DNA of 40,534 nucleotides from Candidatus Limadaptatus stercoripullorum (GCA_018713795.1 DVOE01000057.1:1-40534), one strand, 5' to 3'; positions 1 through 40,534 are shown, numbered from the stretch's first letter. Numbers and translations: made by a program. The notes: generated by a model not told the origin, from the letters alone.

Positions 1-1
1 C

Positions 2-244
2 CGCGGCGAAGTAGTCGCGCGCGTAAAGGCGGAGGGGTTGAGTTTCCTCGAAGGCGTGAGGCTGGGCACCTTCACCGTCCCCGGCGACGGAGACCTTGAT
101 TTCGCGCCGCTGTTCGAACTGCTCGCGGAGAGCGGTTACGAGGGGTGGATGATCGTCGAAGCGGAGCAGGATCCCGCGATCGCCGATCCGCTGGAGTACG
201 CCATAAAGGCGCGCAAGTACATAAAAAAGACGGCGGGCATCTGA
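2..244 (+). CDS. iolE: myo-inosose-2 dehydratase IolE, C-terminal part
   Basis: The gene enters from the left edge and only its last 80 codons are present. IolE dehydrates 2-keto-myo-inositol to 3D-trihydroxycyclohexane-1,2-dione, the second step of inositol catabolism, in the cytoplasm. The visible part carries the family's C-terminal signature: [20 protein letters not shown], then [14 protein letters not shown] and [12 protein letters not shown], which closely match known IolE C-termini of the TIM-barrel xylose isomerase/AP-endonuclease-2 fold. The frame is open from base 2 to the TGA at 242-244. iolG follows 31 bases later, as expected for an iol operon. Confidence is high despite truncation because the VPGDGD...VEAEQDP block is diagnostic. 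Confidence 0.88.
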
Positions 245-275
245 CGCCCCGGCCGCGGCATAAAGGAGGCTTTGT

Positions 276-1289
276 ATGCTGAACATAGGTATCATCGGTG
301 CGGGACGCATCGGTAAAGTGCATTTACAGTCGGTCACGAGGTATGTGACCGACGCGAAAGTCATCGCCCTCGCTGATCCCTTCATGAACGCGGAGACCGA
401 GGAATGGGCGCGCTCGCTGGGCGTCGGGAAACTCACCCGCGACTACAAGGAGATCCTCTCCGATCCCGAGGTGGACGCGGTGTTCATCTGCTCGTCCACG
501 GACACCCATTCCGCCATCTCCCTCGAGGCGATCGCGGCGGGCAAACACATCTTCTGCGAAAAGCCCGTCGATCACGACCTTGGCAAGATCAAGGCGGTCA
601 TGCAGGCGCTCGAGGGGAGCAATGTCAAATATCAGGTCGGGTTCAACAGGCGGTTCGACCACAACTTCGCCGCCGCGCGCGAAGCCGTCGCAAACGGCAG
701 GATAGGCGAACTCGCCGTGCTCAAGATAACTTCCCGCGACCCCGGCGCTCCTCCCGTGGACTACATCAAAGTCAGCGGCGGGATATTCCTCGACATGACC
801 ATACACGACTTCGACATGGTCAGGTTCATCTCGGGCGAAGAGGTCACCGAAGTGTACGCGGCGGGCGGCGTGACCGTGGATCCCGCGATAGGGGAGGCGG
901 GTGACATCGACACCGCGGTGGTGACCCTGCGCCTCGAGAGCGGCGCGCTCGCCGTCATCGACAACTGCCGCCGCGCGAGCTACGGCTACGATCAGCGCCT
1001 GGAAGCCTTCGGCAGCAAGGGGCAGGTCGCCATATCCAACGACACCGCGTCCAGCGCCGTCGTCTCGGACGCGAGCGGCGTCACCGCCGAAAAACCGCTC
1101 TACTTCTTCCTCGAGAGGTATATGCAGGCTTACGCCGCCGAGGTGGAAGCCTTTGTCGCCGCGGTGAGGGACGACACCCCCGTGCCCGTCGGCATAGACG
1201 CGGGTCTGCAGTCCGTGCTCATCGGCGTTGCGGCGAAAAAGTCGCTCGAGCTCGGGCGCCCGGTCAAACTCTCGGAGATCGAGTTCTGA
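276..1289 (+). CDS. iolG: inositol 2-dehydrogenase IolG (Gfo/Idh/MocA family)
   Basis: This 337-residue NAD-dependent dehydrogenase should oxidise myo-inositol to 2-keto-myo-inositol (scyllo-inosose), the first step of inositol breakdown. The N-terminal Rossmann fold begins with GAGRIG (residues 8-13). The EKP motif is at 95-97. The block GGIFLDMTIHDFDM (168-181) supplies the Asp and His that with the EKP lysine form the known catalytic triad (here K96, D173, H177). Length matches the family. The ATG at 276 follows a strong TAAAGGAGG site with good spacing. It sits directly after iolE and ends just before a strong hairpin terminator, so it is the last gene of that operon. A related dehydrogenase acting on another polyol is possible, but the iolE neighbour supports the call. 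Confidence 0.88.
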   Translation: MLNIGIIGAGRIGKVHLQSVTRYVTDAKVIALADPFMNAETEEWARSLGVGKLTRDYKEILSDPEVDAVFICSSTDTHSAISLEAIAAGKHIFCEKPVDHDLGKIKAVMQALEGSNVKYQVGFNRRFDHNFAAAREAVANGRIGELAVLKITSRDPGAPPVDYIKVSGGIFLDMTIHDFDMVRFISGEEVTEVYAAGGVTVDPAIGEAGDIDTAVVTLRLESGALAVIDNCRRASYGYDQRLEAFGSKGQVAISNDTASSAVVSDASGVTAEKPLYFFLERYMQAYAAEVEAFVAAVRDDTPVPVGIDAGLQSVLIGVAAKKSLELGRPVKLSEIEF

Positions 1290-1302
1290 AAGCAGAGCAA
1301 AC

Positions 1303-1340
1303 AAAAAAAACGGCCGCGCGTGCGGTCGTTTTTTTGTTTT
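1303..1340. terminator. bidirectional intrinsic terminator between iolG and the PfkB kinase gene
   Basis: An A-rich run leads into an 11-bp stem (AAAACGGCCGC pairing with GCGGTCGTTTT, one G-U pair) with a 4-base loop and a T-run on the right. Because the left flank is A-rich, it also provides a U-tract for the convergent gene that ends at 1354. Confidence 0.88.
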
Positions 1341-1353
1341 CGTCAGTCCCGGC

Positions 1354-2241
1354 TCAGGCGTAAAAGCGGCGGATATACTCCTCAACATCCGCGCGCGTCT
1401 TGTCGAAGGGTCCCGTCTTCTCCATCTTGTAGGACACCGTCGCCGTCGCGATGAGCAGGGCGGAGGGGATATCGCCGTACATCCTCTCGGCGAGATAGGC
1501 GGCGAAGGTCGTGTCGCCGCGCCCCGTCCTGCCCGAGAGATTGCGTGCCTTTATGGGGCAGGTGAAGAACTCCTTGCCGTCGTAGGCGAGCACTTCGGTG
1601 TTGTGGGTTATGAGTATCTCGCGCGCGCCGAGGTCGAAGAGCGCCTTTGCGGCGTCGCGCCTGTCCGAAAGTCCGGTCAGTATCTCCGCTTCGGCGGCGT
1701 CGGTCTTGAGATAGCGGACGGAGGGGAGCACGCGCTTTCTGTCCGCCCAATTCTCGAAGAACATCTCCTTTCCCTCGCCGCCCGAGTGCCTGAGATAGCC
1801 CTGCACATCCACCGCGAGATCGCCGCGGCGCGCGAGCTCGTCGGTCAGCCCCTCCGCGAAGTCGCCGTAGATGAGCCCGCCGAGCTGCCAAATTCCGGCG
1901 GAGATATCGCCGGGGATATCGGCGGGCGTGAAGGGATCGCCCTGCGACAGACATACGCAGCGGCGCTTCTCCTTGTCCTCGGTGAAGTACTTGTTTTCGA
2001 TGGAAGTGGAGCGGGAGGAGGGCAGGCAGACTATGTCCTCGCGGGGGAGGGTGAACACGGACAGTCTGTCCTCGTCGGCGGGGGCGAGTTTGGTCAGCGC
2101 GACCACGCTCCTCCCCAAGGCGTGAGCCGCGGCGGAAGAGTAGACCACGGCGCCGCCCACCTGCACGGTGAGAAGGTCGCGGCAGTCTATGTTGTAGTCG
2201 AGAGACACATGCCCGATGACCGCAAGATCGTAAGTTTTCAT
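1354..2241 (-). CDS. PfkB-family carbohydrate kinase
   Basis: A 295-residue ribokinase-fold protein, predicted to transfer phosphate from ATP to a sugar, cyclitol or nucleoside in the cytoplasm. Seen in the sequence: the N-terminal VIGHVSLDYN strand, the substrate-side GG at 29-30, and the C-terminal motif GRTGRGDTT (237-245), in which D243 is the expected catalytic base. The usual anion-hole sequence is GAGD; here it is GRGD, a noticeable substitution. TDAAEAEILTG (180-190) is the typical central PfkB segment. The ATG at 2241 has a GAGGA-type site upstream on the minus strand. It converges on iolG and diverges from the long catabolic operon. IolC would be an attractive assignment from context, but the protein is shorter than usual IolC, so the substrate is left open. 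Confidence 0.8.
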   Translation of the reverse strand: MKTYDLAVIGHVSLDYNIDCRDLLTVQVGGAVVYSSAAAHALGRSVVALTKLAPADEDRLSVFTLPREDIVCLPSSRSTSIENKYFTEDKEKRRCVCLSQGDPFTPADIPGDISAGIWQLGGLIYGDFAEGLTDELARRGDLAVDVQGYLRHSGGEGKEMFFENWADRKRVLPSVRYLKTDAAEAEILTGLSDRRDAAKALFDLGAREILITHNTEVLAYDGKEFFTCPIKARNLSGRTGRGDTTFAAYLAERMYGDIPSALLIATATVSYKMEKTGPFDKTRADVEEYIRRFYA

Positions 2242-2342
2242 GTCGTTTTCGTCCTCTTAAACCCTCGTTTTGGCGTTTTGTCCGCATCTGCTCCCGGCGT
2301 GCCCAAAGCCGCCTCGTGGAGCGCGCGGACGCTTCCGGCACC

Positions 2343-2371
2343 AGTATAACACGAAGAGGCGCATCGGTAAA
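2343..2371 (-). promoter_or_regulatory. predicted sigma-A promoter for the PfkB kinase gene
   Basis: On the minus strand: -35 TTTACC (2366-2371), 17-base spacer, -10 TATACT (2343-2348) with an extended TG one base upstream. Transcription would begin near 2336, giving a leader of about 95 bases. Confidence 0.5.
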
Positions 2372-2400
2372 CTTCGTCAACCGATTTAACAAAATAATTG

Positions 2401-2429
2401 TTGCAAAACGCGGCGTTTACCTTTACAAT
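2401..2429 (+). promoter_or_regulatory. predicted sigma-A promoter of the catabolic operon
   Basis: TTGCAA (2401-2406), exactly 17 bases, TACAAT (2424-2429). The expected start near 2436 leaves about 50 bases before the ATG at 2487. It is arranged back to back with the kinase promoter, so one regulator could control both. Confidence 0.6.
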
Positions 2430-2486
2430 ATTCTCAGCGAACTATCGCGCGCGCCCGCGGTGCGGCGCGCATGAGTGAGGGAGAGA

Positions 2487-3773
2487 ATGATCAGGATAGC
2501 GGTGCTGGGTCTCGGCAGCAGAGGCAAGAATTACGGCGGGCATTTGTCCCGCGATCCCGGCGTGCGGATAGTTTCGGTCTGCGACAAATTTCGTGCCAAG
2601 GTGGACAAGGTCAAAAATGCGTGGGGAGTGCCCGATAGCGGTTGCTTCACCGACGACGAGGCTTTTTTCGCGCAGGGCAAGATCGCGGACGCCATGATCA
2701 TCGCCACGCAGGACCGCGACCATTACGGGCACGCCATGCGCGCGCTCGATCTGGGTTACGATCTCATCCTCGAAAAGCCGGTCAGCCCCTTCATCGAGGA
2801 GACGCTCGCGATAGAGAAAAAGGCGTGCGAGAAGGGAGCGAGGGTGCTGGTGTGCCATGTGCTCCGCTACGCGCCCTATTACCGTCGCATAAAGAAGATG
2901 ATAGACAGCGGCGCGCTCGGCGACATCGTGTCCATAAAGCACGACGAAAACATCTCTTATTGGCATTTTGTTCACAGCTATGTCCGCGGCAATTGGCGGC
3001 GGGAGGAGGAGACCTCTCCCATGCTGCTCGCCAAGTGCTGCCATGACATGGACCTGCTTTATTGGTACACCGGCAGCAAGTTCGCGAAGGTGAATTCCTA
3101 CGGCGACCTCAGATATTTCAAGGCGGAGAACGCCCCCGAAGGCAGCGCGGAGAGATGCGCGGACTGTCCGCTCTCCCGCACCTGCATCTACGACGCGCGC
3201 TATCAGTACATAGGGCGCAGGAAGGGGCTCATCTTCAAGAAGAAGTTCCCTTGGGGCACCTATGCTTTCTCGCAGTCGTCCTCCAAAAAGGCTGTCGCCG
3301 AAGCGCTCGAGAGCGGAGAGAAGGGCAGGCTGTTCGGCAGGTGCGTGTTCCGCTGCGACAACGATGTGAACGACAATCAGGCGGTGAATATCGAGTTCGA
3401 AAACGGCGTCAAATGCGTCATGACGGTGACGGCGTTCAACGAGAAGAACCATCGTCACACCGAGATACGCGGCACCAAAGGCGAGCTCATCGCCGACGAC
3501 AGCCACAGCATACTCGAGTACCGTCCCTTCGACGGCAGGAAGCGCCGCATAAGGGTGAATCTCATCCCCGTCATCCGTGGACACTACGGCGGCGATCAGG
3601 GGCTGATGCGCACTGCGTCCGCCATGCTCGCGGGCAAGACCGATCCCGGCATACTCTACACCTGGATAGCCGACACCGTGGAGAGCCACCGCATAGTCGC
3701 GGCGGCGGAGCTTTCGCGGAAAGAGGGCGGCAGGCTTGTGACTTCGGAGGAGATCCCCGACATCGAGAAATGA
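2487..3773 (+). CDS. Gfo/Idh/MocA-family oxidoreductase with a cysteine-rich insertion
   Basis: A 428-residue NAD(P)-dependent dehydrogenase, first gene of the catabolic operon; these enzymes oxidise or reduce sugars, glycosides and cyclitols. The Rossmann motif GLGSRG is at 8-13, EKPV at 96-99 with candidate catalytic K97, and LLAKCCHDMDLL (181-192) supplies the family His/Asp. After the catalytic core comes a CADCPLSRTC segment (224-233) whose three cysteines resemble a small metal site; such an insertion is known in one branch of the family. I chose ATG 2487 because GAGGGAG lies directly upstream; GTG at 2475 would add four residues but has no ribosome site. The stop overlaps the next start (ATGA). 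The substrate cannot be read from the sequence. Confidence 0.82.
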   Translation: MIRIAVLGLGSRGKNYGGHLSRDPGVRIVSVCDKFRAKVDKVKNAWGVPDSGCFTDDEAFFAQGKIADAMIIATQDRDHYGHAMRALDLGYDLILEKPVSPFIEETLAIEKKACEKGARVLVCHVLRYAPYYRRIKKMIDSGALGDIVSIKHDENISYWHFVHSYVRGNWRREEETSPMLLAKCCHDMDLLYWYTGSKFAKVNSYGDLRYFKAENAPEGSAERCADCPLSRTCIYDARYQYIGRRKGLIFKKKFPWGTYAFSQSSSKKAVAEALESGEKGRLFGRCVFRCDNDVNDNQAVNIEFENGVKCVMTVTAFNEKNHRHTEIRGTKGELIADDSHSILEYRPFDGRKRRIRVNLIPVIRGHYGGDQGLMRTASAMLAGKTDPGILYTWIADTVESHRIVAAAELSRKEGGRLVTSEEIPDIEK

Positions 3774-4240
3774 CCTTAGAGCTGCTCCGGAAGACGCTGA
3801 CGGCGACAAATGCCGAAAATCACACTCATCTTTACATCCCGTTCACCGTTCCCGAGGGGATGAAGGAGATACGCGTCTTCATGGAGTACGCCCCCAAGTT
3901 CTTTGACGACAGGGAGAAGAGCCTCGAGATAATACGCGAGGTGCTGGCGCGGGACGCGTGGTACACCTCTTTCACCGAAGAGGAGACGGAGGCGTTCCTG
4001 CCCCTTTGCAATCACATTTCGGTGTCGCTGGATTCGCCGGCGGGGTGGCTCGGGACCGCGCACAGGCACGCGCCCAAGCAGACTTATTTCGTGAACGAGC
4101 GGGATGCGGCGTACGGGTTCAGACCCGCGCCCGCCGAGAGCGGGGAGTGGCGGCTGACGCTTTCGTTTAATTGCGTTGTTACGGGCAGCGTGACTGTGGA
4201 TATAAGGGTGGAGGCGGACGATGAGATATCTCAGATGTGA
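3770..4240 (+). CDS. beta-sandwich protein resembling the N-terminal domain of CehA/McbA hydrolases
   Basis: A 156-residue protein with no signal peptide. Its sequence pattern (IPFTVPEGMKEIRVFMEYAP near residues 23-42, ISVSLDSPAGWLGTAHRHAP in the middle, then GEWRLTLSF near the C-terminus) matches the beta-rich domain that precedes the PHP metal-hydrolase domain in single-chain CehA/McbA-like proteins. Here that domain is its own frame, and the PHP domain starts in another frame 20 bases before this one stops. The start overlaps the upstream stop as ATGA, so it should be translationally coupled. It is probably a partner subunit of the PHP protein. The alternative is that a frameshift or assembly indel has split a single gene. 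Confidence 0.68.
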   Translation: MTLELLRKTLTATNAENHTHLYIPFTVPEGMKEIRVFMEYAPKFFDDREKSLEIIREVLARDAWYTSFTEEETEAFLPLCNHISVSLDSPAGWLGTAHRHAPKQTYFVNERDAAYGFRPAPAESGEWRLTLSFNCVVTGSVTVDIRVEADDEISQM

Positions 4241-5171
4241 GCTGCACACCCACACCGTGTGGAGCGACGGGAGCATGACTCCCGAGGAACTCGCCGCGAA
4301 CGCGGCGGCGCGCGGCTACGACGCGATCGCCCTCACCGACCACAACACCGTGTTCGCCTATCCGAGGGTGCGCGCGGCGGCGGAAAAGCTCGGGCTGACA
4401 GTCGTACCGGGCATCGAATGGACGACATTTTACGGGCACCTCACCGTACTCGGCGGCAGGAGCCCGGTGGACTGGCGGGAGGTGGCTCCCGAGACCGTGA
4501 ACGCGGAGATAGTCCACGCGACGGAGGCGGGGGACGCGGTGGTGCTGTGCCATCCCGCGAGGATAGGCGGCGCGATATGCTGCGGCTGCCACAACGACTT
4601 TGACATCGCGCCAGGGGTGCTCTCGGGCATGGAAGTTTGGAGCAGATACCGCGAGAGCCGCGATCCCGCGAACGCGGAAGCGGAGAGGATGTGGCTGGCG
4701 CGGCTGGATGCGGGCGAAAAGATCGCCGCCGTCTACGGGCTGGATTGGCACCGCATCGAGAAGGGCGATCGGTCCTACGCGGCGACCTATGTGGGCGCGG
4801 ACGCCTGCACCCCGGACGCCATCGTGGAAGGTGTGCGCCGTGGACGCACATATATCTCGGCGGGGGTGGAACTCGACATCCGTCTCACCGCCGGCGGCAG
4901 AGCGTTCGAGCTCGGAGACGGCGTCCCCGAAGGCGAAGTCCGTCTCACGGTCAAGGCGACGCCGAACGCCGACTACGCCCGGGAGTTCGGCGTGGAGATA
5001 GGCGGCATCGAGGTCGCGGGCAGCAGTTTCACGGCGGCTGCGGCTGGCTGCGAACTCGACATTACGGCGCACGCGCGGAAGGGTTACTTTTTCGTCAGGG
5101 TGCGCGGCAGGATAGACGGAGAGGAGAGCGAACTCGCGCTCACTTCGCCGTTTTATACGGAGGGAAGATGA
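4221..5171 (+). CDS. PHP-domain metal-dependent phosphoesterase (CehA/McbA-like)
   Basis: A 316-residue PHP-superfamily hydrolase, expected to bind two or three metal ions and cleave phosphoester bonds, sometimes amides or esters in the CehA/McbA branch. Metal ligands are visible in order: HTHT (9-12), SDG (15-17), TDHN (39-42), E66 in PGIEWT, H73 in GHLTVLGG, H111 in CHPAR, and D175/H177 in GLDWHR. A beta-rich C-terminal region (about 212-316) follows, typical of the branch. A GGTGGAGG ribosome site seven bases before ATG 4221 supports independent initiation inside the end of the previous gene. It overlaps the next start by ATGA. Together with the phosphodiesterase-like neighbour it suggests that the operon handles a phosphorylated compound. 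Confidence 0.85.
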   Translation: MRYLRCELHTHTVWSDGSMTPEELAANAAARGYDAIALTDHNTVFAYPRVRAAAEKLGLTVVPGIEWTTFYGHLTVLGGRSPVDWREVAPETVNAEIVHATEAGDAVVLCHPARIGGAICCGCHNDFDIAPGVLSGMEVWSRYRESRDPANAEAERMWLARLDAGEKIAAVYGLDWHRIEKGDRSYAATYVGADACTPDAIVEGVRRGRTYISAGVELDIRLTAGGRAFELGDGVPEGEVRLTVKATPNADYAREFGVEIGGIEVAGSSFTAAAAGCELDITAHARKGYFFVRVRGRIDGEESELALTSPFYTEGR

Positions 5172-5812
5172 TCATCACGGCACACGGCGGCGCCATGGGT
5201 ACGGGGCGCAACAGCCAAAAATATTTTGAAAGGACGGCGGATTACCGCGCCGACGCGCTCGAGATAGATGTCAGGAGCCGCGGCGATCTGCTTTACATAT
5301 CCCACCTTCCCGCTCTTTTCCCGGGGAAGTGCATACCGCTCGCCCGCGCCTTCGATATGGTGGCGGAGAGCGGACTCATGGTCAACTGCGACATCAAGGA
5401 AAGGCGGCTCGTTAAGCGGGTGCTCGACCTTGCAAAGAGCGCGGGCATAGCGGACAAGGTCTATTTCACGGGGGCGGTTACCCTCGAGGACAGCGACGAC
5501 ATAGACGCGGGCGCGGTGTGGCTCAACGCCTTTAATTTTTCGGAGGTGGGAGTGACTCCCGCGAGCGCGGCGCGCATCAAGGTGATGATAGGCGCGACGG
5601 GCAATCCCGCCTACCGCGGCATCAACATAGACAAGCGCAGGGCGACGGACGAGTTCATGCGCGCGGCGGCTGCCGCGGGGCTTGGCGTGTCCGTGTACAC
5701 GGTGGACGATCCGGCGGAGCAGAGGAGGCTCGCCGCCTTCCGTCCCGACAACATCACCACAAACCGTCCTCTCGAGCTCAGGAGGCTCCTTGAGGCGGAG
5801 GCAGAGAAATAA
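5168..5812 (+). CDS. small glycerophosphodiester phosphodiesterase-like protein
   Basis: A 214-residue TIM-barrel protein related to GDPD enzymes, which hydrolyse glycerophosphodiesters to glycerol 3-phosphate and an alcohol. Features seen: AHGG at 5-8 (canonical AHRG), LEIDVR at 31-36 supplying E32 and D34, H46 where the family has the HD pair, NCDIK at 73-77, and a C-terminal TTNRP typical of the last strand. It departs from the canon: the Arg of HRG is replaced by Gly and the ENT motif after it is missing. No signal peptide, so it is cytoplasmic. It starts within the ATGA overlap with the PHP gene. Substrate could be a phosphorylated glycoside or polyol rather than a lipid headgroup. Activity is probable but not certain given the altered motif. 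Confidence 0.75.
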   Translation: MIITAHGGAMGTGRNSQKYFERTADYRADALEIDVRSRGDLLYISHLPALFPGKCIPLARAFDMVAESGLMVNCDIKERRLVKRVLDLAKSAGIADKVYFTGAVTLEDSDDIDAGAVWLNAFNFSEVGVTPASAARIKVMIGATGNPAYRGINIDKRRATDEFMRAAAAAGLGVSVYTVDDPAEQRRLAAFRPDNITTNRPLELRRLLEAEAEK

Positions 5813-5842
5813 TTGCTGCGGCGACTGCCGCACGGAGGAAAT

Positions 5843-6796
5843 ATGCAGGCAAATGTCAGGATATCGGGTTTCTATGACGAGGTGAGTTCGGATCTCGAGA
5901 CCCAGCTCAAGCTCATGAAAAAGCTCGGCGAGAGCTATATCTGCCCGCGCGGCGTGAACGGCAGGAACATCTCCTCCTACACCGCCGCCGAGTTCGAGAG
6001 GGACATCAAACCCGTGCTCGACTCTTACGGCGCGAAATTCTCGTCCATAGGCTCGCCGATAGGCAAGATAGGGCTTTACGACGACGAGGCGTACGAGAGG
6101 CAGAAGAAGCAGCTCGAGGAACTCATCGGCATATGCAAGCTCATGGACTGCCGTTACATAAGGATGTTCAGCTTCCATGTCGATCCCAAGGGCGACTACT
6201 CGGAGTACAGACCCGTGGTCATGAAGAAACTGAAGGGATTTGCCGAAGTCGCGGCGGGCAGCGGCGTGACCCTCCTGCACGAGAACGAGAAGAAGATCTA
6301 CGGCGACATCTCTTCGCGCTGCCTCGAGATCTACGAGGAGCTCGGCGGCGACGGCTTCGAGCTCGCCTTTGACGCCAGCAACTATATCCAGTGCTCGGAA
6401 GATCCGTGCGAAGCGTATAAGGCGCTCGGCGACAAGTGCGTCTATTTCCACATAAAGGACTGTTCGCCCGAGAAGGTGGAGGTGCCTCTGGGCATGGGCG
6501 ACGGCGGCTACAAAGAGATGCTTTCCGACCTCATCCTGCGCCGCGGCTACGACGGATTTTTCACTCTCGAGCCGCACACGGCGAAGTACGCGGTGCTCAA
6601 AAACGCGTTCAACATCCTTTTCCCGATCACGGCGCTCGTCCCGCCCGTCAAGGAGTTCCACAAGGTGTTCAGGCGCATCGACGAGGCATACGGCATTTCG
6701 AGATTCGGCAAGGTCAGCCGCGAGCAGGTGTTCGTGTGGCAGTACGAAGCCCTGAAAAAGATGCTCGCCGAGATCGCGGCGGAAGCCGGCGAATGA
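5843..6796 (+). CDS. sugar phosphate isomerase/epimerase-type TIM barrel (AP-endonuclease-2 family)
   Basis: A 317-residue cytoplasmic protein of the xylose isomerase-like TIM-barrel family, which includes IolE, sugar epimerases and some ketoglycoside-cleaving enzymes. The metal-binding pattern is visible: LLHENEKK in the middle, AFDASNYIQ, YFHIKDCSP, and a C-terminal FFTLEPH, supplying the expected Glu, Asp, His and Glu. I chose ATG 5843 because GGAGG lies just upstream; the TTG at 5813 has no ribosome site. It follows the GDPD-like gene by 30 bases in the operon. Members of this family often act on 2-keto or 3-keto intermediates made by Gfo/Idh/MocA dehydrogenases, which fits the first gene of the operon. 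Exact reaction unknown. Confidence 0.78.
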   Translation: MQANVRISGFYDEVSSDLETQLKLMKKLGESYICPRGVNGRNISSYTAAEFERDIKPVLDSYGAKFSSIGSPIGKIGLYDDEAYERQKKQLEELIGICKLMDCRYIRMFSFHVDPKGDYSEYRPVVMKKLKGFAEVAAGSGVTLLHENEKKIYGDISSRCLEIYEELGGDGFELAFDASNYIQCSEDPCEAYKALGDKCVYFHIKDCSPEKVEVPLGMGDGGYKEMLSDLILRRGYDGFFTLEPHTAKYAVLKNAFNILFPITALVPPVKEFHKVFRRIDEAYGISRFGKVSREQVFVWQYEALKKMLAEIAAEAGE

Positions 6797-6812
6797 CGGA
6801 GCAAAGGGGGAG

Positions 6813-8747
6813 ATGATGGGAGACAAAAGGGAAGTCAGCTGTCAGGGAGGCAAACTGACCGTCACCGTGCCCTTCCGCGAGAAGGTGTGCTACGACGCGG
6901 GCAACAACCGTATCACGGCGCAGTTCGACGGCAGAGGCGGCATTTCGCGCTATGCGGTCATGAACAAGTTCTCGGTCTTTTCCGCGTTCTACTCCATGTA
7001 CGAGATAGACGGCAGGGCAGTGGGCTGGGACACCGGCAAGAGGGTGATCATGCTTGGAAGAGAGCAGGTGATCTCCTTCTCCGCACCCGAGGCGGACATT
7101 ACGGTGAGCTGTTTTCTGGACGGCGGCTCCAACGCCGTGTTCACCGAGATCGCGGTGTCCGCAAAACGCGCTCTCACCTTCCGCAATGTCATCAACTTCG
7201 GCATAGATTTCGCCTCTTATCTCCAGCAGCTGCTCGCCAACAGGCTGTCGGTCGGCAACCTGCTCAGAGTGGCGGGCGGCGCGATAAGGAATCGCGCGCC
7301 CCGCGTCACCGCGTCGGGAAAGGCGTGCGTGGTCAGGAACGATGTCATGGGCGACTTCTATCTCGACTACGCGCTGGGCGAAGGGGCGGAGCTGCTCGAA
7401 AAGGAACGCAATTTCTACAATCAGTTCGCCTTCGGCGGCAAAGTGGCGGCGGGAGAGAGGAAGGTGTTCCGCTATGTCATAAGCGCCGGCACGCGCACCG
7501 ACTTCACTTACACGGATGTGGCGGCGGCTCTCGAGAGATTTGACGACGCCCGCGCCGAGTGCAGGGCGTACCCCGCCTCCTTCGGCTGCCCCGAAGGATT
7601 GGACGATTTCCACCGCGCCTACTACAATTCTCTCATCAACTGCATTCTTTCGAACTACAAACAGCTCGGCGAATTCAAAGGTTTCCTTGCCGGCATAGTC
7701 TATCAGTTCCCCGCGCGCACCTACTACCGCGACTCCTATTGGACGGTGCTGCCCCTCATGGACCTCCGCCCCGACCTCGTGCGCGATCAGATACTCACCC
7801 TCTGCCGCGGCATAAACGCGCGGACGGGGGAGTGCCCTTCGGCGGTCAAGTTCAATTTCAGGAACTATTGGGGCAACCACTACGATTCCCCGAGCTTTTT
7901 CGCGATCATGGTCTACGACTATGTGGCACACACCGGCGACTTCTCCGTGCTCGACGAAAAGGCGGGCGGGAAGACGGTGCTCAAAGCCGCGCGGCTGGTC
8001 ATGGACAGACTGTCCGCCGAGACCGACGAGACGGGACTTTTGGTCAAAGGCGGCAAGTATAACCGCAGGGACTGGTGCGACAATGTCTTCCGCAGCGGCT
8101 ATGTCACCTACGACGAGGGGCTGTATGCCCGCGCCCTCTATGCGCTCTCCGAACTGCTCCGAGGCAGGGACGACGCGGCGGCGGACAGGTACGCCGCGAT
8201 GTTCGCGAAGGTCAAGGCGTCCATAAACAGGCTGCTCTGGGACGAGGACAAGGGCTGGTTCGTCAACTACCGCGACGGCGAGTTCACCGAGGACAACCTT
8301 TCGGTGGACACCGTGGTCGTCCCCCTCTTCGGACTGACCGACGAGGGCAGGGCGAAGCGTATGCTCTCCGCCATGGAACGCCTGCTCGAGAGCAGATCCA
8401 ACACCGAGCAGCAGGCGGGCGACTTCGGCGTGCTGTCCGTCTGGCCGTTCTACAAGCGCCTCACGGACACCGTGCAGAAATCCACCCTGCCGTACTACTA
8501 CCACAACGGCGGCGACTGGCCCTATCTTTCCGCCATGTACGCCTACGCCAAACTCATGTACGGCATGGACGCGGAGTATCCGCTCACCCGCTGGTTCGAG
8601 TTCAACCTTGCGCGCGGCAACTACACCCCCGTGGAATTTTTCAGCCCCGTGCATCCCGACGGATCGCTGCTCCAGGCGTGGAGCGGAGTGGGCGCGCTGG
8701 CGCTCCGTCACCCCTCGGGCGACTTCTTCAGGAAGAAGCTCAACTGA
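6813..8747 (+). CDS. six-hairpin glycoside hydrolase (amylo-alpha-1,6-glucosidase-like)
   Basis: A 644-residue protein with an N-terminal beta-rich domain (to about residue 230) and an (alpha/alpha)6 barrel. Barrel signatures include TYYRDSYW (D307), then RRDWCDN and YDEGLYARAL, and near the end GGDWPYLSAMYAYAK and VEFFSPVHPDGSLLQAWSG (Q621). QAWS close to the end is characteristic of amylo-alpha-1,6-glucosidase/GH63-like enzymes. No signal peptide is present, so it should cleave an imported oligosaccharide or glycoside in the cytoplasm, in line with the symporter gene that follows. Two adjacent ATGs (6813, 6816) share one GGGGGAG site. The exact GH family and linkage cannot be settled by reading alone. 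Confidence 0.75.
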   Translation: MMGDKREVSCQGGKLTVTVPFREKVCYDAGNNRITAQFDGRGGISRYAVMNKFSVFSAFYSMYEIDGRAVGWDTGKRVIMLGREQVISFSAPEADITVSCFLDGGSNAVFTEIAVSAKRALTFRNVINFGIDFASYLQQLLANRLSVGNLLRVAGGAIRNRAPRVTASGKACVVRNDVMGDFYLDYALGEGAELLEKERNFYNQFAFGGKVAAGERKVFRYVISAGTRTDFTYTDVAAALERFDDARAECRAYPASFGCPEGLDDFHRAYYNSLINCILSNYKQLGEFKGFLAGIVYQFPARTYYRDSYWTVLPLMDLRPDLVRDQILTLCRGINARTGECPSAVKFNFRNYWGNHYDSPSFFAIMVYDYVAHTGDFSVLDEKAGGKTVLKAARLVMDRLSAETDETGLLVKGGKYNRRDWCDNVFRSGYVTYDEGLYARALYALSELLRGRDDAAADRYAAMFAKVKASINRLLWDEDKGWFVNYRDGEFTEDNLSVDTVVVPLFGLTDEGRAKRMLSAMERLLESRSNTEQQAGDFGVLSVWPFYKRLTDTVQKSTLPYYYHNGGDWPYLSAMYAYAKLMYGMDAEYPLTRWFEFNLARGNYTPVEFFSPVHPDGSLLQAWSGVGALALRHPSGDFFRKKLN

Positions 8748-8804
8748 CACAAACAGGCATTTCACCGTGCGAAACGGCGAGATAAAACGGTAAAGGAGAA
8801 AATT

Positions 8805-10532
8805 ATGGCAGCAGAGCTGACCTTGGAAAGCGGCGTTAAGATCACCGTGAGGAAGTACCTTAAACCAAAGGATTACATCACCTTCTCGATGGCGCGTTTC
8901 GCCACCGCAGCCATCACGGGCCTGGTGTCCGGATACCTGCTCATCTTCTACACCTCGGTGCTCGGGATAGACCCGCTCAGCGTCGGGACGATGTTCCTCA
9001 TCTCCAAGATATGGGACGGCGTCAACGACCCCATCATGGGCGTCATCATCGACAAGACGAGGAACAAGATGGGCAAGATGCGTCCCTATCTGCTCTATGG
9101 CGCGGTGCCGTTCGGGCTGGTCATCATAGCGATGTTCCTGCCGCTGGGCAATGTGTTGTCGTCGCTGGGCAAGGTGGTGTTCATGTACGCCTCCTACCTG
9201 CTCTACGACTTCATGAGCACGCTGGTCGGGGTGCCGCTCGACGGGCTTCCCGCCGTCGCTTCGCCGAACTCCGAGGAAAGGGCGAAGATAATCTCGGTCA
9301 GCCGCATAGTCGGTTCGATAGGCGAGCAGTCGGGGCTGGTGCTTTACTCCTTCTTCATCATGTTCATGAACATGAAGACGACCTTCCTGCTCATGGGCAT
9401 CGTCATAGGCGTGCTCGCGCCCGTGTTCATGATCCTCGGCGGCATAAATGTTAAGGAGCGCATCCAACCCATCACCGAAAATGTCAGGGTGCTCGACGGG
9501 TTCAAGTACATGTTCCAAAACAAGCAGTTCCTTGTGCTCATCCTGGGGCTGCTCCTGACATTCTTCCGGAATCTGGTCTCCGCCATGCAGATCTACATGG
9601 TGACCTACATCTACGGCAACGGCTCGCTCAACATCGCCTTCGCCTTGCCGGGAGCCGTGGCGTCCATGATAGGCATGTTGTTCGCGCCATGGCTGAAAAA
9701 GCGGATGGACGCCAAGAAGCTGTTCATCCTCTCGACGCTCGTGCACTCGGCGGTGCTCATCCTCGTCTGGTTGGTGGGCTACGAAGTGCATTGGGGGCTG
9801 ACGGCGGCGCTCATGTTCTTCGCAATGCTGCCCGTCGGCATAATAAATGTCGCCCCGCACCTCATGGTCATCGACACCCTCGACTACTGGGAGGACAAGA
9901 CGGGCAAGCGTCAGGAGGGCATAGCTTTCGCGATAGTCTCGCTGAGGAGCAAGGTCTCGAGCGCCTTCAAGGACTACTTCATGGCGTTCCTGCTCGCGAC
10001 CTTCCTCTTCGCGACCCCGCTGACCAGCGCGGTCAACGATCACAGCCCCTGGCAGCTCCAGACCACTCTCGACGGTCTGTTCATGATGTTCACGCTCATC
10101 CCCGCGGTGCTCAATCCCGTGTGCATCATCCCCTTCCTGTTCTACACCCTTTCGGGCAAGCGCATGGCGGAGATCAACGCCCGCCTCAGCTACAAGCGTA
10201 TGCTCGAGGGGCACGGAGGGGAGTTTGAGGGTCTCGAGAGCGGAGAGGGCAAGACGGTCGGCTGGCTGTCTCTCGAAGATATGCTCCGCACTCCGACGCT
10301 GTTTGCGAAAGTCGGCGCCGAGCCCGGCGAAGTGGGCGGCATGAGCCTCGAACAACTCATCGCCTATCCCGCGTCCGCCGCGGCAGAGAAAGATAACGAA
10401 GAGGAAAAGGAGAGCGGTTTCGTCGCCGCCGAACGCGCGGCGCTGGACGGAGAGCCGCTCACCGATGAGCAGAAGACCGAGGTCGCGGTGAACGAGGCGC
10501 TCGGCGAATACGACGAGGGAGGTGAACTGTGA
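8805..10532 (+). CDS. GPH-family sugar:cation symporter (MFS_2, MelB-like) with a long cytoplasmic tail
   Basis: A 575-residue multi-pass membrane transporter. The glycoside-pentoside-hexuronide family signature is clear at about residues 70-97 (WDGVNDPIMGV, DKTRNKMGKMRPYLL). Hydrophobic segments continue to about residue 450, consistent with 12 helices. The remaining 120 or so residues form a charged, acidic tail not needed for the fold. Expected role: uptake of a glycoside coupled to Na+ or H+. The ATG follows AAAGGAG at normal spacing. It lies after the glycosidase and overlaps the lipoprotein start by one base (TGATG). The tail could be regulatory, as the IIA-like tails of some relatives are, but I do not recognise a IIA domain here. 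Confidence 0.85.
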   Translation: MAAELTLESGVKITVRKYLKPKDYITFSMARFATAAITGLVSGYLLIFYTSVLGIDPLSVGTMFLISKIWDGVNDPIMGVIIDKTRNKMGKMRPYLLYGAVPFGLVIIAMFLPLGNVLSSLGKVVFMYASYLLYDFMSTLVGVPLDGLPAVASPNSEERAKIISVSRIVGSIGEQSGLVLYSFFIMFMNMKTTFLLMGIVIGVLAPVFMILGGINVKERIQPITENVRVLDGFKYMFQNKQFLVLILGLLLTFFRNLVSAMQIYMVTYIYGNGSLNIAFALPGAVASMIGMLFAPWLKKRMDAKKLFILSTLVHSAVLILVWLVGYEVHWGLTAALMFFAMLPVGIINVAPHLMVIDTLDYWEDKTGKRQEGIAFAIVSLRSKVSSAFKDYFMAFLLATFLFATPLTSAVNDHSPWQLQTTLDGLFMMFTLIPAVLNPVCIIPFLFYTLSGKRMAEINARLSYKRMLEGHGGEFEGLESGEGKTVGWLSLEDMLRTPTLFAKVGAEPGEVGGMSLEQLIAYPASAAAEKDNEEEKESGFVAAERAALDGEPLTDEQKTEVAVNEALGEYDEGGEL

Positions 10533-11509
10533 TGAAAAAAGTGCTTCTTGCGGCGGTACTTGTCGTCATCATCGCGCTCGCGCTCGCGGGCTGCAACCCC
10601 ACCCGGGACGAATTCATCCGCGATCTCGACGCCGGCATAACCAAGGCCGGCGGCAGATACGACGAGGTGTACGAGAAGTTCCTTTCCCTCGACCGCTACG
10701 CCTACGACGCCGAGGTCTATCTCGAGGAGATGGCGAACTACGACGCCGAGAAAAGGCGTTTCCCCGACGAAGACAGCGGCGGCAAGAATTGGTACAAGCC
10801 CTCCTTCTCGTACGGTTTCGTCAAGAACGGCGGGGCGGAGTATGTGCGCCTGACCTACACGCCCCATCTCAAAAACGGGGAGGGTTTCTACGAGTCTTAC
10901 GGCGCGGAGGTCTTCTACGAATTCTGGTATGAGGGCGGCGAGCTCAAGCAGATCAAAGTTGACGGAGCCGTGGTCTCCGAGGTGCCTGCGGACAAGAGTG
11001 AGGGCTACGATCTCTTCCGCGAATACTTCACCGTGAACGGCAGCGTGGAGAACATCGCCGCGAGCATCATGGCGGAGTATGCGGACATGGAAGAGAGAAA
11101 GTCGTCCATCGCGGCGGCGAGGGCGGAGGATATCCTCGGCAAACACCTGGTCAATTATCTGACCTACGACTTCCGTCTCCGCGGCAGCGAGGAGTGGCAG
11201 GGCTGGCGCGCCCTTTCCGAGGACGAGAGCGAATCCGCGGTCACGGGCTTCGACGAGGATCTCAGAGTGGACTGGGAACACGCCGACTATATGCGGCTCG
11301 GCAACATGTGCGTGACCGTTCAGAAGGAGAAGATCACCATGATCGAGCTGTACAACGAGATCATAGGCGCCTATCACAAGACCGAAGAGCAGGCGTGGAA
11401 CAACATCTCGGCGGACAACTGGTACGGCGACAGGGTGGAGGCGGACAGCCTCATCCTGACTTTCCGCTATGACGGCAAGGACGGGTCGGTCACCGTGCCC
11501 GCGAAATAA
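10532..11509 (+). CDS. predicted lipoprotein of unknown function, last gene of the catabolic operon
   Basis: A 325-residue protein with a classic lipoprotein signal: MKK, a hydrophobic stretch, and the lipobox ALAGC with the lipidated Cys at 21. The mature part is acidic and rich in Tyr, Glu and Asp, with no solute-binding or enzyme motif I recognise. The ATG at 10532 overlaps the transporter stop and has GGGAGGTG eight bases upstream; the GTG three bases earlier is less well placed. It should be anchored to the outer face of the membrane. Coupling to the symporter suggests a role with uptake or extracellular capture, but this is inference. A terminator follows 19 bases after the stop. Confidence 0.7.
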   Translation: MKKVLLAAVLVVIIALALAGCNPTRDEFIRDLDAGITKAGGRYDEVYEKFLSLDRYAYDAEVYLEEMANYDAEKRRFPDEDSGGKNWYKPSFSYGFVKNGGAEYVRLTYTPHLKNGEGFYESYGAEVFYEFWYEGGELKQIKVDGAVVSEVPADKSEGYDLFREYFTVNGSVENIAASIMAEYADMEERKSSIAAARAEDILGKHLVNYLTYDFRLRGSEEWQGWRALSEDESESAVTGFDEDLRVDWEHADYMRLGNMCVTVQKEKITMIELYNEIIGAYHKTEEQAWNNISADNWYGDRVEADSLILTFRYDGKDGSVTVPAK

Positions 11510-11527
11510 AAGCGTCTCCCGAACGAC

Positions 11528-11559
11528 GCCCCGCCCCTCGCGGCGGGGCTTTTCTTTTT
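11528..11559 (+). terminator. intrinsic terminator of the catabolic operon
   Basis: Perfect 8-bp GC stem (GCCCCGCC with GGCGGGGC), 6-base loop, then TTTTCTTTTT. It closes the operon that starts at about 2436. Confidence 0.9.
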
Positions 11560-11651
11560 GAGCCGACCTCTCGTGCCGAAAAGAATTTGAGAAAACTCGG
11601 GAAATACGCTAAAAACGATGGACAAATCGCAGCCTCCCGAGCCCTTCCGTA

Positions 11652-11680
11652 TTGATTTCGGCGGCGGACCGTGTTATAAT
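11652..11680 (+). promoter_or_regulatory. sigma-A promoter before yifB
   Basis: TTGATT (11652-11657), 17-base spacer, perfect TATAAT (11675-11680). Transcription would start near 11687, with a short AT-rich leader before AGGGGG and the ATG at 11712. Confidence 0.8.
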
Positions 11681-11711
11681 GTATAAGTATTTTAATATAT
11701 AGGGGGCATAT

Positions 11712-13238
11712 ATGCTCGCTTGTGTCAAAAGTTTCGCCCTCGAAGGGCTGAGCGGCTACGCGGTGTCCGTCGAAGTGGACATCGGGAGCGGTCTGCCGAG
11801 CGTGGAGACGGTGGGTCTGGCGTCCACCGCCACCAAGGAATCCAAGGAGCGCGTCAGAGCAGCCATACGCAACAGCGGCTACCCCTATCCTTCGGGGCGC
11901 ATAACCGTCAATCTCGCTCCCGCCGACACCAAGAAAGAGGGCGCTTCCCTCGACCTGCCCATAGCGGTGGGCTTGCTCGTGTGCGCGGAAGCGGTCGCGG
12001 GGAACCTTTACAAGGACTATGTGATGATAGGCGAGCTGGCTCTCGACGGGTCGCTGAGGTCGGTGAACGGCGTCATGCCGCTGCTCATCTCGGCGATGCA
12101 GCAGGGAGAGAAAAAGTTCATCGTCCCCGCCGCAAACGCCAAAGAGGCGAGCTACATCGAGGGCATAGAAGTGCAGGCGTTCGCGACTCTTCACGAGACG
12201 GTGGATTTTCTTTCGGGAGGGGCGCACGAGCCCGTGCCCGTGACAGGCTACCGCTCTCGCGGCGGAACGAGCGCGTACGGCGTGGATATGTCGGATGTCA
12301 AGGGGCAGACCGCGGCAAAACGCGCCATAGAGATCGCCGTCGCCGGCGGACACAACATCCTCATGTGCGGCGTGCCGGGAGCGGGCAAGACCATGCTCGC
12401 CAAGTGCATCCCCACCATAATGCCGGATATGTCGTTTGAAGAGGCGGTGGAAGTGACCAAAATACATTCGGTGGCGGGGGTGCTGGATCCCGCCGTCGGC
12501 ATAGTGGAAGCGCGCCCGTTCAGGACGCCGCATCACACCACCACCGTGCCCGCGCTCGTGGGCGGAGGCGCAAAGGCGCGTCCCGGCGAGGTCAGCCTCG
12601 CGCATCACGGCGTGCTCTTCCTCGACGAGATGCCGGAGTACAACCGCCGCACCCTCGAGACGCTGCGCCAGCCCCTCGAAGACAAGAAGGTGACCGTCGC
12701 GCGTGTCATGCGGTCGGTGGAATATCCCGCCGATTTCATGCTGGTCGCGAGCATGAACCCCTGCACCTGCGGCAATTACGGGTCGCGCACGCAGGTCTGC
12801 CGTTGCTCGGCGGCGCAGATACACTCATATATGTCCAAGCTCAGCGGTCCGCTGCTCGACAGGATAGATCTTCGCATCGAAGTGGACGGCGTGGAGTACG
12901 CCGAACTGCGCGGCGAGGGCGGGGGAGAGACCTCCGCGGTGGTCAAGGAGAGGGTGGAAAAGGCGCGCGCCATCCAGCGCGAACGCTACCGCGATTCCGC
13001 CACCGCCACCAATGCCGCAATGACCGCCAAAGAGCTGGAGAAGTACTGCGCTCTCGACGCCGACGGGGAGAGACTGCTCGCCAAGGCGTTCGACAAAATG
13101 GGCTTGACGGCGCGCGGCGCCACGCGTATACTCAAAGTCGCGCGCACCATCGCCGACCTTGCGGGGAGCGAGAGCGTGCTGCCCGCGCATGTGGCGGAGG
13201 CGATCCGCTACCGCGGCATCGAGAGGAAATATATCTGA
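11712..13238 (+). CDS. yifB: YifB/ComM-family Mg-chelatase-like AAA+ ATPase
   Basis: A 508-residue protein with the full family architecture: N-terminal Lon-like domain (about 20-170, with GLPSVETVGLAS and NLAPADTKKEGASLDLPIA), then the AAA+ domain with Walker A GVPGAGKTML (220-229) and Walker B VLFLDEMPE near 305, the MNPCTCG cysteine cluster near 355, and a C-terminal helical part. The related ComM is a branch-migration helicase that promotes recombination during natural transformation. It directly precedes dprA with a one-base overlap, a pairing that fits DNA uptake and recombination. Start ATG with AGGGGG upstream. Confidence 0.93.
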   Translation: MLACVKSFALEGLSGYAVSVEVDIGSGLPSVETVGLASTATKESKERVRAAIRNSGYPYPSGRITVNLAPADTKKEGASLDLPIAVGLLVCAEAVAGNLYKDYVMIGELALDGSLRSVNGVMPLLISAMQQGEKKFIVPAANAKEASYIEGIEVQAFATLHETVDFLSGGAHEPVPVTGYRSRGGTSAYGVDMSDVKGQTAAKRAIEIAVAGGHNILMCGVPGAGKTMLAKCIPTIMPDMSFEEAVEVTKIHSVAGVLDPAVGIVEARPFRTPHHTTTVPALVGGGAKARPGEVSLAHHGVLFLDEMPEYNRRTLETLRQPLEDKKVTVARVMRSVEYPADFMLVASMNPCTCGNYGSRTQVCRCSAAQIHSYMSKLSGPLLDRIDLRIEVDGVEYAELRGEGGGETSAVVKERVEKARAIQRERYRDSATATNAAMTAKELEKYCALDADGERLLAKAFDKMGLTARGATRILKVARTIADLAGSESVLPAHVAEAIRYRGIERKYI

Positions 13239-14323
13239 TGAACGGACGCGACCGTGATACGGCGGCGCTTGTCGCACTTCAATACACCGAACGCATTTCC
13301 GCGAGAAAGAGAGACGCGCTGATAAGGCGGCTGCCCGTTCCTTCCGAGCTGTTCACGGAGGAGGGAGCGACCCTTCTCCGCACTCTTTCGCCGGAAGCGG
13401 CGGACGAATTCAAGGCGGTCTCCGAGCGTATCGACGGCGTGTTCGACGCTCTCGAACGCGCGGGAGCGAGCTGGGTCACCTGTCTCGACGACGAGTTCCC
13501 GGAGCTGCTCCGCGAGATAGAACCCATGCCGGCGGCGCTGTTCGTCAAGGGCAGCGTATCCGCGCTCGGCGGGTTCGCGCTCGGCGTGGTCGGCACGAGA
13601 AAACCCACGCGCTACGGGCTCAAGCTCGCGGACATGTTCGCAAGGGAGTTCGCGAGGGCGGGCATAACCGTGGTCAGCGGCTTCGCGCGCGGCGTGGATA
13701 CGGCGGCGCACAAGGCTTGCATAGAGGGCGGCGCGCCCACCGTCGCGGTGTTCGGCTGCGGGGTGGACATCTGCTATCCCGGCGAGAACCGCGCGCTCTA
13801 CGACGCGATAATCGGCGGCGGCGGAGCGGTGGTCTCCGAGTATCCGCTCTCGACCAAGCCCGTGGGCTATCATTTCCCCGAGCGCAACCGTCTGATAAGC
13901 GGTCTTTCGCGCGGGATATTCCTGCCCGAAGCCGCAAAGAAGAGCGGGTCGCTCATCACGGCGGAACTTGCATTGGAGCAGGGGCGCGACCTCTTCGTCA
14001 CGCCGGGCAGCGTGTTTTCGGAGGAGAGCGGCGGCACGAATGCGCTGCTGAGGAGCGCGCCGCACGCGCTCGTGCTGTCTCCCGACGATGTGCTCGCTCA
14101 CTACCGCATGACGGCTGCCGAGCGGGTGAGGGAAGGGGACACCGGACAGATGACCATCGAGGAGACGACGGTGATAGAAGCGCTCCGCCGCGGCGAGATG
14201 CACTTCGAAGAGCTCATCGCAGAGACGGGGCTCGGCGCGTCCGAGCTCTCGGATATCCTCGTCAACCTCGAACTTTCGGGAATAGCCGAACAGACGGGCG
14301 GCAACCATTACGCCCTCTGCTAA
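13238..14323 (+). CDS. dprA: DNA-processing protein DprA
   Basis: A 361-residue protein. DprA binds incoming single-stranded DNA, loads RecA, and is needed for natural transformation. The Rossmann-like core shows GVVGTRKPTRYG (116-127), SGFARGVDTAAHKA (147-160), VAVFGCGVDICYP, FPERNRLISG (213-222) and SGSLITAELALEQGR, all hallmark segments. An N-terminal helical domain and a C-terminal winged-helix-like part (about 300-361) complete the usual layout. The ATG uses the last A of the yifB stop (TGATG). It is followed 10 bases later by topA, as smf is in Bacillus. Confidence 0.95.
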   Translation: MNGRDRDTAALVALQYTERISARKRDALIRRLPVPSELFTEEGATLLRTLSPEAADEFKAVSERIDGVFDALERAGASWVTCLDDEFPELLREIEPMPAALFVKGSVSALGGFALGVVGTRKPTRYGLKLADMFAREFARAGITVVSGFARGVDTAAHKACIEGGAPTVAVFGCGVDICYPGENRALYDAIIGGGGAVVSEYPLSTKPVGYHFPERNRLISGLSRGIFLPEAAKKSGSLITAELALEQGRDLFVTPGSVFSEESGGTNALLRSAPHALVLSPDDVLAHYRMTAAERVREGDTGQMTIEETTVIEALRRGEMHFEELIAETGLGASELSDILVNLELSGIAEQTGGNHYALC

Positions 14324-14333
14324 AGGAGAATAG

Positions 14334-16487
14334 ATGAAACAACTCATAATCGTCGAGTCACCCTCAAAAGCCAAGACCATCCAGAAATATCTGGGCGGCG
14401 ATGTCGTGGTGCTCGCGTCAAAGGGACATATCTGCGATCTTCCCGCCCGCAGTCTCGGCATAGATGTCGAGGACGGGTTCAAGCCGCAATATGTCGTCTC
14501 TCCCGAAAAAAAGGAGACCATAGACAAGCTCGCGCAGGCGGTTGGCAAGTACAAGAGCGTTTATCTCGCGACCGACCCCGACCGCGAAGGCGAAGCCATA
14601 AGCTGGCACCTCAAAAACATCCTCGGCATAAAGGGCGACAAGGTGCGCATCGAGTTCAACGAGATATCCCCGAAGGCGGTGCGCGCCGCCATGCAGAGCC
14701 CTCGCGCCATCAACATGGACCTCGTGGATTCCCAGCAGGCGAGGAGAGTGCTGGACAGGCTGGTGGGCTACAAGATATCCCCCATCCTCGCGCGCAAGCT
14801 GGCGCCCGCGGGCAGCAAAACGGGCATGAGCGCGGGACGAGTGCAGTCCGCCGCTCTCAAAATGATCGTCGACCGCGAGAACGAGATCCGCGCCTTCGTG
14901 CCCGAGGAGTACTGGACCATCCTCGCCGATCTGTACAAGCCCGGCGACCGCAGGGTGAAAGCCAATCTCATAAGGGCGACCTTCAACGATCTCGGCGGCG
15001 ACAAGATCAAGATCACGAATGCCGCGGACGCCGAGGCGATCACCGAGCGTATGCGCCGCGCCTCTTACCGCGTTGATGAGGTCAAGAAGGGCGTTTCCAC
15101 CACCAAACCCGCCCCGCCGTTCACCACCAGCACCATGCAGCAGGAGGCGAACCACAAACTCAACATGACCGCCGAGCGCTCCATTCGCGTGGCGCAGCAG
15201 CTCTACGAGGGCGTCAATGTCGGCGGCGAGGGTCTGCACGCGCTCATCACCTATATAAGGACGGACAGCGTGCGCGTGTCTCCCGACTTTGCCGCGGGCG
15301 CGCTGGAATTCATAAAGAAAAATTACGGCGCGGAGTACGCTCCCTCCGTTCCCAATTCCTACAAGACGAGCAGCAACGCGCAGGACGCGCACGAGGCGAT
15401 AAGACCCATCTCCCTCGAGCGCACGCCCGAGTCGCTCGAAGGCAAGCTCGAACGCGATCAGTTCCGCCTTTACAAGCTCATCTACGAGCGCTTCCTCGCC
15501 TCGCAGATGAAACCCGCGCAGTACAACACCATGCGCGTGCATATCGCGGGCACCGACGACAAGGGCGTCATGGGATTCACCGTGCACGGCAGGAGCGTCA
15601 GGTTCAAGGGGTTCACCGCCGTCTATTCCGCCACCGCCGAAAAGGAGAAGGAGGACGCGGATGTCGAGCTCGACACCATGCCCGATCTCAACGAAGGGCA
15701 GCCCCTCGAGTTCGCGGAAGCCTCCGCGGAGCAGAAGTTCACCAAGCCCCCCGCGCGCTACACGGACGCCAGCCTCGTCAAAGCCATGGAAGAGAACGGC
15801 ATAGGCCGCCCCAGCACTTACGCCACCATAATCTCCGTGCTCGCCAAGCGCGAGTACACCGAGAAGGACGGCAAAGCCATGAAACCCACCGTCCGCGGCG
15901 AGAAAGTGTGCGAGTACATGGAGAAGAATTTCCCCGACATAATGAGCCTGGATTTCACGGCTCGTCTCGAAGGCGCGCTGGACAAGATCGCGCTCGGCGG
16001 CTACAAGTGGCAGGAGCTCATCGGGGCGTTCTATCCGCGTCTTCAGAGGTTCATCGACCGCGCAGTCAAGCAGAGCGGCGGCGAAAAGCTGCCCGACGAG
16101 GTCAGCGATGTCGTCTGCGACAAGTGCGGCGCAAAGATGGTGATCAAGGAGGGACGCTACGGCAAGTTCCTCGCCTGTCCCAACTATCCCGATTGCAAGA
16201 ACATCAAAAAGCTGGTCGAAGTGGTCGGCAAATGCCCGAAGTGCGGCGGCGACATCCAGAAAAAGCGCTCGCGCACGGGCAAGATATTCTACGGTTGCGG
16301 CAATTATCCGGGGTGCGATTTCACCTCGTGGGAGCTGCCCGCGCCCAAACTGTGCCCCGAATGCGGCGGTGCGATGAGGGTGCTGAAAGGCGCGGCGGGT
16401 ACATCCTATGTATGTATGAACCGCGAGTGCAAACACCGTGAAAAGGCGCCCGTTCAGCCGACGGGCGGCGAAGGCGGCGGCGAATGA
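14334..16487 (+). CDS. topA: DNA topoisomerase I
   Basis: A 717-residue type IA topoisomerase that relaxes negative supercoils by transient cleavage of one strand. The Toprim domain opens with IIVESPSKAKTIQKYLGG (4-21) and contains ATDPDREGEAISWHL. The active-site motif ITYIRTDS places the nucleophile at Tyr307. Three C-terminal zinc-ribbon modules of four cysteines each lie between about residues 597 and 705, the usual number for many Bacillota TopA proteins. The start has AAAGGAGAATAG directly before the ATG. It overlaps trmFO by ATGA, which implies coupled translation. Confidence 0.97.
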   Translation: MKQLIIVESPSKAKTIQKYLGGDVVVLASKGHICDLPARSLGIDVEDGFKPQYVVSPEKKETIDKLAQAVGKYKSVYLATDPDREGEAISWHLKNILGIKGDKVRIEFNEISPKAVRAAMQSPRAINMDLVDSQQARRVLDRLVGYKISPILARKLAPAGSKTGMSAGRVQSAALKMIVDRENEIRAFVPEEYWTILADLYKPGDRRVKANLIRATFNDLGGDKIKITNAADAEAITERMRRASYRVDEVKKGVSTTKPAPPFTTSTMQQEANHKLNMTAERSIRVAQQLYEGVNVGGEGLHALITYIRTDSVRVSPDFAAGALEFIKKNYGAEYAPSVPNSYKTSSNAQDAHEAIRPISLERTPESLEGKLERDQFRLYKLIYERFLASQMKPAQYNTMRVHIAGTDDKGVMGFTVHGRSVRFKGFTAVYSATAEKEKEDADVELDTMPDLNEGQPLEFAEASAEQKFTKPPARYTDASLVKAMEENGIGRPSTYATIISVLAKREYTEKDGKAMKPTVRGEKVCEYMEKNFPDIMSLDFTARLEGALDKIALGGYKWQELIGAFYPRLQRFIDRAVKQSGGEKLPDEVSDVVCDKCGAKMVIKEGRYGKFLACPNYPDCKNIKKLVEVVGKCPKCGGDIQKKRSRTGKIFYGCGNYPGCDFTSWELPAPKLCPECGGAMRVLKGAAGTSYVCMNRECKHREKAPVQPTGGEGGGE

Positions 16488-17791
16488 CAAAGTGCCGCGT
16501 CACCGTCGTCGGGGGAGGACTTGCCGGGTGCGAAGCCGCCCTGCAGCTGCTTTCCCGCGGCTACGGCGTGGACATGTACGAGATGCGCCCCGGGAAGAGC
16601 ACGGGCGCGCATACGACCGGCGACCTTGCCGAGCTCGTCTGCTCAAATTCCTTGAAGTCCGAAGTCGGCGACACCGCCTCCGCGACGCTGAAAGAGGAGC
16701 TCGACGCGCTCGGATGTCGTCTGCTCGCGCTCGCACGCGAAGCGCGGGTGCCCTCGGGGGCGGCTCTTGCCGTGGACAGAGCGAGGTTTTCGGCGCTGAC
16801 GACGGAGGCGCTCGCCTCTTACGACGCGTTCAGGCTGATACGCGAGGAAGTGACTTCTCTCCCGTCTCCGCCCGCCATAATAGCGGCGGGACCGCTGATG
16901 TCCGCGCCCCTTGCGGAGGCGCTCACCGCCGCGGTCGGAGGCAGCAGGCTTTGGTTTTACGACGCCGTGGCTCCCATCGTGGACGGCGACAGCATAGACT
17001 ATTCCCGCGCCTATTTTGGCGGCAGATACGGCAAAGGCGACGATTATCTCAACCTTCCCATGGAACGCGAGGAATACGCGGCGTTCAGAGAAGCGCTGGT
17101 GACCGCGCGCACGGCCAAGCTCCACGATTTCGAAAAGCGCGAACTGTTCGAGGGGTGTATGCCCATCGAGGAGATAGCCCGCCGCGGCGAGGACGCCATG
17201 AGATTCGGACCGCTGCGTCCCGTGGGACTGAGAGATCCCCGGACGGGCAGGGGAGCCTACGCCGTGGTGCAGCTCAGGCGCGAGCACGCCTCGGGCGAGT
17301 GCTACAACATGGTGGGTTTCCAGACCAACCTCGCCTTCCCCGAACAGGACAGGGTGTTCCGCATGATCCCCGCCCTCGAAAACGCGGAGTTCCTGCGCCG
17401 AGGGGTCATGCACCGCAACACCTACATAGGACCCGGAGTGTTAGGCGCCGATTTCGGACTGCGCGCCGCGGAGGGACTGTACGCCGCGGGGCAGATCTCG
17501 GGGGTGGAAGGCTATGTGGAGAGCATCATGAGCGGGCTGATCGCGGGCGTGTCGCTGGCGCGCAAGCTGTCGGGACTTCCCGCCGCGCTGCCTCCCGCGA
17601 CCACCGTGACGGGCGCTCTCACCGCGTATGTGGCGGGAGCCGGCGAACCTTTCCAGCCCATGAACGCGAACTTCGGATTGCTGCCCCCTCCTCCCGAGGG
17701 CGTGCGCGGCAAGGAACGCAAAAAATACTATCGTGAAAGGGCTGTCCGTGATATAATACACTTTGCGGACACCGCGGATTTCCGCGCCTGA
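16484..17791 (+). CDS. trmFO: methylenetetrahydrofolate-tRNA-(uracil-54-C5)-methyltransferase TrmFO
   Basis: A 435-residue FAD- and folate-dependent enzyme that makes ribothymidine at position 54 of tRNA using methylenetetrahydrofolate. The FAD-binding [10 protein letters not shown] (10-19) and EMRP are present. Cys53 (in VCSNSLKS) and Cys225 (in FEGCMPIEE) correspond to the two functionally important cysteines of the Bacillus enzyme. Length is normal. Start overlaps topA by ATGA. In Bacillus the next gene would be the recombinase codV/xerC; here hslV follows directly. Confidence 0.95.
17749..17757 (+). promoter_or_regulatory. possible internal extended -10 promoter for hslVU
   Basis: Inside the 3' end of trmFO: TG at 17749-17750, one base, then a perfect TATAAT (17752-17757). 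No convincing -35 lies 17 bases upstream. It would start transcription about 50 bases before hslV. Confidence 0.4.
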
Positions 17792-17814
17792 AAGAGCGCG
17801 GGAAGGAGAACAGA

Positions 17815-18348
17815 ATGGAATTCAGAGGTACGACCATCTGCGCCGTCAAGAGAGGCGGCATGACGGCTATCGCGGGCGACGGTCAGGTCACCATGGGCGA
17901 GAGCGTCATCATGAAAGGCAACGCCGTCAAAGTCAAGCGCATCTACAACGACAAAGTCGTCATCGGCTTTGCGGGGTCGGTGTCGGACGCGTTCGCGCTG
18001 TCCGAGAAGTTTGAGGAGATGCTGCAAAAGTACAGCGGCAACCTCATGCGTTCGGCGGTGGAACTTGCCGAGCTTTGGCGCAGCGACAAGATGTACCGCA
18101 AGCTCGAAGCGCTGCTCATCGTTGCGGACGCGAACTCGCTTTACATCGTGTCGGGAAGCGGTGAGGTCATCGAACCCGAGAGCGGGATATGCGCGATAGG
18201 CAGCGGCGGCAACTACGCCCTCGCGGCGGCGCGCGCGCTCGCTGCGGCGACCGACCTCGACGCAAAAGAGATCGCCGTCCGGGCGCTCAAGATCGCGTCC
18301 GAACTGTGCGTGTTCACGAACGACCATATCACGGTCGAGACCGTATGA
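17815..18348 (+). CDS. hslV: ATP-dependent protease peptidase subunit HslV (ClpQ)
   Basis: A 177-residue proteasome-beta-like subunit. HslV rings form the proteolytic core of HslUV; the N-terminal Thr of the mature chain is the nucleophile. Here it lies behind a short MEFRG leader (GTTICAV, mature Thr6 expected), so processing of five residues is predicted. AGDGQVTMG (22-30) and [10 protein letters not shown] follow as in the family. AAGGAG precedes the ATG. It lies 23 bases after trmFO, and hslU begins at its stop codon, so the two subunits should be made together. Confidence 0.95.
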
Positions 18349-18356
18349 GGCAGACT

Positions 18357-19679
18357 ATGGAACTCACCCCAAAACAGATCGTCAAGGAACTCGACAGGTT
18401 CATAATAGGGCAGCACGACGCCAAAGTCGCCGTCGCCATTGCGCTCAGGAACCGCTATCGCAGGAGCCGTCTTCCCGAGGAGATGCGCGAGGAGATCACT
18501 CCCAAGAACATCCTCATGAAGGGACCGACGGGCGTGGGCAAGACCGAGATCGCGCGCAGGCTCGCGCGCCTCGTCCGCGCGCCTTTTGTCAAGGTGGAAG
18601 CCACCAAGTTCACCGAGGTTGGCTATGTCGGCAGGGATGTTGAGAGCATCATCCGCGATCTCGTCGAAGTCGCCATCCGCATGGTCAAGGACGAGAAGTT
18701 CAAAGAGGTCATGCCCCGCGCGACAGAGATCGCCGAAAACAAGCTCGTCGATGTGCTGCTCCCTCTGCGCAAAAAGGCGGACACCGGCGAGAAGTCGGAC
18801 GCCCAGCTCAAAGAGGAACTGCTCAGCGAGATCAGAGCGGGGCACCTCGACGGCATAACCATCGAACTCGAAGTCAAGCAGGAGCCCAAGCCCATCCAGA
18901 TCGCTCCCGGCAATCAGCCCGGCGGCGAGATAGATATCGGCAACATCTTCGGCGGCATGTTCGGCGGCGTAAAAAAGAAAAAGCGCAAGCTCTCCGTCAA
19001 ACAGGCGATGGATTTCATGGTCAACCAGGAGGCGGAGAAGATGGTGGATCAAGACGCCATCGTCACCGAGGCGCTCGCGCGCGCGGAACAGGACGGCGTG
19101 GTCTTCCTCGACGAGATAGACAAGGTCGCCGCGAGAGCGGGCAGAGATCAGGGGCACGATGTCTCCCGCGAGGGCGTTCAGCGCGATATCCTGCCCATAG
19201 TCGAAGGGAGCACCGTGCAGACCAAGTACGGCTCCATCCGCACCGACTTCATCCTCTTCATCGCAGCCGGCGCCTTCCATATGTCCAAGATGGAGGACCT
19301 CATCCCCGAGCTGCAAGGGCGCTTCCCCATCAGGGTGGAGCTCGACAACCTCACCGAAGAGGATTTCGTCAAGATCCTGACCGAGCCCGACAACGCCGTG
19401 CTCAAACAGTACCGCGCGCTGCTCGGCGTGGACGGGGTCAGCCTCGAGTTCGACGACGACGCCGTGAGAGAGATCGCGAGAGCCGCGTTCTACGAGAACG
19501 AGAACAGCGAGAACCTCGGTGCGAGAAGGCTGCACGCCGTGCTCGAAAACCTCCTCAAAGACATCCTCTACGAGGCGGACGACAACGAGACCAAAGAGAT
19601 CAGGATAGACAAAGCATATGTCGAAGAGCACCTCGCTCTGTCGCTGAGGGCGGCGAACCTCAGGAAGTATATCCTGTAA
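18357..19679 (+). CDS. hslU: ATP-dependent protease ATPase subunit HslU (ClpY)
   Basis: A 440-residue AAA+ unfoldase that feeds substrates to HslV. Seen: the TPKQIVKELDRFIIGQ start, Walker A GPTGVGKT (56-63), pore loop GYVG (89-92), the variable I domain (about 110-240), Walker B VVFLDEID, and a C-terminal RKYIL tail that docks into HslV. I chose ATG 18357, which has GAGG six bases upstream and matches the family start. ATG 18345, overlapping the hslV stop as ATGA, would add MRQT and cannot be excluded. In Bacillus codY follows; here hisS follows after 86 bases with no obvious terminator. Confidence 0.95.
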   Translation: MELTPKQIVKELDRFIIGQHDAKVAVAIALRNRYRRSRLPEEMREEITPKNILMKGPTGVGKTEIARRLARLVRAPFVKVEATKFTEVGYVGRDVESIIRDLVEVAIRMVKDEKFKEVMPRATEIAENKLVDVLLPLRKKADTGEKSDAQLKEELLSEIRAGHLDGITIELEVKQEPKPIQIAPGNQPGGEIDIGNIFGGMFGGVKKKKRKLSVKQAMDFMVNQEAEKMVDQDAIVTEALARAEQDGVVFLDEIDKVAARAGRDQGHDVSREGVQRDILPIVEGSTVQTKYGSIRTDFILFIAAGAFHMSKMEDLIPELQGRFPIRVELDNLTEEDFVKILTEPDNAVLKQYRALLGVDGVSLEFDDDAVREIARAAFYENENSENLGARRLHAVLENLLKDILYEADDNETKEIRIDKAYVEEHLALSLRAANLRKYIL

Positions 19680-19765
19680 CAAAATGAAGTTAATCGAGCG
19701 TTTCCGTGCGGATAAAGGCGGTGTTTGTCTGCCAGGGCCCGCGCGGACGCGCCCGGGAGGCATGA

Positions 19766-21013
19766 ATGATTTCCATCCCTAAGGGCACCAAAGACATGCT
19801 GCCCCGCGACGCGGCGGCGTGGCATTATGTGGAGCAGAAGGCGCGCGAGACGGCGGCGCTTTTCTCCTTCCGCGAGATCAGGACGCCCATGTTCGAGCAC
19901 ACCGAACTCTTCACCCGCGGCGTCGGCGAGACCACCGACATCGTGACCAAGGAGATGTACACCTTCGAGGACAAGGGCGGCAGGAGCATGACCCTGCGTC
20001 CCGAGGGCACGGCGGGCGTCGCACGCGCGTTCATAGAGAACGGACTCGGGCAGGATGTGATGCCCATGAAGGCTTACTATCTCGCTTCCGTGTTCCGTTA
20101 CGAGCGTCCGCAGAGCGGCAGGCTGCGCGAGCATCATCAATTCGGCGTGGAGCTGTACGGCAGTTCTTCTCCCTACGCGGACGCCGAGGTCATATCTCTC
20201 GCGCACACCTTCCTTTCGTCCGTGGGCATAGGCGGGCTGACCCTCCACCTCAACAGCATAGGCTGCAAGGAGTGCCGCCCGAAGTTCAATGCCGCTCTTC
20301 GCGGGTATATCGGCGACAACCTCGACCGCATGTGCGGCAAGTGCCGCGAACGCTTTGACAAGAACCCTCTCCGCATACTCGACTGCAAGGAAGAGAAGTG
20401 CAGGGAGATCGTGAAGGCGGCGCCTTCGATCACGGATTTCCTCTGCGACGATTGCAGAGCGCACTTCGAGCAGCTTCAGGGCATTCTGGAGCGGCAGGGC
20501 GTCCCCTTCGTCGTCGATCCTTCCGTCGTGCGCGGGCTGGACTACTACACCCGCACGGTGTTCGAGTTCGTGTCCGAGGACATAGGCGCGCAGGGCACCG
20601 TCTGCGGCGGCGGCAGATACGACGGCTTGGTGGAGGAAGTGGGCGGCAAGTCCACTCCCGCCGTGGGCTTCGGTCTGGGGCTGGAGAGGCTGCTTTTGGT
20701 GCTTCAGAACACGGGCAGGCTTGACGCTCCCCGGGAGCGCGCGGATGTCTATCTCGCTCCGCTCGGCGAGCGTGCGGCGGGCGAAGTTCCCGCGATAGCC
20801 GCAGGGCTGAGGCGCGCGGGCGTGTCCGCGGACTATGATATGATGGGACGCGGCGTCAAGGCGCAAATGAAGTACGCCGACAAGTCGGGCGCGAGGTTTG
20901 TCGTCGTCATCGGCGACAACGAGCTCGAAAGCGGCGCCGCCGTGCTCAAGAACATGGACACGGGCGAGGAGAGGAGCGTGGCGCTCGGCGACATCGCAGG
21001 TGCGCTGAAATGA
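19766..21013 (+). CDS. hisS: histidine-tRNA ligase
   Basis: A 415-residue class II aminoacyl-tRNA synthetase that charges tRNA-His. The IPKGTKDMLP start, TLRPEGTAGVARAF (motif 2 region), FRYERPQ, the histidine-binding VVRGLDYYTRTVFEF, and motif 3 VGFGLGLERLL are all present. A C-terminal anticodon-binding domain follows (DVYLAPLGE onward, about residue 330 to the end). The ATG at 19766 has GGGAGG five bases upstream; an out-of-frame ATG at 19762 is ignored. Its last four bases overlap the next gene (ATGA). Confidence 0.96.
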   Translation: MISIPKGTKDMLPRDAAAWHYVEQKARETAALFSFREIRTPMFEHTELFTRGVGETTDIVTKEMYTFEDKGGRSMTLRPEGTAGVARAFIENGLGQDVMPMKAYYLASVFRYERPQSGRLREHHQFGVELYGSSSPYADAEVISLAHTFLSSVGIGGLTLHLNSIGCKECRPKFNAALRGYIGDNLDRMCGKCRERFDKNPLRILDCKEEKCREIVKAAPSITDFLCDDCRAHFEQLQGILERQGVPFVVDPSVVRGLDYYTRTVFEFVSEDIGAQGTVCGGGRYDGLVEEVGGKSTPAVGFGLGLERLLLVLQNTGRLDAPRERADVYLAPLGERAAGEVPAIAAGLRRAGVSADYDMMGRGVKAQMKYADKSGARFVVVIGDNELESGAAVLKNMDTGEERSVALGDIAGALK

Positions 21014-21537
21014 CCGAGAAAGGGGTGGTCACGGCTGTCAAAGGGCGGAGAGCCACCGTGGAGTTCGACCGGAAATCGGCGTGCGACAGCTGTCATATGT
21101 GCGCCGTCACCCGCGACGGGATGAAGGTGAAGATCGTCATCGAGAACACCCTCGGAGCCGAGCGCGGCGACATCGTCACCGTCTCCATGGGGGAGCGGTT
21201 TGTGTTGACAGCGGCGCTCGTTGTCTATATAATACCCCTTGTACTCGTCGGCGTCGGGATAGGCGTCGGCAGCCTGTTCGGAGAGACTTTGCAGATAGTT
21301 CTCGCCGTGGTCGGACTGGCGCTCGGGCTGGGGATCGCGATGGTGCTGGACAGGTGTGTCATCAGAAAGCGTAAGGGTTTCGTGCCCGAGATGACGGAGA
21401 TAGTGCGCGTAAGTCCCGTGGTCACGGGCGGCGGCGCGGCGGCAGCCGCGGAAGTTACGGATAACGCGGAGACGGAGCAGCCGCCGGAGCCCGGGGAAGA
21501 TCATCCCGGCGAAGGCGGGGACGCGCGTCCCGAATGA
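21010..21537 (+). CDS. rseC: SoxR-reducing system / RseC-family membrane protein
   Basis: A 175-residue protein with the RseC layout: an N-terminal cytoplasmic part with the cysteine motif SACDSCHMCAV (about 23-33), two transmembrane helices (about 66-86 and 92-113), then a short cytoplasmic part and an acidic Pro/Glu-rich tail. In Proteobacteria RseC affects sigma-E and the Rsx complex; in Clostridia such proteins occur without sigma-E, so the redox role is inferred from the cysteines only. The start overlaps hisS by ATGA. Its first transmembrane segment is encoded by unusual codons that create a perfect promoter consensus (see the entry at 21205). Confidence 0.8.
   Translation: MTEKGVVTAVKGRRATVEFDRKSACDSCHMCAVTRDGMKVKIVIENTLGAERGDIVTVSMGERFVLTAALVVYIIPLVLVGVGIGVGSLFGETLQIVLAVVGLALGLGIAMVLDRCVIRKRKGFVPEMTEIVRVSPVVTGGGAAAAAEVTDNAETEQPPEPGEDHPGEGGDARPE
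21205..21233 (+). promoter_or_regulatory. perfect consensus sigma-A promoter inside the rseC-like gene
   Basis: TTGACA (21205-21210), exactly 17 bases, TATAAT (21228-21233): the full consensus at both boxes. It would start near 21240 and drive trxA and glyA through the remaining 300 bases of the upstream gene. Confidence 0.65.
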
Positions 21538-21553
21538 TATCGGAGGAAGGATA

Positions 21554-21877
21554 ATGGAAAGTAATTGCAAGCATTTTACGGCTGACAATTTCGACGCTGC
21601 GAGAAACGCGGGCGGAGTGCTGCTCGTGGACTTCTGGGCAAGCTGGTGCGGTCCCTGCCGTATGCTGGGTCCGGTCATCGAAGAGCTCGCCGACGACTTT
21701 GCGGGCAGAGCGGTCGTGGGCAAGATCAATGTGGACGATTGCCCCGCCATCGCCGAGAAGTACGGCATCATGACCATCCCCGCCGTGTTCATCTTCAAGA
21801 ACGGCGAGATAGTCGAAAAGATGGTGGGTCTGCGCCAGAAAGTGCAGCTCGCCGCAGCGCTCAACAAGTATCTGTGA
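21554..21877 (+). CDS. trxA: thioredoxin
   Basis: A 107-residue cytoplasmic thioredoxin with the active site WCGPC at 31-35, the preceding LLVDFWAS strand, and the conserved cis-Pro segment [14 protein letters not shown]. It reduces protein disulfides using thioredoxin reductase, which is not in the window. An extra Cys at residue 5 is not part of the active site. GGAGGA lies upstream. It sits between the cysteine-bearing RseC-like protein and glyA, probably on the transcript from the 21205 promoter. Confidence 0.95.
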
Positions 21878-21920
21878 AAGCAAGCGGACCCGTCGCGAGG
21901 CGGGTCTTCGCTTTATAAAG
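21876..21920 (+). terminator. weak hairpin between trxA and glyA (possible attenuator)
   Basis: GACCCG pairs with CGGGTC and the flanking AAAGC with GCTTT, but no clean T-run follows. It may reduce read-through or stabilise the trxA message rather than terminate fully. Confidence 0.35.
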
Positions 21921-21935
21921 ACGAAGGAGAAACAA

Positions 21936-23192
21936 ATGGTCGATCTCAAAAGCATAAAGGCGGTTGATCCCGAACTTTACGATTCCATGGTGGAGGAGCT
22001 CCACCGCCAGCAGCATAACCTCGAACTCATCGCCAGCGAGAACATCGTCTCGCCCGCGGTCATGGCGGCTGCAGGCACCTTCTACACCAACAAATACGCC
22101 GAGGGTTATCCCCGCAAGCGTTACTACGGCGGCTGCCAATATGTCGACCGCGCGGAGGAACTCGCCATCGAGCGCGCAAAGCAGCTCTTCGGCGCGAAGT
22201 ACGCCAATGTCCAGGCGCACAGCGGCTCCAACGCCAACTTCGCCGTCTATTACGCCATCCTGAAACCCGGCGACACCGTGCTCGGCATGTCCCTCTCCGA
22301 GGGCGGACACCTCACCCACGGCTCTCCCGTCAACCTCAGCGGCAGGCTGTTCAAATTCGTGTCTTACGGGCTCAGCCGCGAGACGGGTATGATCGACTAC
22401 GACGATGTGCGCGCCAAGGCGCTTGAATACCGTCCCAAGCTCATCGTCGCTGGCGCGTCGGCGTATGCACGCGTGATCGACTTCAAGAAGTTCAGGGAGA
22501 TCGCCGACGAGATCGGCGCCTACTTCATGGTGGATATCGCGCATATCGCGGGTCTGGTCGCGGCGGGAGTGCATCCCTCTCCCGTGCCCTATGCGGACTT
22601 TGTCACTTCCACCACTCACAAGACCCTTCGCGGACCCCGCGGCGGTCTCATCCTCACCAACAACGAGGAGCTCGCCAAGCTCATCGACAAGAACATCTTC
22701 CCCGGCTCGCAGGGCGGTCCGCTCATGCACATCATCGCCGCCAAAGCCGTCGCCTTTAAGGAGGCGCTCAGCCCCGAGTTCAAGGCGTATCAGGAGCAGG
22801 TGGTGAGGAACGCCAAGGCGCTCGCGGCGACCCTGCTTTCGCGCGGCGTCAACCTCGTGTCCGGCGGCACCGACAACCATCTCATGTTGCTCAATCTCGT
22901 GGGCACCGGCGTGACGGGCAGACAGCTCGAGATATGGCTGGACGAGGCGCATATCACCGTCAACAAGAACGCCGTTCCCGACGATCCCGAGAAGCCCTTC
23001 GTCACCAGCGGCGTGCGCATCGGCACCCCCTCGGTCACCACGCGCGGCATGGACGAGAAGGACATGGAAGTCATCGGCAACTGCATCGCCGATGTCATCG
23101 AAAAGGGCGAGGCGGCTCTCCCCGAAGTCACCGAGAAGGTGCTCGCGCTGTGCGCCGCGCATCCCCTCTACGAAGACGATGTGATCTTCTGA
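21936..23192 (+). CDS. glyA: serine hydroxymethyltransferase
   Basis: A 418-residue PLP enzyme that interconverts serine and glycine and supplies methylenetetrahydrofolate, the cofactor used by TrmFO in this window. Family blocks present: [14 protein letters not shown], the [15 protein letters not shown] substrate segment, AHSGSNAN, and [14 protein letters not shown] with the PLP lysine at 229. Length is standard. GAAGGAG precedes the ATG. A strong terminator follows. Confidence 0.97.
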
Positions 23193-23209
23193 GCACGGGT
23201 TTATCCGTT

Positions 23210-23245
23210 AAAAACGCGCCCTTTACGGACGCGTTTTTGTTTTAT
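23210..23245. terminator. bidirectional terminator between glyA and the minus-strand 130-residue gene
   Basis: AAAAACGCG pairs with CGCGTTTTT (9 bp), with a short GC extension in the loop and T-runs on both strands. It serves both convergent genes. Confidence 0.85.
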
Positions 23246-23278
23246 CCCAAAAAAAAATGATCAAGGAGCGGGTGATAT

Positions 23279-23671
23279 CTAAACCCGCCGCCTGAGCCGC
23301 CACAGCTTTTCCATGAACGAGGTGACTTCCGCTCCCGCAAAGCCGATGTCGGCAAAAGGGGACAGCCCCTCTCTTCTTTCCCGCGGCTCCTCTCTCGCGT
23401 ACGCCCGGGCGGGTCTTTCGGGCTCGGGCGGAGGGGCGCCGGCTGCCGAGGCGCCTCCTCCTCCGAACGCGGCGGCGAAGGGCGAACTCCCGCCCATCAG
23501 TTTCATGAGCAGGGGGAGCATCTCCGCTCCGCCGCCCGCGCTTTTTCCCTGCATGAGCAGAGGGAGGAGCGCAAGGAGAGAGCTGCCTCCCGTTCCCGTT
23601 TGCGTGTCTGCACCCGCGCTCCCGCCGCCTTTTAGTACCGCAAGCAGTCTCAGCAGCATTTCGGCATCCAT
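23279..23671 (-). CDS. small protein of unknown function, Leu/Gly-rich repeats
   Basis: A 130-residue protein. The ATG at 23671 has AAGGAGG eight bases upstream, which fixes the start; the open frame continues further upstream to 24673 but only as antisense of the protease gene. The sequence holds similar Leu-rich helical segments (EMLLRLLAVLKGGG, SSLLALLPLLMQGK, EMLPLLMKLMGG), a Gly/Ala/Pro-rich linker, an Arg/Glu-rich stretch and a C-terminal hydrophobic-basic helix (FMEKLWRLRRRV). The repeated helices suggest membrane association or self-assembly. I do not recognise the family. It is divergent from the 100-residue and protease genes, so a functional link is possible. Confidence 0.6.
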   Translation of the reverse strand: MDAEMLLRLLAVLKGGGSAGADTQTGTGGSSLLALLPLLMQGKSAGGGAEMLPLLMKLMGGSSPFAAAFGGGGASAAGAPPPEPERPARAYAREEPRERREGLSPFADIGFAGAEVTSFMEKLWRLRRRV

Positions 23672-23734
23672 TTCCTGCTCCTCCTTCGCACGACCAGTAT
23701 ATGCCGTCATATTATGTTTGTGACGGAGGTGTGG

Positions 23735-24037
23735 ATGGACTACGAGGGCTTTTCTTACGGCGGCGGCAAACGCTACGGCGGGTTCGGGCAGGTCTACGGC
23801 GGAGAGGATGACGCGGCGGCGAACGAGCGGCGTATGCGCGAGGACGCGGAGAGGTATGCGGGTATGAGTCCCGACGCTCTCGAGAGCGAGCTCATCGCGC
23901 GGGCGGGAGCGCTGAGGGCGGAGGGCAAGCTCGACACGACGAAACTTCGCGAGTTCGCCCGGGGTGTCGCGCCGTTCATGTCGGCGGCGGAGCAGCAAAG
24001 GCTGCGGCAGCTCATCGACATGCTCGATCGTGTTTAG
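23735..24037 (+). CDS. small hypothetical protein upstream of the subtilisin
   Basis: A 100-residue protein with an aromatic, Gly-rich N-terminus (MDYEGFSYGGGKRYGG) and a charged, helical remainder including MSPDALESELIARAGAL and FMSAAEQQRLRQLIDML. I chose ATG 23735, which has GGAGGT five bases upstream, over the ATG at 23714. No signal peptide or known domain. It overlaps the protease start by eight bases, so the two are probably translationally coupled. Function unknown; it could be a partner or inhibitor of the protease. Confidence 0.65.
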   Translation: MDYEGFSYGGGKRYGGFGQVYGGEDDAAANERRMREDAERYAGMSPDALESELIARAGALRAEGKLDTTKLREFARGVAPFMSAAEQQRLRQLIDMLDRV

Positions 24038-25148
24038 GATAGACGGCGCGCTGGTAAAGGCGCTCGAAGCCGAAGATTTCGCGTACGCGTTGGTGCGGGT
24101 GTCGGGGAAGTTCGCCCTTCGCTCGGTCGCGCGCAGGATGGACACCGTCGCGGTGTTCCCGTTCATAAACGCCGTCGGCATTCGCTGCGACATGAAGGAC
24201 GCCGAACGCCTCTCGGGTATGCCCGGCGTGGAGTCCGTGACCGCGCAGGCGCGCGTTACCGCGCTCTCGGACGACGAGGCGGGGACGGAACGGGGCGCGC
24301 CCGCGTATGCGGAGAAGGAAGCGGAGAAGGAAGAGGGAGACGCCGCCGTGCTCGGCGCGGCACGGCGCATGACGGGAAGAGGGGTGACGCTGTGCGTCAT
24401 GGACACCGGCGTCTCGCCGCACTCGGACCTCTCGCTGCCGAGGGACAGGATAGTCGCCTTCGAGGACAGGATCGCGGGTCGGGAGTTCCCGTATGACGAC
24501 AACGGGCACGGGACTTTTGTCGCGGGAGTGGCGGCGGGCAGCGGGTTCCTTTCGGGCGGTCCGCCCAAGGGACTTGCTCCCGCGGCGTCCGTGGTCGGCG
24601 TAAAAGTGATAGGCGAGAGCGGCGAGACGGGCGCGTTCAAGATCCTCGAAGGGATGCAATGGCTGTTCGACAACTGCGGGCGGCTGGGGGTAAAGGTCGC
24701 GGTAATGAGCTTCGGCGCTCAGCCCGCCGAGACGGCGGATCCGCTGAAACTCGGCGCCGAAATGCTCGTAAGACGCGGCGTCACCGTGGTGTGCGCGGCG
24801 GGAAACAGCGGCATAGGCGGATTGAGATCGCCGGGCATAAGCCCCGAAGTCATCACCGTCGGCGCGGTGGACGACGCGCTCGCGGTCGCGCCGTTCTCGT
24901 CGTCGGGGGTGTATCAGGGCGTGCGCCGCCCCGATGTTTATGCGCCCGGCGTGCACATAAAGGGCATAGAAGCGGGCGGTACATATTCGCATATGACGGG
25001 GACTTCGGCGAGCGCGCCGCTGGTGGCGGGAGCGTGCTGTCTGCTTCACGAGGCGTTCCCGCGGCTGTATCCGAGGGACTGCAAGCGCCTGCTGCTGTCC
25101 GCCTGCCGAAAAGTGAACGGCATAAGGGTGTTCACCGGGTTCGGTTGA
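24030..25148 (+). CDS. S8-family (subtilisin-like) serine protease, apparently intracellular
   Basis: A 372-residue subtilase. The catalytic triad is complete: D125 in VMDTGVSPHSD, H160 in DNGHGTFVAG, S326 in GTSASAPLVAG, with oxyanion Asn259 in AAGNSG. The first 80 residues look like an I9-type prodomain (a beta-alpha-beta pattern ending in PGVESVTAQARV), then an acidic linker. No signal peptide is present. The start is taken as GTG 24030 because the upstream codons overlap the previous gene and the next Met lies well inside the prodomain; the ribosome site is weak, which suggests coupling. Its 3' end overlaps the convergent cysteine desulfurase gene by 17 bases. Cytoplasmic action is inferred from the missing signal. 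Confidence 0.88.
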   Translation: MFRIDGALVKALEAEDFAYALVRVSGKFALRSVARRMDTVAVFPFINAVGIRCDMKDAERLSGMPGVESVTAQARVTALSDDEAGTERGAPAYAEKEAEKEEGDAAVLGAARRMTGRGVTLCVMDTGVSPHSDLSLPRDRIVAFEDRIAGREFPYDDNGHGTFVAGVAAGSGFLSGGPPKGLAPAASVVGVKVIGESGETGAFKILEGMQWLFDNCGRLGVKVAVMSFGAQPAETADPLKLGAEMLVRRGVTVVCAAGNSGIGGLRSPGISPEVITVGAVDDALAVAPFSSSGVYQGVRRPDVYAPGVHIKGIEAGGTYSHMTGTSASAPLVAGACCLLHEAFPRLYPRDCKRLLLSACRKVNGIRVFTGFG

Positions 25149-26283
25149 GAGCGTCCGAGCGGCGGAGACGGGCGGATATGGCTTCGAGGCGCGCCGCGAA
25201 GGTGTAGATGTCCCTCTCCGTCGTGTCCGCGCCTATGCTCGCGCGCACCGCGCCGCGGTTTTGAGTCCCGAGAGCTCGGTGCGCAAGAGGCGCGCAGTGC
25301 AGCCCGCCGCGCACGGCGATGTCCGCCTCGGCGAGTTTGTCGGCTATCTCGCCGCTGTCCCGCCCCGGGAGATTGAACGAGATCACCCCGAGCGAGGTGT
25401 CGCGGGTGTAGAGCTCCGCGCCCATAGCTTTGAGGTAACCCGCAAGTTCGCCGCCCAGCCGCGCCGTGTGCTCGCGGAGCGCGGCGGCGTTTTCAAAGCT
25501 CCATTTCGCGCCCGCGTGCAGGGCGGCGATCCCTCCCGCGAACAGCGTGCCCGCCTCGAACGCCTCGGGCGGCTCGGAGGGCTGATAGGTGCTGTCCGAC
25601 GCAGTGCCCGTCCCGCCCATGAGAAGGGGCATGAGCCCGAGATCGCGGCGGAACACCAACACGCCCGTGCCTTGTACGCCGTGAAGTCCCTTGTGCCCGG
25701 GGAGCGCGAGCATATGCGCGCCGAGTTTTTTCATGTCCACGGGAACGAGGGGGACGGCTTGCGCTCCGTCGAGCAGCAGCGTCACACCCGACCGCCTGAC
25801 AGACTCCGCGAGCAGGTCGAGGTCTATGCGCGCGCCGGTGACATTGGACGCTATGGACAGGGCGGCGAAATCGGCGTTCGCGAGCGCGCTGTCCAGGTGC
25901 TCGGGAGTTATCCTGCCTCCCGCGGGCTCCACGACCATGAGCGAGATCTTGCCGCGCTTTTCCAGTTCGAAGAGGGGACGCAGCACGGAATTGTGGTCGA
26001 ACGCCGTGGTCACCACCCGCATCCCTTCCCGCAAAAATCCGAATATGCCGAGATTGAGCGCCTCCGTACAATTTTTCGTGAACACCGCGGCGTACCCGCC
26101 GCCGTCCGCCCCGAGCGCCGAGAGCAGATATTCCCTGCAATTTTCTATCTTGACCGCCGCGTCGAGGGCGTAGCGGTGCCCGCTCCTTCCGCTGTTGGCG
26201 CTGTGCGCGAGGTCGTAGAGCAGGGCGGCTTCCACGCCCTTGGGCTTGAAACCGCTGGTCGCGGCGTTGTCGAGATATATCAT
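25132..26283 (-). CDS. cysteine desulfurase / selenocysteine lyase family protein
   Basis: A 383-residue class V PLP aminotransferase-fold protein. Seen: the LDNAATS start, HSANSGRSGHR, LLLDGAQAVP (PLP-binding D172 and Q175), PGHKG with the PLP lysine at 198, FEAGTLFAGGIAAL, and the catalytic Cys330 in RGGLHCAPLAH. These features match the cysteine desulfurase branch (am_tr_V_EGC type) that in Bacillota occurs near selenium or sulfur trafficking genes rather than the IscS/NifS branch with Fe-S scaffolds. It takes sulfur or selenium from (seleno)cysteine. It is divergent from a DUF3343 gene, a known partner. No selD or scaffold gene lies in the window. Confidence 0.85.
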   Translation of the reverse strand: MIYLDNAATSGFKPKGVEAALLYDLAHSANSGRSGHRYALDAAVKIENCREYLLSALGADGGGYAAVFTKNCTEALNLGIFGFLREGMRVVTTAFDHNSVLRPLFELEKRGKISLMVVEPAGGRITPEHLDSALANADFAALSIASNVTGARIDLDLLAESVRRSGVTLLLDGAQAVPLVPVDMKKLGAHMLALPGHKGLHGVQGTGVLVFRRDLGLMPLLMGGTGTASDSTYQPSEPPEAFEAGTLFAGGIAALHAGAKWSFENAAALREHTARLGGELAGYLKAMGAELYTRDTSLGVISFNLPGRDSGEIADKLAEADIAVRGGLHCAPLAHRALGTQNRGAVRASIGADTTERDIYTFAARLEAISARLRRSDALNRTR

Positions 26284-26349
26284 ACTGCACTATATGCCCG
26301 CGCGCGCGGATGTTGCGGGAGGGTGTAACAAAAGAAAAATTCCGGCAGT

Positions 26350-26378
26350 ATTGTATATTGGCGGACGGATACATACAA
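26350..26378 (-). promoter_or_regulatory. possible promoter for the cysteine desulfurase gene
   Basis: On the minus strand: TTGTAT (26373-26378), 17 bases, TACAAT (26350-26355). The -10 is good and the -35 weak. Confidence 0.35.
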
Positions 26379-26394
26379 ATACTCGGAGGGGAAA

Positions 26395-26643
26395 ATGAGA
26401 GAGTTTTTCGTTGCGTTCCGTTCGCGGTCGGATGCACTGCGCTTTTATGAGGAGATCTCGACCTATCGCGTGCCCGCCAAACTCATCAACACGCCGTCGT
26501 CTGCGGGAGTGGGGTGCGGGCTTTCGGTCAAACTGCTCGCAAAGAGCATGGGCGATGCGCGGAGGGTGCTGGAGAGGATGCGCCTCGGCTCGGTCATCGG
26601 CTTTTTCCGTATCGCGGAAAACGGAGCGGCGGTCAGACTGTGA
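26395..26643 (+). CDS. DUF3343 putative Se/S carrier-like protein
   Basis: An 82-residue protein matching the DUF3343 (putative Se/S carrier) family: it opens with a short strand and the helix SRSDALRFYEEI, then KLINTPSSAGVGCGLSVKL, where the Cys in GCGLSV is the expected carrier residue, and ends with SVIGFFRI. CGGAGGGG precedes the ATG. Proteins of this family are thought to accept sulfur or selenium from a cysteine desulfurase; the divergent neighbour is exactly such an enzyme. Carrier function is inferred from the family and the single conserved Cys. Confidence 0.78.
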   Translation: MREFFVAFRSRSDALRFYEEISTYRVPAKLINTPSSAGVGCGLSVKLLAKSMGDARRVLERMRLGSVIGFFRIAENGAAVRL

Positions 26644-26702
26644 CCCCGCCCCGCCGCGAGCGGAAATAGTGCGGAAAACGCACGGAAAACGCCCTTAGAA
26701 GA

Positions 26703-26731
26703 TTGCTTAAATCGCGAACTCGTGCAATAAT
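26703..26731 (+). promoter_or_regulatory. predicted promoter for nth, placed for a leaderless transcript
   Basis: TTGCTT (26703-26708), 17 bases, AATAAT (26726-26731). The GTG start at 26738 is seven bases after the -10, where transcription itself should begin. Confidence 0.5.
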
Positions 26732-26737
26732 GTAGCC

Positions 26738-27367
26738 GTGAACGCGAAAGATGTCAAAACAATTGAACTCCTCGAAAAGATGCACCCGGACGCCGAGTGC
26801 GAACTTCACTTCGGCTCGCCCTTCGAACTGCTCGTCGCGGTCATCCTTTCCGCGCAGTGTACGGACAAACGGGTGAACGAGGTGACGAAGCATCTTTTCA
26901 AGCGCGCGAACACTCCTCGCGGCATCGTCGAGATGCCCCTCGAAGAACTCGAAAAGGAGATCTTCTCCTGCGGGTTTTATCACAGCAAGGCGCGCGCGCT
27001 CAAAGAGATGTCCGCCGCCGTGCTCGAGCGCGGGGGAGTGCCCGAGACGAGGGAAGAGCTCATGAAGCTCCGCGGCGTGGGCAGAAAGACGGCGAATGTG
27101 GTGACGGCGGTCGCCTTCGGCGGAAACGCCATAGCCGTGGACACCCATGTCTTCCGCGTCGCGAACAGGCTGGGGCTTGCCGAGGCGAACACCCCGGAGA
27201 AGACGGAAGAGCAGCTCGAGGCGCGTTTTGACGAGAGTCTTTGGAGCAGACTGCATCATCTCCTCATCTTTCACGGGCGCTACACCTGCCACTCGCAAAA
27301 GCCCGATTGCGCGGCTTGTTTGCTGAAAGAGGAGTGCAAGTACTACAATAAAACGCAAAAAGTATAA
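26738..27367 (+). CDS. nth: endonuclease III
   Basis: A 209-residue bifunctional DNA glycosylase/AP lyase that removes oxidised pyrimidines. The helix-hairpin-helix LRGVGRKTANVV carries the catalytic lysine and AVDTHVFRVANR the catalytic Asp. The 4Fe-4S loop is intact with C-X6-C-X2-C-X5-C at the C-terminus (CHSQKPDCAACLLKEEC). The best start is GTG 26738, which gives the usual family N-terminus; no Shine-Dalgarno lies upstream and the predicted -10 is only seven bases away, so the message may be leaderless. The next in-frame ATG (26780) would cut into the first helix. Confidence 0.94.
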   Translation: MNAKDVKTIELLEKMHPDAECELHFGSPFELLVAVILSAQCTDKRVNEVTKHLFKRANTPRGIVEMPLEELEKEIFSCGFYHSKARALKEMSAAVLERGGVPETREELMKLRGVGRKTANVVTAVAFGGNAIAVDTHVFRVANRLGLAEANTPEKTEEQLEARFDESLWSRLHHLLIFHGRYTCHSQKPDCAACLLKEECKYYNKTQKV

Positions 27368-27443
27368 TACTTTTGGCTGTTTTCGAGAATACTTCGGCGT
27401 TCGGAGCGTCTGCTCGGCGCCGAGATCAACGGACGGACGAGAG

Positions 27444-28280
27444 ATGGAAAGGTTCGAGATAGTGTCAAAAAGAGTGCTCGCGGAGCGCGTGAACGAATAT
27501 GTCGTCTACGCTCCCGATGTCGCGCGCCATGCGCGCGCGGGTCAGTTCGTCATCCTGCGCACCGACGACGAGGGCGAGAGGGTGCCGTTCACCGTGTGCG
27601 ATTACGACCGCGGGGCGGGCACCGTCTGCATACTTGTGCAGGAAGTCGGTTATACAACGAAGAAGCTCGCGGAGATGAACGCCGGCGACAGGCTCGCCGA
27701 CTTCGTGGGACCGCTCGGCAATCCCACCGATCTTTCGGGATACGAGCGCATTTTGCTCATAGGCGGCGGCATAGGTTCCGCCGTGGTTTATCCCCAGGCA
27801 AAGCAGCTTGCGGCGGAAGGAAGACCCGCCGATGTCATAGTCGGGGCGAGGAATGTCTCGCTTGCCGTCTACACCGAGGAATTCAAAAAGCTCGCTCGCT
27901 CGTTCACGCTCATAACCGATGACGGTTCGAGCGGTAAAAAAGGGTTCGTCACCGATGCCGCGAGAGAGCTCTTCGAGGCGGGAGAAAAGTACGATTGCGT
28001 GTTCGCGGTAGGTCCTCTGCCAATGATGAAGGCGGTCTCGGCGCTCACGAGAGAGTTCGGCATCCCCACCGTGGTCAGCATGAATTCGCTGATGGTGGAC
28101 GGAACGGGGATGTGCGGCTGCTGTCGTCTCACCGTGGGCGGAAAGGTGCGCTACGCCTGCATACACGGTCCCGAATTCGACGGGCATCTCGTGGACTTCG
28201 ACGAAGCCATCTCGCGTTCCAAGATGTACGCCGCCGACGAAAAGCGGCATATGTGCAGGCTGACCGGGGAGGTGAGATGA
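27444..28280 (+). CDS. nfnA: NfnA-type FAD/NAD-binding subunit (sulfide/dihydroorotate dehydrogenase-like)
   Basis: A 278-residue ferredoxin reductase-fold protein: FAD domain (1-100, with VPFTVCDYDR), NAD domain starting ILLIGGGIGSAVVYPQAK, and a C-terminal 2Fe-2S site formed by GMCGCCRLTV and YACIHGPEFDGH (C224, C227, C239 among the ligands). Together with the next gene it matches the electron-bifurcating NADH-dependent ferredoxin:NADP+ oxidoreductase NfnAB of anaerobes, which balances NADH, NADPH and reduced ferredoxin. Databases often call such pairs glutamate synthase-like. The ribosome site is weak (GGACGAGAG). The stop overlaps the next gene. Confidence 0.85.
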   Translation: MERFEIVSKRVLAERVNEYVVYAPDVARHARAGQFVILRTDDEGERVPFTVCDYDRGAGTVCILVQEVGYTTKKLAEMNAGDRLADFVGPLGNPTDLSGYERILLIGGGIGSAVVYPQAKQLAAEGRPADVIVGARNVSLAVYTEEFKKLARSFTLITDDGSSGKKGFVTDAARELFEAGEKYDCVFAVGPLPMMKAVSALTREFGIPTVVSMNSLMVDGTGMCGCCRLTVGGKVRYACIHGPEFDGHLVDFDEAISRSKMYAADEKRHMCRLTGEVR

Positions 28281-29650
28281 TGGACAAGACTTTGAGGAAT
28301 GCGCTCCCCGCGAGGGAAGCGTCCGAACGCATAAAGGACTTTTTCGAGGTCTCGCCGGGATTTTCGGAGCAGACCGCGCTCGCCGAGGCGGCGAGATGTC
28401 TCTCCTGCAAAAACGCTCCCTGCATGAAGGGCTGTCCCGTCGGGGTGCATATCCCGGATTTCATCGCCGCGCTGAGGACGGAGGGCGCGCAGGCGGCTGC
28501 CGCCGTCATCTCCGCCGACAACAATCTGCCCGCGGTTTGCGGCAGGGTGTGTCCGCAGGAGAATCAATGCGAAAAGTTCTGCATAAGGCGGGAGAAGCTG
28601 GGCGGTTCGGTGTCCATAGGCGCGCTCGAGAGGTTTGTCGCCGACCACGCTCCCGAGACCGAGAAGAGGAGACCCGCGCCCTGCGGCATAAGCGTCGCGG
28701 TGGTGGGATCGGGTCCCGCGGGACTGTCCTGCGCGGCAGATCTTGCCAAGGCGGGTGCAAAAGTCACCGTCTTTGAGGCTCTGCACAAGGCGGGCGGCGT
28801 GCTCGAGTACGGCATACCCGAGTTCAGACTGCCCAAAGCCGTCGTGGACAAGGAGATAAAGGCGCTCGAGGCGCTCGGCGTGGAGATAAGGTGCGACGAA
28901 GTTGTCGGCAGATCGGTGACTCTTCCCGAGCTCATGGAAACTCACGACGCCGTGTTCATAGGTTCGGGCGCGGGGCTGCCGCTCTTTCTCGGCATAGATG
29001 GGGAGACTCTGTGCGGCGTGCTGTCCGCGAACGAGCTCCTGACCCGCGTAAATCTCATGAAGGCTTACCGCGAAGACGCGGTGACGCCCGTCCCGCGCGG
29101 CAAGAATGTCGTGGTTGTGGGCGCGGGCAATGTCGCCATGGACGCCGCCCGCACCGCGAGAAGGCTGGGGGCGGAGGTCACTCTTGTCTACAGAAGGAGC
29201 AGGGCGGAGATGCCTGCCCGCGCGGAGGAGATAGCCCACGCCGAAGAGGAGGGGATAAAGTTCGAACTTCTGACAAATCCCGTCCGCATACACGGCGACG
29301 AAAAGGGATTTGTCTGCGGGGTGACCTGCGTGCGTATGCGCCTCGGCGAACCGGGGAAGGACGGCAGGCGCCGTCCGATAGTCGTGGAAGGCAGCGAATT
29401 CGACATCCCCTGCGACGAGCTCGTGGTCGCCCTCGGCACCACTCCCAATCCGCTCATCAAGAGCAGCTATCCGGATCTTCCGACCACCGAGAAGGGCACC
29501 GTTATCGCGGACGAGAACGGCAGGACGCCCATACCCCGGTTGTACGCGGGCGGAGACGCCATGACGGGAGCGGCGACGGTCATACTCGCGATGGGCGCGG
29601 GAAAACGCGCGGCGAAGGCGATACTCGAAGACTGCGCGCCGCGCGCCTGA
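28280..29650 (+). CDS. nfnB: NfnB-type NADPH-dependent oxidoreductase subunit (glutamate synthase small-subunit-like)
   Basis: A 456-residue flavoprotein. The N-terminal part carries two cysteine groups for 4Fe-4S clusters (CLSCKNAPCMKGCP and CGRVCPQENQCEKFC). Two dinucleotide-binding motifs follow: VVGSGPAGLSCA for FAD and VVGAGNVAMDAAR for NADPH, and AGGDAMTGAATVILAMGAG closes the FAD site. This is the layout of both the GltD-like protein and NfnB; absence of a large glutamate synthase subunit and the paired NfnA-like gene favour NfnB. ATG 28280 is seven bases after GGAGG; ATG 28277 would add one Met and make an ATGA overlap. Confidence 0.85.
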   Translation: MDKTLRNALPAREASERIKDFFEVSPGFSEQTALAEAARCLSCKNAPCMKGCPVGVHIPDFIAALRTEGAQAAAAVISADNNLPAVCGRVCPQENQCEKFCIRREKLGGSVSIGALERFVADHAPETEKRRPAPCGISVAVVGSGPAGLSCAADLAKAGAKVTVFEALHKAGGVLEYGIPEFRLPKAVVDKEIKALEALGVEIRCDEVVGRSVTLPELMETHDAVFIGSGAGLPLFLGIDGETLCGVLSANELLTRVNLMKAYREDAVTPVPRGKNVVVVGAGNVAMDAARTARRLGAEVTLVYRRSRAEMPARAEEIAHAEEEGIKFELLTNPVRIHGDEKGFVCGVTCVRMRLGEPGKDGRRRPIVVEGSEFDIPCDELVVALGTTPNPLIKSSYPDLPTTEKGTVIADENGRTPIPRLYAGGDAMTGAATVILAMGAGKRAAKAILEDCAPRA

Positions 29651-30937
<1,287 letters not shown>

Positions 30938-30958
30938 AAGACGGGAAGAGGGGGAATA

Positions 30959-31162
30959 ATGACGACGAAAGCAAAGAAGATAGTCAAGATCACCGCGATC
31001 GCCGTCATCACCAACCTCGAAAAGTGGGTGTACTTCGGCGTCAAATTCCGCCTCGTAATGAACTCGCGCTCGGCGGTCTACACCACGGGCGAGTGCGGCG
31101 GCATAATCGCCGTGATAGGAGAGGACAAGGGCGACATCACCCTGCTTTCGGACATCCATTAA
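30959..31162 (+). CDS. small unknown protein downstream of obg
   Basis: A 67-residue protein (starts MTTKAKKIVKITAIAV, ends GDITLLSDIH). GAGGGGG lies six bases before the ATG, and a strong terminator follows 29 bases after the stop, so it is a well-defined cistron. The first half is basic and hydrophobic; the second half has alternating beta-like residues with one Cys (TTGECGGIIAVIGEDKG). I do not recognise a family. Confidence 0.68.
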   Translation: MTTKAKKIVKITAIAVITNLEKWVYFGVKFRLVMNSRSAVYTTGECGGIIAVIGEDKGDITLLSDIH

Positions 31163-31191
31163 AATCGCATTATATGTCTGATCGGCATATG

Positions 31192-31226
31192 AAAACGGAG
31201 CGGGACATCCGCTCCGTTTTTGTTTC
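31192..31226. terminator. strong bidirectional terminator after the obg operon
   Basis: Perfect 12-bp stem (AAAACGGAGCGG with CCGCTCCGTTTT), 5-base loop, T-runs on both strands. It also serves the minus-strand gene ending at 31239. Confidence 0.92.
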
Positions 31227-31238
31227 GCATTGCAGCTC

Positions 31239-31910
31239 TCAGCCCTCGTCCGCGGGCTTCTCTTCGGCTGCGAGCCCAGCTCCGCACTCCGGGCAGAACT
31301 TCGCGTCCCCGCAGGCGGCGCCGCACGAGGGGCAGATCTTCTCGTCCGCGCTCTCCTCGGGCTGTTCGGCGGGCAGAGTTGCCGACGGGGTCAGGAACAG
31401 GCGCTGCGCCGCCGTGAGGTCGCGCGAGCCCCACGCTCCGCGCAGGATCTCCTCCTCGCGCGCAGCGTAGACGGCGGCAACTTTCAGCATCTCGGGAGAC
31501 ATGTTTTCTGCGGAGAGTCCCGCTGCCGCGGCAGCGGCGGGGCTGTACAGGGCGGCGGTGCATTCCACCGCTTCCTGCTCGGTCATCTCCACGCCGTTTT
31601 TGACCAGCACCAGCCCCGCCACCAGCCGGTGATCGGGGAGATTGCCCGTCTCGATGAGCTTTTCCGCCGCCTCTTTCGCGTTCGGGGCGTAGCCGAACAC
31701 GGAGATGAGCGGCACCGCGTTGCGCAGCGATACCGCGTCGACGATGGCGCAGAGCTGGCGGCAGTAGCCGTATTTCGACATCACGATCATCGCGGGTATC
31801 GCCGGGATGAACAAAAAAGTCATGGGGAAGAGTATCTTGTAAGCGCGTTCGAGACGCTTGCATCGCGCGTGCAGATCGGGGACTATGGCTTTAAGTCTGA
31901 CGCCTCTCAT
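31239..31910 (-). CDS. zinc-ribbon protein with a membrane segment
   Basis: A 223-residue protein. ATG 31910 has GGGAGGA seven bases upstream, better than the further upstream Met. A hydrophobic stretch (ILFPMTFLFIPAIPAMIVM, about residues 26-44) is probably membrane-embedded. The middle is helical and Ala/Glu-rich, and the C-terminus is a four-cysteine zinc ribbon (CPSCGAACGDAKFCPECG) followed by an acidic tail. Such ribbons are common in Bacillota membrane proteins of unknown role. Function not assigned. A promoter lies about 40 bases upstream. Confidence 0.75.
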   Translation of the reverse strand: MRGVRLKAIVPDLHARCKRLERAYKILFPMTFLFIPAIPAMIVMSKYGYCRQLCAIVDAVSLRNAVPLISVFGYAPNAKEAAEKLIETGNLPDHRLVAGLVLVKNGVEMTEQEAVECTAALYSPAAAAAAGLSAENMSPEMLKVAAVYAAREEEILRGAWGSRDLTAAQRLFLTPSATLPAEQPEESADEKICPSCGAACGDAKFCPECGAGLAAEEKPADEG

Positions 31911-31946
31911 GTCGTTTCCTCCCGCGCCCGCTCGGGGCACGGTCAA

Positions 31947-31975
31947 ATTCTACCACATACTCCCGCCGTTGTCAT
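31947..31975 (-). promoter_or_regulatory. predicted promoter of the zinc-ribbon gene
   Basis: On the minus strand: ATGACA (31970-31975), 17 bases, TAGAAT (31947-31952), each one base from consensus. Confidence 0.6.
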
Positions 31976-32034
31976 CACGGTTCGGCACAAAACGCGGCGG
32001 ACGCCGCCCGAGACGGGAAGGGAGAAAGTGCGGG

Positions 32035-32070
32035 ATAAGAAAAGCGGACTTCGCGATCGAAGTCCGCTTG
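32035..32070 (-). terminator. terminator of the tRNA-Leu gene
   Basis: Directly after the tRNA CCA end on the minus strand: AAGCGGACTT pairs with AAGTCCGCTT (10 bp, 8-base loop), followed by TTCTTATC. Confidence 0.8.
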
Positions 32071-32071
32071 C

Positions 32072-32154
32072 TGGTGCGGCCACCGAGACTTGAACTCGGA
32101 CGGTCTCCCATACGCCCCTCAAACGTACGCGTCTGCCTATTCCGCCATGGCCGC
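32072..32154 (-). tRNA. tRNA-Leu, anticodon GAG
   Basis: An 83-base class II tRNA with CCA encoded. The acceptor stem is GCGGCCA/TGGCCGC. The T arm is CCGAG, TTCAAGT loop, CTCGG. The anticodon stem TACGT/GCGTA encloses TTGAGGG, giving anticodon GAG (reads CUC and CUU). A short variable arm (TGGGAGACCGT) and the Leu-type D arm (TGGCGGAATAGGCAGACGCG) agree. The only ACGT tetranucleotide I found in the window is in this anticodon stem. The gene stands alone with its own promoter and terminator. Confidence 0.95.
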
Positions 32155-32164
32155 AAGTGAGGTC

Positions 32165-32193
32165 ATTTTACCCCTACCTCGGCGGTTTGTCAA
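32165..32193 (-). promoter_or_regulatory. promoter of the tRNA-Leu gene
   Basis: On the minus strand: TTGACA (32188-32193), 17 bases, TAAAAT (32165-32170). Near-consensus, as usual for stable RNA genes; the start is predicted a few bases before the mature 5' end. Confidence 0.8.
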
Positions 32194-32237
32194 TTGTTTG
32201 AAAGGCAAATTATCAACATTCTCGGGGAGGCGGAATA

Positions 32238-32393
32238 TTGTGTGTTATGACGCCCCTCCCGAGCCGCCTGAACTGCCTTGCCGCCATCGCCGCCGAACTT
32301 GTCTGCGAAGGTAAGAGCAGGGCGGAAGTGGAGATGACCTTGCAGTTCCTCGCCCTCATGACGGCGGCGGTCAGGAGCTATCTCTATGCATAG
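32238..32393 (+). CDS. 51-residue small protein of unknown function
   Basis: A short frame. TTG 32238 has GGGGAGG (32224-32230) seven bases upstream, so I prefer it over ATG 32247, whose spacing to the same site would be 16 bases. The product (MCVMTPLPSRLNCLAAIAAE onward) has two helical, Ala/Leu-rich segments around CEGKSRAEVEM. The length and helix-turn-helix-like pattern recall short Bacillota proteins such as DUF6774, but the resemblance is loose. It lies between the divergent tRNA promoter and the SARP promoter. No clear promoter of its own was found. Confidence 0.5.
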   Translation: MCVMTPLPSRLNCLAAIAAELVCEGKSRAEVEMTLQFLALMTAAVRSYLYA

Positions 32394-32452
32394 ATCCGAC
32401 TCGGCGAGGATTGGGCGCGGGCGCACACATAGGTATATTTGCGCACATGGTA

Positions 32453-32481
32453 TTGAAATTCCCGAGTCGGCGTGATATAAT
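32453..32481 (+). promoter_or_regulatory. sigma-A promoter for the SARP-like gene
   Basis: TTGAAA (32453-32458), 17 bases, TATAAT (32476-32481) with TG one base before the -10. The start near 32488 gives a leader of about 170 bases. Confidence 0.78.
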
Positions 32482-32487
32482 TTGTCC

Positions 32488-32660
32488 GCTACACATCCAA
32501 ATCGGGCTTCCGAGCCTTCGCCCGGAGGCCGCTCCGAGGGTTTAGTTTTGACCCGCGGCGGATGTGAGCCGGCGCCCGAAAACGGAGAAATGCGTGCCGT
32601 TCGGCTTGTGCGATATGCCTCTTTGGCGGGCGCGTATGAGGATTACCGTGAGGTGGGGAA
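32488..32660 (+). other. long structured-looking 5' leader of the SARP-like gene
   Basis: The leader contains a hairpin at 32505-32530 (GGCTTCCG with CGGAGGCC, one G-U pair). I recognise no riboswitch consensus. A 62-codon frame running through it starts inside the promoter region and is not credible as a gene. Confidence 0.35.
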
Positions 32661-33161
32661 ATGCATATGACAAAGGAAACGGGGACGGAGGACGATCTCG
32701 TCGCTTCGCGCGCAGGGGCGCCGGGCGGCGACGCGTATGTTCGCACCTTCGGCGCATTCTGCCTCTTCGTGAACGGCGAAGAGGTGAAGTTCCGGCTCAG
32801 GAAGTGCAAGGAGTTCCTTGCGTATCTCGTGGACAAGAGGGGAGCGGTCGTGCCCATGTCCGAGATGATCGCCGCGCTCTGGCCGGGTCATCCCGAGGAC
32901 AAGGCGAAACTGCTTTACAGGAACGCCAAATGCCGCCTGTGTATGCTGCTTCGCGGGCTGGGGCTGAACGACGCCCTCATCCTCGGATATGCGCGCGCAA
33001 GCCTGGATCCGGCGGCGCTCGCCTGCGACATGTGGGACTATCTCGACGACGAGACGGACAGTAGCTACGCCGGGGAGTACATGACGGACTACGCCTGGCC
33101 GGCGGCGACGAGGTCCCGCCTCGACATAGTCGCTCTGCGCCGCGGCTTTGCCGTGAATTGA
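32661..33161 (+). CDS. SARP/BTAD-like winged-helix DNA-binding protein
   Basis: A 166-residue protein whose core (about 26-125) matches the N-terminal OmpR-like winged helix of SARP-type regulators: VRTFGAFCLFVNGEEVKF, then KCKEFLAYLVDKRGAVV, the conserved LWPGHPEDKAK, and ALACDMWDYL at the end. It lacks the large TPR/BTAD part of full-length SARPs, and no receiver or kinase domain is attached. It should bind DNA as a transcription regulator; target and signal are unknown. GAGGTGGGG precedes ATG 32661 (ATG 32667 is also possible). It has a strong promoter and a bidirectional terminator shared with the convergent membrane protein gene. Confidence 0.75.
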   Translation: MHMTKETGTEDDLVASRAGAPGGDAYVRTFGAFCLFVNGEEVKFRLRKCKEFLAYLVDKRGAVVPMSEMIAALWPGHPEDKAKLLYRNAKCRLCMLLRGLGLNDALILGYARASLDPAALACDMWDYLDDETDSSYAGEYMTDYAWPAATRSRLDIVALRRGFAVN

Positions 33162-33176
33162 CTCGGCTAAAAAGAA

Positions 33177-33209
33177 AAAAGCGCCCCCGAGAGGGCGCTT
33201 TTGCTTTTT
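33177..33209. terminator. bidirectional terminator between the SARP-like and two-TM genes
   Basis: AAAAGCGCCC pairs with GGGCGCTTTT (10 bp, 6-base loop), with A-rich and T-rich flanks. Confidence 0.88.
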
Positions 33210-33212
33210 GTC

Positions 33213-34859
33213 TTACTTTTTCTTCTTTCTGACCGTGGCGGCGCGTCTCACGATACGCCCCGCGCCCTCCGCGCTCTCCGCGGGATCCGCCTTGACGACT
33301 TCCTTGGTGCACATGTCCGCCATCTCGTCGCAGAACGAGGTGATGAACGCCTCGCTCGCGTTGCGCTTGGCGAGCATGCTGAACGACATGTTCTCGGCGT
33401 GCGGGACGATCATGGTGAACTCTTTGGTGAACGCGTCGGTGTCCAGCCCCTCGAACCCGGTCTCGAGCACGGTGGCGTACCTGTTTTCGGGGGTGAGGGT
33501 CTGGGTGATGAGCGTGAAGCGGTCGAAGTCCTTGACCTTGGTGCCCGAGAGCACGATGGCGCGCAGGGCGAGGACATCGTAGCCGTAGTGGTCGAGGGAA
33601 GGGGTCTCCCTGAGCAGATCGGCGCGCACCTGCTGCCACTTGGAGATCTTGTGCGACTCGGCGAGCAGCCATCTGATGACATTGCCGGGCAGGTTGCGCA
33701 GGTTGTTGAACATATACCAGAACGGACCTATCGGGAAGGTGCTGTCCTCGAGGGACTTGTAGATTATGTTCAGCTTGTACGCGGCGTCGGGGTAGACCTT
33801 GACGGACACCTTGAACCCGCTGTGGTCGTCGTTTTCCTTGACGATCGCGATGGTCTTGCTCTTGTACTTGAACACCCAATTGAGAGTGCCGCGCCGCTTG
33901 ATGCAATGCACGCCGTCCAACCCGAAGAGGTAGTCGATGACTTCCTGCATGGACAGGGTCTTCTCCTTGTGCGGATTGAGGATGAGGTTCTCGAACTCGG
34001 CGTTGCCGACCATGTTCATCTTGATGACATCCATGTCCGAGGCGCCGTATTCCTCGAGCTCGGGCACCGCTTCGGTGTACTTCTTGACCACCGTGTACAC
34101 CTCGCCCTCGTGCAGCCTGACCGAACCGTAGTAGTTGGTGTTGCCGGAGCCGGGCAGGATATTTTCGTCGCGGTCGAGGGGCTGGATGTTGTCGTCGGTG
34201 GAGATATACTTCATGATGAGCGAAGCGTTGTCCGCCGAGTAGGCGACGGGCAGGGGAGCCGCGCTCTCGCCCGTCTCGTCCTTCTTCTCGAACTTCTTGG
34301 CGCCGCGAGGGGAGACCAGGAAGTAGACGAGAGCTGCGAGCACGCTCAGCACCACGAACACCACCGAAAGTATGATCATGAGCGCGGGATCGCCTATGAC
34401 CGCGAGCACGAACGCGTTGGTCTCTTCGCCCTCGTAGACGCCGAGCACGCTGCCCGCGACGGAGTAGTCGTCCTCAAAATGCACGCCGCCGAGCTCCTCG
34501 ATGTTCGAGACCACGCGCAGCGTAACGCGGGGTTTGCCGTCGTCGCCGGTGAAGACGAAGCCGACGGTGTCGCCCTCGCCGAAGCTGTCGGTGACGCGTA
34601 TGCGCGCTCCGTTTTCGAGCAGGTGACCGTTCGCGTCCGAGAGGGGGACGGTGAGGGTGTCGCCCGCGCCGTAGAAACCGCCGTTCGCCGCCGCATTCGC
34701 GGTGAAGTAGACGATGACGATGCTCGTGGCGAACGCCAGCGCGGTCAGCACAATGAGGAAAACGCGCACGACGCGCGCGATCGCGGGATCGCGCAGTCCC
34801 AGCGCTATCTCGAATTTCTTGGATTCTTTTTTGCCGTTTTTGCTGTTTTTGTCTCCCAT
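33213..34859 (-). CDS. two-TM protein with a signal-peptidase-like ectodomain and a large cytoplasmic domain
   Basis: A 548-residue protein. TM1 is at about 31-53 and TM2 at about 160-182. The loop between them (GDTLTVPLSD, EGDTVGFVFTGDDGKPRVTL, VAGSVLGVYEGEETNAFVL) followed by a Leu/Val-rich helix resembles the SipW-type signal peptidase C-terminal half, but no SGSM-type catalytic Ser motif is seen after TM1. The rest (185-548) is a charged, probably cytoplasmic domain with a Lys/Arg tail (RRAATVRKKKK); I do not recognise it. The ATG has only a weak GTGGGA site. A good promoter lies 30 bases upstream and the 5' end of the message can form a GCGGAT hairpin. Function unknown. Confidence 0.7.
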   Translation of the reverse strand: MGDKNSKNGKKESKKFEIALGLRDPAIARVVRVFLIVLTALAFATSIVIVYFTANAAANGGFYGAGDTLTVPLSDANGHLLENGARIRVTDSFGEGDTVGFVFTGDDGKPRVTLRVVSNIEELGGVHFEDDYSVAGSVLGVYEGEETNAFVLAVIGDPALMIILSVVFVVLSVLAALVYFLVSPRGAKKFEKKDETGESAAPLPVAYSADNASLIMKYISTDDNIQPLDRDENILPGSGNTNYYGSVRLHEGEVYTVVKKYTEAVPELEEYGASDMDVIKMNMVGNAEFENLILNPHKEKTLSMQEVIDYLFGLDGVHCIKRRGTLNWVFKYKSKTIAIVKENDDHSGFKVSVKVYPDAAYKLNIIYKSLEDSTFPIGPFWYMFNNLRNLPGNVIRWLLAESHKISKWQQVRADLLRETPSLDHYGYDVLALRAIVLSGTKVKDFDRFTLITQTLTPENRYATVLETGFEGLDTDAFTKEFTMIVPHAENMSFSMLAKRNASEAFITSFCDEMADMCTKEVVKADPAESAEGAGRIVRRAATVRKKKK

Positions 34860-34895
34860 AAAATCCCACTTTCGCGGATAAAATCCGCTCTTTCT

Positions 34896-34924
34896 ACTTT
34901 AATGTATCGGCGGCGTTTTGTCAA
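34896..34924 (-). promoter_or_regulatory. promoter of the two-TM protein gene
   Basis: On the minus strand: perfect TTGACA (34919-34924), 17 bases, TAAAGT (34896-34901). The start is near 34889, just at a small inverted repeat (34873-34889). Confidence 0.65.
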
Positions 34925-35046
34925 TCGCCGCCCGGAATTCGCCCATCTATTCCCGAGTTAAACGACAGGTGTACCGCAAACGCCGCGAAAAATGTCGGAT
35001 TTCGGCACACAACTGTCTAAAAACGCCCTCCCGCGCCATGTGGATA

Positions 35047-35075
35047 TTGCCAAACCGGGAGCGCGGTGGTACAAT
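35047..35075 (+). promoter_or_regulatory. promoter of the type IV pilus-like operon
   Basis: TTGCCA (35047-35052), 17 bases, TACAAT (35070-35075), each one base from consensus. The leader is about 70 bases. Confidence 0.65.
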
Positions 35076-35151
35076 CGAAGCGTGAATATTTCGTAATTGT
35101 CAAGTCGTGTGAAAGACCCGGAATGAGAAAATAAGGAGGGAAGGGACTCTT

Positions 35152-36354
35152 TTGCAGAAATACAGTTACCGTGCGTACGACTCCGCAGGCAAGGCGGTGA
35201 AGGGAACTCTCGTCGCTCAGGACGAGAAGAATTTCCGCGACCTCTTGCACGAGCAGGGGATGCGCTTGTACGAGTACCGTCTCGTCAACCAGGCGAAGAA
35301 GGTCGCGAACAAGCCTCTCAAGGTCGGCGAACTCATCGCGTTCAGCCGTCAGCTCTCTTCCATGCTCTCTTCGGGTCTTGATCTCAGCCTCAGTCTCAAG
35401 ATGCTCTACGAGCGCACCGAAAAGAACAAGAAGCACCTGAAGCAAGTCGAGGCGCAGCTTTACGAGGAGATTCAGAAGGGCGAGTCGCTGGCGTCCGCCA
35501 TGTACAATCTGGACAACACTTTCCCCGCTCTTTACATCAGCATGGTCAAGTCGGGCGAGCTCAACGGCAAGATCGACGAGTCTCTCGTCACGCTCTCCGA
35601 CTACTTTGAAAAGGAACACAAGCAGCGCAACCAGATAAAGAGCGCCATGAGCTATCCCATCATCCTGCTCGTGATATGCGCGCTTGTTGTGGTGCTGATG
35701 TCCGTGGTCGTGCTGCCGAGGATGGCGGCGATGATCCCCGAGGGACAGCCGCTCCCCGTGCCAACGCAGATACTGCTCGGACTCAAAGATTTCGTGGTCG
35801 AACAATGGTTCGTGGTGCTGATCGTGATATTCGCGCTCGTGGTGTGCGTCCCGATAATCAAGCGCATCCCCGCGGTGAGTATGCTGACCGGCAAGCTCGC
35901 GACAAAACTCCCCGTGATAGGCAAGCTCCGCAAGATGCTTTATACGGCGACTTTTGCGCGGTCGCTGTCCACGCTGTACGCGACGGGCATACCTCTTCTC
36001 GACGCGATATCCATGGGCGGGGAGATCCTCGGCAACAAGTTCATCGAGACGCAGGTGAGAGAGGCGGTCATCGCCATCCGCAAGGGCAGTTCGATCGCGG
36101 AAGCGTTCTCCATCGTCACATCGTTCGATCCCATGCTCATGACGATGATATTCGTCGGCGAGCAGTCGGGGACTCTTGACGACATCCTCATACAGACGGC
36201 GGGTTATTTCGAAGAGGAAGCGCAGGGCGCGCTGAAGAGGCTCATCGGGATGATCTCGCCCATCATGCTCATGATCATGGCGGTGGTCATAGGTTTCGTG
36301 CTCATCGCGGTCATGATGCCGATGATGACGCTCTACCAGTCCATCGGCGTTTAA
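35152..36354 (+). CDS. pilC: type IV pilus / type II secretion inner-membrane platform protein (PilC/GspF)
   Basis: A 400-residue polytopic membrane protein, the platform that couples the cytoplasmic ATPase to pilin assembly. The N-terminus YSYRAYDSAGKAVKGTLVA and two T2SF cytoplasmic repeats are visible (FSRQLSSMLSSGLDLSLSL near 64-82; FARSLSTLYATGIPLLDAI in the second), each followed by hydrophobic segments. The TTG start at 35152 is required because the next Met is 40 residues in and would remove the start of the fold; AAGGAGGG lies about 11 bases upstream. First gene of the operon; no ATPase gene precedes it. Confidence 0.92.
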   Translation: MQKYSYRAYDSAGKAVKGTLVAQDEKNFRDLLHEQGMRLYEYRLVNQAKKVANKPLKVGELIAFSRQLSSMLSSGLDLSLSLKMLYERTEKNKKHLKQVEAQLYEEIQKGESLASAMYNLDNTFPALYISMVKSGELNGKIDESLVTLSDYFEKEHKQRNQIKSAMSYPIILLVICALVVVLMSVVVLPRMAAMIPEGQPLPVPTQILLGLKDFVVEQWFVVLIVIFALVVCVPIIKRIPAVSMLTGKLATKLPVIGKLRKMLYTATFARSLSTLYATGIPLLDAISMGGEILGNKFIETQVREAVIAIRKGSSIAEAFSIVTSFDPMLMTMIFVGEQSGTLDDILIQTAGYFEEEAQGALKRLIGMISPIMLMIMAVVIGFVLIAVMMPMMTLYQSIGV

Positions 36355-36376
36355 GGGAGAAACAAGGGAGGGATAT

Positions 36377-37291
36377 ATGTACATCCTGCATCTCAGCGGA
36401 GACACGGTGAAGATACTCGAAGGCGCGTTCACGCGGCGGAAGCTGGTCATAAACAGCCTCTATTCCGTCGCCATGCCCAGCGACTATCTCGACGCACCCG
36501 ACGAAAAGGGCTACGAGAAGCTCGAAGCCGTCGTCACCAACGGGCTTCGCGATCTCGGCGAGGAATTCAAGAACAAGAAGATCCGCATCGTCCTCGACAA
36601 CATCAACATCCCCTTCAGGGAGATGCTGGTGCCCGCGCTCCCGCGCAAACGCACCGTCGCGCTCATAAAGAACGAGATATTCAGCGACGAGAAGCTCGCG
36701 GACGGCAACACCGTGGATTATATCGAGATAGAGCGCAAGGTCGACGAGCACAAGCAGACGCGCATCATGGTCACCTATGTCGACAACATCATCCTCGCGG
36801 ACATGCAGAAACTTTGCAAGAACCTCATGTTCAAGCTGCTTTCGGTGGATGTGGGGCAGAACTGCACGGCGAAACTTCTGCGTTACACGGCGGCGGCTCT
36901 TCCCGCGAGTTATGTGTTCGCCGAGCTGCGCGAGAGCGTGGTCATGATAAGTCTGGTCATAGACGGCGCGTTCAAGTACTCCATGTCAAAGAGCATCGTC
37001 TCCCTGGAATCCATGCGGTTCAAGAGCGAGCGGACATATTTCGTCAACGACATAACCAACACCCTCCGCGGCGCGGTGGAGGTGTTCAGGAAACAGTACC
37101 CCGACTTCGTGTGCACGGATGTCGTGGTGGCTGCCTCGCCCGAGAAATACGAGCTCATGCGCAAGCCCGTCGCCGAAAAACTCGGCGTCAATGTCAGGCA
37201 GGTCACCGTGCCCGCCAATGTGGACAGCATCTCGGACGAGGATTACAACGAGTTCTTCTGCACCATCGGCGGGCTCATAAGGGAGGGATGA
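36377..37291 (+). CDS. pilM: PilM-like type IV pilus assembly protein
   Basis: A 304-residue actin-like-fold protein by pattern and position. PilM is cytoplasmic and recruits the N-terminal tail of PilN to the platform. The chain begins with MYILHLSGDTVKILEGAF, has VDVGQNCTAKLLRY in the middle where PilM proteins carry a nucleotide-binding segment, and ends with CTIGGLIREG. It is somewhat shorter than typical PilM, and similarity by reading is moderate; the next gene's PilM-binding motif strengthens the call. GGGAGGGATAT precedes the ATG, 22 bases after pilC. Confidence 0.78.
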   Translation: MYILHLSGDTVKILEGAFTRRKLVINSLYSVAMPSDYLDAPDEKGYEKLEAVVTNGLRDLGEEFKNKKIRIVLDNINIPFREMLVPALPRKRTVALIKNEIFSDEKLADGNTVDYIEIERKVDEHKQTRIMVTYVDNIILADMQKLCKNLMFKLLSVDVGQNCTAKLLRYTAAALPASYVFAELRESVVMISLVIDGAFKYSMSKSIVSLESMRFKSERTYFVNDITNTLRGAVEVFRKQYPDFVCTDVVVAASPEKYELMRKPVAEKLGVNVRQVTVPANVDSISDEDYNEFFCTIGGLIREG

Positions 37292-37978
37292 ATGAGACGC
37301 AAGGATATCAACCTGCTTTACAGCCTCACGCAGGCGACCAAGAAAAAGAGTTCCTCCAACATCATGGTGGTGCTCGGTGTGTTGGTGCTTGCGGTGATAG
37401 GCGTCATGGTCTTCTTGTTCGTGGACGCGAAAGGGGAGGTCAGCGATAACGAGGCGCTGATCAAGGATCTGGACTCCAAACTGTCGGGTTCGCTGCTCCT
37501 TGGCAATCTCCAGCGCAAGTACGACGCCATGAAGGCGGCATACGAGAGCGATATCGCGGATGTCATCGCCGAGATCGCTCCCTCCGAGTACGCGGGGCAG
37601 TCGGGCAAGATGAGCGCAGCGCTGCTCGACATTCTCATGCTCACCGACGAGGAGAACGCGGAGGACTCCGGCTACGACGCCGACGGCGAGGCGGACAATG
37701 TGTTCGATGTCGACATAAAGAGCATTGCCATCTCCGGCACTTCGGTCAACATCACCTGCGCGGTCGTCGACTATCTCGCCGCATGGGATTTCACCGACTA
37801 TCTCGCGGGGATCGCGACCGACCTTCCCGAGGCGCTCGGCGAGCTCGTCGAGCGCAACGCCCGCCTGTTCGCGGGAGTGCAGGACAACTACTCGGGTCTG
37901 CCGCAGCTGCCGGGGAACGGTGAACCCATCGAGTTCACGCTGCGGTTCGTCGTTGCCGATTGGGGGGCGCTGGTATGA
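37292..37978 (+). CDS. pilN: PilN-like pilus assembly membrane protein
   Basis: A 228-residue protein with a cytoplasmic tail, one transmembrane helix (about 24-44) and an extracytoplasmic domain. The tail carries DINLLYSL (residues 5-12), the INLL motif by which PilN binds PilM, so the assignment is well supported. The ectodomain starts with a helical segment and ends with a ferredoxin-like beta-alpha pattern, as in PilN. GGGAGGG lies just before the start, and ATG 37292 is one base past the pilM stop. It overlaps the next gene by ATGA. Confidence 0.82.
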   Translation: MRRKDINLLYSLTQATKKKSSSNIMVVLGVLVLAVIGVMVFLFVDAKGEVSDNEALIKDLDSKLSGSLLLGNLQRKYDAMKAAYESDIADVIAEIAPSEYAGQSGKMSAALLDILMLTDEENAEDSGYDADGEADNVFDVDIKSIAISGTSVNITCAVVDYLAAWDFTDYLAGIATDLPEALGELVERNARLFAGVQDNYSGLPQLPGNGEPIEFTLRFVVADWGALV

Positions 37979-38970
37979 ATCTGAGCCTTAACTTCACGAT
38001 GAGAGACAAGATACTGCTCGCCGTGCTCGCGGTCGTTCTGTTCGTGGGCATGATGTACCTCTACGGCGTCATGCCGGCAAACGAGGAGGCGGAGCAGCTG
38101 GCGAAGCAGGCTGCCGAGAAACAGCAGCAGCTCAACGCCCTGAACGCGCAGATCGCGGGCATAAACATCGACGCGCTGGAAGAGGAGTACGACATCCTCC
38201 TCGACTACTACTACGACGCCAAGGCGGAGATAGAGGCGGCGGGCGCCGCGACGCTCCCGGACAGAGTGCAGATCGTCGCCATAGAAAGGCGGGTGATCGG
38301 TATGCTCGACGAAGCGGGGATAGAGGGCTACAGCACCCAGGGCTGGGCGATAGCGGAGGAGACCTTCGTCAGGGAATATAACGGCTACGAGGCGAATTAC
38401 AGCATCGCCCGCGCCGTGTGCCCCACGCCCTTCAGGTGCGATCCCGACAAGGTGGGAGCCTTCATCGACCGCGTGGCGGAAGAGGAGTTCTTCACGCTCA
38501 CCGACATCAGCATAAGCTACACGACGGAGAATGTGACCGTGGAGGACGGCACCGCGGGAGAGGACGGGCAGGAGCCCGTTACCGAGACCCGTGAGATAGC
38601 CGAAGGCTCGCTCACTCTCGAGTACTATATGATCGCGCGCGATGTGACGGCAGCCGTGCCCGCGCTGCTCCCCGAAGTCACGGGGCTGGAAGCGGACGGC
38701 GCGACGATCTCCTTCGACTCGGTGGAGAACGCCGAGGGGTACGAGTTCTACACCCGCGGCGCGGACGGCACTTTCACCCTCGTCCCGTCCCTCGCGGTGA
38801 GCGCGACAGCGGACGGAAGAGTGACGGTCAAACTGTCGGACGCCTACCTCACGCCCGGCACCCACGAGATAGCCGTGCGCGCGGTGGGCGACAAGATGGC
38901 GGCGGGAGGCGGCTGGTTCAAGTCGCCTAAGCCCGGAGCGGATACCGCCGTCGTTACGGTGACGATCTGA
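37975..38970 (+). CDS. pilO: PilO-like pilus assembly protein with an extra C-terminal FN3-like domain
   Basis: A 331-residue protein. Transmembrane helix at about 12-31, a Gln/Ala/Glu-rich coiled coil (about 36-62), then a PilO-like ectodomain (70-225). Unlike typical PilO, which stops near 200 residues, it continues with about 90 residues resembling a fibronectin type III fold (LPEVTGLEADGATISFDSVE, YEFYTRGADGTF, PGTHEIAVRAVGD). I chose ATG 37975 for its ATGA overlap with pilN; the upstream TTG lies inside pilN without a separate site. PilO dimerises with PilN under the platform. Confidence 0.72.
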   Translation: MNLSLNFTMRDKILLAVLAVVLFVGMMYLYGVMPANEEAEQLAKQAAEKQQQLNALNAQIAGINIDALEEEYDILLDYYYDAKAEIEAAGAATLPDRVQIVAIERRVIGMLDEAGIEGYSTQGWAIAEETFVREYNGYEANYSIARAVCPTPFRCDPDKVGAFIDRVAEEEFFTLTDISISYTTENVTVEDGTAGEDGQEPVTETREIAEGSLTLEYYMIARDVTAAVPALLPEVTGLEADGATISFDSVENAEGYEFYTRGADGTFTLVPSLAVSATADGRVTVKLSDAYLTPGTHEIAVRAVGDKMAAGGGWFKSPKPGADTAVVTVTI

Positions 38971-39054
38971 CAAAAAAGCGGGTTTACCGAGCAATAAACG
39001 CGGTATAAAACCTGTGTATGACAAATTAAGGCGTTAAGGGCGCCGAGAGGGAAG

Positions 39055-40534
39055 ATGAGAGGCAGCAGGATAAGGCGGATGTTCGGCAGGAAGTCGAAGA
39101 GGGGAGCGTCGCTCGCGACGGTCCTCGTGTCCATGGCTATCCTCGCCATAGTCGCCACCATGTTCACCGCCATCGCCATGCGCTCTTATCAGTACTCCTA
39201 CGCCAAGCTCTGCAAGCAGCAGGCGTATTACACGGCGACCTCCACTATCGAGAGCTACTATCAGACCATACGGCAGTCTTCCGAACACCTCTCGAGCATG
39301 ATCAACGCGCTCGAGGCCGCGTATCAAGACGCGGTCGAAGAGGAGAACGGACTGCATGTCGATCCCACCCGGGTGAGCGTCAAAGTGGGCTCGTCGGGCG
39401 GGGCGGACTCCTCGGGAATGCTGGTGGACGGCGGCTTTTTCGACACCTATCTCGGGGAGTGCGAACTCTATGTGCGCTACGCCAACAGCGACCGCTCGGA
39501 GATCAGCATAGAGGCGCACGCGACCTACAACGGCTACACCGAGACCGCGCGCGCAAAGGTGGCGCGCACCAATCTCGCCGCTTCCGAACTCAAAAAGATA
39601 TTCGACAATGTCTTTTGCCTGCAATCTCCCATAACCACCATCGTCGCGGACGCGGCTTACGGGGATGTCTATGTCTCCCAGCCCATGGTGTCCTACTTCC
39701 TGGATGAGAGCGGTAACAAAGTGACCGCCGGCAACGAAGGAGCATACAACACGGTCCTTGCCTCGCTGGAAAAGGATGGGAGCTTCGGCGGCTACTCGGC
39801 GCAGCCGGGGCAGTATCTCAGGGACGGGGGCGGCACCATACTCACGGGCGACAGCATCGCGGGGAAGTACAACGCGGTGCTCCGCGACTATGTCTACGCC
39901 AATGTGCAGGCGAGCACGGAGGAGGGCGGTCTCACCGGTCACACCAAGCCGCTCGACATGGACAACACCCCGCTTTACAGATCAAGCGCGCTCGAAGATA
40001 AAGACCGCTGGTACAACGACTGGGTGGAACTGTACATGTTCTCCGCCTCGACGGGCGGCACGACGCTCGACGGCAATCTTTACGCCGACTCCCGTGTGCT
40101 CGTGGGGCTGCTCGACAGAAACGAAGCCATGCGCGAATATGTCCGCTACTGGGACGACACCGTCAAGCGCTCCGTCTACTCCAAGGACAACGATTCGGAC
40201 ACGCTGACCAACTACTTGCAGGACAACACCTTCGTTGAGCTGTCGCTGGAGGCGGGATTCGAGCACGGGTTTGGGAAGGATGTCTTCTTCGATCACGAGA
40301 GTACGACGCTGGACAGAGCGCTTTCCAAGTTCCGCATCAACGGCAACTGTTACTTCTGGGAAGACGCGCGCATCGAGAACTTCGACAGCACTCAGACCGA
40401 GAACGCCCTCAGCGGCATAAAGAACAACATCTACGCCCACAAAGATCTCTACATAGACGGGCTGTACATTTACGAGTGGATCACCGCCACTCCCGAGACC
40501 TCTTCCGAGGTCAGCATTTACGGCGATGTGGTGG
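39055..40534 (+). CDS. large PilX-like pilus-associated protein, truncated by the window end
   Basis: The frame is open from ATG 39055 to the last base, at least 493 residues with no stop. GAGAGGGAAG lies before the ATG. The start is basic (MRGSRIRRMFGRKSKRG), then a transmembrane helix (about 18-44; GASLATVLVSMAILAIVATM), followed by a polar helical stretch rich in Tyr and Gln. This resembles the N-terminus of PilX-type minor pilins (RGASL at the junction), without an obvious prepilin cleavage Glu. The rest is a large acidic, Asp/Gly/Tyr-rich extracytoplasmic domain. It sits 84 bases after the PilO-like gene, with a weak TATAAA box (about 39003-39008) between. Minor pilin or tip adhesin are the leading guesses. 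Confidence 0.72.
   Translation, partial: MRGSRIRRMFGRKSKRGASLATVLVSMAILAIVATMFTAIAMRSYQYSYAKLCKQQAYYTATSTIESYYQTIRQSSEHLSSMINALEAAYQDAVEEENGLHVDPTRVSVKVGSSGGADSSGMLVDGGFFDTYLGECELYVRYANSDRSEISIEAHATYNGYTETARAKVARTNLAASELKKIFDNVFCLQSPITTIVADAAYGDVYVSQPMVSYFLDESGNKVTAGNEGAYNTVLASLEKDGSFGGYSAQPGQYLRDGGGTILTGDSIAGKYNAVLRDYVYANVQASTEEGGLTGHTKPLDMDNTPLYRSSALEDKDRWYNDWVELYMFSASTGGTTLDGNLYADSRVLVGLLDRNEAMREYVRYWDDTVKRSVYSKDNDSDTLTNYLQDNTFVELSLEAGFEHGFGKDVFFDHESTTLDRALSKFRINGNCYFWEDARIENFDSTQTENALSGIKNNIYAHKDLYIDGLYIYEWITATPETSSEVSIYGDVV

Follow-up and report, generated by a model that had tools for sequence, protein, structure and literature searches.

A conserved eight-gene operon as one part of a candidate two-locus system for the catabolism of phosphorylated inositol glycans

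We have analyzed a stretch of DNA of 40,534 bases from Candidatus Limadaptatus stercoripullorum (the window), which is the whole of contig C48 in an assembly of 1.44 Mb and 95 contigs. Judging from gene content and order in relatives, the eight genes of an operon located there belong to a larger set conserved among bacteria, and are incomplete by themselves. In the reading that we favor, with somewhat better than even confidence, two loci would together catabolize a phosphorylated inositol glycan in which glucuronic acid and alpha-mannose are present, and the operon would be one of the two. The head of the plant GIPCs is the substrate that fits best. GIPCs are the main sphingolipids of the plant plasma membrane. 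In Brassicaceae their head is Man-alpha1,4-GlcA-alpha1,2-Ins (PMC12498067), and phospholipase C frees phosphorylated inositol glycans from GIPC (PMC11496612). We propose this head, Man-alpha1,4-GlcA-alpha1,2-myo-inositol-1-phosphate, because the gene set has counterparts for its alpha-mannose, its glucuronate and its inositol as well as a putative phosphate step: mannosidase, uronate and inositol arms are all present and linked to the core, although the cases of linkage come mostly from one family (f5). The window genome holds most parts of the block found in its relatives, split over two loci.

Layout of the operon and its proteins

The eight ORFs are on the + strand between 2475 and 11509 and the ORF map of the window shows them tightly packed, with spacings from -20 to +57 bases (junctions at 3770/3773, 4221/4240, 5168/5171, 5812/5843, 6796/6813, 8747/8805 and 10529/10532). 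They lie between a promoter-like sequence, a consensus match in a scan where such sites were only modestly enriched (10 observed vs 3.4 expected), and a hairpin with the highest G-C pair count among all the terminator candidates scanned. Families were assigned with Pfam and NCBIfam, and what we say about the whole genome of the window rests on sequence searches. The features are the following.

2-241, + strand: iolE (inosose dehydratase), 3' end only, the contig being broken there (TIGR04379)
276-1289, + strand: iolG, inositol 2-dehydrogenase (TIGR04380, 466 bits vs a cut-off of 355)
1354-2241, - strand: divergent PfkB-family kinase (weak PfkB match)
2401-2429, + strand: sigma-70-like promoter TTGCAA-N17-TACAAT (consensus match alone)
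2475-3773, + strand: Gfo1, Gfo/Idh/MocA oxidoreductase with a Cys-rich insertion (PF01408/PF22725)
3770-4240, + strand: NtermD, 156 aa (no Pfam match; alignment conserved among relatives)
4221-5171, + strand: PHP-family metallohydrolase of the CehA/McbA type (NF038032, 196 bits vs a cut-off of 80)
5168-5812, + strand: GDPD-like TIM-barrel protein with AH[GST]G replacing HRG (PF03009)
5843-6796, + strand: xylose-isomerase-like TIM barrel of the epimerase/hydratase/eliminase class (PF01261)
6813-8747, + strand: (alpha/alpha)6 glycosidase-like protein (Pfam GDE_C, Trehalase, MGH1-like, GH94)
8805-10532, + strand: GPH (glycoside-pentoside-hexuronide):cation symporter (TIGR00792, 254.5 bits vs a cut-off of 231.35)
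10529-11509, + strand: small lipoprotein-like protein at the operon end (no family assigned)
11528-11549, + strand: intrinsic terminator, a G+C-rich hairpin (8 G-C pairs) with a T run, TTTTCTTTTT, after it

A preliminary description of this DNA had already placed eight genes between one promoter and one terminator, and this arrangement was confirmed. Corrections concern the second gene, which encodes an N-terminal PHP domain, and the last one, lipoprotein-like and without family. The adjacency of iolE and iolG that it reported holds for a whole iolG and for just the 3' end of iolE, where the contig breaks.

For Gfo1 the likely start codon is the ATG at 2487, the position where its orthologues begin, and it has Cys that were invariant across 15 homologues. 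NtermD and PHP form a single-frame ORF of about 496 aa in three loci (L063, L067 and L097); by this comparison, therefore, NtermD is an N-terminal PHP domain that stands as a gene of its own, with no separate function. In the window its gene overlaps that of PHP by 20 bases, and it is a separate ORF in many relatives too. The PHP metal ligands (H9, H11, D16, H41, E66, H111, D175 and H177) were kept in 26-28 of 28 sequences. CehA/McbA enzymes are best known for carbamate hydrolysis, not as phosphatases. The lipoprotein-like protein was 53% identical in G001, 50% in G017 and 24% in G047.

The GDPD-like protein conserves the E-x-D metal ligands and the second His (E32, D34, H46, D75 and K77 are conserved). 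In the HR motif, among 34 readable homologues of 35 aligned, the His was found in all 34 and the Arg in none (G in 26, S in 5, T in 3). The protein may therefore not be a classical phosphodiesterase, and the phosphodiester hydrolysis attributed to the operon before is not established, because every homologue is without the phosphate-binding Arg of true GDPDs.

The xylose-isomerase-like TIM barrel has a four-residue metal site (E147, D177, H203 and E243) that was invariant in 11/11 sequences. Its AlphaFold model (pLDDT 90) had UlaE, IolI, the 3-keto-glucal hydratase AtHYD, YcjR and IolE as the nearest folds by Foldseek. Known 3-keto-glycoside eliminases use a catalytic His two residues past the beta5 metal ligand, His134 in AtOGE and His143 in CGE (PMC10628242). 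This His was absent from all 11 TIM-barrel sequences, which read E147-N148-E149, and we have dropped the designation of proven eliminase (Glu149 is there instead). With the eliminase His absent, hydratase or epimerase action would be as likely as eliminase action. For the glycosidase-like protein the AlphaFold model was weak (pLDDT 62), and for this reason we give only a fold class, GH94/GH116-like after the nearest folds in Foldseek, and assign no exact family name.

The conserved gene set and its three arms

At 50-85% identity the gene set recurs within the genus (G001) and in a second genus of the family (G017), each time in one genome, and another family (G047) keeps part of it. A profile search with the GDPD-like protein as marker found it in 65 of the 396 genomes of the order (five of the 65 weak), belonging to 19 of 142 genera. 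Outside the order, a class-wide search gave only weak GDPD-like matches, all without the operon, and a single GDPD-like sequence searched against GTDB contigs gave two remote matches only; it was the alignment-based search that succeeded where the single sequence gave little. The GDPD-like proteins were 38-68% identical to the window copy, with long branches that indicate deep divergence, and the three copies of family f1 formed one clade. In family f5 the order is fixed, Gfo1-NtermD-PHP-GDPD-Gfo2-TIM-Gfo3-GH-GPH, a block with two extra Gfo/Idh genes (Gfo2 and Gfo3) relative to the window operon. In family f24, a GH20 hexosaminidase accompanies NtermD-PHP-GDPD, plus an FGGY kinase, class II aldolases and an aminotransferase. 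This GH20 would fit heads of the N-acetylhexosamine type, although the linkages of such heads are not known as GH20 substrates.

The glucuronate arm is the one most often found beside the core. We identified kdgA-kdgK-uxaC-uxuA(-uxuB), named after NCBIfam, directly beside it in 13 sampled loci of families f1, f5 and f13 (L022, L063, L066, L067, L070, L072, L073, L077, L078, L088, L096, L097 and L098). These genes are nearly always on the same strand as the core and directly upstream in most of the 13 loci; in another locus (L134) they are in the stretch just upstream. Linkage alone was counted as evidence for uxaC and uxuA, because both are also common in f1 genomes without the core. Besides, Gfo3 of G017 matched PDB 8tdi ('Glucuronide-3-dehydrogenase') with 336 bits (next-best solved structure 102), and Gfo2 of the same genome matched it with 214 bits (next-best 118). 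In the window genome these genes are on another contig (C61), in the order uxaC-uxuA-uxuB-kdgA-kdgK, and a Gfo3 orthologue (65%) comes next. The window operon and the C61 cluster thus divide between them what other genomes keep in a single block. No clear Gfo2 orthologue was found in the window genome, although Gfo3 is present; the uxu/kdg cluster of G001 includes a Gfo2 relative (49%).

As for the inositol arm, GH38-iolC-iolB-iolD are on contig C70 of the window genome, together with the initial portion of iolE. TIGR04379 matches C70:6-656 and C48:2-232. As iolE is split across both contigs and the end of C70 and the start of the window are identical over 21 bases, the two most likely adjoin, as in G001. 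The iol operon and GH38 adjoin the core in G001, G017 and, in another family, G654; in most f5 genomes the iol operon is unlinked to the core. Over the 396 genomes of the order, both iolE and the marker were present in 50, the marker without iolE in 10, iolE without the marker in 15 and neither in 321 (Fisher p about 1e-39, kinship ignored). Within family f1, iolE was found in 3/3 marker genomes vs 1/33 others (p 6e-4, assuming that all 36 f1 genomes were sampled and ignoring kinship). The 10 of 60 marker genomes that lack iolE include G039 and G472, with a nearly full operon and 98% completeness and yet without iolE.

By its neighbors, the PfkB kinase belongs to the system. Its orthologues (56-65% identity) adjoin the GDPD-like gene in four loci (L076, L082, L099 and L132), and in G017 one is beside iolG. 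We rejected its identification as IolC, the true IolC being a different gene. Two further neighborhoods, by gene content, both point to inositol: in G539 a PI-PLC-like gene is two genes upstream of PfkB-GDPD-PfkB, and in G666 the GDPD gene adjoins an aldolase (IolJ-like) that shares its start with the class II aldolase beside iolC in G519.

The linked GH38 alpha-mannosidase has all four Pfam domains above cut-off (PF01074, PF09261, PF07748 and PF17677). The marker was found in 25/25 genomes with a top-scoring GH38 (at least 1170 bits), a count that leaves out the broken-contig case of the window genome itself. Both genes were at most 20 kb apart in 17 of these 25 genomes, and on different contigs in the rest.

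Proposed route and alternative explanations

Sequence shows directly which families are present, that the genes form an operon and a conserved set, that this set is linked to the three arms and that Gfo2 and Gfo3 are homologous to a glucuronide-3-dehydrogenase; we infer from it the substrate, in what order the steps follow, what each hydrolase does and on what PfkB acts. The GPH symporter would import the freed inositol (phospho)glycan, the GH38 alpha-mannosidase would remove the mannose, and PHP (with NtermD) and/or the GDPD-like protein would remove the phosphate or phosphodiester. Gfo/Idh enzymes of the glucuronide-3-dehydrogenase type would then oxidize the glucuronosyl residue, leading to the opening of the GlcA-inositol bond; the TIM-barrel enzyme and/or the GH94-like glycosidase would complete the cleavage, and the product may be hydrated or re-reduced with the TIM-barrel enzyme. 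Glucuronate would enter UxaC-UxuB-UxuA-KdgK-KdgA and inositol IolG-E-D-B-C. In the loci read we recognized no gene for a secreted GIPC phospholipase or ceramidase, only the PI-PLC-like one in G539.

The preliminary description had taken the operon as a complete pathway. This does not agree with the block of the relatives, which adds two Gfo/Idh genes, GH38 and the glucuronate pathway, nor with the window genome, which holds most of those added parts on another contig. Synteny beyond close relatives, which had been set beforehand as the test of refutation, was found, with the marker in 65 of 396 genomes and a conserved order. The link to inositol catabolism is borne out by the co-occurrence of iolE and by the physical linkage in G001, G017 and G654. 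The cyclitol substrate that it suggested stands as far as this link goes and misses the glucuronate and mannose arms.

The specific substrates named there, galactinol or glycerophosphoinositol, have no uronic acid and no mannose, and therefore leave half of the conserved set unexplained. More generally, a uronate-free cyclitol glycoside or phosphate, or a glycerophospho-glycoside (galactinol, inositol glycosides, glycerophosphoinositol), is to our mind quite improbable. It would agree with the iol genes that adjoin in the window, G001, G017 and G654 and with the PfkB-GDPD pairs without uronate genes in L076, L082, L099 and L132, but glucuronate genes, Gfo2/Gfo3 and GH38 find no place in it, and the GDPD-like protein is without the HR motif of GDPDs. 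A better case, still unlikely, can be made for a general pathway in which diverse glucuronides (plant phenolic glucuronides, glucuronoxylan fragments, host conjugates) are oxidized at C3 and feed Uxa/Uxu/Kdg, the inositol genes and the mannosidase being merely co-regulated. The match of Gfo2 and Gfo3 to glucuronide-3-dehydrogenase, the uxu/kdg genes as the commonest neighbors of the core, the transport of glucuronides by GPH symporters (TIGR00792) and the operons without iolE in G039 and G472 all argue for it. However, such a pathway gives no reason for PHP or the GDPD-like protein, for the PfkB-GDPD pairs found close to genes of inositol type (PI-PLC-like, IolJ-like aldolase), for the strong co-occurrence of iolE or for the linked GH38. 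Very improbable seems to us a plant-sugar island, where separate inositol, uronate and mannoside genes were gathered, each for its own free substrate. A composition that differs by family (as in f24, with GH20, FGGY kinase, class II aldolases and aminotransferase) and the uxu and iol clusters that also occur unlinked would be expected from it, but not a gene order fixed despite deep divergence, overlapping genes in one operon, or the paired presence of marker and iolE in f1.

If the GIPC head is indeed the substrate, this would be the first bacterial breakdown route for it found in the literature searched, where we found no bacterial route consuming the head and the enzymes described only free it. 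It would also give functions to orphan families (the split-NtermD CehA/McbA PHP, the AHGG GDPD-like protein, the GH94-like protein and PfkB) and extend 3-keto glycoside chemistry to glucuronosyl-inositol. The named candidate gene set makes GIPC-head catabolism testable.

Comparison with known systems

Glycoside 3-oxidation and beta-elimination are known from the GlycDH-OGE-HYD system of A. tumefaciens, the puerarin Dgp/CGE system and the levoglucosan operon of Bacillus smithii (PMC10628242). As in those operons, Gfo/Idh oxidoreductases are found here together with a metal-binding TIM-barrel sugar isomerase-like protein. A putative glycoside (glucuronide) 3-dehydrogenase of the Gfo/Idh family is in the operons of the relatives, whereas the Gfo3 of the window genome is on C61, outside the window operon. 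Unlike them, there is one TIM barrel and not two, without the eliminase His, PHP, GDPD-like and glycosidase-like proteins are added, and the whole is joined to uronate, inositol and mannosidase genes. All five enzymes of the hexuronate (Ashwell) pathway are in the core block of relatives, and elsewhere in the window genome; unlike the plain pathway, here they are joined to a module that would act before free glucuronate. Regarding the myo-inositol operon (iolG-E-D-B-C), IolG, IolE, IolD and IolC were above the NCBIfam cut-offs and adjacent to the core in three genomes, but the iol genes are not among the eight. With the CehA/McbA family (NF038032) the window PHP shares sequence family and metal ligands, and differs in having the N-terminal domain on a separate overlapping gene. 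Finally, the fungal GIPC phospholipase C (PMC11496612) and GIPC-PLD act on the same proposed substrate class, the GIPC head, although they only free this head, whereas the window locus would catabolize it.

Gfo1 and the region downstream of the operon

The first gene of the operon codes for a Gfo/Idh/MocA oxidoreductase (Gfo1, 2475-3773) with a Cys-rich insertion, in which C228, C231, C237, C290 and C294 were invariant over the 15 homologues compared. Such an insertion is unusual among Gfo/Idh enzymes, and it is perhaps a structural metal site. The top-scoring sigma-70-like promoter of the scanned region (11652-11680, 10 of 12) was located 3' of the operon, upstream of a comM-like gene (11712-13238) that is followed by dprA-like and topA-like genes.

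Versions and neighbours of the block in relatives

In one family of the order (f24; loci L068, L069, L074, L080, L087 and L100) we found the block as NtermD-PHP-GDPD(-Gfo2-GH), NtermD being the split-off N-terminal domain of PHP. Genes grouped with it there encode GH20, citrate synthase, two class II aldolases, very large Big_3 lipoproteins, an FGGY kinase and an aminotransferase of the glutamate-1-semialdehyde type. This gene set would be a variant for a different substrate.

At L132:12482-16515, PI-PLC-like, metallo-beta-lactamase-fold, PfkB, GDPD-like and PfkB genes are consecutive. In G017, from another genus of the window's own family, an alpha-galactosidase-like (Melibiase) protein adjoins GH38 (L112:14034-15794), perhaps for heads bearing further sugars.

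Gene order of the iol cluster

Close to the iol cluster of the related genome G519, a Cas9-like protein and adjoining cas1/cas2-like ORFs were detected (L117:1590-4862). In the window, iolA is absent between iolE and iolG (241-276) and iolG directly follows iolE, whereas in G017 and in G001, which belongs to the window's genus, iolA lies between them.
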